The position numbers were made by a program, and so were the translations under genes. Source: Bacteroidota bacterium (lineage in GTDB: Bacteria; Bacteroidota; Bacteroidia; Chitinophagales; Saprospiraceae). From it: a stretch of DNA of 64,000 nucleotides. The notes below the pieces were generated by a model that was given only the letters and a program-made list of their open reading frames with translations, had not been told where the DNA came from and made no database searches. Position 1 is the first letter of the stretch; each line of letters starts with the position of its first letter. Positions 1-64,000 of the stretch are shown in pieces. Location of the stretch: contig JAAEZH010000029.1 in NCBI GenBank assembly GCA_018222965.1, positions 1 through 64,000 on the forward strand, read 5' to 3'.

Positions 1-551
1 AAGTATTTCTTCAGGTTTCTTCCTTTCGAGAGAAAAAGGGCCATGAATATACTGTAAAGGCTTTTGCAAAGTATTTAAGATTCTTTTCGGGTGAAAAGCG
101 ACCAAAAATGATTCTCGCTGGAGAGGGGCCTCTACTTGAACCCATAAAAAAACTTGTCCGGGATTTGAAAATAGAAGATTCAGTTGATTTTCCCGGGTTA
201 GTTTCTAATGAAAAGGCGAAGGATTTGATGGAAAAATCATCTTTTTTTGTTCATCACTCCGTAACTGCTAAGAATGGCGACACAGAAGGACTGCCGACCG
301 TTTTGAAGGAAGCTATGGCGATGGGAATGCCTATCCTGTCAACGTGGCATTCAGGAATTCCAGAGTTGGTGGAAGATGGAGTTAATGGAGTTTTAGTTCC
401 TGAACGGGATGTTGAGAGAATGGTAGAGGGCTTTTTTCTGATTTCAAGAATGTCAAACTACCTGCCTTTAAATAGAGAAAAAGTAAAAAAACACTTCTCT
501 GTCGATTCGCATGTGAATAGGTTAAACCAGGCTTTAAATAGGAAGGTCTAA
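1..551 (+). CDS. Glycosyltransferase family 4, 3' part (start lies left of window)
   Basis: Retaining GT-B glycosyltransferase that would move an activated sugar onto a growing surface glycan in the cytoplasm. The frame is open from base 3, so the ATG at 108 is internal. Visible are the domain-linker region VSSFREKKGHEYTVKAF, the donor-domain motif AGEGPL and the E-x7-E motif in EGLPTVLKEAMAMGMP. Together they make up the C-terminal half of a typical ~370-residue GT4 enzyme. It ends 9 bases before a sulfotransferase gene and opens a run of AT-rich genes. Donor and acceptor sugars cannot be read from the sequence. Confidence 0.88.
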   Translation, partial: VFLQVSSFREKKGHEYTVKAFAKYLRFFSGEKRPKMILAGEGPLLEPIKKLVRDLKIEDSVDFPGLVSNEKAKDLMEKSSFFVHHSVTAKNGDTEGLPTVLKEAMAMGMPILSTWHSGIPELVEDGVNGVLVPERDVERMVEGFFLISRMSNYLPLNREKVKKHFSVDSHVNRLNQALNRKV

Positions 552-560
552 TTAAACTCT

Positions 561-1133
561 ATGGTCTTTTTTGATAAATTAATTTCTTTTTTTCGTCGGC
601 CAAAGTATAAAAATAAGGTGTTTTGTATTGGGTATAATAAGACCGGTACAACATCTTTTGGTGCAGGGATGAAGGTTTTGGGTTATAGGAATGCCTCTTT
701 TAACAAGAAAGTTTGGAGAGAATATTATTTAAAAGGGGATTTAAAAAAGGTGATAAGATTTGCTTCAAAGTACGATTCGTTTGATGATCTACCATGGTTG
801 TTAGAAGATCTAATTCCGGTATTAGATTTAGAATTCCCGGAAAGTAAGTTTGTTTATTTGGAGCGAAACGAAGCTGACTGGTTGTCTTCCCTAAGGAGGT
901 GGAAGAAAAATGTAAAAAATGAAGAGATTAATGATGTATTAGAACTTTCTAGGTTTCGGGAGCATAGGAAATTCATACTAGAATACTTTAAGGGGCGTAA
1001 TGGAGAAGATTTTTTAATATTGGATATTTCAGATGAATTGGGGCTAATGAAGCTAGCAAGATTCTTAGGGGTGCAAGCACCACAAAGTGCATTTCCAAAA
1101 CTAAATGTTTCAAGAGGAAGACAAGATGGTTAG
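561..1133 (+). CDS. Sulfotransferase family protein (190 aa)
   Basis: Predicted PAPS-dependent sulfotransferase, probably sulfating a sugar hydroxyl of the polysaccharide. The 5'-phosphosulfate-binding loop is GYNKTGTTS at residues 24-32. A second signature, VYLERNEADWLSSLRRW around residue 100, sits where the family's 3'-phosphate site (R-x-x-x-x-W/S) is expected. At 190 residues it is short but complete for the small Sulfotransfer_4-like group. It lies between GT4 and GT2 genes and its stop overlaps the next start by 8 bases. The sulfated substrate is inferred only from context. Confidence 0.8.
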   Translation: MVFFDKLISFFRRPKYKNKVFCIGYNKTGTTSFGAGMKVLGYRNASFNKKVWREYYLKGDLKKVIRFASKYDSFDDLPWLLEDLIPVLDLEFPESKFVYLERNEADWLSSLRRWKKNVKNEEINDVLELSRFREHRKFILEYFKGRNGEDFLILDISDELGLMKLARFLGVQAPQSAFPKLNVSRGRQDG

Positions 1134-2109
1134 TATAATTATGCCCAGTTATAATAAGGTCAATTTTGTTAAAGATGCTATTGATTCAGTGTTAGCTCAG
1201 CAATCTTCATTATGGGAGTTAATCATCATTGATGATGACTCAACTGATGGGACTGCTGAGATATGTAAAGAATTTGCGGAACACCATAAGAAAATAAGGG
1301 TTTACGAAAAAAAGGACTTTGGGGGGCTCAAAGGGGCATCAGTGTCAAGAAACATTGGAGCATCTGTTGCGTCCTATAAGTATTTAATGTTTTTAGATGC
1401 AGATGATATAATATCGCAAGGTTGTATAAATGATCGAATTGACTTCGCAAATGAAAATCCTGAAGCAAATTTTTTAGTTTTCCCTATGAACTCTTTTGAG
1501 AAACGCCCAGGGGATAAAGAGAATATTTGGAAGCTTAATTGTAAAAAGAGAACTTACCTAAGTGATTTTCTTCGTCATGACATTCCGTGGTCTATTTCGT
1601 CAGTATTATGGAAGAAATGTTTTTTTAGAAGTGTTGGTGGTTTCGATGTTGTTTTCCCCCGCATGCAAGATATTGAGTTGCATACAAGGGCGGTTATCCA
1701 TGATGATTTTAGAATGAAAATTTTTTGTGGTCAAAATCCGGATTTTTTTTACAGGGTTCGGGATGAAGATAGAGCAAGCGAGCGAGTTGATGTATTGGGG
1801 AGGTTTGAGGAAGGGGTGCTAATGTATATTGAGAAGTGTTTAAATGAAATAAACGATGTAATTATTCTGAAAAACTTAAGGGGGACTATGTTTGCTTTTA
1901 TCCAGCAACTTTTTAGGGCGAATAAGCTTCTTGGTAAAGAAAAATTTTTAGAGAAAAAAAGAGGCGCCATTAATAACTTTTCAAGTTTTAAGATATGGGG
2001 AGTGGGGCAACAAGTAATCTTAACATTGTATTCATTTTTGTTTTTTGTGGGCATGCATAGAGTCCGCGGGTTTGATAAGGTGTTTAAATATTTATTTATA
2101 AGGCTTTAG
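1126..2109 (+). CDS. Glycosyltransferase family 2 (327 aa)
   Basis: Inverting GT-A glycosyltransferase. The nucleotide-sugar fold starts at VSIIMPSYNK (residues 2-11), followed by DDDSTDGT (37-44) and the metal-binding DxD-like FLDADD (89-94). QDIELHTRA further on is the usual acidic catalytic region. I place the start at the ATG at 1126, where the family's N-terminus begins and GAGGAAGA lies just upstream; an in-frame ATG at 1105 would add seven untypical residues. It overlaps the sulfotransferase gene by 8 bases, which suggests translational coupling. The C-terminal ~60 residues are hydrophobic and may lie against the membrane. Confidence 0.87.
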   Translation: MVSIIMPSYNKVNFVKDAIDSVLAQQSSLWELIIIDDDSTDGTAEICKEFAEHHKKIRVYEKKDFGGLKGASVSRNIGASVASYKYLMFLDADDIISQGCINDRIDFANENPEANFLVFPMNSFEKRPGDKENIWKLNCKKRTYLSDFLRHDIPWSISSVLWKKCFFRSVGGFDVVFPRMQDIELHTRAVIHDDFRMKIFCGQNPDFFYRVRDEDRASERVDVLGRFEEGVLMYIEKCLNEINDVIILKNLRGTMFAFIQQLFRANKLLGKEKFLEKKRGAINNFSSFKIWGVGQQVILTLYSFLFFVGMHRVRGFDKVFKYLFIRL

Positions 2110-2112
2110 TAT

Positions 2113-2979
2113 ATGACTGAAATTGTGATCCCCGATGTGATAATTGGGGGAGCTCCAAAATGTGGCACCACCTCCCTTTTTGATTGGTTATCTTCTCATC
2201 CACAGGTATGTGCTTCCTCGAAGAAAGAAACAGGGTTTTTGTTAGATGATGTTTTTGAATTCAACCGGGAAAGTAATTTCATTAATCATGGTATTGAGGG
2301 ATATAAGTCATTTTTTCGTGAATGTCATTCTGGGAAGCTATTGATTGAGGCCTCCCCACAGTATTTAAGTCAAAAAAAGATTCCTAAAGAATTTGTTCGA
2401 GTCATACCAGAAAACAGGATTCCCAAAATGGTTTTTATTTTAAGAAAGCCTTCTGATCGAATATACTCCCAGTATAGGTTTGATTGTTTTACTCGAAAAA
2501 TACTTCCTCCTCTAAACTTAAAAGAGTACTTAAGTACTTCCAGAGGTAAGTATGTAGTCGAAACAACCAATTATTATTCTAGTTTGCTTTTTTGGAAATC
2601 AATTATTGGCATTGATAAGATTTTTTTAGTAATTTTTGAAGACTTAGTTAAAAGGGAGAAAGGTGTGATGGAGGAGTTATCTCAATTTATGGGGATTGAC
2701 CCTGGATTTTGGAGTGAGTATACTTTTTTTAGGTCTAACAGGACTGTTGGTGTGAAGAATTTAACAATTCATGATTGGCTTATAAAGGGATTAAATTCAA
2801 AGTCATTTAGAATGCTAAAAAAGTATATTCGACCTATTTACTACCGATTGAATGGTTTTTCTTTGCCTGAAAAGACTCCATCTGATATTGAAATTCTAGA
2901 GGCGATAAACAGAAGTTTATATGCCGAGATGGTTGAGATTTTAAATGAATTTAATGTTGATGTCTCCTGTTGGAAATAA
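2113..2979 (+). CDS. Sulfotransferase domain protein, NDST-like (288 aa)
   Basis: Second sulfotransferase of the locus, of the Sulfotransfer_1/heparan-sulfate type. The PAPS 5'-phosphosulfate loop GAPKCGTTS is at residues 13-21, a catalytic-type Lys within it. The 3'-phosphate-binding motif RKPSDRIYSQYRF is at 111-123. Length matches bacterial carbohydrate sulfotransferases. It is unrelated in detail to the sulfotransferase at 561-1133, so the glycan may be sulfated at two positions. It starts 3 bases after the GT2 gene, in one apparent operon. The acceptor is unknown. Confidence 0.85.
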   Translation: MTEIVIPDVIIGGAPKCGTTSLFDWLSSHPQVCASSKKETGFLLDDVFEFNRESNFINHGIEGYKSFFRECHSGKLLIEASPQYLSQKKIPKEFVRVIPENRIPKMVFILRKPSDRIYSQYRFDCFTRKILPPLNLKEYLSTSRGKYVVETTNYYSSLLFWKSIIGIDKIFLVIFEDLVKREKGVMEELSQFMGIDPGFWSEYTFFRSNRTVGVKNLTIHDWLIKGLNSKSFRMLKKYIRPIYYRLNGFSLPEKTPSDIEILEAINRSLYAEMVEILNEFNVDVSCWK

Positions 2980-2991
2980 TGATTATTTTAT

Positions 2992-4125
2992 ATGGTAACT
3001 GTGGGTGTTTTATCTGACGGCATTTGGCCAATTAATGTTGGTGGAATTCAAAAACACACTTACTATTTGTGTAAGTATCTATCTCGTGTTAAAAGCGTTC
3101 GTGTTAAGCTTTTTTTAATCCTTGATCAGGAGGATCTGATTAAGCAATTGGATTTTGATATTGAAATTTTTATTGTTAAAAAATATCGTGGTGTTTACTT
3201 TCCAGGGCACTATTTGTATAAATCATTTCAAAATTCAAAATTGATTGTTCAAAAATTTGAGGAAGAAATAAAGTGTTTGGATTTGGTTTATGCTCAAGGG
3301 TTAACGGGTTGGTATTATTGTTTGAAGAAGGAAGAAGGTTGGCCTAAAATACTTGTTAATTTTCATGGGCTTGAAATGTTTCAGGTAAAAGCAACCTTCA
3401 AACATGCATTAGAGATGACAATGCTTAAACCTTTTTTTGCTAAGGTGATAAAAGAGTCTGATTTCGTGCAGTCTCTAGGTGGGCATTTGACGTTAATTCT
3501 AAGCATGTTAAACCCCAAAGGGGAAATAAAAGAACTTCGAATAGGTATTGATTCAGCTTGGACATCTAAGGAGGCTTTAGTTAGCGAGAATACACCGAAG
3601 GAAAAGGTGAAGTTTGTATTCATAGGGCGGTATGAGCGCAGAAAAGGGATTGAAGAGTTGACTAGTGTTGTGAAAGAAATTTGCCAAAATTATACGCATA
3701 CTGAATTTCACTTTATTGGCCCAATTCCTAAGAAAAAGAGACTCCAGTGTAAGATGGTGGACTACTATGGACTAGTCAAGGATTCTTCTAGGATAAAGCA
3801 AGTCCTTGATTCGGCTGATTGTCTTGTCGTTCCAAGTTATTCAGAGGGGCTGCCAACTGTAATGTTAGAGGCGATGGCCTCAAATTGTGTGGTTATTGCC
3901 TCTGATGTTGGTGCAGTAAAGGATGTTTTGGTTGGAGATTATGGTGTTTTAATTTCTCCAGGAAACAAAGATGAATTGAAAGAGAAAATTATTGAAATTT
4001 CACTACTAGATCGTGAAAAGTTGGAGCAGTTAAAAATGAAAGCTAGGAATCGAATACTTGAGTATTATATGTGGGAGGACGTGGTTAATGATTATGTTAA
4101 TTGCTTTAATGAATGCATCTCATGA
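2992..4125 (+). CDS. Glycosyltransferase family 4 (377 aa)
   Basis: GT-B retaining glycosyltransferase. The N-terminal glycine-rich acceptor-domain segment is GIWPINVGGIQKHTYYL, the donor domain opens with FIGRYERRKGIEEL, and the E-x7-E pair lies in PSYSEGLPTVMLEAMA from residue ~281. All hallmarks of GT4 are intact. It follows the NDST-like sulfotransferase by 12 bases and precedes the polymerase/ligase gene by 14, in the AT-rich block. Specificity is not predictable. Confidence 0.88.
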   Translation: MVTVGVLSDGIWPINVGGIQKHTYYLCKYLSRVKSVRVKLFLILDQEDLIKQLDFDIEIFIVKKYRGVYFPGHYLYKSFQNSKLIVQKFEEEIKCLDLVYAQGLTGWYYCLKKEEGWPKILVNFHGLEMFQVKATFKHALEMTMLKPFFAKVIKESDFVQSLGGHLTLILSMLNPKGEIKELRIGIDSAWTSKEALVSENTPKEKVKFVFIGRYERRKGIEELTSVVKEICQNYTHTEFHFIGPIPKKKRLQCKMVDYYGLVKDSSRIKQVLDSADCLVVPSYSEGLPTVMLEAMASNCVVIASDVGAVKDVLVGDYGVLISPGNKDELKEKIIEISLLDREKLEQLKMKARNRILEYYMWEDVVNDYVNCFNECIS

Positions 4126-4139
4126 TTGGCTGAAGTTAA

Positions 4140-5471
4140 ATGAACAAGTATATTAATCCCTTTTATAGTTTTTTCAATAGGCACCTTTTCTTTTTGTTTG
4201 TGCTATTGCCGCTGATTTTAGTCGCAGGGCTTGGTTCTGGGTTGGTTGGAGTGGTCTTTTCGTTCGTTGCCAGTGCTTGGCTTTTAATGAGAAAAAAGTA
4301 TGATGAAGTTCTGCTATTGCTCTTTTTTGTATTGATAATGGGGGATTCTCGGAGTCCTTATTTTGCATTCTTTAAGGATGTTAGAATCGCATTGGTCTTG
4401 TTTGTTGGGTTGATCTCATTTTTTTACATTAAAACAAGGGGGTTTAAGTTAGATAAGTCAATTATTTTTCTTTTTCCTTTCTTTTTTGTTTCTGTTTTAT
4501 CTTTTTTTTATTCTCCGATTCCTTTTGTTGCATTCCCACGAACGATTTCGTTCTTTCTTATACCTTTTATCGTTTTTCATTTTGGGAAGTATGTTGTTCT
4601 GGATACCGGAGGGGTTTTTTTTTCAGATATAGTTTTGTTTGGACTGTGCGTATTGTTGTTGGGTGATATAGTTTATGTGTTTAACCCATCATTGGTTTCT
4701 TATTTTGAAGGTATTGATACTCGAGTTCAAGGAGTTTTTGGAAATCCAAATGGGTTGGCAATTTTTAGTTTCTTGCTTTTTGCATTGGTTTTGTATTTAA
4801 GGAGGAATTCAATATTGTTTTCAAGAGGTTTTTTTAATTTTTCTCTTTTTTTAATATTTTTAAACGTGGTTTTGTCAGGGTCAAGAACCAGTTTAGCCTG
4901 TATAATTATTCTGTTGGTTGGCGGTTGGATAATGAGTAAATCCCTCAAATTTAGGCTGCTATTCATTTTTATTTTTTTGCCAGCTGTTTTGTTTTTGGGG
5001 GGCGCAATATTTTGGAATATAGTTTCCTCTAATGAAGTTCTTGCATTAAGATTCCGTGTTGAGACTATTGAAAGTGCAGGAGGTCGGCTAGAGCCTTGGC
5101 TTTGGGGGTATGATCAAGTTTGGAAGGCTCCTTTTGTAGGAAAAGGATTTGGTTATGATTCCTTTGTTTATCAATCTAAAATTCCTTATTCTTTGAGAAG
5201 TGTCTATAGGGGGTGGAATGCAGCTTTTAGTGGTGTTCTGGCTTTGTTACTGGATGTTGGTTTTTTGGGTTTGGGCTTGTTGATTCTTTTTTGGGGGAGG
5301 TTGTTTTCTTGTATAAAGGATAGAAAATTTATACTTCCATTTCTATTGGCTTTGGTTTTAAGCTCTGTGTTCGAGTCTTGGGTTGCAGCTTCATTAAACG
5401 CATTTATGATTTTGTTTTACTTTACACTACTTTCAGGTCAGGCCTTTCCTCTGCAAAATGATAATCCGTGA
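4140..5471 (+). CDS. O-antigen polymerase/ligase-like membrane protein (443 aa)
   Basis: Integral membrane protein with about 10-12 hydrophobic helices over its whole length. The region FGNPNGLAIFSFLLFAL followed by LSGSRTSLACIIIL is typical of the Wzy polymerase/WaaL ligase (Wzy_C) family. A large polar loop, VETIESAGGRLEPWLWG to IPYSLRSVYRGWN, corresponds to the periplasmic loop that carries functional Arg residues in this family. It would polymerise or ligate undecaprenyl-linked repeat units at the outer face of the inner membrane. The gene is strikingly T-rich, and its TGA overlaps the GTG start of the next gene. Confidence 0.82.
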   Translation: MNKYINPFYSFFNRHLFFLFVLLPLILVAGLGSGLVGVVFSFVASAWLLMRKKYDEVLLLLFFVLIMGDSRSPYFAFFKDVRIALVLFVGLISFFYIKTRGFKLDKSIIFLFPFFFVSVLSFFYSPIPFVAFPRTISFFLIPFIVFHFGKYVVLDTGGVFFSDIVLFGLCVLLLGDIVYVFNPSLVSYFEGIDTRVQGVFGNPNGLAIFSFLLFALVLYLRRNSILFSRGFFNFSLFLIFLNVVLSGSRTSLACIIILLVGGWIMSKSLKFRLLFIFIFLPAVLFLGGAIFWNIVSSNEVLALRFRVETIESAGGRLEPWLWGYDQVWKAPFVGKGFGYDSFVYQSKIPYSLRSVYRGWNAAFSGVLALLLDVGFLGLGLLILFWGRLFSCIKDRKFILPFLLALVLSSVFESWVAASLNAFMILFYFTLLSGQAFPLQNDNP

Positions 5472-6514
5472 AAACCCTCCTCCTCTACACCCGTATGGCC
5501 GACTACTTCTACCGGGGTTTGCTCCATCTTAGTCAGGAGTATAATGCAGAGATCCTGGCTTTTACCCATCCGGTCGATCCCAATGCGCCTTTTCAGTTTT
5601 CGGATACAAAAAAGATCAAACTGCTTAGCGAGGACGGTAAAAACGAAGCAGAATTGACAGCCCTTGCCACTGCTTTTAATCCAAATTTGATATACGTGGC
5701 TGGTTGGGCAGACAAGCGCTACAATAGCATCGTTCAAAATTTCAGGAAGAAAAATATACCCGTAATTTTGGGTATGGACAATCCCTGGAAGGGCAACCTG
5801 CGTCAGCAAGCAGGAAGCCTGTTGAGAAGCGGGAAAATCCAGTCTTTAGCCGATTACATTTGGGTGCCCGGCAGTCCCCAATACGCCTTTGCTTCCCGTC
5901 TGGGCTTTAATCAGAAAAACATACTGACCGGACTGTACAGTGCCAACACAGCAACATTCGAAAAGGCCCGTCAAAAGGCAGGAGATGCCCGACCGAAAAA
6001 GCTGCTTTTTGTGGGGCGCTTTGTCGAGTACAAAAAACCGCTCATGCTGGCCAATGCTTTTCGGGCAGTTCAGCAAGAAATGCAATCCGATTGGAGCCTG
6101 CATTTTATTGGTCGCGGGCCCCAGGAAGGAGCCTTAAGAAAGCTGGAAGCCCCTGATTTACAAATCCACGACTTTGTACAACCCGATCAATTGCCGGATA
6201 CGCTGGTGAAACATGGCGTATTTTGCCTCCCAAGCGATCAGGAACACTGGGGCGTCGTTGTCCACGAAGCCGCCGCAGCCGGGATGCCTTTGCTGCTATC
6301 TGATACCGTCGGCGCTGCTAGTGATTATTTGATACCGGGATACAACGGCTATCGTTTCAAAACCGGGAACCAGGCAGATCTGGAAATCAAATTAAAAAAC
6401 ATCATGCAGCTGGATAACAAGCAGCTGCATGAAATGGGAAACCGAAGCAGCAGCCTGGCCAGAAAATGGAATTACGACCGCTGGGCCGCCACCTTTATTA
6501 GTCCGTTGAAGTAG
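5468..6514 (+). CDS. Glycosyltransferase family 4 (348 aa)
   Basis: GT4-type glycosyltransferase. The donor domain begins LLFVGRFVEYKKPLML, HFIGRGPQEGAL is the second signature, and the E-x7-E pair is EHWGVVVHE at residues ~259-267. The start is a GTG overlapping the preceding stop in the sequence GTGA, giving MKTLLLYTRMADYFYRG, a normal N-terminus. Base composition is clearly higher in GC than in the upstream genes. The nearly 220-base gap that follows suggests it ends a transcription unit. Confidence 0.86.
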   Translation: MKTLLLYTRMADYFYRGLLHLSQEYNAEILAFTHPVDPNAPFQFSDTKKIKLLSEDGKNEAELTALATAFNPNLIYVAGWADKRYNSIVQNFRKKNIPVILGMDNPWKGNLRQQAGSLLRSGKIQSLADYIWVPGSPQYAFASRLGFNQKNILTGLYSANTATFEKARQKAGDARPKKLLFVGRFVEYKKPLMLANAFRAVQQEMQSDWSLHFIGRGPQEGALRKLEAPDLQIHDFVQPDQLPDTLVKHGVFCLPSDQEHWGVVVHEAAAAGMPLLLSDTVGAASDYLIPGYNGYRFKTGNQADLEIKLKNIMQLDNKQLHEMGNRSSSLARKWNYDRWAATFISPLK

Positions 6515-6522
6515 AACGCCTT

Positions 6523-6740
6523 CGGCGAGTGGGCTGGTTGGTTAGTTAGCTGGTTTGTTGGTTTTGGCATCACTCAACTTTTTTTGTCTGAATCAGGATT
6601 TACAGAATTTCTCTCTATTTTCACCGCCAATACTTCCCTCCCCCTCCGAGGGAGGGACAGAGGGAGGGAGAAAAATATTGATCAATTAAAAATTAATAAC
6701 TAATTCTACATTCCCAGTTTTACATTTTACATTAATCCGT
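6523..6740. repeat. Intergenic spacer with G/T-rich tandem stretch and GGGAGG hairpin
   Basis: The stretch between the GT4 and MBOAT genes carries a G/T-rich run of GGTTGGTTAG/CTGGTTTGTTGG units (about 6533-6566). Around 6629-6670 there is a C-rich/G-rich palindrome (CTCCCCCTCCGAGGGAGGG plus GAGGGAGGGAG) that can fold into a stem. The rest is AT-rich. No small gene is convincing. The palindrome resembles the hairpin repeats seen elsewhere in the window and might act as a terminator for the gene to its left. Confidence 0.5.
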
Positions 6741-8163
6741 GCTTTTCAACTCCTTCATATTCCTCCTCTTTCTGCCGATAGTTTTTACCCTCTACTGGAG
6801 CGTATTTCGCCGGCATCTAAAAGCGCAAAACACTTTCTTGCTGATAGCGAGTTATGTGTTTTACGGCTGGTGGGATTATCGCTTTTTGGGGCTGATCTTG
6901 TTTAGTACTGTTGTTGATTTTGTCGTTGGGCAATCTTTGGCTTTCGCCGAAAGGCCAAAAAGGCGGAAAGCCCTTTTAGGTCTAAGCCTGGCGGTAAACC
7001 TCGGCCTGCTGGCTATCTTCAAGTATTACAATTTCTTTGTGGAAAGTTGGATTGATGCCTGGGCTATGTTTGGGATCGAAATGCAGGCAAGTACCTTAAA
7101 AATTATCCTGCCGGTAGGTATCTCTTTTTATACCTTCCAGACGCTTTCTTATTCTATTGATATTTACCGGAGAAAGCTTCAGCCGACAAAAAGCTTTATC
7201 AATTTTGCGGCTTTTGTCAGCTTTTTCCCGCAATTGGTTGCGGGGCCGATTGAGCGAGCTTCCAACTTATTGCCTCAAATAGAAAAGCCGCGTAAATTCA
7301 ATTATGATCAGGCGGTGGCCGGCTTGCGCCTGATTTTGTGGGGCCTGTTCAAAAAGGTAGTCATTGCCGATTCGCTGGCTCCTATGGTCGATGACATCTT
7401 CTCCAATTATGAAGCTTATCCGGGCTCTGTACTGGTATTGGGTGCTGTTTATTTTGCCTTCCAGATCTATTGTGATTTTAGCGGGTATTCCGACATCGCC
7501 ATTGGGGTTGCCAAGCTCTTTGGCGTGGAGTTGATGTCCAATTTCAAATTCCCCTATTTCTCCCGCGATATCGCCGAGTTCTGGCGGCGCTGGCACATTT
7601 CTCTGTCCACCTGGTTTCGGGATTATTTATACATTCCGATTGGCGGGTCCCGCGTAAATAAAGCCAAAGTCATCCGGAATGTATTTATCATCTTTCTGGT
7701 CAGTGGTTTTTGGCATGGCGCCAACTGGACTTTCATTTGGTGGGGAGGCATCCATGCAGCACTCTTTCTGCCGCTTCTGTTGTTGGAAAGAAACCGAAAG
7801 CATCGCGGGGAGATTGCCGCTCACGACAGGCTCCTCCCAAATCTCCGCGAATTATGGGGTATGGGCAGCACTTTTGTCATGGTCACCCTCGCCTGGGTTT
7901 TCTTCCGCGCCGAAAACATGACTCACGCGCTGGATTATCTTGCCAGTATCCCAAACGGGATCACACAAATACCCAACGTATTCCGATCCGGTCTTCCATA
8001 CATAGCAGCGCTCCTCCTTCTCGACTGGCACTTCCGCAAGGACGAGCGGAATATCCGCTTCTCAAAATACCAGTGGGTACGCTATGTTTTCTATACGGTT
8101 TTGCTCTTGTGTATTTTGTCTAATTTCTCTTCGGAGGAGTCGTTTATTTATTTTCAGTTTTGA
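6739..8163 (+). CDS. MBOAT family O-acyltransferase (474 aa)
   Basis: Polytopic membrane-bound O-acyltransferase of the AlgI/DltB type, which passes acetyl or other acyl groups across the inner membrane for O-acylation of an exported polysaccharide. The N-terminus MLFNSFIFLLFLP (GTG start at 6739) is the family norm. Also typical are FFPQLVAGPIERA, YCDFSGYSDIAIG, FWRRWHISLSTWFRDYLYIP and the invariant-His region FWHGANWTFIWWGGIHA (about 322-340). Its expected partner is the SGNH-like protein at 8918-9841, but a repeat cassette with a nuclease gene lies between them. The stop codon falls inside the left end of that cassette. Confidence 0.93.
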   Translation: MLFNSFIFLLFLPIVFTLYWSVFRRHLKAQNTFLLIASYVFYGWWDYRFLGLILFSTVVDFVVGQSLAFAERPKRRKALLGLSLAVNLGLLAIFKYYNFFVESWIDAWAMFGIEMQASTLKIILPVGISFYTFQTLSYSIDIYRRKLQPTKSFINFAAFVSFFPQLVAGPIERASNLLPQIEKPRKFNYDQAVAGLRLILWGLFKKVVIADSLAPMVDDIFSNYEAYPGSVLVLGAVYFAFQIYCDFSGYSDIAIGVAKLFGVELMSNFKFPYFSRDIAEFWRRWHISLSTWFRDYLYIPIGGSRVNKAKVIRNVFIIFLVSGFWHGANWTFIWWGGIHAALFLPLLLLERNRKHRGEIAAHDRLLPNLRELWGMGSTFVMVTLAWVFFRAENMTHALDYLASIPNGITQIPNVFRSGLPYIAALLLLDWHFRKDERNIRFSKYQWVRYVFYTVLLLCILSNFSSEESFIYFQF

Positions 8164-8881
8164 ACTCACCCCCTTGCCCCCTCTCTTGCAAAGAGAGGGG
8201 GAATGCATGCCATTTAAAAGGATATTATGTATTTTGTTGAATTGACATAATATACACGAATTATACCTCCCTTCTCTTCTTAAGAGAGTCCCGATAGCTA
8301 TTGGGAAGGGGGGAGTTTAAGAAGGTAGGTATTCCAAATGTACAGCCAAAAACACCACATCTACCAACTTGCCAGAAGTCTCCGTAAAAAACAAACAGCG
8401 GCGGAAAGTTTTTTTTGGCAAAAAGTTCGAAATCGAAGTTTTCAGGGATTAAAATTTACCCGACAATTTGTAGTGGAGCACGCAGAGGTTTTGGGTCAGA
8501 AGTCATATTATATAGCAGACTTTCACTGTCATGCGAAAAAGCTTATTATTGAAATTGACGGAGATATTCACGATCAGCAAAAAGATTATGACCAAATGCG
8601 AGAAGAAGGCTTAAAGGGAATGGGGTTCAATGTATTACGGTTTACTAATGAGCAGATCCTTTTTCATTGGAATGAAGTGGAAAAAGAACTATTGAATTTT
8701 ATCGAGCATTATCAGAAATAGGACTCCTGGTCTGGAAGTTAAGTTCCCCTGTTTTCCCAAGAGAGCTCCGACAGCTATCGGAAAGGAGTGAGCAAGAATA
8801 CTACCTGCACACAAAAATATCCTTTAGTACACGAATTAAATTCCCCTCTCTTCTTAAGAGAGGGGTTAGGGGTGAGTTCAA
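8160..8881. mobile_element. Putative DUF559 cassette with 13-bp terminal inverted repeats
   Basis: The segment begins TTGAACTCACCCC (8160-8172) and ends with its exact reverse complement (8869-8881). Both ends continue as ~45-base imperfect inverted repeats that hold a CCCCTCTCTT...AAGAGAGGGG hairpin. Two further related units lie inside, at 8253-8320 and about 8743-8800. They carry CTTCTTAAGAGAG or CCAAGAGAGC followed by a CGATAGCTAT-type palindrome. The only gene is the DUF559 nuclease. The cassette separates an MBOAT gene from its SGNH partner and supplies the MBOAT stop codon. No transposase or clear target duplication is visible; mobility is inferred from ends and position. Confidence 0.6.
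8338..8721 (+). CDS. DUF559 endonuclease-domain protein (127 aa)
   Basis: Small protein of the DUF559 family, related to very-short-patch-repair (Vsr) endonucleases of the PD-(D/E)XK fold. It reads LARSLRKKQTAAESFFWQKV, then RSFQGLKFTRQ, YIADFHCHAKKLIIEIDGD with the acidic active-site region D-x-IEID, and HDQQKDYDQMREEGLKG then VLRFTNEQI. All parts of the usual ~120-residue domain are present. It is enclosed by inverted repeats and is unrelated in function to the polysaccharide genes around it. It may act in mobilisation or upkeep of the repeat cassette, as RAYT proteins do for REP elements; that role is inference. Confidence 0.85.
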   Translation: MYSQKHHIYQLARSLRKKQTAAESFFWQKVRNRSFQGLKFTRQFVVEHAEVLGQKSYYIADFHCHAKKLIIEIDGDIHDQQKDYDQMREEGLKGMGFNVLRFTNEQILFHWNEVEKELLNFIEHYQK

Positions 8882-8917
8882 GCCCCGGAACTCCCCAACT
8901 CAAACAATCACAAACTC

Positions 8918-9841
8918 ATGCCTACCCTCCTAAAAAACCTCCTAAAATTTACCCTCTTTTTTGTGGGAGCGTTTATTGCCCTGAGCATCTGGGCGAGCTA
9001 TAACCGCAATTTGGAGAAAAAGGTATTTGGTACGCCTTCCTTTCATGGAGCGACGGTGTATCGTATGCCCGACCTTGCTGACTGGGCTTACGCCGAAAGG
9101 GCTAAAAAGAAAATACTGTTTCTGGGGCCGAGTACTTTGTACCGGGGAGTGGCTCCGTATGTGCTCAATGACGATGAAATTAGTGTTTTCAATGGCGGCT
9201 CATCGGGGCAGCGGATTATGAACTCCTACTTCCTGCTAAAATATGTTTTGGAACGGGGAGAGATTGATATGCTGGTGCTGGATGTGTTTCCGCGCTTGTG
9301 GACGGGCAGTAAAGGGGTGGAATCTGCCCGGGATCACATTCTCAATAATCCGGAGTATCCGGCGAAAGCTTTTGGAGAGATGGCCTGGGCCTCGGAGGAT
9401 GTGCGCAACTTGTTTTTGGGTGCCTTTTATGCTGTAAAAAGAGGCTTGTTGGGGCGGAATGAGATACAGGTCACACCAGCAAAAGAAGACGATTATCGGG
9501 GCGATGGCTTTATTTATACCCTCGATTCAAAAGAAAGAAAATCTGTGGATGTACGCAGCGATACCGCTTCTTTTAGCTTTCGCGAAAAGCGATACTTTAA
9601 GAAAGTACAAAGACTGTGTGCCGAAAAAGAAATAAAGCTGATCGTGCTTATCCCGCCGGAAGTGCAACCCACTCCCTTTGTTTTGCCTTTAATTATGGAT
9701 GCTTCTAATATTTTGAATGCCCAGGAAGCTGTCCCGGATTCCAGCCTTTTTTACGACAACCACCATTTATATGGCCGGGGCGCGGAGTATTTTAGCAACT
9801 GGTTGAAGCCGCGAATTAAAACCGTATTTAATACGCAATGA
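8918..9841 (+). CDS. SGNH-like acyltransferase partner of MBOAT (307 aa)
   Basis: Membrane-anchored protein with one N-terminal helix (residues ~8-26), a periplasmic domain and SGNH/GDSL-like signatures: GPSTLYRG at 70-77 with the putative nucleophile Ser, NGGSSGQR as a second block, and D280-x-x-H283 in YDNHHLYGRG. This is the arrangement of DltD/AlgJ-type proteins that receive acyl groups from an MBOAT protein and pass them to a glycan. The MBOAT gene lies just upstream beyond the DUF559 cassette. The stop overlaps the next gene's ATG (ATGA). I recognise the fold pattern, not an exact named protein. Confidence 0.7.
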   Translation: MPTLLKNLLKFTLFFVGAFIALSIWASYNRNLEKKVFGTPSFHGATVYRMPDLADWAYAERAKKKILFLGPSTLYRGVAPYVLNDDEISVFNGGSSGQRIMNSYFLLKYVLERGEIDMLVLDVFPRLWTGSKGVESARDHILNNPEYPAKAFGEMAWASEDVRNLFLGAFYAVKRGLLGRNEIQVTPAKEDDYRGDGFIYTLDSKERKSVDVRSDTASFSFREKRYFKKVQRLCAEKEIKLIVLIPPEVQPTPFVLPLIMDASNILNAQEAVPDSSLFYDNHHLYGRGAEYFSNWLKPRIKTVFNTQ

Positions 9842-10974
9842 AAAAACTCCTCATACTCACCGACTGGTACGAACCCGCTTACAAAGCAGGGGGCCCGGTG
9901 CGCTCGTGCGTCAATCTGGCGGAAGCTATGAAAGACCGGTTTGAAGTGTATGTGCTGACAGGCGATCGCGACTTTGGCGACAAAACGCCTTTTTCAAATG
10001 TTAAGCTCGATAGTTGGACCGAACAAAAAGCAGGGAGTAAGGTGTTCTACCTGTCGCTGAGCAAGCAGAAAAGTAGGGAAATACGGAAGGTGATCCACGA
10101 GTTAGAACCCGATGTGTTGTATTTAAACTCCATGTACTCTTTGTCTTTTACCATTCTCCCGCTACTGCTGCATCGGTTTGGCAGGATATCCGGTAAGCTG
10201 GTCCTGGCACCCAGGGGCATGTTGCAGGCAGGGGCCTTGCAATTCAAATCTTTAAAAAAGCGAGTGTTTTTGTTTTTGATGAGAATGCTTGGTATGGGAA
10301 AGCGCATCCACTGGCATGCGACCGACCAGCAGGAAAAAAAGGACATTCAGGCTATATTCCCAGGCGCAACGTCCATAAGCCTTATTGCTAATTTGCCGCG
10401 GCAGGAGCAGGGTGTTTTTGAGAGAATTAATAAAGAAGCGGGCTCCCTTAAGGTTATTTTTATTTCCAGAATTTCGAAAAAGAAAAACCTGGAATTTTTA
10501 TTGCAGGCATTAAGCCTGGTGAAAGCAAGCGTTCGTCTCGAAATTGCCGGTCCCATCGAATCGGAACCCTACTGGCAGAAATGCCAAAAAAGGATTGATA
10601 GTTTGCCGACAAACATTCAAACAAATTATGTCGGGGCAGTAAAACAGGAGTATGTCCTCCATATCTTAAAAAAGAATCATATTTTTGTGCTTCCGACTCA
10701 TGGAGAGAACTTCGGACATGGAATTTTCGAGTCTCTTCTTGCCGGAAGACCGGTGATCATAAGTCCTTTTACCCCCTGGCAGGATTTGGATGAATCCAAT
10801 GCGGGTAAATTGTGCAGACTGGAAGATCCCCGACAGCTTGCCACACATATCGAACATTATGCCCAAATGGATGTAGAAACCTATACCCAAAGGGCAAAAG
10901 CAGCCTGGAATTATGCCCACTCTTATTTGGAGAATGAAAATCAGGCTGAAGCGTACGAACAAATGTTTAGGTAA
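9838..10974 (+). CDS. Glycosyltransferase family 4 (378 aa)
   Basis: GT-B glycosyltransferase with an N-terminal Gly-rich segment, DWYEPAYKAGGPVRSCVNLA, that is common in XcbE/capsule-type GT4 enzymes. LAPRGMLQAGAL and the donor-domain start VIFISRISKKKNLEFLL follow. The E-x7-E pair is ENFGHGIFE near residue 289. It overlaps the SGNH gene by 4 bases and is followed 8 bases later by an acetyltransferase gene. Length and motifs are complete. Confidence 0.88.
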   Translation: MKKLLILTDWYEPAYKAGGPVRSCVNLAEAMKDRFEVYVLTGDRDFGDKTPFSNVKLDSWTEQKAGSKVFYLSLSKQKSREIRKVIHELEPDVLYLNSMYSLSFTILPLLLHRFGRISGKLVLAPRGMLQAGALQFKSLKKRVFLFLMRMLGMGKRIHWHATDQQEKKDIQAIFPGATSISLIANLPRQEQGVFERINKEAGSLKVIFISRISKKKNLEFLLQALSLVKASVRLEIAGPIESEPYWQKCQKRIDSLPTNIQTNYVGAVKQEYVLHILKKNHIFVLPTHGENFGHGIFESLLAGRPVIISPFTPWQDLDESNAGKLCRLEDPRQLATHIEHYAQMDVETYTQRAKAAWNYAHSYLENENQAEAYEQMFR

Positions 10975-10982
10975 GTAAGTGT

Positions 10983-11546
10983 ATGACCGAAAACGCAGGA
11001 AAAGTTCGCAATGATCTTTTTGACAACAATTGGTACAATCCGGGAGGTGGTGCAATTAAACGCTTCCTTTGGTACTTCGTGAATGTCGTTTTCTTCATCA
11101 ACCCTCTAAATCCCTCCAGCCAACTAAAGATCTGGCTGCTTCGAATGTTTGGAGCACAGCTGGGTGTTGGCCTTGTAATAAAACCCGGGGTTAATATTAA
11201 GTACCCCTGGCGTTTGTCGATCGGTGACCATAGTTGGATCGGCGAACGGGTTTGGATTGATAATTTGGCAGATGTGAAAATTGGCAGCCATTGTTGTCTG
11301 TCGCAAGGAGCCATGTTGCTAACCGGCAATCATGATTATACCAGTAAAGGCTTCGACCTGATGATTAACCCCATCATTTTGGAAGAAGGTGTCTGGATCG
11401 GTGCTCAGGCAGTTGTAGCACCGGGCGTTACTTGCAAGTCACATTCCGTCTTAAGTATAAAAGCAGTAGCGACGAAAGACCTGGATGCTTATGGTATTTA
11501 CCAGGGCAGCCCGGCGACAAAGAACAAGAACCGAAAAATCTTATGA
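10983..11546 (+). CDS. wcaF: WcaF-like hexapeptide O-acetyltransferase (187 aa)
   Basis: Left-handed beta-helix acetyltransferase of the colanic-acid WcaF type, expected to O-acetylate a sugar intermediate using acetyl-CoA. It opens with WYNPGGGAIKRFLWYFVN and FINPLNPSSQLKIWLLRMFGA, the typical WcaF N-terminus, then runs into hexapeptide repeats (VKIGSHCCLSQGAML, GVWIGAQAVVAPGV). TGNHDYTSKGFDL holds the catalytic His. The stop overlaps the next start (ATGA). The exact sugar is unknown. Confidence 0.83.
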   Translation: MTENAGKVRNDLFDNNWYNPGGGAIKRFLWYFVNVVFFINPLNPSSQLKIWLLRMFGAQLGVGLVIKPGVNIKYPWRLSIGDHSWIGERVWIDNLADVKIGSHCCLSQGAMLLTGNHDYTSKGFDLMINPIILEEGVWIGAQAVVAPGVTCKSHSVLSIKAVATKDLDAYGIYQGSPATKNKNRKIL

Positions 11547-12307
11547 ACGTATCCATCATTACCCCAACTTTCAATAGCAGTAAGACCATAAAGTCTACGC
11601 TTGAAAGTGTGGCAAGACAAACCTACCCCCACATCGAGCATGTCATCATCGACGGCGGCTCTACCGACAATACCCTTGATATTATCAAAAAGCATGGGTC
11701 CAGAGTTACTACCGTAGTTTCTGAGCCGGATAATGGTATCTATGATGCCATGAATAAGGGCATTTCTCATGCCAAAGGAGACATCATCGGAATCCTAAAT
11801 TCCGATGACTTTTACACCCACCCCAAAGCCGTGGAGCATTTGATGCGCCGCATGGAAGCTGAAAAAACGGATTCTGTTTATGCCGATCTGCAATACGTAA
11901 AAGCAGAGGATGACCGTAAAGTGATGCGGCATTGGCGCTCCGGAGAATTCAATCCCCGAAAATTTCTTTACGGCTGGATGCCGCCTCATCCTACCTTTTT
12001 TGTAAAGCGGGAGGTTTATGAAAAATACGGGTTCTTTGATTCCGGCTTTGATATCAGTGGAGATTATGAATTGATGCTGCGCTTGTTATACCGCCACCAG
12101 ATCACAACAACCTATTTACCGGAAGTCGTTGTGCGTATGCGAAACGGAGGTGCCAGCAATACCGGTTTCAAAACCCGCCTCAAGGCAAATCGCGAAGATC
12201 GCCTGGCCTGGCACATGAACGATCTGGAATATCGGTTTTATACGCCGATCCTCAAACCCATCCGAAAGTTGAACCAATTCCGCAATCGGCTGTCGGCAAT
12301 TTTCTAG
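11543..12307 (+). CDS. Glycosyltransferase family 2, WcaE-like (254 aa)
   Basis: GT-A glycosyltransferase. It starts at the ATG at 11543, inside the previous stop; a longer frame from 11432 would only read through the acetyltransferase gene. Motifs are VSIITPTFNSSKTI, IIDGGSTDNT (to residue 44), SEPDNGIYDAMNKGI and ILNSDDF (84-90). The combination EPDNGIYDAMNKG is characteristic of the colanic-acid WcaE-like group. It is the last gene before a strong terminator at 12326-12361. Confidence 0.88.
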   Translation: MNVSIITPTFNSSKTIKSTLESVARQTYPHIEHVIIDGGSTDNTLDIIKKHGSRVTTVVSEPDNGIYDAMNKGISHAKGDIIGILNSDDFYTHPKAVEHLMRRMEAEKTDSVYADLQYVKAEDDRKVMRHWRSGEFNPRKFLYGWMPPHPTFFVKREVYEKYGFFDSGFDISGDYELMLRLLYRHQITTTYLPEVVVRMRNGGASNTGFKTRLKANREDRLAWHMNDLEYRFYTPILKPIRKLNQFRNRLSAIF

Positions 12308-12325
12308 TCGTGGCCAACCTCTCGG

Positions 12326-12361
12326 AAAAAAGCTGCATTTTTGTGAAAATGCAGCTTTTTA
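12326..12361 (+). terminator. Rho-independent terminator after the GT2 gene
   Basis: Perfect inverted repeat AAAAGCTGCATTTT / AAAATGCAGCTTTT with a TGTG loop and a T-run, 19 bases after the GT2 stop. The flanking A- and T-runs would let it work in both directions. It closes the first polysaccharide operon; the MITE-like element begins at its last T. Confidence 0.85.
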
Positions 12362-12549
12362 AGTACCTGGACATAATTGATGATATAAAATGACCCGAAA
12401 GATTTTTGGTCTAATCGAGGCAAGCCCGGAGCCTGATCCCGATAGCTATCGGGATAGCTATCGGGATAGCTATCAAGGCGAGGACTCAACAAAGAGTAGG
12501 GCAAAAAGATTCAGTCATTTATTATTAATTAATACTGTCCAGGTACTTA
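12360..12549. repeat. MITE-like palindromic element, copy 1 (190 bp)
   Basis: Ends TAAGTACCTGGACA and TGTCCAGGTACTTA are perfect 14-base inverted repeats. Complementarity continues imperfectly inward (ATTGATGATATAAAATGAC against GTCATTTATTATTAATTAAT). A second copy lies at 25409-25574. This copy differs mainly in its apical part, where GATAGCTATCGG occurs three times in tandem. The element carries no gene and looks like a non-autonomous insertion that can fold into one long hairpin. It separates a terminator from gmd and may affect gmd expression. Confidence 0.75.
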
Positions 12550-12584
12550 CATTTTTGAAAACAACAAGAATCGATTAGAAAGAA

Positions 12585-13700
12585 ATGAAGAAAAAGGCAC
12601 TCATCACAGGAGTTACCGGCCAGGACGGCGCCTATTTATCCCAGTTTCTCCTGGAGAAGGGCTACGAAGTACACGGAATCAAAAGACGTTCATCCCTGTT
12701 TAATACCGGTCGAATAGATCAGATATACGAAGATCCGCATATCGACAATCAACGGTTTATGCTCCATTATGGAGACCTGACCGACAGCACCAACCTCATC
12801 CGGATTATACAGGAAGTACAACCGGATGAAATTTACAACCTTGGAGCCATGTCTCACGTAAAAGTGAGCTTCGAAATGCCGGAATACACAGCCGATACCG
12901 ATGCCATGGGCACTCTGCGCCTGCTGGAGGCTATCCGCATCCTCGGCTTAAGCAAAAAAACGCGCTTTTACCAGGCCTCAACCTCTGAGCTCTACGGGAA
13001 AGTGCAGGAAATACCTCAGAAGGAAAGCACCCCTTTTTATCCACGCTCTCCCTACGCTGTTGCGAAATTATACGCCTACTGGATCACCGTAAACTATCGG
13101 GAAGCATATGACATGTTTGCCGTAAACGGTATTCTGTTTAATCACGAATCTCCCTTGCGCGGAGAAACCTTCGTGACCCGGAAAATCACCCGGGCTACGG
13201 CTAAGATTGCATTGGGCTTGCAGGATAAAGTATATCTCGGCAATATGGATGCCAAACGAGATTGGGGACATACCCGGGACTATGTAGAAGCTATGTGGCT
13301 AATGCTGCAGCAGGACACCCCGGAAGACCTGGTTATTGCAACGGGCAAAACAACCACTGTACGTGATTTTCTGATCGCTTCCTTTAAGCAGATTGGAGTG
13401 GAGATCGAATTCCGCGGAAGCGGAGAAGAAGAGGTCGGATTGGTGAAAAGTTGCAACAATGCAGAGTATCAGTTGGAAGTCGGACAAGAAATCGTAGCAG
13501 TAGATCCGCGGTATTATCGTCCGACTGAAGTCGAAATGCTGATCGGAGATGCCAGTAAAGCCAAAGAGCATCTCAACTGGGAGCCCAGCCTCAGCCTGGA
13601 TGATCTGGTGAATGAAATGGTAACCTCAGACCTTGAACTCTTTCGGAAAGATTCCGTGCTGAAAAAAGCCGGATTTGAGATTAAGAACGAATATGAATAA
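12585..13700 (+). CDS. gmd: GDP-mannose 4,6-dehydratase
   Basis: Converts GDP-D-mannose to GDP-4-keto-6-deoxy-D-mannose, the first step to GDP-L-fucose. It is an extended short-chain dehydrogenase with the NAD(P)-binding motif [10 protein letters not shown] (9-18), [26 protein letters not shown] with catalytic Thr/Glu, and the catalytic Tyr-Lys pair in SPYAVAKLY near residue 157. [17 protein letters not shown] is a signature of the family. 371 residues is the usual length. Its 3' end overlaps fcl by 8 bases, so the two pathway enzymes are coupled. Confidence 0.97.
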
Positions 13701-14625
13701 GAAAGATAAGATTTATGTGGCCGGCCACCGCGGTATGGTAGGCTCGGCCATTGTGCGTAAACTGGAAGCGGAAGGGTATGATAATTTTGTCTTTCGCACC
13801 TCCTCTCAACTCGACCTTCGCCGACAGGCAGATGTAGAAGCCTTTTTTGAAACGGAAAAACCAGACTACGTTTTTCTCGCGGCTGCCAAGGTGGGCGGTA
13901 TTTTGGCCAATAACACTTATCGGGCAGAGTTTATCTACGACAACCTGATGATTGAGGCCAATATCATCAACGCCGCCTGGAAAAACAAAGTGAAAAAACT
14001 GCTTTTTCTGGGCTCGTCTTGCATTTACCCAAAACTGGCCGACCAACCCCTCCGCGAAGACTACCTTCTCACCGGATTGTTGGAATCGACCAATGAGCCT
14101 TACGCTATTGCAAAGATTGCCGGCATTAAAATGTGTGATGCATACCGGGCACAGTATGGATGCAATTTCATCTCCGTAATGCCGACCAACCTCTATGGCC
14201 CAAATGACAATTACGACCTGGAAACCTCGCATGTGCTCCCGGCCCTCATCCGCAAGTTTCACGAAGCCAAAAAGCGGAAATTGTCGGAAGTTTTAATGTG
14301 GGGTACCGGAAAACCCAAACGCGAGTTTTTGCATGTGGATGACCTGGCAGATGCCTGTTATTTTCTGATGAAAACCTACAATGAACCCGGCCTCGTAAAT
14401 ATTGGTACGGGCAAGGATATCCCCATTATCGAACTGGCTCGAATGATAAAGAATGTGGTTGGCTATGAAGGCGATATTACCCACGACCTGAGCAAACCCG
14501 ATGGCACTCCACGGAAATTAATGGATGTGAGTAAACTGGAAAAAGCCGGTTGGAAAGCCCGTATTGAGCTGGAAGATGGGATCCGTAGTGTATACGACGG
14601 ATTGAAGGGAGAGAGTTGGTTTTGA
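13693..14625 (+). CDS. fcl: GDP-L-fucose synthase
   Basis: NADPH-dependent epimerase/reductase that turns GDP-4-keto-6-deoxymannose into GDP-L-fucose. It has the nucleotide motif GHRGMVGSA (11-19), [25 protein letters not shown] and the catalytic Tyr-x3-Lys in [23 protein letters not shown] and [13 protein letters not shown] are further family signatures. I use the ATG at 13693, which gives 310 residues. An in-frame ATG at 13675 would lie wholly inside gmd and adds six atypical residues. Confidence 0.96.
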
Positions 14626-14669
14626 TTTAGTTGTCCAGACATCCTGCCTGGACTAAAAAAGTAAGCTAT

Positions 14670-15752
14670 ATGAACAACAAACACACATACGTAGCTATCA
14701 TGGCCGGAGGTGTTGGAAGCCGATTCTGGCCGGCCAGTCGCGTCTCCCGACCAAAACAATTCCTCGACATTAGCGGAAAAGGAAAATCGCTGATTCGCCT
14801 AACTTTCGAGCGATTCCTGAATCTGGTGCCTGCCGAAAATATTTTCATTGTTACGAATGGCATCTACAAAGAACTGGTAAAAGAGCATTTGCCCGAGATC
14901 TCCGACAACCAAATACTCTGTGAGCCAAGCCGCAATAACACGGGCCCTTGTGTAGCCTATACCGCTTTCAAACTTCATGCCCTCGATCCGGCTGCCAATT
15001 TTATTATCGCTCCTTCCGATCACATCATCAAAAAGGAAGAAGCTTTTCTTACCGCTTTGAAAAAAGCCCTCGATTATGCAGCCAACAATGATGCCTTGCT
15101 AACGCTTGGGATTAAGCCCACTCGCCCGGATACCGGTTATGGCTACATCCATTTTGATACGAATGACGATGATGGTATCCACAAGGTGAAGCAGTTTACC
15201 GAAAAACCCGAATTGGCTAAAGCAAAAGATTTTGTTGCCAGTGGCGAATACCTCTGGAATGCCGGAATTTTCGTCTGGAAAGCCGCTTCCATTCTGGCTG
15301 CTTTTGAAAAATATCAACCCGAAATTTATAGCATACTTTCGGGCGGCAATGCCGTTTACAACAGCTCGGAAGAACAAGCATTTATAGACGAAAATTATCC
15401 CAAAACGCCCAGCATATCCGTGGATTATGCCATCATGGAAAATGCCACTAACATATACACCCTCCCGGCAGACGTGGGTTGGTCGGATCTCGGAACCTGG
15501 GCTTCACTACACGCAGAATCATCCAAAGACGATGAAGGCAATGTAATGCAAGGCGGTCCCTTTATGGCTGCTGATACCGAAGACTGCCTGATTCGTACAT
15601 CAGACGGAAAGCTGGTGGTGATCAAAGGATTAAAGGACTATATTGTTGTAGATGAATCAGATGTTCTTCTGATCTACCCTAAATCCAAAGAGCAGGAAAT
15701 TAAAGGAATTACTGCCTCGATAAAAGAGAAAACCGGAGATAAATACCTCTAG
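14670..15752 (+). CDS. manC: Mannose-1-phosphate guanylyltransferase
   Basis: Makes GDP-mannose from mannose-1-phosphate and GTP, supplying gmd and fcl just upstream. The nucleotidyltransferase signature AGGVGSRFWPASRVSRPKQF is at 12-31. PSDHIIKKEEAF, FTEKPELAKA, YLWNAGIFVWKA and GWSDLGTWASL follow. The protein is 360 residues from the ATG at 14670. It has the single-domain form without a phosphomannose-isomerase cupin domain. A TTG at 14631 is in frame but would add residues not seen in the family. Confidence 0.94.
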   Translation: MNNKHTYVAIMAGGVGSRFWPASRVSRPKQFLDISGKGKSLIRLTFERFLNLVPAENIFIVTNGIYKELVKEHLPEISDNQILCEPSRNNTGPCVAYTAFKLHALDPAANFIIAPSDHIIKKEEAFLTALKKALDYAANNDALLTLGIKPTRPDTGYGYIHFDTNDDDGIHKVKQFTEKPELAKAKDFVASGEYLWNAGIFVWKAASILAAFEKYQPEIYSILSGGNAVYNSSEEQAFIDENYPKTPSISVDYAIMENATNIYTLPADVGWSDLGTWASLHAESSKDDEGNVMQGGPFMAADTEDCLIRTSDGKLVVIKGLKDYIVVDESDVLLIYPKSKEQEIKGITASIKEKTGDKYL

Positions 15753-15755
15753 AAA

Positions 15756-16931
15756 ATGGGGGAGAAACCAAAAATCGCGATCGTTGCCAACAGCACCTGG
15801 AATATTTTCAATTTCAGGCTTTCGCTGATCAAAACCCTGAAAGCTGCCGGCTTTCGGGTGATCGTCATTGCCCCCGTTGATGAGTACATCGAATACCTTA
15901 GCGACAGCTATTTTACCAAACACATCCCGCTCCGAAATATGCGGGCCCAAAGCAGAAATCCCTTCAAGGATCTTCTGTTGCTAAATGAGCTCTATCGCAT
16001 CTACCGCCGCGAGCAACCAGATTTAGTATTGCATTTTACGGTCAAGCCGAATATATACGGCAGCATTGCCGCGAGGATGGCAGGGATAAAATCAGTTTCT
16101 ACCGTTACCGGACTCGGATATGCTTTCCTCAATAAAAACCTGCTCAATAACCTGGTCAGGCCTTTATACCGCAGAGCCTTCCGCAAAATTTCCCGGGTGA
16201 TCTTCCACAATCACGACGATGCAAAACTATTTTTAAAGCAAAGGGTCGTGCGTCCGGAACAAAGCATGGTTGTTGGGGGCTCAGGGGTAGATATGGGTTT
16301 TTTTGCTCCGGAAAATAAAAAACGCAATCGCGATAAATTTATCTTTCTTTTCGCCGGAAGGCTGTTAAAGGATAAGGGAATCGTGGAGTTTACGATCGCC
16401 TCCCGGCAGTTGCTTCGGCTGGCTAAGCGCGCCGAGTGTTGGGTGATAGGCGAACTGAACGACAGCAATCCCTCCGCCATATCAAAATACCAGGTCTTTA
16501 ACTGGGTGAGCGAAAAAGCCATCCGCTATTTTGGGCACACCAAAGATATTCGCAAATACATTCGGCAGGCCGATGTGATGGTCCTGCCTTCCTACCGGGA
16601 AGGACTGCCAAGGGCTATTTTGGAAGCCATGGCTATGCAAAAGCCCATCATTTCTACGGATGTGGCAGGTTGTCGGGAGACGGTTGAAGAAGGCGTAAAT
16701 GGCTTGCTGGTTCCTCCAAAGGATCCCGATGCACTGGCAGAAGCTATGTTGCAAATGTATCAGATGGAAGAAGAGGAGGTGGAGGAAATGGGATTCCAGT
16801 CTCGCGAATTATGCCGCCGAAAATTCGACGTGCGAATTATCAATATGCGCTACCTTGAATTGGTACGTAAACTCATAAACCTTCCGGAAGATGTCGAAGA
16901 AGAAAGCACAAGATCCGGCGTGCTACTTTGA
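15756..16931 (+). CDS. Glycosyltransferase family 4 (391 aa)
   Basis: GT-B glycosyltransferase resembling the PglA/WbpX-like group that acts early on undecaprenyl-linked sugars. The N-terminus is IAIVANSTWNIFNFR, followed by HFTVKPNIYGSIAARMAG and STVTGLGYAF. The donor domain opens with FLFAGRLLKDKGI and the E-x7-E pair is in SYREGLPRAILEAMA. It starts 3 bases after manC. The 3' end overlaps the methyltransferase gene by 41 bases. Confidence 0.88.
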   Translation: MGEKPKIAIVANSTWNIFNFRLSLIKTLKAAGFRVIVIAPVDEYIEYLSDSYFTKHIPLRNMRAQSRNPFKDLLLLNELYRIYRREQPDLVLHFTVKPNIYGSIAARMAGIKSVSTVTGLGYAFLNKNLLNNLVRPLYRRAFRKISRVIFHNHDDAKLFLKQRVVRPEQSMVVGGSGVDMGFFAPENKKRNRDKFIFLFAGRLLKDKGIVEFTIASRQLLRLAKRAECWVIGELNDSNPSAISKYQVFNWVSEKAIRYFGHTKDIRKYIRQADVMVLPSYREGLPRAILEAMAMQKPIISTDVAGCRETVEEGVNGLLVPPKDPDALAEAMLQMYQMEEEEVEEMGFQSRELCRRKFDVRIINMRYLELVRKLINLPEDVEEESTRSGVLL

Positions 16932-17646
16932 CGAGCGTGCTGCTACTTATAAGGAAGATGTTCTGCAGGATCCATTCCTGTATTATTTCCATATCCAACG
17001 ATTCGAAGCTGCATTAGGATCCCGTTCCCTCCTTGGAAAACGTATCCTGGACGTTGGCTGCGGCCCCGGACTACTCTTTGATTACCTCCAAAAAAAAGGC
17101 GGCTCTTTCGATTATTGGGCCTGTGATGTTTCTGCTCAAATGCTGGAAAATAGTCGGATTCCCAAACATAAAAGGTGTGTGGGGATAGCCCAGGAGTGCT
17201 ATCAAAAAGCAGCCGGTTTTGATGCCATCTTTTTGCTTGGATTAAGCACCTATCTCTCAGCCAAAGAACTGGAAAATCTAATACTTTTTTGCCGCCAGAA
17301 GCTTAATCCGGGCGGTTTTGTAGCAGTCTCATTTACTCATCGGAAATCTCTCGATTACCAACTGCGCCAATTTGTTAAGAGACTGCTTCCGGCATCCTGG
17401 CTCGGTCGGGGCATACTTGGAAGTCAGCTCCAAACACAGGCGTATAGTCTAAAGGAAATAAAAGAAAAGCCCTGGCCATTTCAGATCTCGGAAGTGGATT
17501 GGCTCAATCAAACCATCCCGGGGATTAACAGGCTCTTGCCCCGACTTTCGGTCGCGCTCGCCCGGGTGCGCAAACAGATTCTGCCTCGATTTATTCTCCC
17601 CTGGTTTAGCTCGGATTTTCTATTGATCCTTCGCCGGGAAGATTGA
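16891..17646 (+). CDS. Class I SAM-dependent methyltransferase (251 aa)
   Basis: Rossmann-fold methyltransferase with the SAM-binding motif ILDVGCGPGLLFDYL at residues 52-66, an acidic motif II in YWACDVSAQML and LNPGGFVAVSFTH as the post-III segment. Its place at the end of the polysaccharide operon suggests methylation of a sugar or lipid carrier, but the substrate is unknown. It overlaps the preceding GT4 gene by 41 bases and its last 27 bases overlap the opposite-strand GT4 gene, so the two units converge here. Confidence 0.86.
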   Translation: MSKKKAQDPACYFDERAATYKEDVLQDPFLYYFHIQRFEAALGSRSLLGKRILDVGCGPGLLFDYLQKKGGSFDYWACDVSAQMLENSRIPKHKRCVGIAQECYQKAAGFDAIFLLGLSTYLSAKELENLILFCRQKLNPGGFVAVSFTHRKSLDYQLRQFVKRLLPASWLGRGILGSQLQTQAYSLKEIKEKPWPFQISEVDWLNQTIPGINRLLPRLSVALARVRKQILPRFILPWFSSDFLLILRRED

Positions 17647-18846
17647 GGCATAAGAAGCTGCTATGGCTTCCGGTCGCAGCCCTGCTGCACGCATTTTCCA
17701 TTGCTCAGACCGGGCATGCTCTCCTTCCCATTTTTCCACAAAATCATATAGTGCTTTGTACCTGTTTGGATCAGGCTGTAGGCAGATTACCGATTCCAAA
17801 TCTCCAAAAAAGGATTTTACCGCATCCGATTTCCCTTGCATCAAATGGATGATTGGTTTGCCCAGGCATAGATAATCAGCCGTCTTGGAGGGCAGTTGCC
17901 AGGGCGTTTTATTTCCCAAACTGAGCAGGAATTCTGTTTGTTTCAGGGCCGATTGCAAGTCTTTTTCCTCAAGCAATGGGTATTGCATGAAATACTTTCT
18001 GTATGCCGGGTTTTTCTGCAAAGCGGCACTCAACAGCCCGGAAGTGTCTCCAAAGAAATGAATGGTCCAGGCATTTAGCTGGGCGAGAGGTGCCAGGAAT
18101 TCCAAAAACAGTTCCGGCTCCCGAACTCCCGGGAAAAAACGACCAAAATAGGCCAGTTTTATGGGTTGTTTTCCATTGTTTTGTATGGGCAGGAATTGGG
18201 AAAGTGGCGGAATGACATGCAGTTTTTCTTCTTTCGCTTCCGCGAATGCCTGTAGGTATAATTGCCGCGTTTCTGAACTGGTGAAGCTCAATGCATCGGC
18301 CATTTTTAGCAAGGCTTCTTCTGCCCGCCGGTTTCTTTTTCGGTAGAGAAAGGAGTTGTTTAGCGCATGTGCTTCCTGTAGGGCAAAGGGGTCTCCCGAA
18401 TCCGCCAGCCAAAAAAGGTCGGGCTTCAGGCGCTTGATAAATTTGCCGCTTTCGTGCACACTAAAAGGAAGGGATACCGTGATGAGTGCATCATACTCCT
18501 GCCGGGCTAATAGTTCCTGTGCTTTTTGGTTTGCCTTTCGGCGAAAGCCGCTTGCCTGATCCGGCCACATCCAGCTTTTAATCAACCAACGATACAAGAA
18601 TCGTAAAACAGGAAACTGCCCGCCGCCCTGGTTGAGTTTCTTCCTGTTGCGATCGGCCGGAGTTGGATAGGCTACCGCAAATTTTCGGATGCCAGGCTGT
18701 GTTTCGATTTCTTCCTGTTCGTATTTCCCACAGATTACATCTATTTGCCAACCCTTTTTTGCCCATACATCCAGTATCGAACCCCAGCGTCGGGCGCGAG
18801 GATTGTTGTAGGGCGGCAAGTACGGTGCGATTAGGAGTAGGCGCAT
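17620..18846 (-). CDS. GT4-like glycosyltransferase (408 aa)
   Basis: GT-B glycosyltransferase-like protein. The N-terminus RLLLIAPYLPPYNNPRARRW is typical of WbuB-like GT4 enzymes. WLADSGDPFALQEAH, KLAYFGRFFPGVREP and PSKTADYLCLGKPIIHL are further signatures. In the last, the usual catalytic Glu of the P-S-K-x-x-E-Y form is Asp. It contains one copy of the TTCGGCGAAAGCC 13-mer, read as FRRKA. It lies 3 bases after the minus-strand gene at 18850-20013 and overlaps the convergent methyltransferase gene by 27 bases. Confidence 0.8.
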   Translation of the reverse strand: MRLLLIAPYLPPYNNPRARRWGSILDVWAKKGWQIDVICGKYEQEEIETQPGIRKFAVAYPTPADRNRKKLNQGGGQFPVLRFLYRWLIKSWMWPDQASGFRRKANQKAQELLARQEYDALITVSLPFSVHESGKFIKRLKPDLFWLADSGDPFALQEAHALNNSFLYRKRNRRAEEALLKMADALSFTSSETRQLYLQAFAEAKEEKLHVIPPLSQFLPIQNNGKQPIKLAYFGRFFPGVREPELFLEFLAPLAQLNAWTIHFFGDTSGLLSAALQKNPAYRKYFMQYPLLEEKDLQSALKQTEFLLSLGNKTPWQLPSKTADYLCLGKPIIHLMQGKSDAVKSFFGDLESVICLQPDPNRYKALYDFVEKWEGEHARSEQWKMRAAGLRPEAIAASYASIFPAKDQ

Positions 18847-18849
18847 AGA

Positions 18850-20013
18850 TCAGGCTTTGAGCAACTGCCGGTAAAGCGCATTTAAGGTACGACCACTTTG
18901 CCGAACATCGAAGTGCCGGCCTACATGCTCCCGTGCCTGTTGCGCGTAAAGGCCATACTCAAGCTCAGAAAGCTGGCGAAAATGCGTGATTCCAGCTGCC
19001 AGATCAACCACATCCTTTTCGGCACTCAGCCAGCCGGTTTTTCCGTGTATTACCTCGGCTGGAATGTCGCAATGCCGGGTAGAAATAATAGGCATGCCCG
19101 TTGCTTGTGCGTCCAGCAGTACGATTGGGGCACCTCCCTCGCAGTCCTTATCATCTGCATAACAACTCGGATGAATGAAGAGGTGAAATCCACCGAGAAA
19201 CTGGTGAAAATCTGCCGGGTCTACAAACTTCTGAAAATGCACCTTATCGATTAATCCGTGGCTATCCACAAAGGATTTAATTTCATCAAAATAGGCCTGG
19301 TCGACGATTTCCCCAAGAAGGGTAAGCTCCAGATCCGGGTGGTTCTGCAGGGCTTTCTCCAGTGCCTGAACGGAATAGATCTGCCCTTTTTTGGGGGTAA
19401 AGGTAGCCGCCTGCAAAAGTTTAAAGGGAGATTGTGGCTTTCGCCGAATGAAGGGAATAGTATCGGGCTGTACACCAAGCGGCACCACCTTGATCTTTTC
19501 TGGCGGACATCCTTGCCGGGCCAGGATGGAGGCTCCGTGTTCCCCTTCCGTAATCAGGACGCTTGCCTGTTTGAAAAGTTGCTGATAGCGTTTTTTGTAA
19601 ATAGGCTTCCGGTAGGGCAGGCGTTCGTAATCATACCCGTAAAAGCTGATGATCAGCGGCGTGTTTGTGCGCAAGGCAGGTAAGTGAGCTCGCCAGCCCA
19701 TGGTCGCAAAATGGGTGTGAATCAGATCCGGTTTATGTCGTTTGATCTGGTTGAAAAGATACCGCTGATAGTGGCCGCTGCGCTGGCCAAAGTGGGCAAA
19801 CAGCTGTTGTTGGTTTGGAATGCTCCATTCATCCTGCGGCAGCGATTGCTGGTAAGGAGAGTCCAGAAAAGTAAAGGGCGCTTTCCGAAAGGGGTTATCA
19901 ATGAACAGGGGGGCAGTAATAATGTGTTCGGTCTCCTCTGTGTGCTTCAATAGCTGAAAAGCCCAGTTCATGGTGCTGTTCAGGTACCGATCAAAGACGT
20001 GAAGGATTTTCAA
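18850..20013 (-). CDS. Glycosyltransferase family 4 (387 aa)
   Basis: GT4 enzyme of the type found in colanic-acid and capsule loci. It begins KILHVFDRYLNSTMNWAFQ, from a TTG codon at 20013; no better start is visible upstream. THFATMGWRAHLPA, LLQAATFTPKKGQIYSVQAL and the donor motif EGGAPIVLLDAQATGMP followed by STRHCDIPAEV are clear. The second acidic residue of the E-x8-E form used by this group is Asp here. It is the first gene of a two-gene minus-strand unit whose promoter should lie in 20014-20250. Confidence 0.87.
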   Translation of the reverse strand: MKILHVFDRYLNSTMNWAFQLLKHTEETEHIITAPLFIDNPFRKAPFTFLDSPYQQSLPQDEWSIPNQQQLFAHFGQRSGHYQRYLFNQIKRHKPDLIHTHFATMGWRAHLPALRTNTPLIISFYGYDYERLPYRKPIYKKRYQQLFKQASVLITEGEHGASILARQGCPPEKIKVVPLGVQPDTIPFIRRKPQSPFKLLQAATFTPKKGQIYSVQALEKALQNHPDLELTLLGEIVDQAYFDEIKSFVDSHGLIDKVHFQKFVDPADFHQFLGGFHLFIHPSCYADDKDCEGGAPIVLLDAQATGMPIISTRHCDIPAEVIHGKTGWLSAEKDVVDLAAGITHFRQLSELEYGLYAQQAREHVGRHFDVRQSGRTLNALYRQLLKA

Positions 20014-20615
20014 ATTGGTTGGCTTTACGGGTTTGTTGCGGAATTTGGGGTTGCCTAAACCCCTAATTAAAAAGGTGCGACCCGCTTCGCAGGTCGGATG
20101 TTTCTTTGCACCAATGTGCTATGGATGTGGGACCCGCTCCGAAGGTCCTGAAAAGTGTTTTTTTTCGACAACAGATTCAATTGCTAAATAAGAGAACTTC
20201 TGTAATATGCTAAAATCCTCATACAGCATGTTGACCTGCGTAGCGGGTCAAACCTTCCTCCTCGTGCTCTGGAATGCGAGTTATTCACCCAAATTAGCAT
20301 TCAAAAATTAAGTGCACTGGTGGCACATTAAAATTAGGGCCAGATCAGATGTCGCACCTACAACGCTTAATTTTCATGAATCTTCGTTTCGGGTATAAAA
20401 CCTGATAATTAAAAATCCCCACCTGCTGTACCAGCATGGCAGGCAGAACCCTAACCAATCTCTCCCCACCGGCAAGCGAAAGCGCAGCCGACTCTCCCGG
20501 CAGGAAAGAATCTGTGATTCTTGACTAACCACCCCCGGAGGCAAAGCCGACCTCTCCCAAAAAAACAAAATGCATCAACAGAATAGAGTTTACCAATAAA
20601 TTTTGATCACTTACT
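20014..20615. other. Non-coding region with GACCCGC hairpins and degenerate repeat remnants
   Basis: About 600 bases without a credible gene. Three copies of a GACCYGC-NNN-GCRGGTC-like palindrome lie at about 20088-20104, 20132-20148 and 20234-20250; the third is nearly the reverse complement of the first. From 20430 to 20560 the DNA is C-rich, with short hairpins (for example AGAATCTGTGATTCT) and CTCTCCC boxes. These look like a decayed version of the multi-hairpin elements at 22263 and 40176. The promoter of the minus-strand glycosyltransferases should lie near the left end, but I cannot assign it. Confidence 0.5.
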
Positions 20616-20637
20616 TAAGTACTAGGACAATATTAAT
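20616..20637. repeat. Remnant end of the MITE-like element
   Basis: TAAGTACTAGGACAATATTA here matches the reverse complement of the right end of the MITE copies (TAAGTACCTGGACAATATTA) with two differences, and the AT-rich continuation is also similar. No second end is found nearby, so this is probably a decayed solo terminus. It lies 20 bases beyond the cysS stop. Confidence 0.45.
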
Positions 20638-20656
20638 CAATAAAAACCTTCTCCCC

Positions 20657-22159
20657 CTATTTGCTCCAGGTTGTACCCTCCGGGTTATCCTTTAACTGCA
20701 CACCCAGTTCATTGAGTTTGTTGCGAATAAGATCGGCCGTATTCCAGTCTTTATTGGCTTTAGCTTCCTTGCGGATCTCAATGATCATTTCCATCAATCC
20801 GTTGGTCAAACCGGCATCGTTGCTGCCTTCCGCGGCTGTTTCGTCTTTGAGTCCGAATACATCAAAAAGGAACTCGGAATACGTTTCCTGCAACTTCTTG
20901 AGGGTGTCGGCAGTGATGTCTTCAAGCTTGTCCTGCCCGCCTTTTAAGCGATTGATGATCGTGGCTAGGTCAAACATCACAGCTAGTGCTTTGGGCGTGT
21001 TGAAGTCATCGTTCATTTCCGCAGCAATCTGATCCGTGAGGTCCTTAACCCGCTTGTCGAGATCAGTCTCCCTGCCTTTGCCGGGGAGACTAAGGGATTG
21101 GAGGTTTTGGTTGGCTTCCATGATCCGCTTGTATCCCTTTTCAGCTGCCAGCAGTGCCTGATCGGTTAGGTCCAGGGTGCTGCCGTAGTGGGACTGGAGC
21201 ATAAAAAAGCGCAAAACCATGGGGCTGTAGCCCTTGCTTACGTGTGGGCTGTCGCCGGTAAACAATTGATGCGGCGTAATGGAGTTGCCGTCTGATTTAG
21301 ACATCTTTTTGCCATTCATCAGCAGCATATTGGTATGCAGCCAGTAATTGGCAGGAGCATGTCCGCAAGCTCCAATATTTTGTGCTACCTCGTTTTCGTG
21401 GTGTGGGAATTTCAGGTCATTCCCTCCTCCGTGAATATCGAATGTTTGTCCGAGGTATTTGGTACTCATCGCAGAGCATTCCAGGTGCCAGCCGGGAAAT
21501 CCAACTGACCAGGGAGAATTCCAGCGCATGATATGCTCGGGAGCCGCTTTGATCCAGATGGCAAAATCGGATGGATGGCGTTTTTCCTCCTGGTTTTTCA
21601 GATCGTCGCGCGTTAGCGACATGAGTTCTTCGACCTTGCGACCGGAAAGCTTACCGTATTGGTTGGTTTCTTTGGCAAACTTGCTGGTATCGAAATATAC
21701 GGAGCCGTTGTTTTCGTAGGCATAACCATTATCCAAAATGGATTGCACCATTTCGATTTGTTCGATGATGTGTTGGGTGGCTCTCGGCTCGATATTTGGC
21801 GGCAAAGCGTTAAGCATTCCCATGACATCGTGGAAACCGATGGTGTATCGCTGCACAATTTCCATGGGCTCGAGTTGCTCGAGACGGGCCTTTTTGGAAA
21901 TCTTGTCTTCTCTTCCAATATCGGTATCGCCTTCCAGGTGCCCTACATCGGTAATATTCCGAACGTAACGCACTTTATAGCCGAGATGAATCAGATAGCG
22001 ATAGATAACGTCAAAGCTTACGAAAGTTCGGCAGTTGCCGAGATGCACATCGCTGTAAACGGTTGGTCCACAGACATACATGCCGATGTACCCCTCGTTA
22101 ATAGGCTTGAATGTTTCTTTCTGACGACTAAGGCTGTTCTGAATCTTTAAGTCTTGCAT
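20657..22159 (-). CDS. cysS: Cysteinyl-tRNA synthetase
   Basis: Class I aminoacyl-tRNA synthetase that charges tRNA-Cys. The zinc/adenylate region CGPTVYSDVHLGNCR starts at Cys30, with HLGN as the HIGH motif. GWHLECSAMSTKYLG and FPHHENEVAQ supply further zinc ligands, and MNGKKMSKSDGNSI is the KMSKS loop. 500 residues fits bacterial CysRS. The gene stands alone on the minus strand, with a large structured repeat just upstream (22263-22595). Confidence 0.98.
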   Translation of the reverse strand: MQDLKIQNSLSRQKETFKPINEGYIGMYVCGPTVYSDVHLGNCRTFVSFDVIYRYLIHLGYKVRYVRNITDVGHLEGDTDIGREDKISKKARLEQLEPMEIVQRYTIGFHDVMGMLNALPPNIEPRATQHIIEQIEMVQSILDNGYAYENNGSVYFDTSKFAKETNQYGKLSGRKVEELMSLTRDDLKNQEEKRHPSDFAIWIKAAPEHIMRWNSPWSVGFPGWHLECSAMSTKYLGQTFDIHGGGNDLKFPHHENEVAQNIGACGHAPANYWLHTNMLLMNGKKMSKSDGNSITPHQLFTGDSPHVSKGYSPMVLRFFMLQSHYGSTLDLTDQALLAAEKGYKRIMEANQNLQSLSLPGKGRETDLDKRVKDLTDQIAAEMNDDFNTPKALAVMFDLATIINRLKGGQDKLEDITADTLKKLQETYSEFLFDVFGLKDETAAEGSNDAGLTNGLMEMIIEIRKEAKANKDWNTADLIRNKLNELGVQLKDNPEGTTWSK

Positions 22160-22262
22160 GCAACGATATTTCTTTCCTTTTTTGGAAGGGGCAAAGTTAG
22201 CGGTATTTTTTGGGGAAGTAAAGGCGGAAGCCGCTGTTTTTTAAGGGTTGTAGCGTTTATCT

Positions 22263-22595
22263 GAGGGGGAGTCGCCTCGTACCTCCTGCGTCGGTCCTCG
22301 GCCGGGGAGCTCATCGCCTTCGGCTATAAGGGGGAGTTGCTTACCTGCCTGCGCCTTTGGCTCCGGCAGATGTTGCGGGGAGAGAATCTTATATTGATTA
22401 GAAGTCTTCGTTTAATTGCTCGCCCCGGGGCGAGCAGAAATAGCAGCTATTTTCTCCAAAGGAAAAGCCTCTCCCCGCAAGGATGCAACGCAGGAGCAGA
22501 CGCGCAACTCCCCAGATACGCAAGAGCGTATCGCTCCCCCGACGACTTTCGCAGGAGGCGATCCCGATAGTAATCGGGAGGAGAACTCCCCCCTC
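22263..22595. repeat. Multi-hairpin repeat element, copy A (333 bp)
   Basis: Palindrome-rich element bounded by GAGGGGGAGT and ACTCCCCCC. G-rich boxes on the left pair in order with C-rich boxes on the right. GGGGGAGTTGC at 22330 pairs with GCAACTCCCC at 22504, and TTGCGGGGAGAG at 22373 pairs with CTCTCCCCGCAA at 22469. Local hairpins sit between the boxes, including GCTCGCCCCGGGGCGAGC at the centre and CCCGATAGTAATCGGG near the right end. Copies at 28091-28292 and 40176-40477 share layout and many bases. An open frame across it (22337-22570) reads through the repeat and I do not regard it as a gene. Confidence 0.72.
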
Positions 22596-22608
22596 CACTA
22601 CCCGAAAA

Positions 22609-23655
22609 TCAATTAGGAACCAAAACCGACATTACCGGATAATGATCCGAGAACGGTTGACGGAACGTACGATACTCCAGTACCTCCAATCGCGGATCAT
22701 TTAGAATGTAGTCGATCCGCAGGCTTGGAATCAGTCCGCCATAGGTAGTTCCAATGCCATGGCCCTTTTGCTGGAAGCCATCCACCATGTTTTCGGATAA
22801 AACGCGATAAGCTTTAGACAGTGGCGTGTCGTTAAAGTCGCCACAAAGGATCACCGGGTGGGGAGAACCTTTGATGTGCGAGGCCACTCTTTCGGCCTGG
22901 GTAACTCTTTTGGCTGCAAAGTGGCGGTATTTCCCCAGAATTCCTTTGATGCCAACCCAGGTTTCTCGCTCTTGAAGGTCTCCTTCTTTGGCCAGCTGTG
23001 AAGCTTCTGAACTGATGAAATTACTTTGCAAATGAAGGCTGTAAACCCGGTATGTTTTTCCATCTATATCAATGTCGGCCCAGACACAGGAGTTGTTGGT
23101 TTTTTCAAATTCGATCTGTCCTTTATTGCGAATAGGATGTCTGGAAATGATCGCAGTACCCCTTCCGGAATAGTGAAACTGATGGGGCATCTCGTGCATT
23201 TCCGCAATGGTATTGGTGTTTTGTACGCCACATTCCTGAACACAGAGAATGTCCAATGGGCCGGCGGCATCCAGAAATTCGCCGAAAGGCAAATAATCAC
23301 CCGCTCCTTTACGGCCGTTGTCTGACTTCTCTAAATTGCGGAGATCATAAACGTTGTAGGACATGACCCGTATGCTGTTGCCAGCCACTTCGGGATTGGA
23401 TAACTCGATCCCGACAAAATTTGTCAGGTGGTTGTAACCGGCGAAAATACAGCCCAAGGACATCAGGAAATATCGATTGCGCACCGCTATCCACCCAAGC
23501 ACAAAAAGGAGGTTAAAAAGCAACAACCAGGGATAGGTAAGTCCCAGGAGGGAAATGGGCCAGAATGTATAAGGAGCTACAAAAGGAGACAGGTAGGCCA
23601 GAAGGGTAAGGCCGATCAGGATGATGTTTAACCAGCGAAAAAGTCGGTAAAACAT
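22609..23655 (-). CDS. Endonuclease/exonuclease/phosphatase family protein (348 aa)
   Basis: Membrane-anchored member of the EEP superfamily. Three N-terminal hydrophobic helices (to about residue 75) precede the catalytic domain. The domain shows VMSYNVYDLRN, LDILCVQECG with the metal-binding Glu, YSLHLQSN, ILCGDFNDTPLSKAY with the catalytic Asp-Asn, LRIDYILND and SDHYPVMS with the final Asp-His. All catalytic blocks are intact. The substrate could be nucleic acid, phosphoinositide or another phosphodiester. Its start is 6 bases from the stop of the rhomboid gene upstream, so they probably form one operon. Confidence 0.88.
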   Translation of the reverse strand: MFYRLFRWLNIILIGLTLLAYLSPFVAPYTFWPISLLGLTYPWLLLFNLLFVLGWIAVRNRYFLMSLGCIFAGYNHLTNFVGIELSNPEVAGNSIRVMSYNVYDLRNLEKSDNGRKGAGDYLPFGEFLDAAGPLDILCVQECGVQNTNTIAEMHEMPHQFHYSGRGTAIISRHPIRNKGQIEFEKTNNSCVWADIDIDGKTYRVYSLHLQSNFISSEASQLAKEGDLQERETWVGIKGILGKYRHFAAKRVTQAERVASHIKGSPHPVILCGDFNDTPLSKAYRVLSENMVDGFQQKGHGIGTTYGGLIPSLRIDYILNDPRLEVLEYRTFRQPFSDHYPVMSVLVPN

Positions 23656-23661
23656 GCCGGA

Positions 23662-24594
23662 TTATTTTTTGCTGGCATTGAAGAGAAATTCTTTCTCCTC
23701 GCTGGTCAGGCTATCATAGCCGTTATCTTTAATCTTATCGAGAATGGCATCGAGTTTTGCCTGATGGGATTCCTGATTGGAGTCTGAAGCAGAACTTCCT
23801 CGACTGGTTCGCGATTTCCTTTTTTTGCGCGCATCCGGATCGCGGTAAACTACTTTAGGTTGTTTGCGATTGGAGGTAAGTCCGCGGAAAAACTCGGAGA
23901 TCTGATCAATGACCCGGTTTAACCAGGTGGACATGTCATTGCCCTGCCGCAATTGATAGACGAAGAACCAGCCGAATGCCGCACCACCGAGGTGAGCAAT
24001 ACGCCCGCCGGTATTACTCAAATTAGCAACACCAACAATATCGATCAGGATAAGAACCGCTACGATATACATCAATTTTACCGGTCCGATAAGGATGAGG
24101 TGCATGCGGTAATCGGGAGCTGTAACGCCTGCTGCAACCACAATCGCCATAACGGCGGCTGAGGCCCCATAAGCATAGCCACCGCCACTGTAAAAGTAGT
24201 TGGCTGTCAGGATGTAGGCTATTGCGCCGGCAAAACCTCCCATCAGATATAAGGGGAGTATGCGTTGATTGCCCAGCAGATCTCCTACGATACGCCCAAA
24301 CCAATAGAGGAAAAGCATATTAAAGAGGAAGTGCCAAAAACCAATATGCAGAAACATATTGGTGATAAACACCCAGGGATGTGTGAGGTTAAACAACCAG
24401 TCGGAGGATAGGGAAAAGAAACGAACAAGATTGGTGAAACTCTCGGGATTCGGCCCGCCTGCTGATATAGTCAGGATGACACGCATCAGTACACCAATGA
24501 TCAGAATTGCAATCAGGTTGACAATGACCAAACGGGTGACCATGTTGCCGTAATTGTACTGTCTCTTTATATCTTCCCAGATCGAGTTAAACAT
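23662..24594 (-). CDS. Rhomboid family intramembrane serine protease (310 aa)
   Basis: Polytopic membrane protease that cleaves transmembrane segments of client proteins. It has the loop LHIGFWHFLFNMLFLYWFG, the nucleophile Ser145 in GASAAVMA and the catalytic His201 in IAHLGGAAFGW. A hydrophilic C-terminal tail of about 90 residues is rich in Lys/Arg/Ser (DARKKRKSRTSRGSSASD). It is followed by a short helical end. A second, distinct rhomboid gene lies 59 bases upstream, so the pair seems co-transcribed. Confidence 0.92.
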   Translation of the reverse strand: MFNSIWEDIKRQYNYGNMVTRLVIVNLIAILIIGVLMRVILTISAGGPNPESFTNLVRFFSLSSDWLFNLTHPWVFITNMFLHIGFWHFLFNMLFLYWFGRIVGDLLGNQRILPLYLMGGFAGAIAYILTANYFYSGGGYAYGASAAVMAIVVAAGVTAPDYRMHLILIGPVKLMYIVAVLILIDIVGVANLSNTGGRIAHLGGAAFGWFFVYQLRQGNDMSTWLNRVIDQISEFFRGLTSNRKQPKVVYRDPDARKKRKSRTSRGSSASDSNQESHQAKLDAILDKIKDNGYDSLTSEEKEFLFNASKK

Positions 24595-24653
24595 AATCTT
24601 ATCGCCTGCTACAGGTTTTCCATTTCAAAAATACAATGCTCTGTCCGTTAATT

Positions 24654-25307
24654 CTAATTCCGCCGCCAATAGAGAATCAGCAGAAATCCAAAAAGGGCTC
24701 CTCCAACATGCGCAAAGTGCGCAACACCTGATGCAAAGTTGCCTAGTCCGAGGAAGAGCTCCAGCACTGCATAAATCAGTACAAAATACTTCGCTTTCAT
24801 CGGAATTGGAGGGATGAGTAACATAATTCGGGTATTGGGAAACAACATCCCAAATCCGGCTAAAAGGCCAAATACAGCTCCGGAAGCCCCAAGAACCGGG
24901 GTGTTAACCAGACGGAATGCATCCTGAGATTGTACAGGTAATCCGTTTAGTTCCAACCAGGTTACTCCCATGTGCAATAAGAGCGCACCGAAACCGGTAA
25001 CAAAGTAAAAGATCAAAAACCGCTTCGGACCCAATGCCTGTTCTAATGGCGGACCAAACATGAATAAAGCAAACATGTTGAAAAACAAGTGCGTAAGATC
25101 CGCATGCATAAACATGTGGGTCACGATCTGATAGGGCTTGAAAAATTCAGATTGTGGGAAAAACAAAGCAAGGCGGAGCCTTCCCCATGCTTCAAATTCA
25201 TCCGGCTGAGGAATGTGTATCGGTTCGGAGCCCATCAACCACGACCCCAAATACATGAGGATGTTGATGATGAGCAAGTGTTTTACAACGTCAGTAATTC
25301 TATACAT
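24654..25307 (-). CDS. Rhomboid family intramembrane serine protease (217 aa)
   Basis: Compact rhomboid with six predicted membrane helices. Signatures are MFMHADLTHLFFNMFALFMFG, nucleophile Ser142 in GASGAVFGL and catalytic His200 in FAHVGGALFGF. It lacks the long cytoplasmic tail of the rhomboid downstream. It is the first gene of a minus-strand set running rhomboid - rhomboid - EEP protein. Substrates are unknown. Confidence 0.92.
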   Translation of the reverse strand: MYRITDVVKHLLIINILMYLGSWLMGSEPIHIPQPDEFEAWGRLRLALFFPQSEFFKPYQIVTHMFMHADLTHLFFNMFALFMFGPPLEQALGPKRFLIFYFVTGFGALLLHMGVTWLELNGLPVQSQDAFRLVNTPVLGASGAVFGLLAGFGMLFPNTRIMLLIPPIPMKAKYFVLIYAVLELFLGLGNFASGVAHFAHVGGALFGFLLILYWRRN

Positions 25308-25408
25308 GCGATCTGTTCAGTGCTTAAGCAAGTGCTCGATGTTAGGGATCACTTACTTACAATCTAAAGTATCCAAAGGCAATTTACCTTATGGTCATTT
25401 TGGCCCGG

Positions 25409-25574
25409 TAAGTACCTGGACATAATTGATGATATAAAATGACCAGAAAGATTTTTGGTCTAATCGAGGCAAGCCCGGAGCCTGATAGCCAAAGCTATCA
25501 AGGCGAGGACTCAACAAAGAGTAGGGCAAAAAGATTCAGTCATTTATTATTAATTAATATTGTCCAGGTACTTA
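25409..25574. repeat. MITE-like palindromic element, copy 2 (166 bp)
   Basis: Nearly identical to 12360-12549, including the ends TAAGTACCTGGACA and TGTCCAGGTACTTA and the inner block AAGATTTTTGGTCTAATCGA. It is shorter because the apical stem is GATAGCCAAAGCTATC instead of three tandem GATAGCTATCGG units. It lies in the gap between mutL and the rhomboid genes. No open reading frame in it is shared usefully between copies. Confidence 0.75.
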
Positions 25575-25669
25575 TATGCCAAACATCAATGTAAACAAAA
25601 AACAGCCTTCACAGATTTGCAAAAGGCCAAAAATCCCGGTTTTTTCGATAAACGAATGAAAAATTGCGG

Positions 25670-27532
25670 TTAACCGCCGAAGCGCTTGTCCAGTTCGTCC
25701 AGTTCGATGGTGATAAAACAATGCCTTCCGGCCGGACTTTTGTATGGAACATCGCAGGCAAAAAGCTGGTCGATCAAACTTTCCATTTCTGAAACAGATA
25801 GTCCCTGTCCGCGCTTGGTTGCTGCAGACCTGGCCATCGACCTTGCCAGGTTTTCCCCCACATCCAGCCTGAGATCCAGATTGGATTTATATTGTGAAAG
25901 CAGGGTTTCTACCATGTTTTGTTCGTCAGACTGCCCGGCAGCATCGGCTGGAACGCCGTGTACCACAAAAGTATTTCCTCCAAACTCCTGGATGTCAAAT
26001 CCCAAATGGTTGATCTGCTCCAGGATTTCGCGCAACAACTCGGTATCCAGCGTACTCAATTGCAGGGTATGCGGGAATAATGCCTTTTGGGTCAGGCTGC
26101 TTCGGTTCTCCATCATGCGCAGATACTTTTCGTAAAGGATACGCTCATGAGCAGCCTGCTGATCAATCAACAGAAATCCCGATTTAATCGGACTGATGAT
26201 GTAAGTGGCATGCAATTGATACGGAGCCCGTTGCTGATTATTAAATCCGCTATCATCCTTGTCTTCAGATGTTGCCTTGCTTTGCAGCGTGAGAGGCTCC
26301 TGTTGCATTTGCTCGTCTTCGGAGGGCGTAAATTGATCGAGCCCTTCGTATAGTTTCTGCCAGTCCTGCGTTCTGGGCTTGTCAAAGCTGTCTCCGGATC
26401 GCCAGCTGGAGCCACTGTTTCCCAATCCGGCACTGGCTCCGGAGGGCCGGGTTTCAGTGCGAGGCGTTTCCGGATTAAAGGAATGTGGAATATTGGGCTT
26501 TGAAAAGGCGGTTTCCTGATCAAAATCCATGGAAGGCGTAATACTAAACTGGCCCAGGGCATGCCGAATGGAAACCTTCAGGTAATTATAAACCAAACGC
26601 TCATCATCAAACTTGATCTCTTGTTTGGTTGGATGCACATTAATATCAATGCGGCCCGGGTCAATGTCTATAAATATGATGTATAGCGGATATTGATCTT
26701 TTGGCAAGAGATCTTCGTAGGCCGTCATTACAGCATGATTGAGATATCCGCTTTTAATGAATCGGTCATTGACGAAGAAATACTGCTCTCCCCGGGTCTT
26801 TTTCGAAAATTCGGGTTTGCCTACGAATCCGTGTAGCTTCAGGACATCTGTGTCTTCTTCGACCGGAACGAGTTTCTTATTGGTGCCTTGTCCGAAAACA
26901 GCAACAACACGCTGGCGTAAATTGCCCGGCGACAGATGGAAGATCTGATTGTTGTTGTGGTGAAGGCTGAAAAACAACTCCGGATTTGCAAGGGCTATAC
27001 GTTGGAATTCTTCGACGACATGCCGCATTTCAGCCGCATTCGATTTGAGGAAGTTGCGGCGGGCAGGTACATTGTAGAAGAGGTTTTTAACCGCCAGGCT
27101 TGTACCGGCTACACATTGACAGGCTTCCTGGGTTTTTACTTCGGAGGCTTCGATCACCAGGCGGTTTCCCAGCTCCTGATCATGCGGTCGGGTACGCATC
27201 TCCACCTGAGCTACAGCAGCAATAGAAGCCATGGCTTCTCCGCGGAAGCCCATCGTTTTGATGGCAAACAGGTCTTCTGCCCCCCGTATCTTGGAGGTCG
27301 CATGCCTTTCAAAACTCATGCGGGCATCGGTTTCCGACATGCCACAACCATTATCAATAACCTGAATCAGGGATTTACCTGCTTCTTTAATGATTAGTTT
27401 TATCTCGGTCGCTCCCGCATCAACGGCGTTCTCCAGTAGCTCTTTCACGACGGAAGCCGGACGTTGGATCACTTCACCAGCTGCTATCTGGTTGGCAATC
27501 GCGTCGGGCAAGAGCTGAATAATATCAGCCAT
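25670..27532 (-). CDS. mutL: DNA mismatch repair protein MutL
   Basis: GHKL-type ATPase that links MutS mismatch recognition to downstream repair. The N-terminal ATPase motifs are ELLENAVDAGA (31-41, with the Mg-binding Asn), DNGCGM, TMGFRGEAMASIAAV and GTSLAVKNLFYNVPARRNF. A variable linker (about 350-430) leads to the dimerisation domain. There, DQQAAHERILYEKY near residue 453 resembles the MutL endonuclease motif DQHA-x2-E-x4-E with Gln in place of His. 620 residues is normal. It follows a small membrane-protein gene in the same direction. Confidence 0.97.
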   Translation of the reverse strand: MADIIQLLPDAIANQIAAGEVIQRPASVVKELLENAVDAGATEIKLIIKEAGKSLIQVIDNGCGMSETDARMSFERHATSKIRGAEDLFAIKTMGFRGEAMASIAAVAQVEMRTRPHDQELGNRLVIEASEVKTQEACQCVAGTSLAVKNLFYNVPARRNFLKSNAAEMRHVVEEFQRIALANPELFFSLHHNNNQIFHLSPGNLRQRVVAVFGQGTNKKLVPVEEDTDVLKLHGFVGKPEFSKKTRGEQYFFVNDRFIKSGYLNHAVMTAYEDLLPKDQYPLYIIFIDIDPGRIDINVHPTKQEIKFDDERLVYNYLKVSIRHALGQFSITPSMDFDQETAFSKPNIPHSFNPETPRTETRPSGASAGLGNSGSSWRSGDSFDKPRTQDWQKLYEGLDQFTPSEDEQMQQEPLTLQSKATSEDKDDSGFNNQQRAPYQLHATYIISPIKSGFLLIDQQAAHERILYEKYLRMMENRSSLTQKALFPHTLQLSTLDTELLREILEQINHLGFDIQEFGGNTFVVHGVPADAAGQSDEQNMVETLLSQYKSNLDLRLDVGENLARSMARSAATKRGQGLSVSEMESLIDQLFACDVPYKSPAGRHCFITIELDELDKRFGG

Positions 27533-27626
27533 AAATAAGGTCTGCTTTCTTTTCGGGAAATTTTCCCGGTTTAAGAGTGCATTGAGAAGGGATAAGCCGG
27601 TTTTTGGGACTGGCTCAGTCCGGATT

Positions 27627-27953
27627 CTATTCCAATGCTTCTATGATCTCTGGCAAATATACGGACAGAAAGTAATAAGCCAAGACCAGAATGGCTCCCA
27701 GTACCAGAATCAACCGGATATTAGACCGGAAAATACTGCCTGATCGCATCCGGCTGGCATTTGGGTTGTAGCCGCCACTTCGACGCATAAATCCGCCTTC
27801 CAGACGCGACTTAACCCCGTCGACCGGGTCTTTTTTACCGTTTTCAATCCGATTTAATCGTTTGTCCAGATCTTCTTTTTCCGGATTGTAATATCGGGGC
27901 ACATAATTGTACCGCTGTGGTTTAGGTGTGCGAAAAATATTTATAAATCCCAT
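27627..27953 (-). CDS. Hypothetical protein with C-terminal membrane helix (108 aa)
   Basis: Small basic protein: an N-terminal polar part rich in Tyr, Pro and Arg (TPKPQRYNYVPRYYNPEKED), a charged middle, and one hydrophobic helix (LILVLGAILVLAYYFLSVYL) at residues ~81-100. It has no recognised domain and no signal peptide, so it is probably tail-anchored in the inner membrane. It lies directly upstream of mutL on the same strand (94-base gap) and is likely co-transcribed with it. I recognise no function. Confidence 0.65.
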   Translation of the reverse strand: MGFINIFRTPKPQRYNYVPRYYNPEKEDLDKRLNRIENGKKDPVDGVKSRLEGGFMRRSGGYNPNASRMRSGSIFRSNIRLILVLGAILVLAYYFLSVYLPEIIEALE

Positions 27954-28090
27954 ACTGCACCAGTTTCTATTCTCAAATTAAACGTTCTACCTGTTAAAGG
28001 AGTTTATCTTCATGTAAAACGAAGCAATTTATGCCGTAATATAACACTTACTGTGCTGACGCGATATCACAGGGGCTTTAGTTTCCCTTT

Positions 28091-28292
28091 TGGGGAGTAG
28101 TTTTATTCACCTTCCGGTGAATTTTTTTGAGGAGAGCCTTGCCTTTGGCAAGTCTGGGGAGTCTCTCCCTCCGCCTTTTGCGGAGGTCCTGGGGAGAGGT
28201 ATCCACTTATAATGGACCTTTGCAAGTATCCCTGCTCGCCTGTAGGCGAGCAAAGGAGCAGGATTTGTCTTTTTACACTACAGCAACTCCCC
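28091..28292. repeat. Multi-hairpin repeat element, copy C (about 200 bp, shortened)
   Basis: Bounded by TGGGGAGTAG and GCAACTCCCC. Hairpins ATTCACCTTCCGGTGAAT, CTTGCCTTTGGCAAG, CCTCCGCCTTTTGCGGAGG and TGCTCGCCTGTAGGCGAGCA are separated by GGGGAG boxes. The central GCTCGCC/GGCGAGC hairpin is the one found in copies A and B, but most of the C-rich right half is missing. It fills the divergent gap between the mutL unit and the M90 peptidase gene. The remaining AT-rich DNA at 27954-28090 and 28293-28409 should hold both promoters, which I could not place. Confidence 0.62.
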
Positions 28293-28409
28293 GTTTCTCC
28301 CATTGACATGCCCCTGATTTAAAAGCTCTGCACAATTAATTTATAGCTAAGATGTTTTCAATCGATCAATTGGTGTTTTTAGCCAAAGAAATTTTCGCAA
28401 TTTAGCAAC

Positions 28410-29258
28410 ATGTTTTCACGGATCATATCAGCGCCCTTTCTTGTATTGGCCATCGGTTTTTTATACCTCACCTGGGAAGTGAGTGTCTCCTATTCCTGGT
28501 ACATCATTCCCTGTGTGATTATCCTCGCCATCATCTACATCCTCAGTCCGCAGGTCGACTGGTGGTGGGCAAAACGCAATCCGCCGGAAGTAGACAAGGA
28601 GGTTGGGGCTTTGCTGCATAAGCATGATGTTTTTTACAATAAACTTTCTTCGGAAGACAAAAAATACTTCAGGCATCGGGTGGCACTCTACCTGATGAGC
28701 AAGGAATTTATGCCCCAGGCATTTGAGTTGGTACCGGAAGACATTAAGGCTATGGTGGCTGCCAGTGCGATACAGGTTACATTCGGCCAGGAAGATTTCC
28801 TGCTGGAGCCAATCGATAAGATTGTCGTCTATCCGGAGGCTTTTCCATCGCCGCAATATCCTCGGAATCGGCACAGCTCAGAAATTTATGCCGAAGACGG
28901 AGTGGTCATGTTTTCAGCCCGGCATGTAGCGCATGGTTTCATGGATAGCTCGCTCTACTATCCAACGGCCCTCCACGAATTTGTGCATGCCTTTATGATC
29001 AAACATCCGGCACTGGATTATCCGGATACACCAGAAGACCCCTGGCAGCATGTTGAAGCAATTAGTGGCTTTCCCAAAGATAAAATCATAGAATGGATCG
29101 GCCTGCCTTTGGTCGATGTTTACTGGGTACTTCTAACCTGCTTTTTCAGCTGGCCGGAGAAGTTTAATAAACAGCTGCCGGATATGTACGCCAGCTTGAC
29201 AGAAGTCTTTAAGCTAGACCCGTCTCATCCTGTAAGTAGCGCTCCTTTAGTATCCTGA
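28410..29258 (+). CDS. MtfA-like (M90) zinc peptidase, membrane-anchored (282 aa)
   Basis: Protein related to the zinc peptidase MtfA. Two N-terminal hydrophobic helices (about 8-45) precede a domain with KLSSEDKKYFRHRVALYL, VPEDIKAMVAASAIQVTFG, KIVVYPEAFPSPQY and the zinc motif HEFVH in TALHEFVHAFM (about 188-192). E. coli MtfA, which affects the glucose-PTS repressor Mlc, is soluble; this form is membrane-bound. Substrate is unknown. Its last 50 bases overlap the convergent DinB gene. Confidence 0.8.
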   Translation: MFSRIISAPFLVLAIGFLYLTWEVSVSYSWYIIPCVIILAIIYILSPQVDWWWAKRNPPEVDKEVGALLHKHDVFYNKLSSEDKKYFRHRVALYLMSKEFMPQAFELVPEDIKAMVAASAIQVTFGQEDFLLEPIDKIVVYPEAFPSPQYPRNRHSSEIYAEDGVVMFSARHVAHGFMDSSLYYPTALHEFVHAFMIKHPALDYPDTPEDPWQHVEAISGFPKDKIIEWIGLPLVDVYWVLLTCFFSWPEKFNKQLPDMYASLTEVFKLDPSHPVSSAPLVS

Positions 29259-29745
29259 GGTGGTGCAATTCGTGGCCACCGATCATATACGCCAGGGCAC
29301 GCACACTAACCGGATGTCCGCTGGCGACTCCGCTGCGTTGCCAGGCTTCGGAAGGCAGGTGTTTGAGCAGCTGCATGGTCGTATCCCGCACGTGCTGATA
29401 TTCTTTGATCAACGAAGGCGCAGAGCGATTATTTGCCCCTGCATTTGACACAAACAGGTCTTGATCAAAACCCGGCAATTCAGTCAGATCATTGCGTCCA
29501 AAGCGGAGCGCCCGGTAAGCAAAAACCCGCTCGGTATCGATCATGTGCATCACCACTTCCTTGATGGTCCACTTGCCCGGCGCATAACGGTAATCCCATT
29601 TTGCAGCCGGAATACTTTCCAGAAAACGCAGTATTTCCCGTCCGGCGGTATCCAAATGTGCCACGGGGTCTTCACCAAGCACCAAATTGATGTAGGTGTG
29701 ATAATATGCAGCCGATTCTTCCGGCTTAGGGCGACCAATTTTCAT
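29209..29745 (-). CDS. DinB family protein (178 aa)
   Basis: Four-helix-bundle DinB/YfiT-like protein, usually a metal-dependent thiol transferase or hydrolase. Likely metal ligands are His67 in VVMHMIDTERVFAYRAL and His158 and His162 in IGGHELHHLRIL. YAPGKWTIKEV is another family hallmark. The gene stands alone on the minus strand. It overlaps the M90 peptidase gene tail to tail by 50 bases, and its start is only 29 bases from the divergent secreted-protein gene. The biochemical substrate is unknown. Confidence 0.88.
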   Translation of the reverse strand: MKIGRPKPEESAAYYHTYINLVLGEDPVAHLDTAGREILRFLESIPAAKWDYRYAPGKWTIKEVVMHMIDTERVFAYRALRFGRNDLTELPGFDQDLFVSNAGANNRSAPSLIKEYQHVRDTTMQLLKHLPSEAWQRSGVASGHPVSVRALAYMIGGHELHHLRILKERYLQDETGLA

Positions 29746-29774
29746 ATTTTGCCAATTAAAATGGTTCTATTAAT

Positions 29775-32288
29775 ATGAGTTCTCTTTCCAATATCCGAAT
29801 TTTATTCAGTTCTCTCCTTTTTTTGGGGTTGATGGCTTTCGCCGAATGGAGCTTTGCTCAAATATCCTTTGAGTCAATTCCCGGACTGCCTTTCATTGAT
29901 TCCGAGAGTTACTTTCGGGGTGTCACCTGGATGGACGTCGACAGCGACGGCGATCTGGATGTTTGTGTGAGTGGCACCACAGGCACCTTTCCCGATTTTG
30001 AAAACGCCACCGCTATCTACATAAATGACGGCGCTGGAAACTTCAGCAATACCGGCTTGATCAATTCGGATCAGTCTAATACCATGGGACATGGCTGGGC
30101 TGATTACGACAATGATGGCGATCCGGATCTGTACATTGGGGCCACCTGGAATCAAGGCGGTATCAATGAGCTTTGGGAAAATCAGGGCGGTTCCTTCGTT
30201 TTGAATTCCGGTACCGGAGCAACGCCCAATGTGGCCGCTCCCTATGAAGGCAATGTTGCCTGGGCTGATTATGATAAGGACGGTTTTGCCGACCTCTTTA
30301 TCCCACGCTGGAATGATCAGTCTGATCGCTTATACCACAACAACGGAGACGGTACATTCACGGCCCTCAGCGGACAGGACCCTGTAACAGACGGTGCCTG
30401 GACGTCTGCCGGTATCTGGGGTGATTACAACAACGATGGCTTTCCGGATTTGTATGTGATCAATTATCAGTTCGAATTAGACGGGCCGGGCGTAAACCGC
30501 CTCTACCGCAACAATGGCGACGGCACTTTCGAGCAAATCACAGATGCGGGGGATATCGTAACCGATGGTCAGGGCAGCCGTTCTGCCAACTGGATTGACG
30601 CCAATAACGATGGTTGGCTGGATGTGTTTGTCGCCAACCAGGGGAATCCCTCCACCAATTCTGACGGACTGGATAAACTGTATCTTAATAATGGAGATGG
30701 GACCTTCAGTACGCAGGTTGTCGGTACCGATCAAACTTCCTGGACTTCCCAATGGGGCGATTACGACAACGACGGCGATTTGGACCTGATTACCATTTCT
30801 CTATGGGGAAATGATGCCCGCTTTTGGGAGAATGATGGCGATGCCAATTTTACAGATGTTACGGATGCCTTGACGAATGTCTTCCCTCTTGCTACCAGCG
30901 GCTCCTGGTCTAATGTGGCCATTTTTGTGGATTATGATGAGGATGGCTGGCTGGATTTGCATATTGCTCAGCCGGATGCTTCTCCAGACTTCCTTTTCCG
31001 GAATCAGGGGCTCGATTGTGTTTCCTGGCTGGAAGTTAAGCTGGAGGGGCAAAGTTCCAATAGGTCGGCAATCGGTGCAAAATTATTCGCGAAAGCGGAT
31101 GTAAATGGCCAAGCTCTCTGGCAGATGCGCGAAGTTTCGGCACAAACCTCCAAACCGGGGCAGAACCCCTTACGTCAGCACTTTGGTTTAGGCGATGTCT
31201 CCGTGGTTGATTCCCTGATCGTGGCCTGGCCTTCCGGCGACACCTGTTATTTTACCAACCTGCCTGCGGCTCAAATCTTAAAAATTAAAGAGGATTGTTC
31301 TACAGAAGAACTGGTTGCTCCTCCTGCTCTTTCCGGCACGTTTGACATGCTGAATCTCTGCGGCAATGGCGACCCGGTCCAACTGGACCCACCTTCCGGT
31401 CCTGGTGGCATTTGGTCTGCGGATTGTGGCGATTGCATTGATCAGGATGGGCAGTTTCAAACAGCGGGTTTGCCTTCCGGCGAATATCAGGTCTTATACA
31501 GCCAGGGGGGGATTTGTGGAAGTTTGGATACCATTTCTGTTTCACTCGCTTCCGCGAATGCCGGTACAAATGGCGCGTTAGTCCTATGCGATAATGCCGG
31601 ACTCACCGATGCCTTTGAGAGCCTTGGCGGAAACCCGGAGCCGGGAGGTGTGTGGGTAGATGCAGCAGGCAATTCAGTTGATATTCCTGTTGATGCTGCG
31701 GAACTACCGGAGGAACTCTACTACATCCAGGGAGCGGGAGATTGTGTGGATACCAGTTTGGTAATGGTTTCCCTTTTGCAATCAGCTGAGCCTTTTTCAG
31801 ATACGGTTTATGTAGTTCCGGGAGAGGAGGCCTTTTTGGATGCCGGGCCGGGCCAGTCTTTTACCTGGACACCGGATGATGATTTGAGTTGTGCCGATTG
31901 CCCCGATCCGACATTCAGCGGAAGCGAAAACACCAGCTACGAAATAGCGATAGAAGATGCATCGGGCTGTTTGGTTATTAACACAGTAGAAGTAATTGTA
32001 GAGATCAATACAGAATATGCTTTTCCGACCGCTTTTAGTCCAAATGGAGATGGATTGAATGATCTGTTTAGAGTGGTGGCTGAGGAAAATGTTTTTCTGG
32101 AATACCAACTGCAGGTATATTCCCGCTGGGGTAAAAGGGTCTTTGTGACCTCCAATCCCGATTCCGGCTGGGATGGTTTGGTTGATGGGGAACCACAACC
32201 CGAAGATGTGTATGCCTGGTATTTGGTTTACACGCTCGCTGATGGCAGTAGCGGTGTCGTAGAGGGTGAGGTGAGCTTGTTGCGCTAA
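29775..32288 (+). CDS. Secreted FG-GAP/ASPIC protein with type IX (CHU_C) sorting domain (837 aa)
   Basis: Exported protein with an N-terminal signal peptide (to about residue 28, AEWSFAQ). Seven FG-GAP/VCBS-type repeats follow, each with a calcium-binding loop such as DVDSDGDLD, DYDNDGDPD or DANNDGWLD. An ASPIC/UnbV domain (WLEVKLEGQSSNRSAIGAKL ... RQHFGLGDVSVVDSLIVAWP) spans about 415-510. Cys-rich modules with GGIWSADCGDC come next. The C-terminal ~85 residues are the gliding-motility-associated sorting domain (FSPNGDGLNDLF ... VYSRWGKRVF). It is probably surface-attached or released by the type IX system. The ligand is unknown. Confidence 0.92.
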   Translation: MSSLSNIRILFSSLLFLGLMAFAEWSFAQISFESIPGLPFIDSESYFRGVTWMDVDSDGDLDVCVSGTTGTFPDFENATAIYINDGAGNFSNTGLINSDQSNTMGHGWADYDNDGDPDLYIGATWNQGGINELWENQGGSFVLNSGTGATPNVAAPYEGNVAWADYDKDGFADLFIPRWNDQSDRLYHNNGDGTFTALSGQDPVTDGAWTSAGIWGDYNNDGFPDLYVINYQFELDGPGVNRLYRNNGDGTFEQITDAGDIVTDGQGSRSANWIDANNDGWLDVFVANQGNPSTNSDGLDKLYLNNGDGTFSTQVVGTDQTSWTSQWGDYDNDGDLDLITISLWGNDARFWENDGDANFTDVTDALTNVFPLATSGSWSNVAIFVDYDEDGWLDLHIAQPDASPDFLFRNQGLDCVSWLEVKLEGQSSNRSAIGAKLFAKADVNGQALWQMREVSAQTSKPGQNPLRQHFGLGDVSVVDSLIVAWPSGDTCYFTNLPAAQILKIKEDCSTEELVAPPALSGTFDMLNLCGNGDPVQLDPPSGPGGIWSADCGDCIDQDGQFQTAGLPSGEYQVLYSQGGICGSLDTISVSLASANAGTNGALVLCDNAGLTDAFESLGGNPEPGGVWVDAAGNSVDIPVDAAELPEELYYIQGAGDCVDTSLVMVSLLQSAEPFSDTVYVVPGEEAFLDAGPGQSFTWTPDDDLSCADCPDPTFSGSENTSYEIAIEDASGCLVINTVEVIVEINTEYAFPTAFSPNGDGLNDLFRVVAEENVFLEYQLQVYSRWGKRVFVTSNPDSGWDGLVDGEPQPEDVYAWYLVYTLADGSSGVVEGEVSLLR

Positions 32289-32290
32289 CG

Positions 32291-32335
32291 AAAAAAGACG
32301 GTGACGACCTGAGTCGCACCGTCCTTTCCTGTTTA
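32291..32335. terminator. Bidirectional terminator between convergent genes
   Basis: Stem GACGGTG-CGAC / GTCG-CACCGTC with a CTGA loop, A-run on the left and CTTTCCTGTTT on the right, placed between the stops at 32288 and 32352. It can serve both the secreted FG-GAP gene and the DUF4294 gene. Confidence 0.78.
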
Positions 32336-32351
32336 TGGGATCAGAGGGGTA

Positions 32352-32966
32352 TTACAATTTATAGGAGATATCAAAGTCCTCCAAAACGGCATCCAGTATC
32401 GGATCATCTCCGACTATATATCCTTCTTTGAGTCGATAGCCATAAAACCGGCTTAAAGTACTCCAGTAAGAGGCGGTCAGACCTCCGCGGAGGTTTTTGA
32501 GCAAATCATACATGGAGGTATCGAGCTCGCGTTCAATCATGGTAGTCAGGATCATGCCCTGTGTGCGCGTCAGGTTTTTCAAAGGATCTTCAAACTCTTC
32601 TTTGAGCTGTTTTTGCAAATCCTTGATGTATTTTTTCTGTTCGCGCTTTTTCATGGTAGTAGTCACATGTTCCGTTTCTCGGAAAATGCGGATAGCTTCT
32701 TTGGCGTAAGGGTATACGATATTCGCATACCGGCGATACTTCAGATAAAGCATATAGTCATCGCGATTGGCAAATTTCCGGGGCGATGTAACGGAAATAT
32801 CGTCCAATTGAGCCATCAATATGGTGTCACCTTCTTCGGTGATCATTTGTTGCAATACGTGCCCGTCGATCATAACATCCTCGATTCGCTCCTGTGCAGA
32901 CAGCATGCCTGCTGCGAAGAGACAGGCGATTAGTGGCAAAATGATATTCCGTTTCATGGCGTTCAT
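32352..32966 (-). CDS. DUF4294 domain-containing protein (204 aa)
   Basis: Bacteroidota-specific exported protein. The N-terminal signal peptide ends near LSAQ (residue ~24). The mature part shows the DUF4294 pattern: DDISVTSPRKFANRDDYMLY, LKYRRYANIVYPYAKEAIRI, a Lys-rich helix (TTTMKKREQKKYIKDL) and LTRTQGMILTTMIERELD. An inner ATG at 32957 would also keep the signal peptide. The function of this family is not established. It stands alone on the minus strand, with 293 bases to the divergent transporter gene. Confidence 0.85.
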   Translation of the reverse strand: MNAMKRNIILPLIACLFAAGMLSAQERIEDVMIDGHVLQQMITEEGDTILMAQLDDISVTSPRKFANRDDYMLYLKYRRYANIVYPYAKEAIRIFRETEHVTTTMKKREQKKYIKDLQKQLKEEFEDPLKNLTRTQGMILTTMIERELDTSMYDLLKNLRGGLTASYWSTLSRFYGYRLKEGYIVGDDPILDAVLEDFDISYKL

Positions 32967-33259
32967 AATTTTCCAGTGTTTACAAGCGGCTTTTGGCGCT
33001 TTCTATCCTTTTGACATCCAAGTGATGCCGGGGTCACGCAATTTAACTAAATGATAAGATTTGAGTTTTGAAAAGCGTGTTTTGAGGGCTTTAGGATGCG
33101 TTTCTGTCACCTAAACGCGATTTGATCACGGATTGATCGGCTGATGGCCCATTCTAACGTGCTTTTAACAATTGAACCCTATTCTTTGCACTTTAGTGGC
33201 ATTGTTCTACATTGCATCTTAAGTAGACCGGAATAAGGTAAAATCCGGTATGAATAACT

Positions 33260-35629
33260 ATGTCTGAATTGCGGAAAAAGTTTGGAACCGGGCCGGTGTT
33301 TTTTACGGCCATCTCCACCATCCTGGGAGCAGTAATGTTCCTGCGTTTTGGATTTGCAGTCGGGCATACCGGATTGATCGGAACGATAGCGATCATCATG
33401 ATCGGTCATGCGGTTACCATTCCAACGGCTTTATCAATCGCAGAGATCGCAACCAATCAAAAGGTAGAAGGTGGTGGGGAATACTACATTATTTCCCGTT
33501 CATTTGGATTGGTGATCGGTTCTTCCATAGGCATTGCGCTTTACTTTTCGCAGGCTATCAGTGTGGCTTTTTATATCATTGCTTTTTCGGAAGCTTTTGT
33601 AGGCTTGTTTGAGTACATCAAGAGCAATTACGACCTCCATCCCACGCTTGCCTGGTTGATGGACCGCAAGCAAACGGTCAGTGTGCCGGCTTTATTTCTG
33701 CTCACCGGGCTGGTATTGGCGAAAGGAGCTGCCTTAGGAGTGAAAACACTTTATGTGGTTGTGGTAACCCTGCTTCTGAGTCTGGTTGCGTTTTTTATTG
33801 GAGATACTGCCTACAATCAGCAAAATGATCTTGACCCTTTTGCCACGGTAGAGAGTGTCATGGAGGAAGAGGGAGTATTTAATGCGGACACTCTTTTTTC
33901 AGAGACAAGTGATCTGGAAGACCCTTACCGCGATTACGAGGAAATGCGTCCGGCGAATGATACGCCCAGACCTGTTAGCCCCATCGAAACCTTCAGTTTC
34001 TTTACTGTTTTTGCGATCATCTTCCCGGCCTTTACCGGTATGACTGCGGGCGTTGGGCTGTCGGGAGACCTGGCAAAGCCCAGTCGTAGTATTCCTTTGG
34101 GAACCATTGCTGCCACCGTCTGTGGTATGATCATCTATATTTTCATTGCTTTTAAGCTGTCTTCTTCTGCCAGTCCGGCAGATTTGGCCAATACCGAAAA
34201 TCTGGTCATGGCAAATATTGCCTGGCAGGGATGGTGGATCATTCCGCTGGGTTTGGCGGCAGCAACGATTTCTTCAGCTTTGGGATCCATTATGGTGGCT
34301 CCGCGTACCTTACAGGCGATAGCTCGCGACCGGGTGTTGCCATCCAGTAAGTTTAGCTACTGGTTGTCGCGGGGAAGGGGGAAAAACGATGAGCCGTATA
34401 ATTCTACGCTCGTTACGGTAGCGCTGGCACTGCTCTTCATTATTATGGGCCAGCTGGACTTTGTGGCAGAGATTATCTCCATGTTTTTCATGGTTACTTA
34501 TGGTACGCTAAATCTTATCTCTTTTCTTCAGCACTTCTCCGCAGACCCTTCCTATCGGCCTACATTCCGTTCGCGGTGGTTCCTGAGTTTGTTTGGGGCG
34601 ATTGCCTGTTTCGGGTTGATGTTCTTCATGAATGCCGCTTATGCTGTTCTGGCTTTGGGTTTGATGGTTGTGTTTTACACGGTGGTGAGTCGCTACAATC
34701 CGGATAAGCGCAACCTGGCTGTTATTTTCCAGGGAGTAATATTCCAGTTTAGCCGTCAGCTCCAGGTGTTCTTGCAAAAGGCAGATAAGGAAGATCAATC
34801 AAACTGGCGTCCTTCGGCGGTATGTATCTCTGAAAACTCTTTTGAGCGCATTGCTTCGTTTGACCTGTTGCGCTGGATATCTCAACGCTATGGCTTCGGG
34901 ACCTACATCCACAAGATCAGCGGTTATTTGTCGAAGTCTACCCACAAGCAGGCGCGAGAAGCAAAAGCCCGACTGATTCGGATGGCAGAAGCCAGTAAGA
35001 GCAATGTGTATATCGATACGCTGATTAGTCCGTCCTACACCTCGGCGATAGCACAGGTAATTCAGTTGCCTGGTATTTCCGGATCTGAGAACAATCTGTT
35101 GATCCTGGAATTTTCCAAGCAAAATCCGGATAACCTGAAGGATATAGTGGATAATTTCAAGTTGATCAATTCGGTTGCATTTGACCTGATTATTCTCGGA
35201 AGCAGTGAGCGCGGCTTTGGGTTGAAAAAAGACATCCACATCTGGATCACTTCCAATGATTACGAAAACGCCAATCTGATGATCCTCCTGGGGTACATTA
35301 TTATAGGCCACCCGGACTGGAAAGAAGGGGCGATCAAAATCTTTGCGGTGTTCCCCGAAGCAACTTGCTCGGATGAGCGCAATCGCTTATTCCAGCTCAT
35401 TGAAGCCGGGCGTCTGCCCATATCTCCCAATAATATCCAGGTAATCCCCAGACCGGAGGATCGCCCGATAAAATCCATCATCACCGAAAAATCGAAAGAT
35501 GCAGACCTTACGGTTGTTGGATTCCAGGGAGAGTCTTTAAAGCACTCTGGTATTGGCGTGTTTGAAGATTATAAGGAGATTGGCAACACCTTATTTGTCA
35601 ATGCTGCCGATCATAAAACGATCAGTTAA
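33260..35629 (+). CDS. Cation-chloride cotransporter (SLC12-like) membrane protein (789 aa)
   Basis: Member of the amino acid-polyamine-organocation superfamily, closest in pattern to Na-K-Cl cotransporters. The first helix reads FGTGPVFFTAISTILGAVMF, followed by RFGFAVGHTGLIG and EGGGEYYIISRSFGLVIG. About 12 helices run to residue ~480. An acidic insertion of ~60 residues (about 195-255, EDPYRDYEEMRP) interrupts them. The C-terminal ~300 residues are soluble (NWRPSAVCISEN, LTVVGFQGESL), as in eukaryotic CCC proteins. It probably couples cation and chloride movement across the inner membrane. The ions are not certain. Confidence 0.85.
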   Translation: MSELRKKFGTGPVFFTAISTILGAVMFLRFGFAVGHTGLIGTIAIIMIGHAVTIPTALSIAEIATNQKVEGGGEYYIISRSFGLVIGSSIGIALYFSQAISVAFYIIAFSEAFVGLFEYIKSNYDLHPTLAWLMDRKQTVSVPALFLLTGLVLAKGAALGVKTLYVVVVTLLLSLVAFFIGDTAYNQQNDLDPFATVESVMEEEGVFNADTLFSETSDLEDPYRDYEEMRPANDTPRPVSPIETFSFFTVFAIIFPAFTGMTAGVGLSGDLAKPSRSIPLGTIAATVCGMIIYIFIAFKLSSSASPADLANTENLVMANIAWQGWWIIPLGLAAATISSALGSIMVAPRTLQAIARDRVLPSSKFSYWLSRGRGKNDEPYNSTLVTVALALLFIIMGQLDFVAEIISMFFMVTYGTLNLISFLQHFSADPSYRPTFRSRWFLSLFGAIACFGLMFFMNAAYAVLALGLMVVFYTVVSRYNPDKRNLAVIFQGVIFQFSRQLQVFLQKADKEDQSNWRPSAVCISENSFERIASFDLLRWISQRYGFGTYIHKISGYLSKSTHKQAREAKARLIRMAEASKSNVYIDTLISPSYTSAIAQVIQLPGISGSENNLLILEFSKQNPDNLKDIVDNFKLINSVAFDLIILGSSERGFGLKKDIHIWITSNDYENANLMILLGYIIIGHPDWKEGAIKIFAVFPEATCSDERNRLFQLIEAGRLPISPNNIQVIPRPEDRPIKSIITEKSKDADLTVVGFQGESLKHSGIGVFEDYKEIGNTLFVNAADHKTIS

Positions 35630-35641
35630 GGGTTGGTTGGG

Positions 35642-35929
35642 TTATTTTATCAGTAAAAGCTGACTGTTGCTAACGCCTTTTACCCAGTGCTTTACCATGG
35701 GTTCGATCTCGTGAAAATCACCCGATTTTAGATTGATTTTCTTACCCTTTTCATCCTCGTAGATCACTTCTCCCACTACACAGCTCAGGAGTGCCGGTGT
35801 TTTGGTTATATGCTCTTTCAGCAAGCCGTTTTCCATGATTTGGATAGCCGTTACGCTGCCGGATGATGTTTTGAATATCGCCTTTGCACTTACCTCTTTG
35901 GCATCTGTGTGGACCTCTTTTAAATTCAT
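35642..35929 (-). CDS. Cupin-like small protein (95 aa)
   Basis: Small single-domain protein with a cupin-like pattern: NGLLKEHITKTPALLSCVVGE, then GKKINLKSGDFHEIEPMVKHW. The HITKT and EIEPMVKHWV parts may hold the metal-binding residues of a degenerate cupin barrel. No signal peptide. It overlaps the upstream lipoprotein gene by 4 bases (ATGA). The function is not known, and it might sense or bind a small molecule. Confidence 0.72.
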   Translation of the reverse strand: MNLKEVHTDAKEVSAKAIFKTSSGSVTAIQIMENGLLKEHITKTPALLSCVVGEVIYEDEKGKKINLKSGDFHEIEPMVKHWVKGVSNSQLLLIK

Positions 35930-36327
35930 TCGAAATAGGTTTGGTAGGTTTTAAAGGACTGTTCTATTTGGGAAATAATCGTTGACGCTTCTTCGGAGTC
36001 GGCTGCATTGGCCAGGTCGTTGATAAGTTCCATGTGTGGGTGCAGCCATTTGTGCAATTCGTCGTGGCTTTCTCCTTTCATGGTACAGCTCTCGATTAGG
36101 CTGGCGTTTTGATTTTGGAGCAATTTTGCCAGTGCTTTGTGATCATTATGATCCCGGCTAATATAGTTGCTTAAAATCTGCTTGCCCTTTTCGATATGGG
36201 GTTTCATTTCTGCATTTACTTTCCATTTTTCCCCATTGTTTAGATTTATACCGTCTGTTGAGGGAGCCTCAGAATTGCAGGCTGTCAGAAATAATATACT
36301 TAAAGAAACAGCTATTAGAGATCGCAT
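35926..36327 (-). CDS. Putative lipoprotein, helical (133 aa)
   Basis: Lipoprotein signal peptide with lipobox LTAC (Cys17) followed by NSEAPSTDG. The mature part is helical and rich in His and Glu (HIEKGKQILSNYISRDHNDH, CTMKGESHDELHKWLHPHME). This resembles small helical-bundle proteins that bind metal or heme, but no family is recognised. It is coupled to the cupin-like gene by a 4-base overlap and lies 25 bases from the MutS-like gene on the same strand. Confidence 0.75.
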   Translation of the reverse strand: MRSLIAVSLSILFLTACNSEAPSTDGINLNNGEKWKVNAEMKPHIEKGKQILSNYISRDHNDHKALAKLLQNQNASLIESCTMKGESHDELHKWLHPHMELINDLANAADSEEASTIISQIEQSFKTYQTYFE

Positions 36328-36352
36328 GGTTTTATGATTTTGAACAAGTTAA

Positions 36353-38170
36353 TCAGTTATTATTAATCTCCACATCAATGCCCATTTTATTCATCAGATG
36401 TGTAGCATTGAAGCTCTGGGTAATGCCTTTCTTTAGTTTGTAGTCGAAAAACAATTCGTCATCGACGATCTCCACTTCCATGCGCAGGTTTTCGATGGTG
36501 CCATTGGATTTGGATTCCATGTCGCCCAACTCCAGATCATGGGTGGCAATAAGTCCTGCGCCATTGGCTCGTAGCAGTTGGTGGATCAGGGCTCTGGAGC
36601 CTTTGTGTCGGTCGCGGGAGTTGGTGCCTTTTAGGATCTCATCCAGCAGGAAGTAGGGTTTGTGCACCGTCTTTTCGGGTGCTTCAACGGCTTCAATGAT
36701 GAATTGCAGGCGCTTCAATTCGGCAAAAAAGGAGGACGTGCTTTCGTGCAGTGCATCCTGGGTGCGCATACTGGAGTAGACACGCAAAAGCGGCAATTTT
36801 AGCCTTTCGGCGAAAGCCGGTGAACCGGCCATTGCCAGTACGATATTTAATCCGACTGTGCGAAGGAAGGTGCTTTTTCCCGCCATATTGGAACCCGTGA
36901 TCAATTTGATCTGACTCTCAGTCGGCATGCTGAAATCGTTTTGCACTGCTATGTCTTCCTGTAAAAGCGGATGCCCCATTTGAGTGGCTTCAATCCGGGC
37001 TTCGGCCCTAACTTCCGCAAAACACCAGTGCGGATGATTGTAAGCCAGGGTCGCAAAACTTTGGAGGGATTCCAGTTCGGCAAGGGCGTCAAACCAGGGG
37101 TCCAGCGAGCCGCCGCGCCGTGCTTTCCAATGTTCCAGGCGCAATATCCAGAACAGATCCCAAAGACCAAACAGGTTGAGGAAGATGGCAAAGAAGTTGT
37201 AGCGCACATTGAGCTGACTGATGAGGTAACTCAATTTGCGAATGGCCGCTGAGGCCGGTTCTTCTTCAGAAAGCAGTTTTTCCTTTTGGATTTTCAACAA
37301 CTTCGCATTCGGCGAAAGCCCTTCCACCTGCTGGCACAATCCGGCATAATGGGATAGCGCTTTTTCGGCTTCTCCGGTAAGTTGGTGGATTTCATTGACC
37401 CGATCCAGGGTGCGTCGAAGGATGATAATTTGGGGCGCAAAAAACAAGAGTGCGCCGTACCAGGGCAGGTAAAAAAGCCAGGCGTAAATGCCGATGATGC
37501 TCAATACAGGAGCTATAAACAAAGCGGCAATGAGCAGCCCGTTTCCTTTAACCAAATCCTTCGATTGCATCCAGGTAGCCAGAAATTGCAGGTGTCTGGG
37601 ATTATCGGCAGTTTCAGTTCCTTTGGCCTGATAGTCTTGTCTCCAGTCGAGTTGGTCTTTGAGTTCTTTGATAGCCTCCTGCCGGTCGGAAATCCTTTCG
37701 GCGGAAGCCGGATTTAAGAGGTACCCGGCAAAGCGATTCCTGCCAATAATTGTAGCGGTTCGGTTGGCGTAGTGGTAGAAAGAATGGGGCCCAAAAAGAT
37801 CGAGGTCAATCGCGTTTTCGTGTAAGGGATTCAGAAGGTCTTCGCCATTGTCGGGCACACTGTCAAACTGGTGATTGAGCAGGGCTTGCTCCCGCACATT
37901 GATTTCGATGAGGCGTTTGAGGTGGTTGAGGTTGCGCTGCAATTTGAGGTGCCAGCGCACCAAATATCCAAAGCCCGCCACGACGAGCAGCGTGATTCCC
38001 GCTGCCGGGCCGGTAGTAAGATCTGACCAGGCATAAATGACCAGTGCGGCTCCGGCAAAAAAGAGAAAAAGGCGGAGCAGACTACCATTGCGGTACTGTT
38101 TTTCCAGGTTTTCTGCCTTTCGGCGAAAGCCGGATTCCCGGTCAGCATAAATGGAGAGCGGTGCATTCAT
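36353..38170 (-). CDS. MutS-family ATPase with N-terminal membrane helices (605 aa)
   Basis: MutS-like protein without the mismatch-recognition domains. An N-terminal region holds two helix pairs (LFLFFAGAALVIYAW and neighbours; more near 215-260). The MutS core/clamp-like helices follow, and then the ABC-type ATPase: Walker A GSNMAGKSTFLRTVG at about 424, Walker B YFLLDEILKGTNSRDR and IATHDLELGDM. It is probably not a mismatch repair factor; family members are annotated only as MutS-related. The gene holds three copies of the TTCGGCGAAAGCC 13-mer. Its neighbours give no functional clue. Confidence 0.85.
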   Translation of the reverse strand: MNAPLSIYADRESGFRRKAENLEKQYRNGSLLRLFLFFAGAALVIYAWSDLTTGPAAGITLLVVAGFGYLVRWHLKLQRNLNHLKRLIEINVREQALLNHQFDSVPDNGEDLLNPLHENAIDLDLFGPHSFYHYANRTATIIGRNRFAGYLLNPASAERISDRQEAIKELKDQLDWRQDYQAKGTETADNPRHLQFLATWMQSKDLVKGNGLLIAALFIAPVLSIIGIYAWLFYLPWYGALLFFAPQIIILRRTLDRVNEIHQLTGEAEKALSHYAGLCQQVEGLSPNAKLLKIQKEKLLSEEEPASAAIRKLSYLISQLNVRYNFFAIFLNLFGLWDLFWILRLEHWKARRGGSLDPWFDALAELESLQSFATLAYNHPHWCFAEVRAEARIEATQMGHPLLQEDIAVQNDFSMPTESQIKLITGSNMAGKSTFLRTVGLNIVLAMAGSPAFAERLKLPLLRVYSSMRTQDALHESTSSFFAELKRLQFIIEAVEAPEKTVHKPYFLLDEILKGTNSRDRHKGSRALIHQLLRANGAGLIATHDLELGDMESKSNGTIENLRMEVEIVDDELFFDYKLKKGITQSFNATHLMNKMGIDVEINNN

Positions 38171-38251
38171 GGGGCAAAAATAGGAGAATTCGTATTTGAA
38201 GCATCAAACTCTTGTCTTTCATTTTCGGATTGAATCCTGTAACTTTAATTT

Positions 38252-38659
38252 ATGCGCTTATTTACGTTTTTATTGATGCTGACAAGTCTGGGTTGTTTTG
38301 TTCAGGACGACAGCCTGCCCGGCCCCCAGGATCCGAAGGAAACAGTGACCGGATATGATGCAGCTATTGAAATACGCGTGCTGGTTTGTAATCCCGAAAA
38401 CGATCCTCAATGCCTGGATGCTTACCCGGGGCCAGGCGCTTCAATAGTCTTATTCAAAACGGAAGAAGATCGGGAGTATGGAGAACCGGTTTACCGCTCT
38501 GGGATTACAGCTGGTGAAAACGGATCGGTAACTTTCTCCGGATTGGAAGGTGGAAAGCGCTATTACATCAGCACGATCTATTCCGGCGCACAAAAATTAA
38601 GCAGTGAAACGGTGCCCCTGAATGGCATAGCCCGTCATGATGTGATTTTCCCGGAGTAA
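38252..38659 (+). CDS. Putative lipoprotein with Ig/transthyretin-like fold (135 aa)
   Basis: Begins MRLFTFLLMLTSLGCFVQDD, with a lipobox at LTSLGC (Cys15). The remainder looks beta-rich: AAIEIRVLVCNPENDPQC, GASIVLFKTEED, GENGSVTFSGLEGGKRYYI. This resembles a carboxypeptidase-regulatory or transthyretin-like domain. Upstream, TTTC (38217) and TAACTTTA (38240) are spaced 19 bases apart, like a Bacteroidota -33/-7 promoter. It is followed after 3 bases by the convergent flippase gene. Function unknown. Confidence 0.7.
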   Translation: MRLFTFLLMLTSLGCFVQDDSLPGPQDPKETVTGYDAAIEIRVLVCNPENDPQCLDAYPGPGASIVLFKTEEDREYGEPVYRSGITAGENGSVTFSGLEGGKRYYISTIYSGAQKLSSETVPLNGIARHDVIFPE

Positions 38660-38662
38660 GTA

Positions 38663-40153
38663 CTAAAATAACTTTCGGATCATTGTCCTCTCGTATCTCC
38701 AGATGTAAAAAACAAAGAGTAGTAAGGTAAAGGTGTGAATGACAAACTTAAAGAATCCGGAGGCATTGAGGAATAGATTCGACGTAAGTCCTGACCCTAA
38801 TAAATAAAGGGCTGCCGCTAAAAAAATGGCTCTTCCCATTCTCCGAAGCGGGTATCGGATCGGGTAGTGTTTTCGACCGGTATAATAACTGGCAGCTGCC
38901 ATAAAGAAATAACAAGCCAGGGCTGCCCAGGCCGCGCCGAAAAATCCTACACCGGGTAAGGGCACCAAAATAAAGTTTATCAAAAGAGTAATAGCGACAC
39001 CTCCGACGCTGATATAAGCGCCGAAGCGGGTACGGTCTGCCAGTTTGTACCAGATGGAGAAATTGTAATAGAGTCCCAGGAATAAATAAGCCATCAATAA
39101 TATGGGCACGACTCCCAGTCCGCCCCGAAGGTCCGGCCCCAGAAAGAATTTAATTACATCCAGATATAAGCTGATTGCCAGAAAAACCACACTTCCCACG
39201 AGGGCAAAAGCGTAACCGACCTGTGCGTAAATTTCGCGGGAATCGGATTCTTCGGCATGCCGGAAAAAGAAGGGTTCTGCGGCATAGTTGAAAGCCTGAG
39301 TAAAGAGATTCATCAATACCGCCAGTTTCGCAGCGGCACTGAAAATACCGGTTTGGGCCCGGTTTTCTTCGATGGTGCCTGGTAGCAGATATTCCAACAG
39401 AGGCAAGGCGATCAACTGGTTAATAACTGCTGCAAAGCCGACGATGATCAGGGGGGCTGCATATTTGATCATCTTGCGCCAAAGTTTCGGGTCAAAGACC
39501 CATTTTATACGTCGATAGACGGGCGAAAGGATGAGTAAAATGATTCCGCTTGCCAGGAAGTTTGCCAAAAACAGGTCTCCGATTCGATTCTCGGGTCTAA
39601 AAAACCAGCTGGTCCATTCCTGTCCGTTTTCATACCATCCCGGCAGGATTTTGAGGAACAAAAAGATGAAGAATATATTAATGAGGATGTGCAGAGTCTT
39701 TGCAGCGGCAAACCAAAGCGGCTTGTTTTCCAGTCGGAGTCGCGCGTAGGGAATCGCTGAAAGGGCGTCCATGGCAATGATGCCTACTACCGTAAGAATA
39801 TATTCGGGATGATCGGCAAAGTTGAGCCAGGCTGAAATGGGGGTTATTCCGATCCAGATGAGCAAGCCAAAAACAAGGGTTGATGTAATAAGCGAAAAAG
39901 AAGCGGTGGAAAAGGTTTTATCCATCTCTCCTTCCCGGCTTCCATACCGAAAGAAAGCGGTTTCCATGCGGTAGGTAAAAACGATCATCAGGATAGCCGC
40001 GTAGGTATACAAAATGGAAACGGCTCCATATTCTGCTCTTTCAAAAGCCCGGGTGAGGTAGGGTGTCAGAATGAGGTAGTTGAGCAATCTGCTGAGAATG
40101 CTGCTGGTGCCATAAATGGCTGTTTCGCCTGCGAGTTTTTTGATTAGTGACAT
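38663..40153 (-). CDS. Oligosaccharide flippase/polysaccharide biosynthesis membrane protein (496 aa)
   Basis: Wzx/RfbX-like member of the MOP flippase superfamily with about 12-14 membrane helices. It begins MSLIKKLAGETAIYGTSSIL and continues LLNYLILTPYLTRAFERAEYGAVSILYTY, the usual N-terminal pattern. It would flip lipid-linked glycans to the periplasmic side. I place the start at the ATG at 40153; the frame extends to a TTG at 40165. It lies far from both glycan clusters and may serve either. A multi-hairpin repeat begins 23 bases upstream of its start. Confidence 0.88.
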   Translation of the reverse strand: MSLIKKLAGETAIYGTSSILSRLLNYLILTPYLTRAFERAEYGAVSILYTYAAILMIVFTYRMETAFFRYGSREGEMDKTFSTASFSLITSTLVFGLLIWIGITPISAWLNFADHPEYILTVVGIIAMDALSAIPYARLRLENKPLWFAAAKTLHILINIFFIFLFLKILPGWYENGQEWTSWFFRPENRIGDLFLANFLASGIILLILSPVYRRIKWVFDPKLWRKMIKYAAPLIIVGFAAVINQLIALPLLEYLLPGTIEENRAQTGIFSAAAKLAVLMNLFTQAFNYAAEPFFFRHAEESDSREIYAQVGYAFALVGSVVFLAISLYLDVIKFFLGPDLRGGLGVVPILLMAYLFLGLYYNFSIWYKLADRTRFGAYISVGGVAITLLINFILVPLPGVGFFGAAWAALACYFFMAAASYYTGRKHYPIRYPLRRMGRAIFLAAALYLLGSGLTSNLFLNASGFFKFVIHTFTLLLFVFYIWRYERTMIRKLF

Positions 40154-40175
40154 GCTGGCGTGCAAGATAATGAAT

Positions 40176-40477
40176 GGGGAGTTCTTCTTTTCGCCAAAGG
40201 CGAAAGTCGGCGGGGGAGTTCTCTGCCGTTGGCAGAAAAGGGGAGTTACTTGCCCTGCCTGTCGGCAGGTACTCGTGGGGAGAAGGCTTATTGACCTAAA
40301 ATAATGGAACTATTATTGCTCGCTAAAGGCGAGCAGATGAGTAGCAGGATAAATCGTTTTTCGAAATGCTTCTCCCCGAAAGGATGCGACGCAGGAGCAG
40401 ACGAGCAGCTCCCCAGCTCCGCCATAGCGGAGCACTCCCCCGACGATACTCGCCGCAGGCGAGCAGGAGAACTCCCC
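40176..40477. repeat. Multi-hairpin repeat element, copy B (302 bp)
   Basis: Runs from GGGGAGTTCT (40176) to its reverse complement AGAACTCCCC (40468). Inner boxes also pair: CGTGGGGAGAAG at 40274 with CTTCTCCCCG at 40369, and GTCGGCGGGGGAG at 40206 with CTCCCCCGAC at 40434. Local hairpins sit between them: CTGCCGTTGGCAG, CTGCCTGTCGGCAG, GCTCGCTAAAGGCGAGC, CTCCGCCATAGCGGAG and CTCGCCGCAGGCGAG. The stretch AAGGATGCGACGCAGGAGCA is almost the same in copy A, while the stems differ by compensatory changes. It fills most of the gap between the flippase and M42 peptidase genes. Confidence 0.74.
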
Positions 40478-40572
40478 GATATTTTCACCGGGAAGTAGAC
40501 TATTATCCAAAAAGAATTAATTTAGCAACCTTTGGTCGCTTCGATTGTTTTGAACGAAATTGAAAACAGGAT

Positions 40573-41622
40573 ATGATTCAAACAGAACTCTTAAAAACCA
40601 TCAGTGAGATTCCCGGAGCACCGGGCTTTGAGCAAAATGTACGCGAATTTGTCATGCGGGAAGCCGCGCCATTTGCCGATGAAATATCGACAGATGCGAT
40701 GGGGAATGTAATTGCATTGAAGAAGGGAAAATCAGGCAAGCGCGTGATGGTTGCTGCTCACATGGATGAGATCGGGTTTATTGTGACTCATGTTGATGAT
40801 GATGGATTTATTCGTTTTCATACGCTTGGTGGTTTTGATCCAAAGACACTTACTTCTCAACGTGTTATTGTACACGGAAAAGAGGATATAATCGGAGTGA
40901 TGGGCTCCAAGCCGATTCACCTGATGAAGCCGGAAGAGCGTACCAAAGCGCCGCATATTCAGGATTATTTTATTGATACGGGGCTGCCTAAAGCAGAAGT
41001 AGAAAAACTGGTATCGATTGGTGATCCCATTACGCGTGACCGGGAGTTGATTGAAATGGGAGAATGTGTCAATGGTAAGAGCCTGGACAATCGCGTTTCC
41101 GTTTTCATTCTTTTGGAAGTATTGCGGGAATTGCACGGCACAGAAATGCCCTATGACCTCTATGCTGTCTTTACGGTACAGGAAGAAGTTGGTTTGCGGG
41201 GCGCATTAAAGTCCGGCCATCTGATCGATCCCGATTTTGGATTCGGATTGGATGTGACTATTGCTTTTGATGTGCCTGGTGCTCAGCCGCACGAGATGGT
41301 CACCCGTCTTGGAAAAGGAGCAGCCATAAAGATTATGGATGGGACTTCTATTTCTGACTACCGCATGGTAAGGTATATGAAGGAAGTAGCCGGAAAGCAC
41401 GAAATTCCTTTCCAATTGGAAGTATTGCCTGCCGGAGGTACTGATACAGCCGGGGTGCAACGCTCTGGCAAACAGGGGGCAATAGCGGGTGCGGTTTCTA
41501 TTCCGCTGCGGCATATTCACCAGGTTATTGAGATGGCGCACAAATCCGATATTCGGGCTTGCATTGATCTTTTAAAGCAAAGCATACTGGAGTTGGATCA
41601 ATATGACTGGTCATTCAAGTAG
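40573..41622 (+). CDS. M42 family metallopeptidase (349 aa)
   Basis: Dinuclear-metal aminopeptidase of the M42 (FrvX/PepA-like, tetrahedral aminopeptidase) family, which trims peptides in the cytoplasm. Metal and catalytic residues are visible in AAHMDEIGFIV (His near 59), SLDNRVSVFILLEVL, TVQEEVGLRGA (catalytic Glu pair near 203), FGLDVTIAFDVPG and IPLRHIHQVIE (final His near 314). Length is typical. It stands apart from its neighbours, with a pterin-dehydratase-like gene 58 bases downstream. Confidence 0.93.
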   Translation: MIQTELLKTISEIPGAPGFEQNVREFVMREAAPFADEISTDAMGNVIALKKGKSGKRVMVAAHMDEIGFIVTHVDDDGFIRFHTLGGFDPKTLTSQRVIVHGKEDIIGVMGSKPIHLMKPEERTKAPHIQDYFIDTGLPKAEVEKLVSIGDPITRDRELIEMGECVNGKSLDNRVSVFILLEVLRELHGTEMPYDLYAVFTVQEEVGLRGALKSGHLIDPDFGFGLDVTIAFDVPGAQPHEMVTRLGKGAAIKIMDGTSISDYRMVRYMKEVAGKHEIPFQLEVLPAGGTDTAGVQRSGKQGAIAGAVSIPLRHIHQVIEMAHKSDIRACIDLLKQSILELDQYDWSFK

Positions 41623-41680
41623 GTATTACTGAACCTCTTAATTTCTTTAGTGTTGTAAGGTTGAATCAAACAAACAGCCT

Positions 41681-41923
41681 ATGTTTAAAGAGGCCGACAA
41701 CAAGCTTATCGCAACGTTTACATTTGAAGATTTCAGCCAGGCTTTCGCTTTTATGACGGAAGTTGCCATTCAGGCTGAAAAGCACAATCATCATCCCAAC
41801 TGGAGTAATGTTTGGAACACGGTAGAATTCGAATTGTCTACCCATGATGCCGGTGATGTGGTTACAGAGAAAGACCACAAGCTGGCTAAGGCAATTGAGA
41901 AGATCTACGGACGTTATAAATAA
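41681..41923 (+). CDS. Pterin-4a-carbinolamine dehydratase-like protein (80 aa)
   Basis: Small PCD/DCoH-fold protein. [21 protein letters not shown], the active-site block KHNHHPNW (34-41) with three His, [22 protein letters not shown] and the C-terminal helix [10 protein letters not shown] match the family. The N-terminal strand of classical members is shortened. PCDs recycle tetrahydrobiopterin cofactor for aromatic amino acid hydroxylases; no hydroxylase gene is nearby, so another role is possible. A terminator follows at 41943. Confidence 0.85.
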
Positions 41924-41942
41924 ACACAACCTTAATTGTCGG

Positions 41943-41971
41943 AAGACTGCTTTTGTTCCAGTCTTATTTTT
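41943..41971 (+). terminator. Rho-independent terminator
   Basis: Stem AAGACTG/CAGTCTT with loop CTTTTGTTC and the tail ATTTTT, 20 bases after the pterin-dehydratase-like gene. It separates this gene from the exported protein at 42068. Confidence 0.7.
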
Positions 41972-42067
41972 CCGATATTTCTATTCCTGTCGCAAGATAT
42001 ATGTTATGGCACCCACTACTATACATTAACTGCCGGGCAAGGATCCGGCTTTTGCAGTAAAACAACT

Positions 42068-43504
42068 ATGAAGCGAATCCTGCTATTTAGTCTTTTGTTT
42101 CTTCCGCTCTTTATCCGGGCACAGGTAATTACGGTGTCTAAGCCTATTTCGATCCGCAATAATGTGACGTATGACCTGCTGGGAGAACTTGGCGGGAAAA
42201 CCCTGTTGTTTGAGGATCGCGCTTCCCGTTTTTTCGTCCAGGCATTCGATGATAAGATGCAATCCGTCTGGGAGAAAGAAGTGGTGCTGGACGATCGCCG
42301 TCCAACGGTATTGGGAGTCATCGCCAATGAAGAAGATTTTTCTGTTCTATACCATTTTCGAGATCAGGGAGATTATCATTTAAAGATTCACCGATACGAT
42401 GCGGCTGCCAATCTGGTAGATTCTACGACCCTGGATAATCTGGGGCCCTTTCTTTCCTTTCCTCAATTTGAGGTGATTCGATCAGAGGATAAAAGTAAGA
42501 TTTTGATCTTCCGTTTGTCGGGCTTTAATGACCTGACAGCCCTGGTTATTGATGTGCCTACTCAGGAAATAATCTGGGAGTCGGGTTTTGCCCCGGAGGA
42601 CATGGTTTACAGCCGGGATTTTCAGCAACTGCTGGTTAGCGACGAGGGGGTGATGTATTTCATTTTGGACAAGGACAACCGCCGACCCCGCGATCAGGCC
42701 CATCGATACGAAATATACATTGGCGATCCCAAAACGGATAGTTCCATTCCGGTGGTGCTTACGCTTAGCGTACCCGGCCTGCTGAGTTATGATGCACTGT
42801 TTTCGATCGATAATTTGAATGATTATCTGGTTGCCGGGGGCATGTATTACGATGACAATCCCAATCGGGCCGTAGGGCATTTCTTTTTGCAATACGATCT
42901 GGCGGCCGGGGGAGAACCCCTGGTTACTTACGAGCCCTTCGAGGATGAGTTTGTGATGAACTTATTGGGCCAGACCAACAGCAAGAAAAAAAATAAAGGG
43001 GTGGTGGAAACTTCGATACAGGAGATCGTCCACCGTCAGGATGGCGGCATTTTGATGATTGGGGAACGCAACCGTACTTTTGAGCGCCAGTCGGCATCCA
43101 GCCGGGCTGCATTTCGCTACTCCGGGCAGTATATTATCGATTATTATTTTGATGAACTATTCATTATTTCCATTCACCCGGATGGGAATACTCACTGGAA
43201 AGCGGTTTTGCCGAAAAAGCAATACTCGCAGGATGATGAAGCGGCTTTTTCTTCCTATTTTCTGATCAAGACGCCCTTCAATTTGCGGCTGATCTACAAT
43301 GATGAAATTAAGCAGGAAAATACGGTGTCGGAATACGTCGTTAGCGGCAATGGCCACTTTGAGCGCAATGCTGTCTTGAGCACCGAACATCAGGATCTTC
43401 GATTGTTGATCCGTTCTGCGGTACAAATTTCAGCCAACGAGATCATCATCCCTTCCGAGAGAAGAAATCGCCTGAAGTTGGTACGTATAACTTATAAGGA
43501 ATAA
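42068..43504 (+). CDS. Exported hypothetical protein (478 aa)
   Basis: Signal peptide MKRILLFSLLFLPLFIRA with cleavage before QVITVSK fits the ATG at 42068; longer frames upstream run through the terminator region and are unlikely. The mature part is rich in beta strands and aromatic residues (GGKTLLFEDRASRFFVQAF, SVLYHFRDQGDYHLKIHRYD, DYLVAGGMYYDD), suggesting a beta-propeller. I see no catalytic motif, repeat signature or sorting domain. It ends one base before the convergent DUF6089 gene. Confidence 0.75.
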   Translation: MKRILLFSLLFLPLFIRAQVITVSKPISIRNNVTYDLLGELGGKTLLFEDRASRFFVQAFDDKMQSVWEKEVVLDDRRPTVLGVIANEEDFSVLYHFRDQGDYHLKIHRYDAAANLVDSTTLDNLGPFLSFPQFEVIRSEDKSKILIFRLSGFNDLTALVIDVPTQEIIWESGFAPEDMVYSRDFQQLLVSDEGVMYFILDKDNRRPRDQAHRYEIYIGDPKTDSSIPVVLTLSVPGLLSYDALFSIDNLNDYLVAGGMYYDDNPNRAVGHFFLQYDLAAGGEPLVTYEPFEDEFVMNLLGQTNSKKKNKGVVETSIQEIVHRQDGGILMIGERNRTFERQSASSRAAFRYSGQYIIDYYFDELFIISIHPDGNTHWKAVLPKKQYSQDDEAAFSSYFLIKTPFNLRLIYNDEIKQENTVSEYVVSGNGHFERNAVLSTEHQDLRLLIRSAVQISANEIIIPSERRNRLKLVRITYKE

Positions 43505-44332
43505 TTAGCGGCTGTACTCCGGGCAGCGAAGCTGACCGAAATAGTAAACCAGTCCGATACCCAGCATCACGTAGGAGTCATTGTCTACACTGGTTCCGCG
43601 TTGACGACCGGGTTGTCCGATCTCTCCGTCATTTACACCATCGATTAAGATAGACCGATCAGAAAGGGCCACGGCCAGATCGCCTCGTAATTCCTGAATG
43701 TCGTCTTTGTCGGCATAAACGGTACTTACATCGTCGAGATAGTCGGTGAAAAGACGTCGTCCGCTGATCTCAAAGTTGAGGCTCCAGCGGTAGCTAAGGT
43801 CAATTTTGAATCCGGCGCCATACGCCAGGCCACCACCCACCTGCGAGTATTCTTCTCCTTTAAATTGTCCTTCCGTTCCGAGTTGGCGGAGTTCTACCAG
43901 TTCTCCTTCATATTCTGTAACCGGATTGTAGTAAACGGCTGTCAGTCCGGCGAAAAGGTAAGGTGTATAGAAATTGTCTGCGCTTCCGTGTTCGTAAGGA
44001 AAAAAATTGAATTCCATTTGAGCGGTTCCATCCGCCAAAACAGACTGGAAGCTAAGGTTCCGTGCTCTTTCGAATGGGTTATCGGATTCGGCATCATCGG
44101 CACTTACCGAGCCATAATTGGCCGAGAACTTAATACAAATCCGCTCATTGAAGTTGTAGCGTCCTACCACACCGGCAGAAAGTCCTGGCCGGCTGAGGTC
44201 AAAACTGGTGTTCAGGTCGCCGAAGTAATAACTTACTCCCAACCAACCACCGGCCTCCCAGCCTTTTTGGGCGGTTGCTGAAAATGAAAGGCTGGTGAGC
44301 AGTACCAGGCAAAGAGCGAAGCGTTGGATCAT
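43505..44332 (-). CDS. DUF6089-type outer-membrane beta-barrel protein (275 aa)
   Basis: Signal peptide ending SFSATAQ, then a small outer-membrane barrel: EAGGWLGVSYYFGDLNTSF, RYNFNERICIKFSANYGSV, AQMEFNFFPYEHG, TPYLFAGLTAVYYNPV, WSLNFEISGRRLFTDYLDD and the final strand YVMLGIGLVYYFGQL. The GVSYYFGDLN beginning and FEISGRRLFTDYLDDVS match the DUF6089 group. The type IX secretion accessory protein PorG belongs to this group, so a link to secretion is possible but unproven. Confidence 0.82.
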   Translation of the reverse strand: MIQRFALCLVLLTSLSFSATAQKGWEAGGWLGVSYYFGDLNTSFDLSRPGLSAGVVGRYNFNERICIKFSANYGSVSADDAESDNPFERARNLSFQSVLADGTAQMEFNFFPYEHGSADNFYTPYLFAGLTAVYYNPVTEYEGELVELRQLGTEGQFKGEEYSQVGGGLAYGAGFKIDLSYRWSLNFEISGRRLFTDYLDDVSTVYADKDDIQELRGDLAVALSDRSILIDGVNDGEIGQPGRQRGTSVDNDSYVMLGIGLVYYFGQLRCPEYSR

Positions 44333-44372
44333 GGCTTTACGATTCCGTTTTTAATTCGGAGGGCAAAATTAG

Positions 44373-44412
44373 ATAAAAAAGTTATTACCTGCTTGTAATC
44401 AGACATACAAGC
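44373..44412 (-). terminator. Possible terminator downstream of nadA
   Basis: Inverted repeat GCTTGTA/TACAAGC (44391-44412), followed on the minus strand after ~10 bases by a T-run (44374-44380). It lies 75 bases beyond the nadA stop. The spacing to the T-run is long, so this is a weak call. Confidence 0.35.
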
Positions 44413-44486
44413 GGCATCATAACGGCAAGAATTTAGGCTGTGGTATTCTTTTAAGAGAAAACTGGCCCAAAATGTCGGTTAAAGCC

Positions 44487-45494
44487 CTAAAGACCGGCTT
44501 TCGCCGAAATCTCCAACATGCGGTCGATGGATTTTACGCCCTGTTCAATTACCCAGTCTTCCAGAATGATTTCCGGTTGCTCGTATTTCATGCTAATATA
44601 GAGCTTCTCCAGGGTATTGCGTTTCATGTGCGGACATTCATTACAGGCACAGGTGTTGTCTGGTGGTGCCGGAATGAAAGTCTTGTTTGGCGACTTTTTC
44701 TGCATCTGATGAATGATACCGGCTTCTGTTGCTACAATAAACTCGGTGGCGTCATTCTCCTGCGTATAGCGCAATAAGCCACTGGTAGAACCGATGTAGT
44801 CGGCTTTTTCGAGGATGTGGTCTTCGCATTCGGGGTGTGCGATGAATTTCGCTTCCGGATGGCGCATCTGCAGTTTGGTGATTTTCTCATTGGAGAAAAT
44901 TTCGTGTACCATACAGCTTCCGTTCCAGAGTACCATATTCTCGCGTCCGGTTTTCTTCTCCAGGTAACGACCCAGATTGATGTCGGGTGCAAAAATGATC
45001 GGTTGATCTTCCGGTATGCTATTGATGATATGTACCGCATTGGTAGAAGTGCAGCAAATGTCGGTCAGCGTTTTCAACTCAGCTGTACAGTTGATGTAAC
45101 TTACAACCACATGGTCCGGGTATTTCTCTTTAAATTTCCGAAATAGAGGCGGCGGACAAGAATCTGCCAGCGAGCAGCCAGCTTTTAGATCCGGCAATAA
45201 AACCTTTTTGTGGGGAGAAAGCATTTTTGCGGTCTCTGCCATAAAGTGAACTCCGGCAAATACGATGATGTCTGCATCATTTTCGGCTGCTTTTTGCGAA
45301 AGTCCCAGGCTGTCGCCTACATAGTCGGCAATGTCCTGAATATCCGGTTCCTGGTAATAGTGTGCCAGGATGATCGCATTTTTCTCTTTCTTCAGCTTTT
45401 CAATTTCTGCAAAGAGATCCAGTGTTGGATCAACATCAATATCTAGGTACCCTTTTTGGGTCAGTTTTTCTTTTGCTATTGCCAGGTCGTTCAT
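44487..45494 (-). CDS. nadA: Quinolinate synthase A
   Basis: [4Fe-4S] enzyme that condenses iminoaspartate with dihydroxyacetone phosphate to give quinolinate in NAD synthesis. [21 protein letters not shown] is the substrate region. The cluster ligands expected for the family are Cys113 in [10 protein letters not shown], Cys194 in NGSCMVHE and Cys287 in CACNECPHM. 335 residues is normal. No nadB or nadC is adjacent. The last codons (SAKAGL) hold a copy of the TTCGGCGAAAGCC 13-mer. Confidence 0.96.
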
Positions 45495-45610
45495 AAAGGC
45501 TTTATAGTTTGTATAAGTAATTATCCCAAACCAAATCGTCTTGGGTATAACCTCCGGAATCGCCGGATTGTTCTGCCGGAGTCGGAGATAGGACTATTTG
45601 CAGCAAGTCA

Positions 45611-45623
45611 TTCGGCGAAAGCC
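45611..45623 (+). repeat. TTCGGCGAAAGCC 13-mer, the one intergenic copy of eleven
   Basis: Exact copies of this 13-mer lie, in the same orientation, at 18537, 36806, 37308, 38119, 45611 and 62359. In reverse orientation they lie at 6939, 19436, 29834, 44496 and 59938. Flanking bases often extend it to C-A/T-TTCGGCGAAAGCCGG, a near palindrome around TTTCGSCGAAA. Close variants are at 9087, 23279, 37697, 60051 and 61868. All copies except this one lie in coding sequence. Confidence 0.7.
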
Positions 45624-45689
45624 GGATAAACGGCTCAGGTTCCTATCCTCAAATTTAGGACGATTCCATTTAAAAAAGTAACGGGCGGA

Positions 45690-46397
45690 TCATCTTCCGA
45701 TCAAAAAAACGGCCGGCCGCTTGTGCAGGTCTGGTGGTGGTGTTTTTTTCCAGTCAATCATAGTGCTGGTGCGAATGTATTCGGAGGGTAGGGTAAGATC
45801 GCAGGCGATGCAGAGGCGCGTCTGGGGCCCGAGGGCAGCGAGACAGGCTTCAAACATGGCTGTATTGCGGTAAGGGGTTTCGATAAATAGTTGTGTCTGC
45901 CGAAATTTTCCCGATTGTTTTTCCAACTGCTGGAGTTTGCGAATGAGCTCCGGTTTTTTCTGGGGCAGGTAACCGTGAAAGCAAAATTGCTGGCCATTCA
46001 TTCCGGATCCCATCAGCGCGAGCAACAGGGAGGATGGTCCAACAAACGGCATGACCTTCAGGCCTTTATCATGTGCCAGGCCCACCAGTCGGGCACCAGG
46101 GTCGGCTATCCCCGGACAGCCTGCTTCACTCAGCACGCCCAGGTCGTGGCCTTCCAGCGCGGGTTTCAAGAGAAAAGGAAGGTCTGCCGCTTCGCTGCGT
46201 TTATTGAGTTCTTCGATGTGGATTTCAGGGAGTGGTTTGGGATGTTGAATCTCTTTGAGAAAACGACGGGCTGTTTTAGCTCTTTCGGCTACAAAGTGAT
46301 CCAATTGGTGAAATTGCCGGATAAGGTAGTCGGGCAGACTATGGCCGGCATCATCACCGAGCGGGATGGGAAGTAAGAAAATAGTTCCGGTCTTCAT
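45690..46397 (-). CDS. RsmI-like tetrapyrrole-methylase-family SAM methyltransferase (235 aa)
   Basis: Two-domain class III methyltransferase related to 16S rRNA 2'-O-methyltransferase RsmI. It reads TGTIFLLPIPLGDDAGHSLP, FVAERAKTARRFLKEI, LGVLSEAGCPGIADPGARLV, VGPSSLLLALMGSGMNGQQF and HGYLPQKKPELIRKL, then LFIETPYRNTAMFEACLAAL. The N-terminal motif differs from the LYIVPTPIGNL of true RsmI, so this is probably the divergent paralogue seen in Bacteroidota. I start it at the ATG at 46397; the frame goes on to a TTG at 46412. Confidence 0.85.
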   Translation of the reverse strand: MKTGTIFLLPIPLGDDAGHSLPDYLIRQFHQLDHFVAERAKTARRFLKEIQHPKPLPEIHIEELNKRSEAADLPFLLKPALEGHDLGVLSEAGCPGIADPGARLVGLAHDKGLKVMPFVGPSSLLLALMGSGMNGQQFCFHGYLPQKKPELIRKLQQLEKQSGKFRQTQLFIETPYRNTAMFEACLAALGPQTRLCIACDLTLPSEYIRTSTMIDWKKTPPPDLHKRPAVFLIGR

Positions 46398-46440
46398 GTG
46401 AGCAAGGTACAAAGAAAGAAAAGTAAGTTTCTTAAAATCC

Positions 46441-46469
46441 GTTGGCCCACATTGATTCGTATATCTTTG
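46441..46469 (+). promoter_or_regulatory. Candidate Bacteroidota-type promoter
   Basis: TATCTTTG (46462-46469) fits the -7 consensus TAnnTTTG, and GTTG (46441-46444) lies 17 bases upstream at the -33 position, where TTTG is expected. Transcription would begin about 40 bases before the MMPL gene start. Confidence 0.45.
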
Positions 46470-46519
46470 CCGAACAAAATTTTTATCCCGTTGTTGGGAG
46501 GTGAAAGATCGGCCGTCGC

Positions 46520-48805
46520 ATGAATCGAAATATCCGGATTATAATTTTCAGCCTGTTTACATTGCTGGCTGCCGGGAGCACTTATTACTCGCTGCAACTG
46601 AAGTTCAACTTTGACTTCGAACAGTTTTTTCCACATGGAGATCCGGACCTGGAGTTTTTTCAGCAGTTTATTGAGGATTTTGAGTCTGATGATAACTTCA
46701 TGCTGGTTGCTGTGGAACGTTCGGAAGGTGTTTTTGATTCGGCTTTTCTGGCTGATTTTCACGACCTCACCCTGGCAGCAAAAGATTTGGAGTACATCAC
46801 CGAAAGTCAGTCCCTGACCAAGGTTTCTTATCCGCTTCGCACCCCTTTTGGTATTACTTCGATACCGGCTATCCACCTCGATGATCCATCTCGTTATGAG
46901 TCTGACAAGGAAAAGATCATGGCTGATGAGCGTTTTGCTTACAACCTGATCTCTCCCGATGCCACTTCGTTGGTGGTTTTTCTTAAGACTGTTGAGAACA
47001 TCAAACTGGACGAAGCGGATGCGATCATGAATTCGCTGGATTCTTTGTTGCAGACCTACACCTTTGAGGATTATCACTTTCTGGGCAGGGCGTATTTCCA
47101 GAAGGAGCTGGTGGCCATGCAAAAGCGGGAGATTATGGTCTCGGCCATCGTAGCTGGTATTCTGGTTACCCTGGTCATGTTCTTTCTTTTCCGTCGTCCG
47201 ATTGGTATTGCCATTGCGCTTAGCTCCGTTGGATTAGGGATGTTGTTGTTTATGGGCTTCCTGGGAGTAACGGGCCGGGAGTTGAATGCCATGGCAGCAC
47301 TGTATCCGGTCCTGATGATCATCGTTGGTACTTCGGATGTGATCCATATCATGTCCAAGTATATAGATGAGCTTCGAAAGGGGCTTTCCCGAAAAGAAGC
47401 GATATGGATTACAATTCGCGAAATAGGTTTGGCTACGCTGCTTACGTCCATTACCACTTCTGTCGGCTTTTTGAGTCTGGTTACCAGCCGCGTTTATCCT
47501 ATTCGCGATTTTGGGTTAAATGCAGCCATTGGAGTGATGGTGGCTTATTTTACGGTCATCTTATTTACCACGGTGGTGCTGTCGATGTTTGACGTGCCTC
47601 AATTGATCAAGCTGGGTCGCGGACAGGCATTTTGGGAAAAGAGTATGGGCCGCATGCATCGTTTTGTAAAGGGCAATGGGCGCAAGATTGTTTGGGGTGG
47701 TGTAGTTGTATTACTCCTCAGTTTTTGGGGAATTAGCATGATCACCACCAATTACTCCCTGATCCACAATTTGCCGCAAGGCCGAAAGATCACCGAAGAC
47801 TTCCGGTTCTTTGAAGAGAAATTTACGGGCTTCCGTCCGATGGATATTGCTGTTTTCGCTCAAGGCGAATATGAAGCTACGGACTATGAGGTCGTACAGG
47901 CCATTGATACGGTGGAGCAATACCTGCGCTCTTTTGATGAAATTCGAGCGATAAGTTCTATAACTTCCCTGTATAAGAGCATTAATAAAGCTTACAATCG
48001 AAATCGTCAGTCAGCTTACGTGCTCCCCGAGGACCGGGCTACTTTCGAGCAGTATCAGCGGCAGGCGGATCGATTTCCTTCCGGCAGTGCCAATGTCTTA
48101 TTGAGCCGGGATGGAAAAAAAGCCCGGATCACTTCCCGGGTACTGGACATTGGTGCCGACAGCATTAAGCAAAGGGGGTTACAGATCGACCGATGGATCG
48201 CTGAAAATACGGATCCGAATGTCGCCACTTTCCGGCGCACCGGAACCGGTTTGCTGATTGATAAAAATGCCGAATATGTACGAAGTAGCTTGTTATATGG
48301 CCTGGGCATTGCATTACTGATTGTTAGTACACTTATGGTATTGCTCTTCCGTGATTGGCGACTATTAATCATTTCTTTGGTTCCCAACCTCTTTCCACTG
48401 ATTCTTGCCGGAGCCATGCTCGGCTTTTTGGGAATAGAGTTGGAAGCGGGCGTTGCCATTGTGTTTGCCGTTGCTTTCGGGATAGCTGTAGATGACACCA
48501 TTCACTTTTTGAGTAAGGTCAAGTTGGTTCGAGCCCGGGGAAAAAGCATAGAAGAATGCCTGGAAATCACGATGATGGAAACCGGTAAAGCCATCGTGCT
48601 CACATCGATCATCCTGTTTTTTGGGTTTATGGTTATGCTCTTTTCGATTCACCCGCCCAGCCGTACAGTTGGACTGTTAATCAGTCTCACCTTGTTTAGT
48701 GCTTTATTTAGTGATCTGTTATTTATTCCGCCACTTATTCGCTGGCTGTTGCCCGAAAAAAAGGAGTCGACTGTGACAGAGGAAAAAGATTCGGAATCTA
48801 ATTGA
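46520..48805 (+). CDS. MMPL/RND family transporter (761 aa)
   Basis: Inner-membrane RND-type exporter of the MMPL group, usually moving lipids or hydrophobic compounds with proton flow. Two similar halves each have one helix, a large periplasmic domain and five helices. The first domain starts FNFDFEQFFPHGDPDLEFF. The helix block MIIVGTSDVIHIMSKYIDELR in the first half is matched by FAVAFGIAVDDTIHFLSKV in the second, with the acidic and His residues of the proton path. No membrane-fusion or outer-membrane partner is adjacent. A perfect 21-bp palindrome follows 8 bases after its stop. Confidence 0.9.
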   Translation: MNRNIRIIIFSLFTLLAAGSTYYSLQLKFNFDFEQFFPHGDPDLEFFQQFIEDFESDDNFMLVAVERSEGVFDSAFLADFHDLTLAAKDLEYITESQSLTKVSYPLRTPFGITSIPAIHLDDPSRYESDKEKIMADERFAYNLISPDATSLVVFLKTVENIKLDEADAIMNSLDSLLQTYTFEDYHFLGRAYFQKELVAMQKREIMVSAIVAGILVTLVMFFLFRRPIGIAIALSSVGLGMLLFMGFLGVTGRELNAMAALYPVLMIIVGTSDVIHIMSKYIDELRKGLSRKEAIWITIREIGLATLLTSITTSVGFLSLVTSRVYPIRDFGLNAAIGVMVAYFTVILFTTVVLSMFDVPQLIKLGRGQAFWEKSMGRMHRFVKGNGRKIVWGGVVVLLLSFWGISMITTNYSLIHNLPQGRKITEDFRFFEEKFTGFRPMDIAVFAQGEYEATDYEVVQAIDTVEQYLRSFDEIRAISSITSLYKSINKAYNRNRQSAYVLPEDRATFEQYQRQADRFPSGSANVLLSRDGKKARITSRVLDIGADSIKQRGLQIDRWIAENTDPNVATFRRTGTGLLIDKNAEYVRSSLLYGLGIALLIVSTLMVLLFRDWRLLIISLVPNLFPLILAGAMLGFLGIELEAGVAIVFAVAFGIAVDDTIHFLSKVKLVRARGKSIEECLEITMMETGKAIVLTSIILFFGFMVMLFSIHPPSRTVGLLISLTLFSALFSDLLFIPPLIRWLLPEKKESTVTEEKDSESN

Positions 48806-48813
48806 GAAGGTTG

Positions 48814-48857
48814 TTAACCCGACATGACATGTCGCACGACATGTCATGTCGGGTTAA
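48814..48857. repeat. Perfect 21-bp inverted repeat with 2-base loop
   Basis: The arms begin TTAACCCGACATGACATGTC and are fully complementary over 21 bases around a CA centre. Each arm itself contains the palindrome GACATGTC, so the block is nested. It lies 8 bases after the MMPL stop and has no T-tract, so it is not a classical terminator. It may stabilise the mRNA end or bind a protein. Confidence 0.8.
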
Positions 48858-48993
48858 AATCGCATTCTGGTGTGACAACTGACCGCTTGTCAATTGTTGG
48901 CATTTTTTACGATCTTAGTGTAAATTCCCCCTCAGTAGCAAACAATTGTGCTTCCAAACACCTGATTCCTTTGCACTGACAAAACACCCAAAA

Positions 48994-49863
48994 ATGCGAG
49001 CAATCCTCTTTACCGGCCTTATTATGTCGGCAGTTTTTCTGTTGTGTTCCTGCACGAAATCAGAGACCATTCTGGTACCTGATAATGATCCGCCTATAGT
49101 CAATAACGTTCCTGCCATCAAGATCGAGAACTATGTAAATCGGGTTTTCATCGATCTGCTCGGTCGCGAGCCACTGGATAGTGAAATGGCTTCAGAAGTA
49201 CAGTTATTGCGCGATGGCGAGTTGTCGTTAGAAGTACGAGTAGCCCTAATCGAGAAGTTGCAGACAGGCACCGATCCAATCCCCGGCGACAGTACCTATC
49301 AAATAGCTTACCATCAACAAATTTACAATCTGGCCAAAGTACATTTTCTGGAAGGGGTATCTGATGAAGTGATTCAAACCGAGTTTCTCTCCAATGCACA
49401 GGATACTACAGAATATATCAACCTGGTAAATGTACTTGACAGCCGGGATGCCTTCCGGGAACAATCTATCGATCTGCCTGAATTTATGGGGCGGATGATC
49501 TACAACAATGTCTACGATCAGATCAACATGAACACGTTCAACTTTGTAAATGCGACCTTTGATAATTTGTATTGGCGGTATCCAACCGATGTGGAGTTTC
49601 AGGCCGGATTTGACATGGTCGAATTTGAATCGGAAGAAAATCTGCTGGGGCAAACAGGCAGCAACAAAGGGGATTATGTGGATATTGTAACGAGCAATCC
49701 GGAATTCTACGAAGGAGTGATTATTTGGGTGTATCAGCAATTGTTGTCTCGCCTTCCAACTTCTGCCGAAACCGCTGCCCTTTTAGCGGATTTTATTGAC
49801 CACAAAGATATCCGACTAATCCAGCGATCCGTCATGCGTACAGACGAGTATGCCGGATTTTAA
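48994..49863 (+). CDS. Lipoprotein with three DUF4214/DUF1549-like helical modules (289 aa)
   Basis: Lipoprotein: MRAILFTGLIMSAVFLLCSC gives a lipobox at Cys20 and fixes the start at the ATG at 48994 (an upstream ATG at 48946 would bury it). The mature part repeats one helical module: VNRVFIDLLGREPLDSE (near 50), FDNLYWRYPTDVEFQ (near 205) and WVYQQLLSRLPTSAE (near 250), each followed by helices. The last module ends SVMRTDEYAGF. The pattern is reminiscent of DUF4214 and of the DUF1549 N-terminal part. First gene of a six-gene plus-strand cluster. Confidence 0.78.
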   Translation: MRAILFTGLIMSAVFLLCSCTKSETILVPDNDPPIVNNVPAIKIENYVNRVFIDLLGREPLDSEMASEVQLLRDGELSLEVRVALIEKLQTGTDPIPGDSTYQIAYHQQIYNLAKVHFLEGVSDEVIQTEFLSNAQDTTEYINLVNVLDSRDAFREQSIDLPEFMGRMIYNNVYDQINMNTFNFVNATFDNLYWRYPTDVEFQAGFDMVEFESEENLLGQTGSNKGDYVDIVTSNPEFYEGVIIWVYQQLLSRLPTSAETAALLADFIDHKDIRLIQRSVMRTDEYAGF

Positions 49864-49880
49864 CAGACAATACCTCTATT

Positions 49881-50363
49881 ATGAGATTATATACCATCAT
49901 CTTGTTTTCCTTCCTGTTTGTGCTTCCGGCCTGCAAGGAGAAGACCTATTATTATGAAGTCAACGAAATTGAAGTTGAACCCAATAATTCGGGGAAAACC
50001 AAGCAAAAGAGTGTTGAGCAGTTTATCAATATTGCTTACGCGAATTTAAACCAACAGGCGCTGAGTCCGGACCAGCTTGTCGACATCACCAATGTGATTA
50101 CCTCTATCGGCGATAAGCAAATTGCTTTTGAGACGGTAATCGCCAAGATGATTACCAATCCGGATATTAGCATTCCGACCGAAAGCGAAATGCGTACAGA
50201 CATTGGCTTGTTTGTAACCGAAACCTACAAACGCTTCTACGTGCGCCTGCCCACCGAAGCCGAGAAAACCTTTTGGATAAATTATATCGAGTCACATCCG
50301 ACGGTAACACCGGAGATGGTTTACTTTTCCTTCGCAACCTCGGATGAATACTATTTCTATTAA
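49881..50363 (+). CDS. Lipoprotein with one helical module related to the upstream gene (160 aa)
   Basis: Signal peptide with lipobox LPAC (Cys18). A polar linker leads to helices and to the module TYKRFYVRLPTEAEKTFWIN, ending FSFATSDEYYFY. That is the same R-x-PT-x-x-E ... S/T-D-EY arrangement as in the 289-residue lipoprotein 17 bases upstream. The two may form a complex or descend from a split larger protein. No enzymatic motif is seen. Confidence 0.75.
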   Translation: MRLYTIILFSFLFVLPACKEKTYYYEVNEIEVEPNNSGKTKQKSVEQFINIAYANLNQQALSPDQLVDITNVITSIGDKQIAFETVIAKMITNPDISIPTESEMRTDIGLFVTETYKRFYVRLPTEAEKTFWINYIESHPTVTPEMVYFSFATSDEYYFY

Positions 50364-50414
50364 TCAATTCCGGATACACGCTCCCAAAGTCATTGACGCT
50401 GAAAAAAGAATAGC

Positions 50415-51770
50415 ATGAAACGCCGTAATTTTCTCAAAAAAGCTGCCTTAACAACTGCCGGCTCCATCGCATTTCCATACATCCTGCCCTCCGGAAGGTT
50501 ATTCGCGGGAAGCGGAAACCCACCGATGGCAGAGCATGTCGTTTTTGTCCTTTTTGCCGGGGGGGTACGTCAGCAGGAAGCGATAGAAAAGCGCTATCTG
50601 GCCGAAAGCCAAAATCTCGATATCGAAGGCAATATCATGTACAATATGCTTACGGGCGATGAGCCGGAGCTGAAGATTGTTTACGGTACAACAACACCCG
50701 GCGGACAGCCAGGGGGGCAACCGATATCTCCGATTCTGCAAACCCCGCTTGATCAGCAGGGGACCCTGTTTAAAGAGGTACGTTTTTCCTCAGCAGGTAC
50801 CGGCCATTTTACCGGACTGAGTACCGGTGTTTCGGGTTATTACGGAACTACACAGGGATTGCAGCAACGTCCGTTACATCCTACCATTTTTGAGTATGCT
50901 CGGCGATACGGTGGCTTTGATGCTACGGATGTTTGGTTTATCGGAAATGGTATTGGCAACTCCACTCCCTTGCTCAATCACTCCGAGCATCGGGATTACG
51001 GTTGGGAGTACGGCGCCAACTTTTTTGCTCCAAATATCACTTTCGGTATGGAAGGCCAGGAGCACCTCAAAGGATTCAAATCCTTCCACCCGGAAGAGGA
51101 ATTGGAGCCGATTGAACAGATGCGGCATTTTCTAAATCAAAACTTCCTGCAAAATGGCGGGCGTATCCCGCACCTCAACAATACGGAGGATGAAAAAGAA
51201 GACATCAAGGCTTTCATCAAGGAAGTCTTTGCCCGACAGGAAGCCGGCCAATTGGTATTCCCTCCTGTAACCGATAATGGCGACCTATCAACTATGGGCT
51301 ATGCTACGGAAATCCTCCGCTGGTTTAAACCCAAACTGACAGTGATAAATATGAGTGCGGTAGACAGCTGCCACTCCAGTTACACCAATTACCTCCAGTC
51401 ATTGCACCGGGCAGATCATGGGGTCGGGTTCCTTTGGAACTACATCCAAACCCAGATTCCTGAAATGGCTAACAATACCGTCATGATGGTAATGCCGGAG
51501 CACGGTCGAAACCTGGAGCCAAACGGCATCCTGGACGAAAATGACTGGGTAGCTTACGACCACGATTCGGATGCCAACTCTCGCCGGATATTTACCATGA
51601 TGGTAGGACCGGGCATTGATGGCGGATTGGAGCTCGGAAGTGAAGCCAATCCGGTTGGTGATGCCGCTGATGTGGTCCCGACCATCGCTGAGGTGCTCGG
51701 ATTTAAGAACGAAGTTCTAAACTCCGGATTATTGCATTCGGAAGCCAAATCTCTCTTTGACCAGATCTGA
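50415..51770 (+). CDS. DUF1501-like protein of alkaline-phosphatase fold, exported (451 aa)
   Basis: N-terminus MKRRNFLKKAALTTAGSIAF resembles a Tat/twin-basic signal. AEHVVFVLFAGGVRQQE is the first fold strand. STGVSGYYGTTQGL and LTVINMSAVDSCHSSY follow, then MPEHGRNLEPN with DHDSDANSRRIFTMMVGPG and DVVPTIAEVLGF, which match DUF1501/sulfatase-like proteins (E-F/H-GR ... D-H-D). The Asp/Ser nucleophile of true phosphatases is not evident in the first motif. In other bacteria DUF1501 genes are paired with DUF1549 or DUF1800 genes; here the two module lipoproteins upstream take that place. Confidence 0.78.
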   Translation: MKRRNFLKKAALTTAGSIAFPYILPSGRLFAGSGNPPMAEHVVFVLFAGGVRQQEAIEKRYLAESQNLDIEGNIMYNMLTGDEPELKIVYGTTTPGGQPGGQPISPILQTPLDQQGTLFKEVRFSSAGTGHFTGLSTGVSGYYGTTQGLQQRPLHPTIFEYARRYGGFDATDVWFIGNGIGNSTPLLNHSEHRDYGWEYGANFFAPNITFGMEGQEHLKGFKSFHPEEELEPIEQMRHFLNQNFLQNGGRIPHLNNTEDEKEDIKAFIKEVFARQEAGQLVFPPVTDNGDLSTMGYATEILRWFKPKLTVINMSAVDSCHSSYTNYLQSLHRADHGVGFLWNYIQTQIPEMANNTVMMVMPEHGRNLEPNGILDENDWVAYDHDSDANSRRIFTMMVGPGIDGGLELGSEANPVGDAADVVPTIAEVLGFKNEVLNSGLLHSEAKSLFDQI

Positions 51771-52261
51771 TGACTATGAAATATACGCTATTAATACTTG
51801 CTGCCTGCCTGCTGTTTGTGTGGAGTTGTGAGAAGGATACCTTCGAAAACCCATACGATCTGGTAGATGACACCCTGCAAGACAGTACCGGGCAGGAATT
51901 GCTGGAGCCTACTTCTCTGGCTGGATTGCATCAGCAACTTTTCCGGCCTACCTGTGCCAACAGTGGCTGCCACGACGGCACTTTCGAGCCGGATTTCCGA
52001 ACCATCGAAAGCACCTACAATACGCTGGTAAATCATCCGGTAATTAAAAACGACCCTGAAAACAGTTTCACCTATCGGGTAGTACCAGGCAATGCGGAAA
52101 GCTCGCAGATCATAGCCCGTCTCACTTACGATATTGACGGAAATTCGGGCGTGATGCCTTTGGCTTTAGAGCCGGATTCTGACTATCCGGAAAATAAGGA
52201 ATCATATATCAACAACCTGAGAACCTGGATAAATGCCGGGGCTCCTAATGCGGATAATTAG
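51770..52261 (+). CDS. Lipoprotein with CX4CH heme-like motif (163 aa)
   Basis: Lipobox FVWSC (Cys20). The mature part has LAGLHQQLFRPTCANSGCHDG, where C62-x4-C67-H68 is a variant of the CxxCH heme-attachment site, followed by EPDFRTIESTYNTLVN, YRVVPGNAESSQIIARL, a Met in SGVMPLALEP that could be the sixth ligand, and INNLRTWINAGAPN. This is the layout of small cytochrome-c-like domains (PSCyt1 type). Its ATG shares one base with the previous TGA. Electron transfer or metal binding is inferred. Confidence 0.75.
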   Translation: MTMKYTLLILAACLLFVWSCEKDTFENPYDLVDDTLQDSTGQELLEPTSLAGLHQQLFRPTCANSGCHDGTFEPDFRTIESTYNTLVNHPVIKNDPENSFTYRVVPGNAESSQIIARLTYDIDGNSGVMPLALEPDSDYPENKESYINNLRTWINAGAPNADN

Positions 52262-52262
52262 A

Positions 52263-52706
52263 ATGAGATTCTCAGTACTATTTCTTCTTTTACTCTTTCT
52301 CACAGCCTGTGAAACCATCACGGATGATCCGGTCTTCGATGAGGTGCCAGCCATCTATTTTGAAGGCGTTTCTCAGGATACGATTGTGCAGTTTACCGAG
52401 CAATTGATTGTTTCTATCCGCTACGAAGACGGAGATGGAAACCTGGGTACCTCTGATCCGGATATCAACTCCATTTTTGTACAAGACAGCCGCCTCGAAA
52501 ATCCGGACGAATATTACCTGCCGCCGCTGGCTCCGGAAGATGCTCAAATATCCATTACCGGTACGTACAATTTGAAGCTCTCTCCGACTTTCCTTTTGGG
52601 GAATGGTTCGCAGGAGATTATGGATCTGGAAATCTATATGGTCGATCGGGCGGGCAATCAAAGCAATAAGATCAACACCGGCCAGATAATTGTAAAAAAG
52701 GAATAA
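52263..52706 (+). CDS. Small lipoprotein, beta-rich (147 aa)
   Basis: MRFSVLFLLLLFLTACETIT gives a lipobox at Cys16 and supports the ATG at 52263, one base after the previous stop; in-frame ATGs at 52233 and 52248 are less likely. The rest is beta-rich with a possible calcium-like loop, RYEDGDGNLGTSDPD, and ends YMVDRAGNQSNKINTGQI. It resembles a cadherin/Ig-like surface domain. It lies in tight order with its neighbours and ends 27 bases before the giant CUB/CHU_C gene. Confidence 0.75.
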   Translation: MRFSVLFLLLLFLTACETITDDPVFDEVPAIYFEGVSQDTIVQFTEQLIVSIRYEDGDGNLGTSDPDINSIFVQDSRLENPDEYYLPPLAPEDAQISITGTYNLKLSPTFLLGNGSQEIMDLEIYMVDRAGNQSNKINTGQIIVKKE

Positions 52707-52733
52707 AACGCTCCCGGAAATCGAAACAACACC

Positions 52734-55700
52734 ATGCGCCACACACTCATTTTTCTTTGCCTGTTTGTTCCCTTTGCCGCTTTACTGGCTCAGCCGGAGT
52801 ACAACATGGCCAATCTCACGGTTACAGACTGCGAGGGCTTTCTGCTCGACAGTGATGCCGGAGACATCGGAGACACTTACGATCACAACGAAAATTTCAC
52901 CTTCACCATTTGCATTCCCGAAGCAGACCAAATCGTAATGGATTTTCTCAGCTTTTGTACGGAAGCAGATTTTGATTCGCTGCGGCTGTATGATGGTCCG
53001 GATACGCTGAGTATGCAAATTGGTCCGGCTTATACAGGGGATGTTGATCCGCCTCAAATCATTGCTTATAGTGGTTATCTAACCGTCAATTTCGTCAGCG
53101 ATCCCAATGTGGCTTGTACCGGCTGGGTGGCTTTCTGGCATACGGTCATAGAAATTCCGGAACCACCGGATATTCTTCCTATCGGAGCCGTTCCCTGTGA
53201 GAGCAACAGCATGACCATTACATTCGATGAGCCTTTGCCGTGTGATTCGCTTTATGCGGCGGCCTTTTCCATCGTAGGTCCTCAGTCGCCTTCGGTGACA
53301 TCGGTGACCCCATCCCCCTGTATCGGGGGCATGGCCAGTACGGTAGAGATAGGATTTAGTCCGCCCATAGATTTTAGCGGGGATTATCAGGTCATTTACA
53401 ATACTTCGATTACTATTTGTGAAACCGTGTATCCACTGGTCTCCATCGAGCCTTTTGTTGTAAATGATTGTCCGCTGAATGTGCTCATTGAGTTGCAGGG
53501 AGGAATAGCTTGTGCCGGAGAAGAAATTACGCTGGTTGCCGAAGCCAGTGGCGGGGATCCCAATACGTATATGTACAACTGGAGTCCGGAGCCTGGTACG
53601 GCCGACTCCATCATTGTCTCTCCGACGATGCCAACGGTGTATATGGTCGAAGTGACGGATGCCAATGGTGCCAGTGCAACAGACACTATATTGGTTGATC
53701 CGGAGCCAATTCCCGTTTTATCCTTGTCTGACACTTCCCTTTGTACTTCTGTGGAACCTTTCTTTTTAACGGCTGTACCGCCTGGTGGCGAATGGTCGGG
53801 ACAGGGCATCGCCGAAGGGGAAGAATTTACAGGTTATTACGACCCGGGATTGGTAGATGGCTTGATGGACACCGTCTATTACATCGGACCAAACGGCTGT
53901 GATGCTTCCATTATGATCGAATACCTCGATCTCGACCAGGGAACTGATGATGCGGCCTGTCCGGGATCTGATCCTTTTTATGTTTCAGGAGGTATTCCGA
54001 CAGGAGGTGTTTGGTCGGGACCCAATATCGATCCGGATGGCCTGTTTACGCCGCCTGCAACTGCCGGCAGTTTTGAAGTGACTTACACGCATCCAAACGG
54101 TTGCTTCGGTGTCAAAACGGTCAATGTAGATTTGATCGTGATGCCTCTGTTGGATTCGATTTGTCAGTCTGCGGCTCCTTTCAATATCAATGTGACGCCT
54201 TTCGGCGGAATTTGGTCTGGTGCGGGTATCACAGATCCCGACTTTGGGCTCTTTGATCCGTCGGAAGCCGGGCCGGGTCAGCACGCATTGATCTACGACA
54301 TCAATGGCTGCTCGGATACGCTAGACATCTTCGTAAAAGAAATCAATGCACTGTGGGATTTGAATGCCTGCCCCGACGAGACGCCTTTTATCGTTCCCGG
54401 AAACTGGCAGCCAATGGGAGAAGGTATGTGGTCAGGTATTGGAATCGTCGATCCATTGACCGGTTTGTACGATCCTTCCATTGCCGGGCACGGCGCAAAC
54501 GATACGCTAACTTTCACTGCAAATGGCTGTACGGACACGCGCATTATCTATGTGCGCGACACCCGGATATACCTCAATGAGACGCCCACCTTTTGTCCGG
54601 AAGACGATGCAATCTATCTCGATTGGGAAAGCGTGCAACGTTCTCCCTGGGGTGGTTCGTGGTCTGGTCAGGGAATCGTTTATACGGGAGGCGTAGATTA
54701 TTATTTTGATCCGGCTGTCGCGGGGCCTGGCACGCATCTGCTGATCTATGAAGCCAACACCTGTGTGGACAGTATGTACATGGAGGTTTTTCCAGGTCCG
54801 GTGATAACGCCGATATCCCTTTGCGAGTTGGCAGATCCTGTTCTTTTGGAAGTTGATATCCCGGGCGGAAGCTGGTCAGGCGATGGTATCACCAATGAAT
54901 TTACCGGTACTTTCGATCCGACGGTGGTTGGTCCGGGTACTTATACTGTTTCATATACCTCTCCGGATGGCTGTTATGGAGAAGGTATGGTAGAAGTAAC
55001 AGGCCTGGAGATGGTTGAAGTAAACGGTGTGGAAGACTTCTACTGCTATAAGGATACAGTCATTAACTTAGATCTACAGCCATTCGGCGGAAGCCTGACC
55101 ATCAATGGCGAACCGGCCACCTATTTGAATCCGGCTGAGTTGGGTCCGGGTACCCATATTATTGAATATTCGGTGGGTGTGGGCGAATGCGAGCAATCGG
55201 TACTGTTGGGAGCTGATGTAGGAGAACCCATTGGAATTGAACTTCCCTTTGAAGCAGATACGATTTGCTCGGGAGAATCTGTTAACCTAAGTGCTACGGC
55301 ATTCGGCGGAAGCTCGCTCAATAACTTTACCTACAACTGGGAACCTCAGCTCGGCTTTGGCCAATCGTTTACGGTGCAGCCCGGCACGGCCACCACTTAT
55401 ACGGTGATGGCTATGGATGGCTGTTCGGATCCGGCTGTGGGGACGGTGAGCATCTTTGTACATCCTGCTTTTTATGCAGAAACAGAAACGGGAGAAGCGG
55501 TTTGTTTTGACGATACTACCTGGGCGATGGCTCAGGCATATCCGGGCGATGATTACAGTTATGTGTGGCAAACCAATCCGCCAACCGAAGGCAGTTATGT
55601 CGAAAGTTACCCCACAAGTATTTTGTTGGAAGTGACCGACAACAATACCGGTTGTGTAATAGAAAATACGATACAGTTGCCGGGATATGCACCCATCCAG

Positions 55701-56234
55701 GCCAACTTCGGTATTGCACCCGCTGATGATGATTGTATCAGTGTGTTGGATGGGTTTGTACAAGTTTTGGATTATAGCTCCGGCGGTCTTAGTGGATGGT
55801 GGGATTTTGGCGATGGCTCCGGCCTGGTACCTTATAATCTGGGCGACAACCTGAGTCATACATATCAGGATACCGGTCAGTATGAAGTAAACCTCATCAT
55901 TGAAAACGAAGGAGGTTGTGAATCCGTATTTACCCGGGAGGTTTGCATCGCGCCCGACTATCGCCTGTTTGCGCCCAATGCCATGACGCCAAACGGCGAC
56001 GGCACCAATGATTTATTTGGTTTTAAAGGAGCTGGTATTACGGAGATTACCTGGCAGGTATACAATCGATTTGGCGAGCTTCTTTTTGAAACAGAGGGGC
56101 TGGATTCCCGCTGGGACGGGACCTGGCAGGGCAAAAGAGTACAGTCTGGCGTATACAATGTTGTGGCTCATTACCGCACGATAAGGAGTAATAAGTTGGA
56201 GACTTATAAGGGGTATGTAACGGTGATCTATTAG
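52734..56234 (+). CDS. CUB-domain surface protein with GGxWSGxGI repeats, PKD and CHU_C domains (1166 aa)
   Basis: Signal peptide ending ALLAQ. A CUB-like domain spans about 23-135 (TFTICIPEADQIVMDFLSF, DSLRLYDGPDT, GYLTVNFVSDPN). Ig-like segments follow, then seven modules of about 60-90 residues (340-830) built on GGxWSGxGI ... FDPxxxGPGTH: for example GGIWSGAGITDPDFGLFDPS and GGSWSGDGITNEFTGTFDPT. A PKD-like domain (GWWDFGDGSG ... HTYQDTGQYEVNLI) and the type B sorting domain (APNAMTPNGDGTNDLFGF ... VYNRFGELLF) close the protein. It is expected on the cell surface and may be an adhesin for the lipoprotein complex encoded upstream. Confidence 0.9.
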   Translation: MRHTLIFLCLFVPFAALLAQPEYNMANLTVTDCEGFLLDSDAGDIGDTYDHNENFTFTICIPEADQIVMDFLSFCTEADFDSLRLYDGPDTLSMQIGPAYTGDVDPPQIIAYSGYLTVNFVSDPNVACTGWVAFWHTVIEIPEPPDILPIGAVPCESNSMTITFDEPLPCDSLYAAAFSIVGPQSPSVTSVTPSPCIGGMASTVEIGFSPPIDFSGDYQVIYNTSITICETVYPLVSIEPFVVNDCPLNVLIELQGGIACAGEEITLVAEASGGDPNTYMYNWSPEPGTADSIIVSPTMPTVYMVEVTDANGASATDTILVDPEPIPVLSLSDTSLCTSVEPFFLTAVPPGGEWSGQGIAEGEEFTGYYDPGLVDGLMDTVYYIGPNGCDASIMIEYLDLDQGTDDAACPGSDPFYVSGGIPTGGVWSGPNIDPDGLFTPPATAGSFEVTYTHPNGCFGVKTVNVDLIVMPLLDSICQSAAPFNINVTPFGGIWSGAGITDPDFGLFDPSEAGPGQHALIYDINGCSDTLDIFVKEINALWDLNACPDETPFIVPGNWQPMGEGMWSGIGIVDPLTGLYDPSIAGHGANDTLTFTANGCTDTRIIYVRDTRIYLNETPTFCPEDDAIYLDWESVQRSPWGGSWSGQGIVYTGGVDYYFDPAVAGPGTHLLIYEANTCVDSMYMEVFPGPVITPISLCELADPVLLEVDIPGGSWSGDGITNEFTGTFDPTVVGPGTYTVSYTSPDGCYGEGMVEVTGLEMVEVNGVEDFYCYKDTVINLDLQPFGGSLTINGEPATYLNPAELGPGTHIIEYSVGVGECEQSVLLGADVGEPIGIELPFEADTICSGESVNLSATAFGGSSLNNFTYNWEPQLGFGQSFTVQPGTATTYTVMAMDGCSDPAVGTVSIFVHPAFYAETETGEAVCFDDTTWAMAQAYPGDDYSYVWQTNPPTEGSYVESYPTSILLEVTDNNTGCVIENTIQLPGYAPIQANFGIAPADDDCISVLDGFVQVLDYSSGGLSGWWDFGDGSGLVPYNLGDNLSHTYQDTGQYEVNLIIENEGGCESVFTREVCIAPDYRLFAPNAMTPNGDGTNDLFGFKGAGITEITWQVYNRFGELLFETEGLDSRWDGTWQGKRVQSGVYNVVAHYRTIRSNKLETYKGYVTVIY

Positions 56235-56524
56235 CGTCTTCTGCGGCTGCCACCTACGGCACCTCCGCCTAAAACGGCAAAACCGAGGAAGTAGCCGAGC
56301 CAGTAAAGGAAACCGGTGTTGTTGACAGCATAGATGCCGGTATCCAGACCGAACATTTTAGCAATTACAGCAACGGGTAGAAGCAGGCCGTGAATTATCC
56401 CGCCAAAGAAGCCATACGCTTTTTGGGTGGCGACATCTTCGGCACAAAGGGCTTCCGGGGCGCAGGAAGAAACGACGATAAGCAGTAGGAAAAAACTGAG
56501 GAAATAGAGATGTTGCTTTTTCAT
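56231..56524 (-). CDS. Small membrane lipoprotein-like protein (97 aa)
   Basis: Signal peptide with a possible lipobox, VVSSCAPEA (Cys21). Two hydrophobic helices (GGIIHGLLLPVAVIAKMFG; WLGYFLGFAVLGGGAVGG) and a basic end, SRRRR, follow. No known domain. It overlaps the CUB/CHU_C gene tail to tail by 4 bases. Function unknown. Confidence 0.7.
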   Translation of the reverse strand: MKKQHLYFLSFFLLLIVVSSCAPEALCAEDVATQKAYGFFGGIIHGLLLPVAVIAKMFGLDTGIYAVNNTGFLYWLGYFLGFAVLGGGAVGGSRRRR

Positions 56525-56559
56525 GTGTAACTCGGTGTTTGTAGGAAGTTACAACATTC

Positions 56560-57603
56560 TCACGAATATTGGTATTCCCAAACAGCGTCCAACAAAAACT
56601 TTGGGCCCCAGTTTGGATACTTAAACCGCATGTAACTTCCATAGATTGGGAAAGAACCCGGCAGACCGCCACAGGTTTCTTTTTTTGGGTCCGTTTTTTG
56701 AAATTTCAGGCTGTTGTCCAGCAATACTTTTCCGCTTTCGCGAAAGTCTTCTCGTTGTCTTTTTTTGCCTGCTCGCAGTAAAAGTGTGGCCAGTTGAAAA
56801 TTTCCCGGGAGGCACTGGAACCGATGTTCCCCATTCCAATGCAGGTCGTAGCGGCCGGCTATTTCTTTTGTCTTAAGACTTTCTGATAAGCGCTCGAGTG
56901 CGCCTTCAGTCAGGGAGGTTGCCCGTACATTGTTGAGCAGAAAGCCTGCTTCCCAAAATCCTCGCAGGGTGTAAGCAATTGTGTGGGTAAAGGCCCGGTC
57001 TGAAGCCTGAAATCCCCATTTTTCAAAGGTATAATAAGTGGAGGCCCGATCGAGGTATTTCTCCAGGCTGTGCTGGAGTTTTTCCTTTGGCAGATCCAGC
57101 CATTCGGCGCAGCGAAGCAAAGCCCACAAAACCCTGGAATAATAAGTCGGACTATTATTTTCCTCCCAAAAGCCATCGGGAGTGAGTTGGTTTATAATCC
57201 AATTTCCGCCTTTCTGAATAGCCTCTTTTTGTTGCGGATTTAGGCTAAGTTCCTGCATAGCTGCCAGTCCGAAAAGGATCATACCCGAGTTAAATACACT
57301 TGCTTTTCCGCTGTTTGCATACAGGGCCGGAAAAGCTCCGGAGGGCATCTGAATGGAGCACAGCCATTGGGTTGTTTTCCGGAGAGCTTCCTCAATCCAA
57401 TCGGCTTCTCCCTGATGTTTTAACAGGGTTTCAAGCAAATAACCAGAGGTTTCGGGATAGGGCGGTGCCCAGCCTTTGAATGGATGGCGGAAGCGCGAAT
57501 AGAAAGCAGCACTTCCGGCGAAATCATGGACTTCAAAACTTTTCTTCAGCCATTTGAGTGCGGCTGTTTGGTGGATTTTGTATGGATGGTTTTTGGAGCT
57601 CAT
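56560..57603 (-). CDS. Alpha/alpha-toroid protein, glycosidase/epimerase-like (347 aa)
   Basis: Helical repeat protein of the six-hairpin type: GWAPPYPETSGYLLETLLK, QWLCSIQMPSGAFPALYAN, VFNSGMILFGLAAMQE, GGNWIINQLTPDGFWEENN, YYSRVLWALLRCAEW, GFWEAGFLLNN and HWNGEHRFQCLPGNFQLATLLLRAG. Repeated aromatic/GxFP pairs line the cavity in such toroids. It could be a cytoplasmic glycan hydrolase, lyase or epimerase. Its ATG overlaps the stop of the FemAB-like gene (ATGA), so the two products probably work together on one glycan. Confidence 0.65.
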   Translation of the reverse strand: MSSKNHPYKIHQTAALKWLKKSFEVHDFAGSAAFYSRFRHPFKGWAPPYPETSGYLLETLLKHQGEADWIEEALRKTTQWLCSIQMPSGAFPALYANSGKASVFNSGMILFGLAAMQELSLNPQQKEAIQKGGNWIINQLTPDGFWEENNSPTYYSRVLWALLRCAEWLDLPKEKLQHSLEKYLDRASTYYTFEKWGFQASDRAFTHTIAYTLRGFWEAGFLLNNVRATSLTEGALERLSESLKTKEIAGRYDLHWNGEHRFQCLPGNFQLATLLLRAGKKRQREDFRESGKVLLDNSLKFQKTDPKKETCGGLPGSFPIYGSYMRFKYPNWGPKFLLDAVWEYQYS

Positions 57604-58538
57604 TTTCGGAGCAAACTTAAAAAGCGAGGACGGCTTTTTTGGATGCGGAAATAGGGTGTCCGGGTTGCGCCAAAAGTACGGAATACAGCTTCCACGGATG
57701 GCGCCATGCTGCCTTCAAAATCAAAGCGATTGACATTTTTGGCAGCGTCCTTGACTGCTTTCCAAAGCAGCCCGTAGATGGCACTATTTTTTCGGCCTTC
57801 AATATTGCTTCCGCTGAGCCAAAAGCTGGCTCTTTGCGCATCCAGGACGATGGCGATAGCTGCCAGCGGTTTGCCTGAATTGTCCTGAGCGGAGTATATT
57901 TTCAGGGAAGCATTTTTGCGCAGAACATCGGCCATTTTCTGCAATTTTTCCGGTTTTAGCCGAAAGGCGATTCCTTTTCTTTCCAGGCTGTTATGCACCA
58001 GGCTATAGAGGTCTTCCACCGTTGCCTGATCGTTGATGCTGAGGTTTTCCTTTGCTTTGCGAATGTGGTTGCGCGCACTGCTTTCCATCTCCCGGTGTAT
58101 GCGGGAAGTGTCACTTAGGTCGCTAAACTGATAGGTGTAACGGAGGCGATTTTGATAACCTTCCCAATAGAAAGGGAGCATGTTTTTGAGACTTTCGTCG
58201 AATAGCAGATCGGTGAGCCGGGTATTTGGGAGTTGCTTTACCAGGCTTTGAATGATCCGTTGTTCCCGGTTATTTCGGTAGACCTGCCGGCTGCTTGTAG
58301 GCGGCTTGATCCAAATGTGAAGGTAGGCGGTAAAGGCCGGTTGCATCAGGAATTCGAAGCCCAAAAATTTCCGTTTGGGCAGGGGCATGGCAGCGATGAT
58401 ATTGTCTTGAGAGCCTTTTGCCAGCAGGGCTGACCAGTTATCCGGACCGCAACTGCAGTCCAGCCACCAGTCATTGGCATACCAGGGAATATAGTACTGC
58501 CGGCAAAGCTGCTTATATATCTCTCGGGATTCGGGCAC
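57600..58538 (-). CDS. FemAB/GNAT-like acyltransferase (312 aa)
   Basis: Protein of the FemAB-like (Acetyltransf_6) type. It has an N-terminal half with YIPWYANDWWLDCSCGPDNW and a C-terminal GNAT fold: SSARNHIRKAKENLSI, LYSLVHNSLERKGIAFRL, LAAIAIVLDAQRASFWLSG, AIYGLLWKAVKDAAKNVNRF and FDFEGSMAPSVEAVFRTFGA. Such proteins in polysaccharide loci add amino-acyl or acyl groups to sugar amines. The start is a GTG at 58538. The gene is divergent from rffA, 86 bases away, and rffA supplies an amino sugar that could be the acceptor. Confidence 0.8.
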   Translation of the reverse strand: MPESREIYKQLCRQYYIPWYANDWWLDCSCGPDNWSALLAKGSQDNIIAAMPLPKRKFLGFEFLMQPAFTAYLHIWIKPPTSSRQVYRNNREQRIIQSLVKQLPNTRLTDLLFDESLKNMLPFYWEGYQNRLRYTYQFSDLSDTSRIHREMESSARNHIRKAKENLSINDQATVEDLYSLVHNSLERKGIAFRLKPEKLQKMADVLRKNASLKIYSAQDNSGKPLAAIAIVLDAQRASFWLSGSNIEGRKNSAIYGLLWKAVKDAAKNVNRFDFEGSMAPSVEAVFRTFGATRTPYFRIQKSRPRFLSLLRK

Positions 58539-58624
58539 TAGTCGAAGGTAATAAATTAGTATATACTGCTTTGTGAAGTATATTTGAAATTAAGTTCTAA
58601 GCAGAAAAGCCAAACAGCGATACA

Positions 58625-59773
58625 TTGAGCGAAAACATTCCATTTAATCGGCCATACATTTCCGGTCATGAAACCGAAAAGCTGGAAGCGGTCATTCAGG
58701 CTGGGCGGTTTGCCGGTCCGGGGCCATTTGGCGCTGAGTGCGAACAAAAACTGGGTGCCTGGCTCGGTACAGATCGGGTGTTGCTTACTTCTTCCTGCAC
58801 CCATGCGCTGGAGATGTGTGCGCTTTTGTTGGATATCCAGTCTGGAGATGAGGTGATCATGCCTTCCTTCACCTTTGTATCTGCTGCGAATGCCTTTGTG
58901 CTACGCGGGGCAAGGGTTGTGTTTGTGGATATCCGTTTGGAAGATATGAATATCAATCCGACGCAAGTCGAAGCGGCTATCACGCCCAAAACCAAAGCGA
59001 TTTTGGTCATGCATTATGCCGGAATGGCCTGCGACATGGATGCCTTGCTGGCCCTTTCGCGGAAGCATGGCTTGTATTTGATTGAAGATGCGGCTCATTG
59101 TGTGGGTGCGACTTATCAGGGGCAGTCATTGGGCACCTTTGGCGATCTGGCAACCTTCAGTTTTCACGAAAGCAAAAACCTACAGTGTGGAGAGGGCGGA
59201 GCGTTGGTTGTCAACCGGGCTTCTTTGATGCCATCGGCTCGCCGCATTCGGGAGAAAGGGACCAATCGACCTGCTTTCCTGCGAGGCGAAGTATCCTTTT
59301 ATGAGTGGACCGATGTGGGCTCCAGTTACATCCTGGGTGAATTATCAGCTGCTTTTTTATCGGCTCAGTTGGAAGACCTTCCATTTGTTACAGAGACCCG
59401 CCGTCATCAATTTGCGCAATATCGTGAGGGATTAAAGGCTTTAGAAGAAGCGGGGCAAGTCTTTTTGCCAAAACCATTAGCCGGGGCGCATCACAACGGC
59501 CACATATTTTTTCTTCGTCTGACGGATGCTTCTAAGCGGAATGAATTGTCGGAATATTTGGAAAAGCAGGGTATTTCGGCGTATTTTCATTACATCCCCC
59601 TGCATGCTTCGGGAGCGGGAAAGCGATATAGCCGATTTGAGGGTGTTGACCGGAATACCACTTCAGCCAGCGAATCTCTCCTGCGTTTGCCTGTTTATCC
59701 GGGACTTCGGGATAAGGATATTGAGAGAATCGTACAAGGTATTCTCCTATTTTTCAGCAGTAAAAACAGCTAA
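58625..59773 (+). CDS. rffA: dTDP-4-amino-4,6-dideoxygalactose transaminase
   Basis: PLP-dependent sugar aminotransferase of the DegT/DnrJ/EryC1 family, WecE/RffA branch: dTDP-4-keto-6-deoxy-glucose + glutamate to dTDP-4-amino-4,6-dideoxy-galactose. It begins IPFNRPYISGHETEKLEAV, then LTSSCTHALEMCALLLDIQ, EVIMPSFTFVSAANAFVLRG, EDAAHCVGATYQG and the PLP lysine near residue 184 in FSFHESKNLQCGEGGA. The start codon is TTG at 58625. The formyltransferase 8 bases downstream could use its product. Confidence 0.92.
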   Translation: MSENIPFNRPYISGHETEKLEAVIQAGRFAGPGPFGAECEQKLGAWLGTDRVLLTSSCTHALEMCALLLDIQSGDEVIMPSFTFVSAANAFVLRGARVVFVDIRLEDMNINPTQVEAAITPKTKAILVMHYAGMACDMDALLALSRKHGLYLIEDAAHCVGATYQGQSLGTFGDLATFSFHESKNLQCGEGGALVVNRASLMPSARRIREKGTNRPAFLRGEVSFYEWTDVGSSYILGELSAAFLSAQLEDLPFVTETRRHQFAQYREGLKALEEAGQVFLPKPLAGAHHNGHIFFLRLTDASKRNELSEYLEKQGISAYFHYIPLHASGAGKRYSRFEGVDRNTTSASESLLRLPVYPGLRDKDIERIVQGILLFFSSKNS

Positions 59774-59781
59774 GCGGGGCA

Positions 59782-60756
59782 ATGGAAATCGTCTGCTTTT
59801 GTGGTCACGAATCCCTTTTTGGGAGGCAAACGTTAGCGGCATTGGAGGGGACTCCTTTGCAGCCGAAAGTTGTTGTTGCCGGCACACCAAAGACCTGGGC
59901 GCAATTTGACACTCGTATCAACCCGAAATACATATTGGGCTTTCGCCGAAAGCTGAGGAAGCGATTTTTTGCCCGGCGACACCGAAAATGGCTGGAGGAG
60001 ATCATCCGCCGGATGAATGCCCGGTTGATCTGGATAGAAGATGTCAATTCGCCGAAAGGCATAAAGATGTTGCGCAAATTGGATGCAGACTTGTTTATCT
60101 GTAGTGCGTATCCACAAATTCTCGGCCGCGACTGGTTGGACCTGCCTGCTCAAGGGGCAATTGGAATCCATCCTTCCCTGCTCCCTGCCTACAGGGGGGC
60201 ACATCCTCATTTTTGGGCTATCCGAACCGGGGCAACCGTTACTGGTTTGACGGCTTACCGCATGACCCGAAAAATCGACAAAGGAGAGATTCTGGCACAG
60301 TTGAGAATTCCGCTGGAGGGGATGAACTATCAACAACTGTATCATAGATTTGGTGAAGACCTGCCAGTACTCATGGAGGATCTGGCAAGGGTATTGTTCA
60401 CGGGCAAGCAACCCGAGTTGAAAAACGCTGATCAGGCCCCCTCCTATTTTAAGAATAATCAGCCGGAAGATGCCCGCTTGTGTTGGGATGCCTACAAGAT
60501 CGATGAAGTCGAATGCCTGTTGCGCACGGGCATTGCCTGGGCCGTATACCGCACCCGAAAATTGCGGATTCTGGAAGGCGAAGTATTGCGGGAGCATGTT
60601 GATTTGCCGAAAGAGGAAGCATTTGGAACGATCCGAAAAGACCGGGAGAAACAGCCTTATATTCGATGCCTGGATGGATGGTTGCGGGTAAAAGCCTGGC
60701 GATGGCAACGGACGTTTTTCCGTCCGAATCTGCGCAGTGGAGACATAGTGATGTAA
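59782..60756 (+). CDS. Formyltransferase-fold protein, probable sugar N-formyltransferase (324 aa)
   Basis: Member of the N10-formyl-tetrahydrofolate-dependent formyltransferase family. The hallmark loop is IGIHPSLLPAYRGAHPHFWA, with the catalytic His130, then YRMTRKIDKGEILAQL with Asp166. The Asn that normally sits two residues before this His is Gly128. The N-terminal Rossmann part begins EIVCFCGHESLFGRQTL. A C-terminal domain of about 90 residues resembles Fmt_C. Lying between rffA and an asparagine-synthase-like gene, it probably formylates an amino sugar. Methionyl-tRNA formylation is unlikely. Confidence 0.78.
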   Translation: MEIVCFCGHESLFGRQTLAALEGTPLQPKVVVAGTPKTWAQFDTRINPKYILGFRRKLRKRFFARRHRKWLEEIIRRMNARLIWIEDVNSPKGIKMLRKLDADLFICSAYPQILGRDWLDLPAQGAIGIHPSLLPAYRGAHPHFWAIRTGATVTGLTAYRMTRKIDKGEILAQLRIPLEGMNYQQLYHRFGEDLPVLMEDLARVLFTGKQPELKNADQAPSYFKNNQPEDARLCWDAYKIDEVECLLRTGIAWAVYRTRKLRILEGEVLREHVDLPKEEAFGTIRKDREKQPYIRCLDGWLRVKAWRWQRTFFRPNLRSGDIVM

Positions 60757-60769
60757 CAACCCATTTTTC

Positions 60770-62272
60770 ATGGCCATACTTAAAGGGAGAATTCGCAAAA
60801 GCGGAGAAATTGAGCGTATTGAAGAGTCTTCGGCAGGCTGGTCGGATATTGAGAACCTGGACAAACTCATGCGTTTTCCGTGGTCAGGAGTTGTGCAGGA
60901 TCCGAAATCGAAAAAGCTGCATTTTCTTACAGATCGGCTGGGGTTTAGCTTGTTTTTCATTTACGAAAAGGATGGTGAAATAGCGTGGAGTCGCAACTTG
61001 CAGGAATTAGTTCTGCTGCCTGGTCTATCCCTAACGATCGACAAAGAAGCGGTGGAAGCCTTCCTGGAATTGGGTTTTCTGCCTGGAGACATGACCTGGT
61101 TTGAGGAGATAAGTGTGTTGCCGGCTGCCTCCCGTTGGGTTTATGATCCTGCCGATAAAAACTGGCAAAAGAATCGATACTGGACTTGGGAGGAGATGCC
61201 CGTCAATGAGATTGAGTTTGAGGATGCGGTAGATGTGCTGGCTGACAAGTTTCGGGATATGATGGCGGCATGTTTGGAGCGAGTTGGTGCGGGGCAGGCA
61301 GGCGTTTCATTAAGCGGAGGATTGGATAGTCGGTTGCTGTTGGAGCTTGTTCGTCAGGACCGGCCGACTGTGGCTTATACCTTTGGCATACCGACGAGTC
61401 GAGATGTGCAAATTGCCAGGCAGGTGACTCAGCGTGCCGGCGTGCCGCATACTGTTTTAGAAATCAATGCACAGAACTGGCGGAATAACCGGGAGGAGGC
61501 TGTGTGGCGTTCGGGTGGATTATCGGGTTATATGCATTTGCACCATGCAGTCAATGAGCCGGAGAATGCCCGGCTCGCCGATTTCAATTTGAACGGCTTT
61601 TTTGGAGGTAATTTTTTTCAGGGCTTGTACAAAGTAAAAAACAACCGGGTGAATCTGGTAGAAGCGGCTCGTATTTTGGGGAAGTTTGCCGGGCGGTTTT
61701 CACCGAATGATACTTTTTACGGCAACAGGCAGTCTGATGCCTATTGGATTGATCAGCGTCGCAAGCAGACTTACAGTGCTGTTTTGGCCTGGAATAAGAG
61801 TCTTCCTCAGTTTGTGCCTTTAGCAGATTATGAGTTGCTTTCCTTTTTGTACAGTCTTGATGCTGCCTTTCGGCGAAATAATCGATTAGTCACAGCTTGT
61901 TTGCTGCAGCGCTTTCCTTTTTTATTTGAAGATATCCCCTGGCAGCGTACCGGATTGCCCTTGGGCAAAGAGCGGTTGACCCGGTTATTCTTGAAATATC
62001 GTGTTCCGCAAATCAAGAAGCGATTGGGGCTGGCGAAAGATTATCTGTATACGGATTATCCTGCCTGGATGCGTCGGGAGGAAAACCGGAATTACGTGAG
62101 TAAGCTAATTGATAAAAGAACATCTCCTTTAATCAAAGAATATGCGCCTTATTTGAAAGCTTATCACTTTGAGCCTTTATTGACTAATAAACGGGATGGA
62201 GAGGAGAAGCTTAGTCGGGCAATGACTTTGAGTATTTGGTTTAGAAGGTTGGAAAAGGAGGGAGTGTTATGA
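60770..62272 (+). CDS. Asparagine-synthase-like ATP-pyrophosphatase protein (500 aa)
   Basis: Two-part protein: an N-terminal region that resembles the glutaminase half of asparagine synthetase but starts MAILKGRIRK, without the catalytic Cys2, and a C-terminal synthetase domain with the PP-loop VSLSGGLDSRLLLELV at about 180-195 and FGIPTSRDVQIARQVTQRAG. It should activate a carboxylate as AMP ester with free ammonia or another amine as acceptor. In glycan loci such proteins amidate sugar acids or join aminoacyl groups. It ends the plus-strand rffA cluster. Confidence 0.8.
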   Translation: MAILKGRIRKSGEIERIEESSAGWSDIENLDKLMRFPWSGVVQDPKSKKLHFLTDRLGFSLFFIYEKDGEIAWSRNLQELVLLPGLSLTIDKEAVEAFLELGFLPGDMTWFEEISVLPAASRWVYDPADKNWQKNRYWTWEEMPVNEIEFEDAVDVLADKFRDMMAACLERVGAGQAGVSLSGGLDSRLLLELVRQDRPTVAYTFGIPTSRDVQIARQVTQRAGVPHTVLEINAQNWRNNREEAVWRSGGLSGYMHLHHAVNEPENARLADFNLNGFFGGNFFQGLYKVKNNRVNLVEAARILGKFAGRFSPNDTFYGNRQSDAYWIDQRRKQTYSAVLAWNKSLPQFVPLADYELLSFLYSLDAAFRRNNRLVTACLLQRFPFLFEDIPWQRTGLPLGKERLTRLFLKYRVPQIKKRLGLAKDYLYTDYPAWMRREENRNYVSKLIDKRTSPLIKEYAPYLKAYHFEPLLTNKRDGEEKLSRAMTLSIWFRRLEKEGVL

Positions 62273-62297
62273 AGTGATAATTATTACTGTTTATTTT

Positions 62298-62711
62298 TTA
62301 ATTATTGGTATAGCGGTCGAATTTGCCTTTTCTTTTTGACTCCGGGATTGAAACTTCATTCGGCGAAAGCCGGTAGCGTTGGAAGCCAACTTTAAAGAGA
62401 TAGGCGCCAAATACAGCCAGGGCGAGTGAAAAATATCGGAAGCCTTTGGTGATGGCGAATGCGGTGAGGGAAGCCAGGAGGCCGATCAGGAAAATCACTC
62501 CGCCGGCAAGCAGGGTGATGAGTGCATTGGTTTTGTGTTGCTGGAAGAATTGATATTCGACGATGATTTCGTCGGTTTTGAGGAGTAGGAGTTTTATTGT
62601 TTCGGCATCGATTTTTCTGCTCTCGAGTTCTTTTTTAATATCGAGATAATCTTTGCCATCGAAAACCCATTCGCGGCATTCTTCCAGTATTTCAGATACC
62701 TTTTTTGACAT
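62298..62711 (-). CDS. Hypothetical membrane protein (137 aa)
   Basis: Polar N-terminal helix (SEILEECREWVFDGKDYLDI) followed by two membrane helices (about 63-85 and 90-108; ITLLAGGVIFLIGLLASLTA and YFSLALAVFGAYLFKVGF) and a basic tail. A copy of the 13-mer encodes RLSPNE near the C-terminus. No family recognised. It follows a TerB-like gene by 8 bases on the minus strand. Confidence 0.7.
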   Translation of the reverse strand: MSKKVSEILEECREWVFDGKDYLDIKKELESRKIDAETIKLLLLKTDEIIVEYQFFQQHKTNALITLLAGGVIFLIGLLASLTAFAITKGFRYFSLALAVFGAYLFKVGFQRYRLSPNEVSIPESKRKGKFDRYTNN

Positions 62712-62719
62712 GGAATGGG

Positions 62720-63049
62720 TTAAAAGAGTCGTTCTATGCCGATGCGGATCATGCGTTCCATTTGATCAATATTTCCATCGGCTTTAAACAAATCGTTGAG
62801 GTGTTTGTCCAGCTTTTTGCTGCCCTCTTCTCCTGCGTAAAAACGGTTCTTGAGTTCGATAATCAACTCGATGACCTCATGATCGGAAAGAATATCGAAA
62901 GTGTGTTTGGCTTTTTTATAGTGAATTGCCCCAGCCTTTTGTTTGATGAGTTCGATTTCCTCTTTTTTAACCTCCATGTCGGCACTTGCTGCGTAGCACA
63001 GCATGAGGGCGAGAAAGTCTTCCCGGATCCAGTCTTCGGTGTTTGCCAT
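62720..63049 (-). CDS. TerB-like helical protein (109 aa)
   Basis: All-helical small protein: DWIREDFLALMLCYAASADM then EVKKEEIELIKQKAG and LFKADGNIDQMERMI. The acidic residue-rich pattern A-x-A-D-M-E-x-x-x-E-E-x-x-x-I is that of TerB/DjlA-N-like domains, which bind metal in tellurite-resistance and related systems. Probably cytosolic. It is co-directional with the membrane protein downstream and may act with it. Confidence 0.65.
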   Translation of the reverse strand: MANTEDWIREDFLALMLCYAASADMEVKKEEIELIKQKAGAIHYKKAKHTFDILSDHEVIELIIELKNRFYAGEEGSKKLDKHLNDLFKADGNIDQMERMIRIGIERLF

Positions 63050-63116
63050 TTCTTAGTTTTTTGGAAAGATACTTCATTCCGTTTGTTCGTGAAAATGTGT
63101 GGGATTAATTTGCTGT

Positions 63117-63461
63117 TTAGAGGAACAAATCATCGACAATCATCCAGAGGGTCATGAGAATCCAAATGGAGAGGGCGCCTTCGATGAGGTGGAACCAGAA
63201 GGGTGCTTTATGTTTATTGCCTTTAGACATCCTCAGCAGGTAACGGATGCTTTCGGAGACAAGTGCCACCAGGGCGGGAATGATAAATAGGACCACCGAT
63301 TGAAAGGTGATCATTGCCAGGCTGTGGTATTTTAATACCGCGGTTGTGATACAGCCAAGCACCATGATAGTCAGGTAAAGCAGGGCTTTTCTGTTTCTTC
63401 TTTCCCTTTCCAGATCCAGTCTCGGTGCATCGAGGTTTTCATCCAGAATATCTTTATTCAT
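63117..63461 (-). CDS. Hypothetical membrane protein (114 aa)
   Basis: Starts best at the ATG at 63461 (MNKDILDENLDAPRLD); the frame reaches back to 63548 but that part reads inside the Nramp gene. Three hydrophobic helices (ALLYLTIMVLGCITTAVL; MITFQSVVLFIIPALVAL; FHLIEGALSIWILMTLWMI). Its start overlaps the Nramp gene end by 8 bases, so it is coupled to that transporter. No family recognised. Confidence 0.7.
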   Translation of the reverse strand: MNKDILDENLDAPRLDLERERRNRKALLYLTIMVLGCITTAVLKYHSLAMITFQSVVLFIIPALVALVSESIRYLLRMSKGNKHKAPFWFHLIEGALSIWILMTLWMIVDDLFL

Positions 63462-64000
63462 GCGTTTTTCTGTTTGAGAGTATGAGTCCGACCCAGCAAG
63501 CAATTGTCCCGGCGGATTTAATAATATTGGCAGCCATTCCGTTGGCATCCATGTTGAAAATCCGGATGATATTGTGGAGTCCGAGCCAGGCGGTCAATCC
63601 GGTAATAAGCAGGAAAAGCAAATTGACCAGTGGTTTATTGGCCAGTGCTTTCCCCATGATGCTTTTGTCGTTGACAGCGATATACAGGAAAATTGCGACT
63701 AGTGGCAACAGAACCCCATTAATAGCCTGCGCCATGATTATAGCCGGGATGGGTTTAAATTTCAGGAGACTAAACATAAGCCCGAGTCCTAAAATGATTA
63801 TCCAGGTGGTACGGAAATTTTTGCCTTTGGGGTCCCATTTGAAGAGACTTGCACCTGTCACTGCCGCCGCCAGCGGGGCTGTAATGGCCGAGCTAAGTCC
63901 GGCAGCAAATAACCCAAGGGCAAAGAAAGATCCGGCAGCTTCTCCAAAATTTTGGCTTAATCTTCCCTGAAGGGCTTCGAAGGTAAAAGCTTCATCCAGA
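63454..64000 (-). CDS. Nramp-family divalent metal transporter, 3' part (runs off right edge)
   Basis: C-terminal part of an SLC11/Nramp-like proton-coupled transporter for Mn2+/Fe2+ or related ions. The frame is open to the window edge: FFALGLFAAGLSSAITAPLA is the conserved helix 6-7 region, followed by KNFRTTWIIILGLGLMFSLL, PIPAIIMAQAINGVLLPLV and LFLLITGLTAWLGLHNII. The metal-site DPGN motif would lie beyond the edge. It overlaps the small membrane-protein gene downstream by 8 bases. Confidence 0.85.
   Translation of the reverse strand, partial: LDEAFTFEALQGRLSQNFGEAAGSFFALGLFAAGLSSAITAPLAAAVTGASLFKWDPKGKNFRTTWIIILGLGLMFSLLKFKPIPAIIMAQAINGVLLPLVAIFLYIAVNDKSIMGKALANKPLVNLLFLLITGLTAWLGLHNIIRIFNMDANGMAANIIKSAGTIACWVGLILSNRKTHE

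Follow-up and report, generated by a model that had tools for sequence, protein, structure and literature searches.

The window analysed here, a stretch of 64,000 nucleotides of a Bacteroidota genome, contains a 722-bp segment (8160-8881) placed between the gene of an MBOAT O-acyltransferase and its partner gene (Table 1). As originally predicted, the segment ends in exact copies of a 13-bp tip, at 8160-8172 on the + strand and 8869-8881 on the - strand, and carries imperfect inverted repeats with hairpins and two inner repeats that are related to each other. The outer arms (8160-8198 and 8843-8881) are 72% complementary without gaps and each holds a perfect hairpin, CCCCTCTCTT/AAGAGAGGGG, at 8178-8200 and 8843-8865. 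The inner left repeat probably derives from an arm like the terminal ones that has since decayed. By reading frames and Pfam the DUF559 gene is the only gene of the cassette and no Y1/HUH transposase gene is found there. Region 7900-9100 gave no Rfam match (intron or known RNA family) up to an E value of 1, and the partner gene no Pfam match up to 0.1.

Table 1. Genes and repeats at the DUF559 cassette
Feature	Coordinates	Strand	Description
MBOAT O-acyltransferase gene	6739..8163	+	stop TGA at 8161-8163, supplied by the left tip of the element
Left terminal arm	8160..8201	-	head TTGAACTCACCCC (8160-8172) and hairpin CCCCTCTCTTGCAAAGAGAGGGG (8178-8200); read on the - strand, Y-R-third-strand triplex motif of 11 triplets
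Inner left repeat	8262..8320		broken by the palindrome CCGATAGCTATTGG (8291-8304)
DUF559 nuclease gene	8338..8721	+	127 aa; PF04480; Vsr / I-Bth0305I fold
Inner right repeat	8739..8795		75% similarity to the inner left repeat over 48 nt; palindrome CCGACAGCTATCGG (8768-8781)
Right terminal arm	8843..8881	+	hairpin CCCCTCTCTTCTTAAGAGAGGGG (8843-8865), loop TTA, third strand GGGGTGAGTT, tip end GAGTTCAA; triplex motif of 10 triplets
Partner gene (SGNH in the original prediction)	8918..9841	+	in the same-genus genome G221, apparent GTG start overlapping the MBOAT stop

Both arms fit a Y-R hairpin plus a third strand with G·G and A/T·A triplets, at most one mismatch being allowed, and the resulting triplex motifs (TMs) span 8163-8201 on the - strand and 8843-8878 on the + strand. 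The 13-bp ends are exact as predicted; they do not form a signal of their own, the tip being the third strand of an intrastrand triplex motif of 10-11 triplets. The exact tip occurs seven times in the 5.48-Mb genome, versus none for a reversed control; two of these copies (C26 and C32:7621) have no adjoining TM and look like chance matches. The hairpin palindrome was counted eight times in the genome versus none in the control. Within the window, tips with up to two mismatches (4 found versus 1.4 expected) are not rare by themselves. A GTAG (or CGTC) tag is absent from the hairpin end, the tips of the element being TTGAACTCACCCC.

The window protein matches the PF04480 profile with an E value of 3.7e-31 (107.7 bits, cut-off 20.6), and its predicted structure (pLDDT 91) matches the folds of I-Bth0305I (Z 11.6, 94 residues), Vsr (1cw0; Z 10.1, 2.5 Å over 99 residues) and NGO0050 (PDB 3HRL; Z 15.1, and an E value of 1.1e-14). 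Among 45 sequences, 12 columns are invariant, including R16, T20, E23, D61, E72, D74 and D85, and H78 is present in at least 90%. By profile and predicted fold the protein is a single-domain PD-(D/E)XK/Vsr-fold nuclease, in agreement with its description as Vsr-like.

The predicted location of the MBOAT stop codon inside the left end of the segment, and the splitting of the gene pair by the segment, were both confirmed: in G221 the two genes overlap with nothing in between, the site is empty and no DUF559 was found in the genome. Judged by this comparison, the 722-bp unit is inserted at the MBOAT/partner junction; the comparison does not account for about 36 bp to the right of the element (8882-8917). 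The search for target duplications proposed in the original prediction gave no clear case, the only possible one being a TAA at fepB-entC of E. coli. No clean empty site was obtained among Sinorhizobium records, and two Deinococcus hpa operons have DUF559 at differing sites. Among relatives, leuS, ileS, uvrA, metH, mnmE and a helicase gene were found to contain in-frame DUF559 cassettes (the survey covered 19 of the 22 long-frame DUF559 loci, three being cut by contig ends), and these cassettes bring their arms along. At leuS, too, relatives have the site empty: of 30 loci, 22 could be read, and the loop is 16-26 residues long in 21 of these but 181 in the genome G030.

A TM or strong inverted repeats, by either measure, adjoin 72 of 85 DUF559 loci examined in the order of the source organism; the other 13 have neither at the thresholds used. 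Flanking inverted repeats reach the 99th percentile of 1403 same-locus control intervals at 54/82 loci (p 2e-29), a sample that started from 84 places chosen as short open frames among the DUF559 matches listed, two being dropped for flanks under 100 bp; it omits several contig-end matches, and in some cases adjacent DUF559 genes of a single locus count as separate entries. In named genomes the figure is 37/68 (p 8e-19): from 80 loci, 8 already present in the order sample were removed, leaving 72 for the TM count, and then four with short flanks. TM density near and far from DUF559 is 1.43 versus 0.040 per kb in one locus set and 2.52 versus 0.051 in the other. Coding-density bias is disfavoured as the source of this enrichment, which persists per intergenic kb (3.54 versus 0.28, 12.7-fold; TMs counted at any position, with intergenic bases as divisor), with 105 TMs within 500 bp of the gene and 0-5 in each further 500-bp bin. 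Nor do TM flanks seem to be a feature of small nuclease genes in general, as 0/40 GIY-YIG loci have TMs beside them. Flanking inverted repeats at the control 99th percentile do occur at 15 of these 40 loci (p 2.5e-4); the GIY-YIG half-motif was defined after viewing arms from part of this set, so that its enrichment does not count as independent evidence. A further comparison used 17 of 30 GIY-YIG loci (full flanks, short frame) and 18 of 30 Y1 loci (full flanks). The strict TM finder detected none at the Deinococcus locus L138 or the Sinorhizobium locus L293; the former nonetheless has strong inverted repeats (score 98). The second DUF559 gene of the window genome (C97) has no arms by inverted-repeat score (20). 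Orientation of the arms is mixed (44 outward and 64 inward in one locus set, 94 and 62 in the other), which rejects a strict heads-outward arrangement as a general rule.

When similar DUF559 proteins from different genomes are paired (29 pairs, three syntenic ones being left out), 83% have flank sequence outside the reading frames in common, versus 7% of 59 dissimilar pairs from one genome; locus pairs are not independent, and their p values therefore serve as a guide only. Restricting the analysis to upstream versus inverted downstream comparisons gives 52% for similar and 5% for dissimilar pairs, and 22 of the 25 closest pairs lack similarity 0.7-4 kb out. On these comparisons, each DUF559 lineage has arms of its own, which track the protein and not the host genome, and the repeats move with the gene. 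The proposed search for tip copies without DUF559 was also successful: gene-free inverted TM dimers are dispersed in the window genome (C32:4857-5006, C46:53696-53860 and C22:572-680, the latter with one decayed arm). Mobility of arm-bounded units is well supported by such comparisons. The DUF559 genes might be mere cargo that lands in, or recombines between, resident repeats spread by another agent; ISPpu9 is reported to insert in REPs (PMC8450116), and some TM-rich genomes lack DUF559. This explanation is weakened by the match of the arms to the protein lineage and not to the resident genome, and by the cassettes inside genes, which bring their own arms; we regard it as unlikely.

DUF559, a family widespread in bacteria, is patchily distributed, being present in 87 of 198 genomes. 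The median TM-pattern excess is 5 in these 87 and 0 in the 111 others (p 1.6e-11), and none of 20,000 within-family permutations matched the observed association (190 genomes used; the 8 omitted are sole members of their family). Exceptions exist, with a TM excess of at least 8 in nine genomes without DUF559 and none in 21 with it. The nuclease might serve the host, as a Vsr-like repair or structure-specific enzyme that processes TM DNA, with TMs acting in regulation or termination and the pair kept for repair. Hairpins can terminate transcription, and the Vsr fold is in line with such a role. So is the reported functional link of the DUF559 protein VsrA of Caulobacter to a cytosine methyltransferase (PMC12907096). 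Against the host role stand the patchy distribution, the empty site, the occurrence of dimers without the gene at other loci, the cassettes found in frame within unrelated genes and the co-variation of arm and protein, and it seems improbable. That Y1/RAYT transposases of the same genomes move the repeats, DUF559 being incidental, is hardly credible: PF01797 genes are present in 153/198 genomes, that of the window included, and there is a weak correlation between TM excess and the number of Y1 genes (rho 0.29), but the rank regression coefficient is 0.05 for Y1 versus 0.56 for DUF559 when both are included, no TM lies within 450 bp of the Y1_Tnp (RAYT-type) genes at 18 full-flank loci (0/30 with rougher coordinates), and the cassette has no Y1 gene.

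E. coli K-12 carries both the DUF559 gene ycjD and BoxC repeats. TM_ECO no. 9 (1,351,239-1,351,204; Table 1 of PMC4666352) adjoins ycjD, on one side only, and E. coli dimers face inward. The number of BoxC places follows the presence of ycjD, with 12-27 in E. coli entries that have the gene versus 1-18 in those without. In three strains lacking ycjD, an MFS gene and a gene for outer-membrane efflux come after sapF instead, so they offer no clean empty site. A dimer difference at alx-sstT is disfavoured as an insertion, since it resembles a deletion between two CCCTCTCCC copies.

The window arms share with BoxC/PIT/TM repeats the hairpin with its third strand, the dispersal and, in some cases, the arrangement as inverted dimers. 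For those repeats no associated mobility gene is reported, whereas triplex formation in solution is, for TM_ECO oligonucleotides (PMC4666352). Here, by contrast, the repeats lie on either side of DUF559 and vary together with it, and they differ in sequence (CCCCTCTCTT stem, GGGGTGAGTT third strand). The original prediction spoke of a possible undescribed class of element; repeats of this class had been described before, only without a mobiliser. NGO0050 and VsrA belong to the same DUF559 family, and neither is tied to repeats in the accounts consulted. With REP/REPIN-RAYT systems (REPtrons) the common traits are palindromic repeats around one short gene, dispersed gene-free inverted dimers and lineage-specific repeats; the differences are a nuclease instead of an HUH/Y1 transposase and a third-strand head that replaces the tetranucleotide tag. 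The comparisons support the predicted arrangement of REP/RAYT type in which a nuclease takes over the position of the Y1 transposase. It survived both objections raised with it, namely that relatives might hold the gene at this place without repeats and that the repeats might never move with the gene. I-Bth0305I, a Vsr-like homing endonuclease, is the closest characterised enzyme fold and also an example of selfish insertion into conserved genes, but here no intron is found at 7900-9100, dispersed repeats form the bounds and the target sites are many and different. Rickettsia palindromic elements are likewise in-frame palindromic insertions in protein genes; they are not known to carry a nuclease gene.

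We propose that the 722-bp segment is probably a small mobile element formed by two inverted triplex-forming repeats and a homing-endonuclease-like DUF559 nuclease as its putative driver. The evidence, drawn from sequence comparison, suggests that DUF559 nucleases spread these triplex repeats, and we infer that they act on them. In the model, the nuclease would recognise the arm cognate to it, which might be presented as a folded single strand or as a cruciform or triplex, and nick or cut at the third-strand tip and in the target DNA. Host repair would then copy or join the DNA between the arms into the break, a process similar to the spread of a homing endonuclease gene by its own product. 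Dimers without a gene would depend on the enzyme in trans, in the way proposed for REPINs and RAYTs.

A broader proposal, which could equally well hold or fail, is that the mobilisers missing from the large families of palindromic repeats without transposase in bacteria are single-domain nucleases, DUF559 for the G/C triplex repeats (BoxC/TM) and, as a parallel second pair, standalone GIY-YIG for GTCAT-headed repeats, and that some DUF559 lineages have become specialists inserting in frame in loops of essential proteins, intein-like without known splicing. How BoxC/PIT/TM repeats spread had been an open question, and a cognate nuclease would explain both their spread and their variation. If true, a function would be given to DUF559, YcjD of E. 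coli included, and there would be mobile elements whose sole enzyme is a homing-type nuclease and not a transposase, recombinase or reverse transcriptase. In-frame insertion in tRNA synthetase and repair genes would moreover show a second route, besides inteins, for selfish DNA into essential proteins.

On inspection of its sequence, the 722-bp segment proved to be as the original prediction had described it, a single DUF559 gene (PF04480, Vsr-fold nuclease family) between inverted repeats with exact 13-bp tips. Read outwards, its ends consist of a hairpin, a short linker and a third block, the right end being CCCCTCTCTT CTT AAGAGAGGGG TTA GGGGTGAGTT. At this end the third block could pair antiparallel with the purine strand of the hairpin at 10 positions (rule G∗G, T/A∗A), and at the left end the same rule gives 11 positions with one mismatch allowed. 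Judged by sequence, this architecture is that of the intrastrand triplex motifs BoxC, PIT and TM (here TMs), known in E. coli and >260 bacteria (PMC4666352); its authors found no mobility function near the E. coli motifs. Other copies of the tips, for which the original prediction had proposed a search, do exist: in the genome of the window (5.48 Mb, 105 contigs) exact matches number 7 for the tip and 8 for the hairpin palindrome, and neither reversed pattern occurs. Gene-free inverted TM dimers with their heads outward, too short to contain the gene, lie on contigs C32 (150 bp) and C46 (165 bp); that on C22 (109 bp) has one decayed arm, C77 carries a solo TM copy, and further copies are cut by contig ends or N. 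Another palindrome, CCGATAGCTATCGG, has 5 matches in the window at no more than 2 mismatches, against 0.14 expected; it also adjoins the second DUF559 gene of the genome (C97) and occurs at C22.

Occurrences of the palindrome in the window
Feature	Positions	Location
Palindrome CCGATAGCTATCGG	8291-8304, 8768-8781	nested in both inner cassette repeats
Palindrome CCGATAGCTATCGG	12439-12464, 22564-22577	further recurrences

The empty site that was sought is found in G221, a genome of the same genus where a search revealed no DUF559, and where the MBOAT stop TAG overlaps the apparent GTG start of the partner gene. In the window the MBOAT frame closes at a TGA belonging to the element tip; the ~36 bp from the right tip to the partner ATG find no explanation in this comparison. 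The genes hpaE and that of an NAD(P)-dependent oxidoreductase, which in D. proteolyticus overlap by 4 bp, have a DUF559 gene between them in Deinococcus sp. NW-56. The DUF559 gene of D. proteolyticus is placed between the oxidoreductase gene and hpaB, the position of a VOC gene in NW-56.

PF04480 is present in 87 of 198 genomes of the order. Flanks were analyzed at 84 short-frame DUF559 places taken from the PF04480 matches listed, with 1403 intervals within the same loci as controls. The left flank aligned to the inverted right flank with a median score of 40, versus 20 in controls, and 54/82 places reached or exceeded the control 99th percentile. With the window locus included, a TM lies within 450 bp of the gene in 47 of 85 loci, an inverted-repeat score of at least 30 is found in 55, and one or the other in 72. 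The TMs are clustered, 105 within 500 bp of a DUF559 gene and 0-5 per further 500-bp bin; per intergenic kb there are 3.54 at ≤450 bp versus 0.28 beyond 1 kb. Beyond the order, 72 named loci were left from 80 after dropping 8 that repeated the sample; a TM is near the gene in 61 (on both sides in 39), and flanking inverted repeats reach the control 99th percentile in 37/68. With taxa as given in the record titles, TM-flanked genes occur in Cyanobacteria (3/3 loci), Chloroflexota (5/6), Spirochaetota (3/3) and at the one locus available from each of KSB1, Saccharibacteria, Firmicutes, Aminicenantes and Saganbacteria; Brocadia, Magasanikbacteria and Neomarinimicrobiota, also with one locus each, had none. 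Among 34 plasmid records with a PF04480 match, loci were examined in 10, and 8 have a TM near the gene; those of D. proteolyticus, with strong inverted repeats instead (score 98), and Sinorhizobium C101 do not. No TM lies within 450 bp of the gene in 18 Y1_Tnp loci with full flanks, nor in two overlapping sets of standalone GIY-YIG nuclease loci (0/17 and 0/40).

A generic TM pattern was searched in the same 198 genomes, the excess being matches, overlapping ones counted apart, minus those of the reversed control. The median excess is 5 in the 87 DUF559-positive genomes versus 0 in the other 111 (p 1.6e-11), with Spearman correlations of 0.54 with DUF559 number and 0.29 with Y1 number; when DUF559 status was permuted within families (190 genomes), the observed statistic was never reached in 20,000 trials. 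As exceptions, 21 DUF559-positive genomes have no excess and nine genomes reach an excess of at least 8 with DUF559 not found (G146, G150, G104, G164, G079, G147, G158, G108 and G142), for which gene loss, missing contigs or another mobiliser are candidate explanations.

With flanks taken outside the reading frames, the more alike two DUF559 proteins of different genomes are, the more alike their flanks tend to be (rho 0.23, 0/499 permutations as high). Non-syntenic pairs from different genomes with protein similarity of at least 0.6 (n=29) have a median flank score of 53, and 83% reach 33; dissimilar DUF559s within one genome (59 pairs) have 22, and 7% reach 33. When one side of a locus is compared only with the opposite side, inverted, of its counterpart, the shares are 52% of the similar pairs versus 5% of the dissimilar ones. 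Among the 25 closest pairs, 22 lack similarity at 0.7-4 kb and the other 3 are syntenic. By these comparisons the arms travel with the DUF559 gene. Landing of the gene in repeats already resident in the genome would predict the reverse of this co-variation.

DUF559 is also found in open frames of at least 487 aa (22 loci among the matches listed, 19 readable). A TM lies within 450 bp in 16 of the 19, each counted TM being inside the same open frame; the strict finder detected none in 2/3 ileS and 1/2 metH frames. TM-DUF559-TM cassettes are in frame inside leuS, ileS, uvrA, metH, mnmE and DEXH helicase genes (loci L011-L040), their hairpins translated as linker peptides such as LTPSPSPKERG. Nine frames were compared with NCBIfam/Pfam, and each received a host: leucine-tRNA ligase (three of the frames, at two sites), methionine synthase (two sites), isoleucine-tRNA ligase, UvrA, MnmE and the ligase-associated DEXH helicase, the helicase frame and one methionine synthase frame being partial and under the NCBIfam cut-off; the remaining leuS and ileS assignments come from conserved motifs. 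In a leuS survey of 60 genomes, 22 of 30 loci retrieved could be read; the loop preceding TTRPDT has 16-26 residues in 21 of them, and in the remaining locus it has 181 and contains two TMs. The in-gene members of a tree of 100 DUF559 sequences form two leaf runs with host genes mixed, and parsimony counts 3 changes between the in-gene and the standalone state; the one support examined, that of the ileS clade, is 0.99. On this tree, the cassettes are taken to have moved between genes.

The E. coli member of DUF559, ycjD (b1289), adjoins TM_ECO no. 9 in Table 1 of PMC4666352 and has BoxC on its downstream side only. A query of ycjD with its downstream repeats is present to at least 80% in 3364 of 5426 complete genomes. 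In 60 records drawn evenly down the ranking of matches, 37 with ycjD have 12-27 BoxC places (median 19, ycjD locus included) and 23 without it 1-18 (median 4), a difference confounded by lineage. The dimers examined are inward-facing, and three of MG1655 are polymorphic among strains: a 186-bp block at fepB-entC is missing in SE11 and Z1323HEC0355, a 207-bp block at ygfF-gcvP in E28, and a 76-bp block at alx-sstT, which looks like a repeat deletion, in E50 and an ST131 strain.

Standalone GIY-YIG genes are often flanked by inverted repeats of another kind, many GTCAT-headed (GTGTCATGGTGAGC, GTCATCCTGAGCCTGTCGAAGG, TGTCATTTCGACG, CGTCATTCC). Among 40 loci of the order (L356-L395), 15 reach the control 99th percentile; a half-motif, written after some of these arms had been seen, is tenfold denser near the GIY-YIG gene and lies near 3/84 DUF559 loci. 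These arms suggest a second pairing of a nuclease with repeats, which may be related to the CGTC REPs (PMC3733652). In Sinorhizobium sp. C101 (L295) and K101 (L294), a dimer downstream of DUF559 has arms resembling those of the S. meliloti Ak57 dimer and a different spacer, as if dimers had been swapped at the same position.

The AlphaFold2 model of the DUF559 protein of the window (pLDDT 91) resembles 3HRL (Z 15.1), the homing endonuclease I-Bth0305I (Z 11.6) and Vsr (Z 10.1), and columns invariant among 45 sequences include R16, T20, E23, D61, E72, D74 and D85. That YcjD is related to Vsr was already pointed out in 2005 (PMC1189080), and Caulobacter VsrA has DUF559 (PMC12907096). Among the matches listed, no DUF559-repeat link was found in the literature on DUF559/PF04480/COG2852, ycjD, REP with nuclease and RAYT, Vsr with repeats, BoxC, intrastrand triplexes and in-frame mobile elements with LeuRS; a search on endonuclease-domain proteins with palindromes yielded no paper. 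Comparison shows cognate arms, insertion, gene-free dispersal and a copy number that correlates with the gene. In the mechanism we propose, the nuclease would recognise the folded DNA of the arms and cut DNA, and insertion would follow through repair of the break. Since no clear target duplications were seen in the comparisons made and the fold is that of a homing endonuclease, we favour copying by break repair over transposase chemistry as the way in which these elements may spread.
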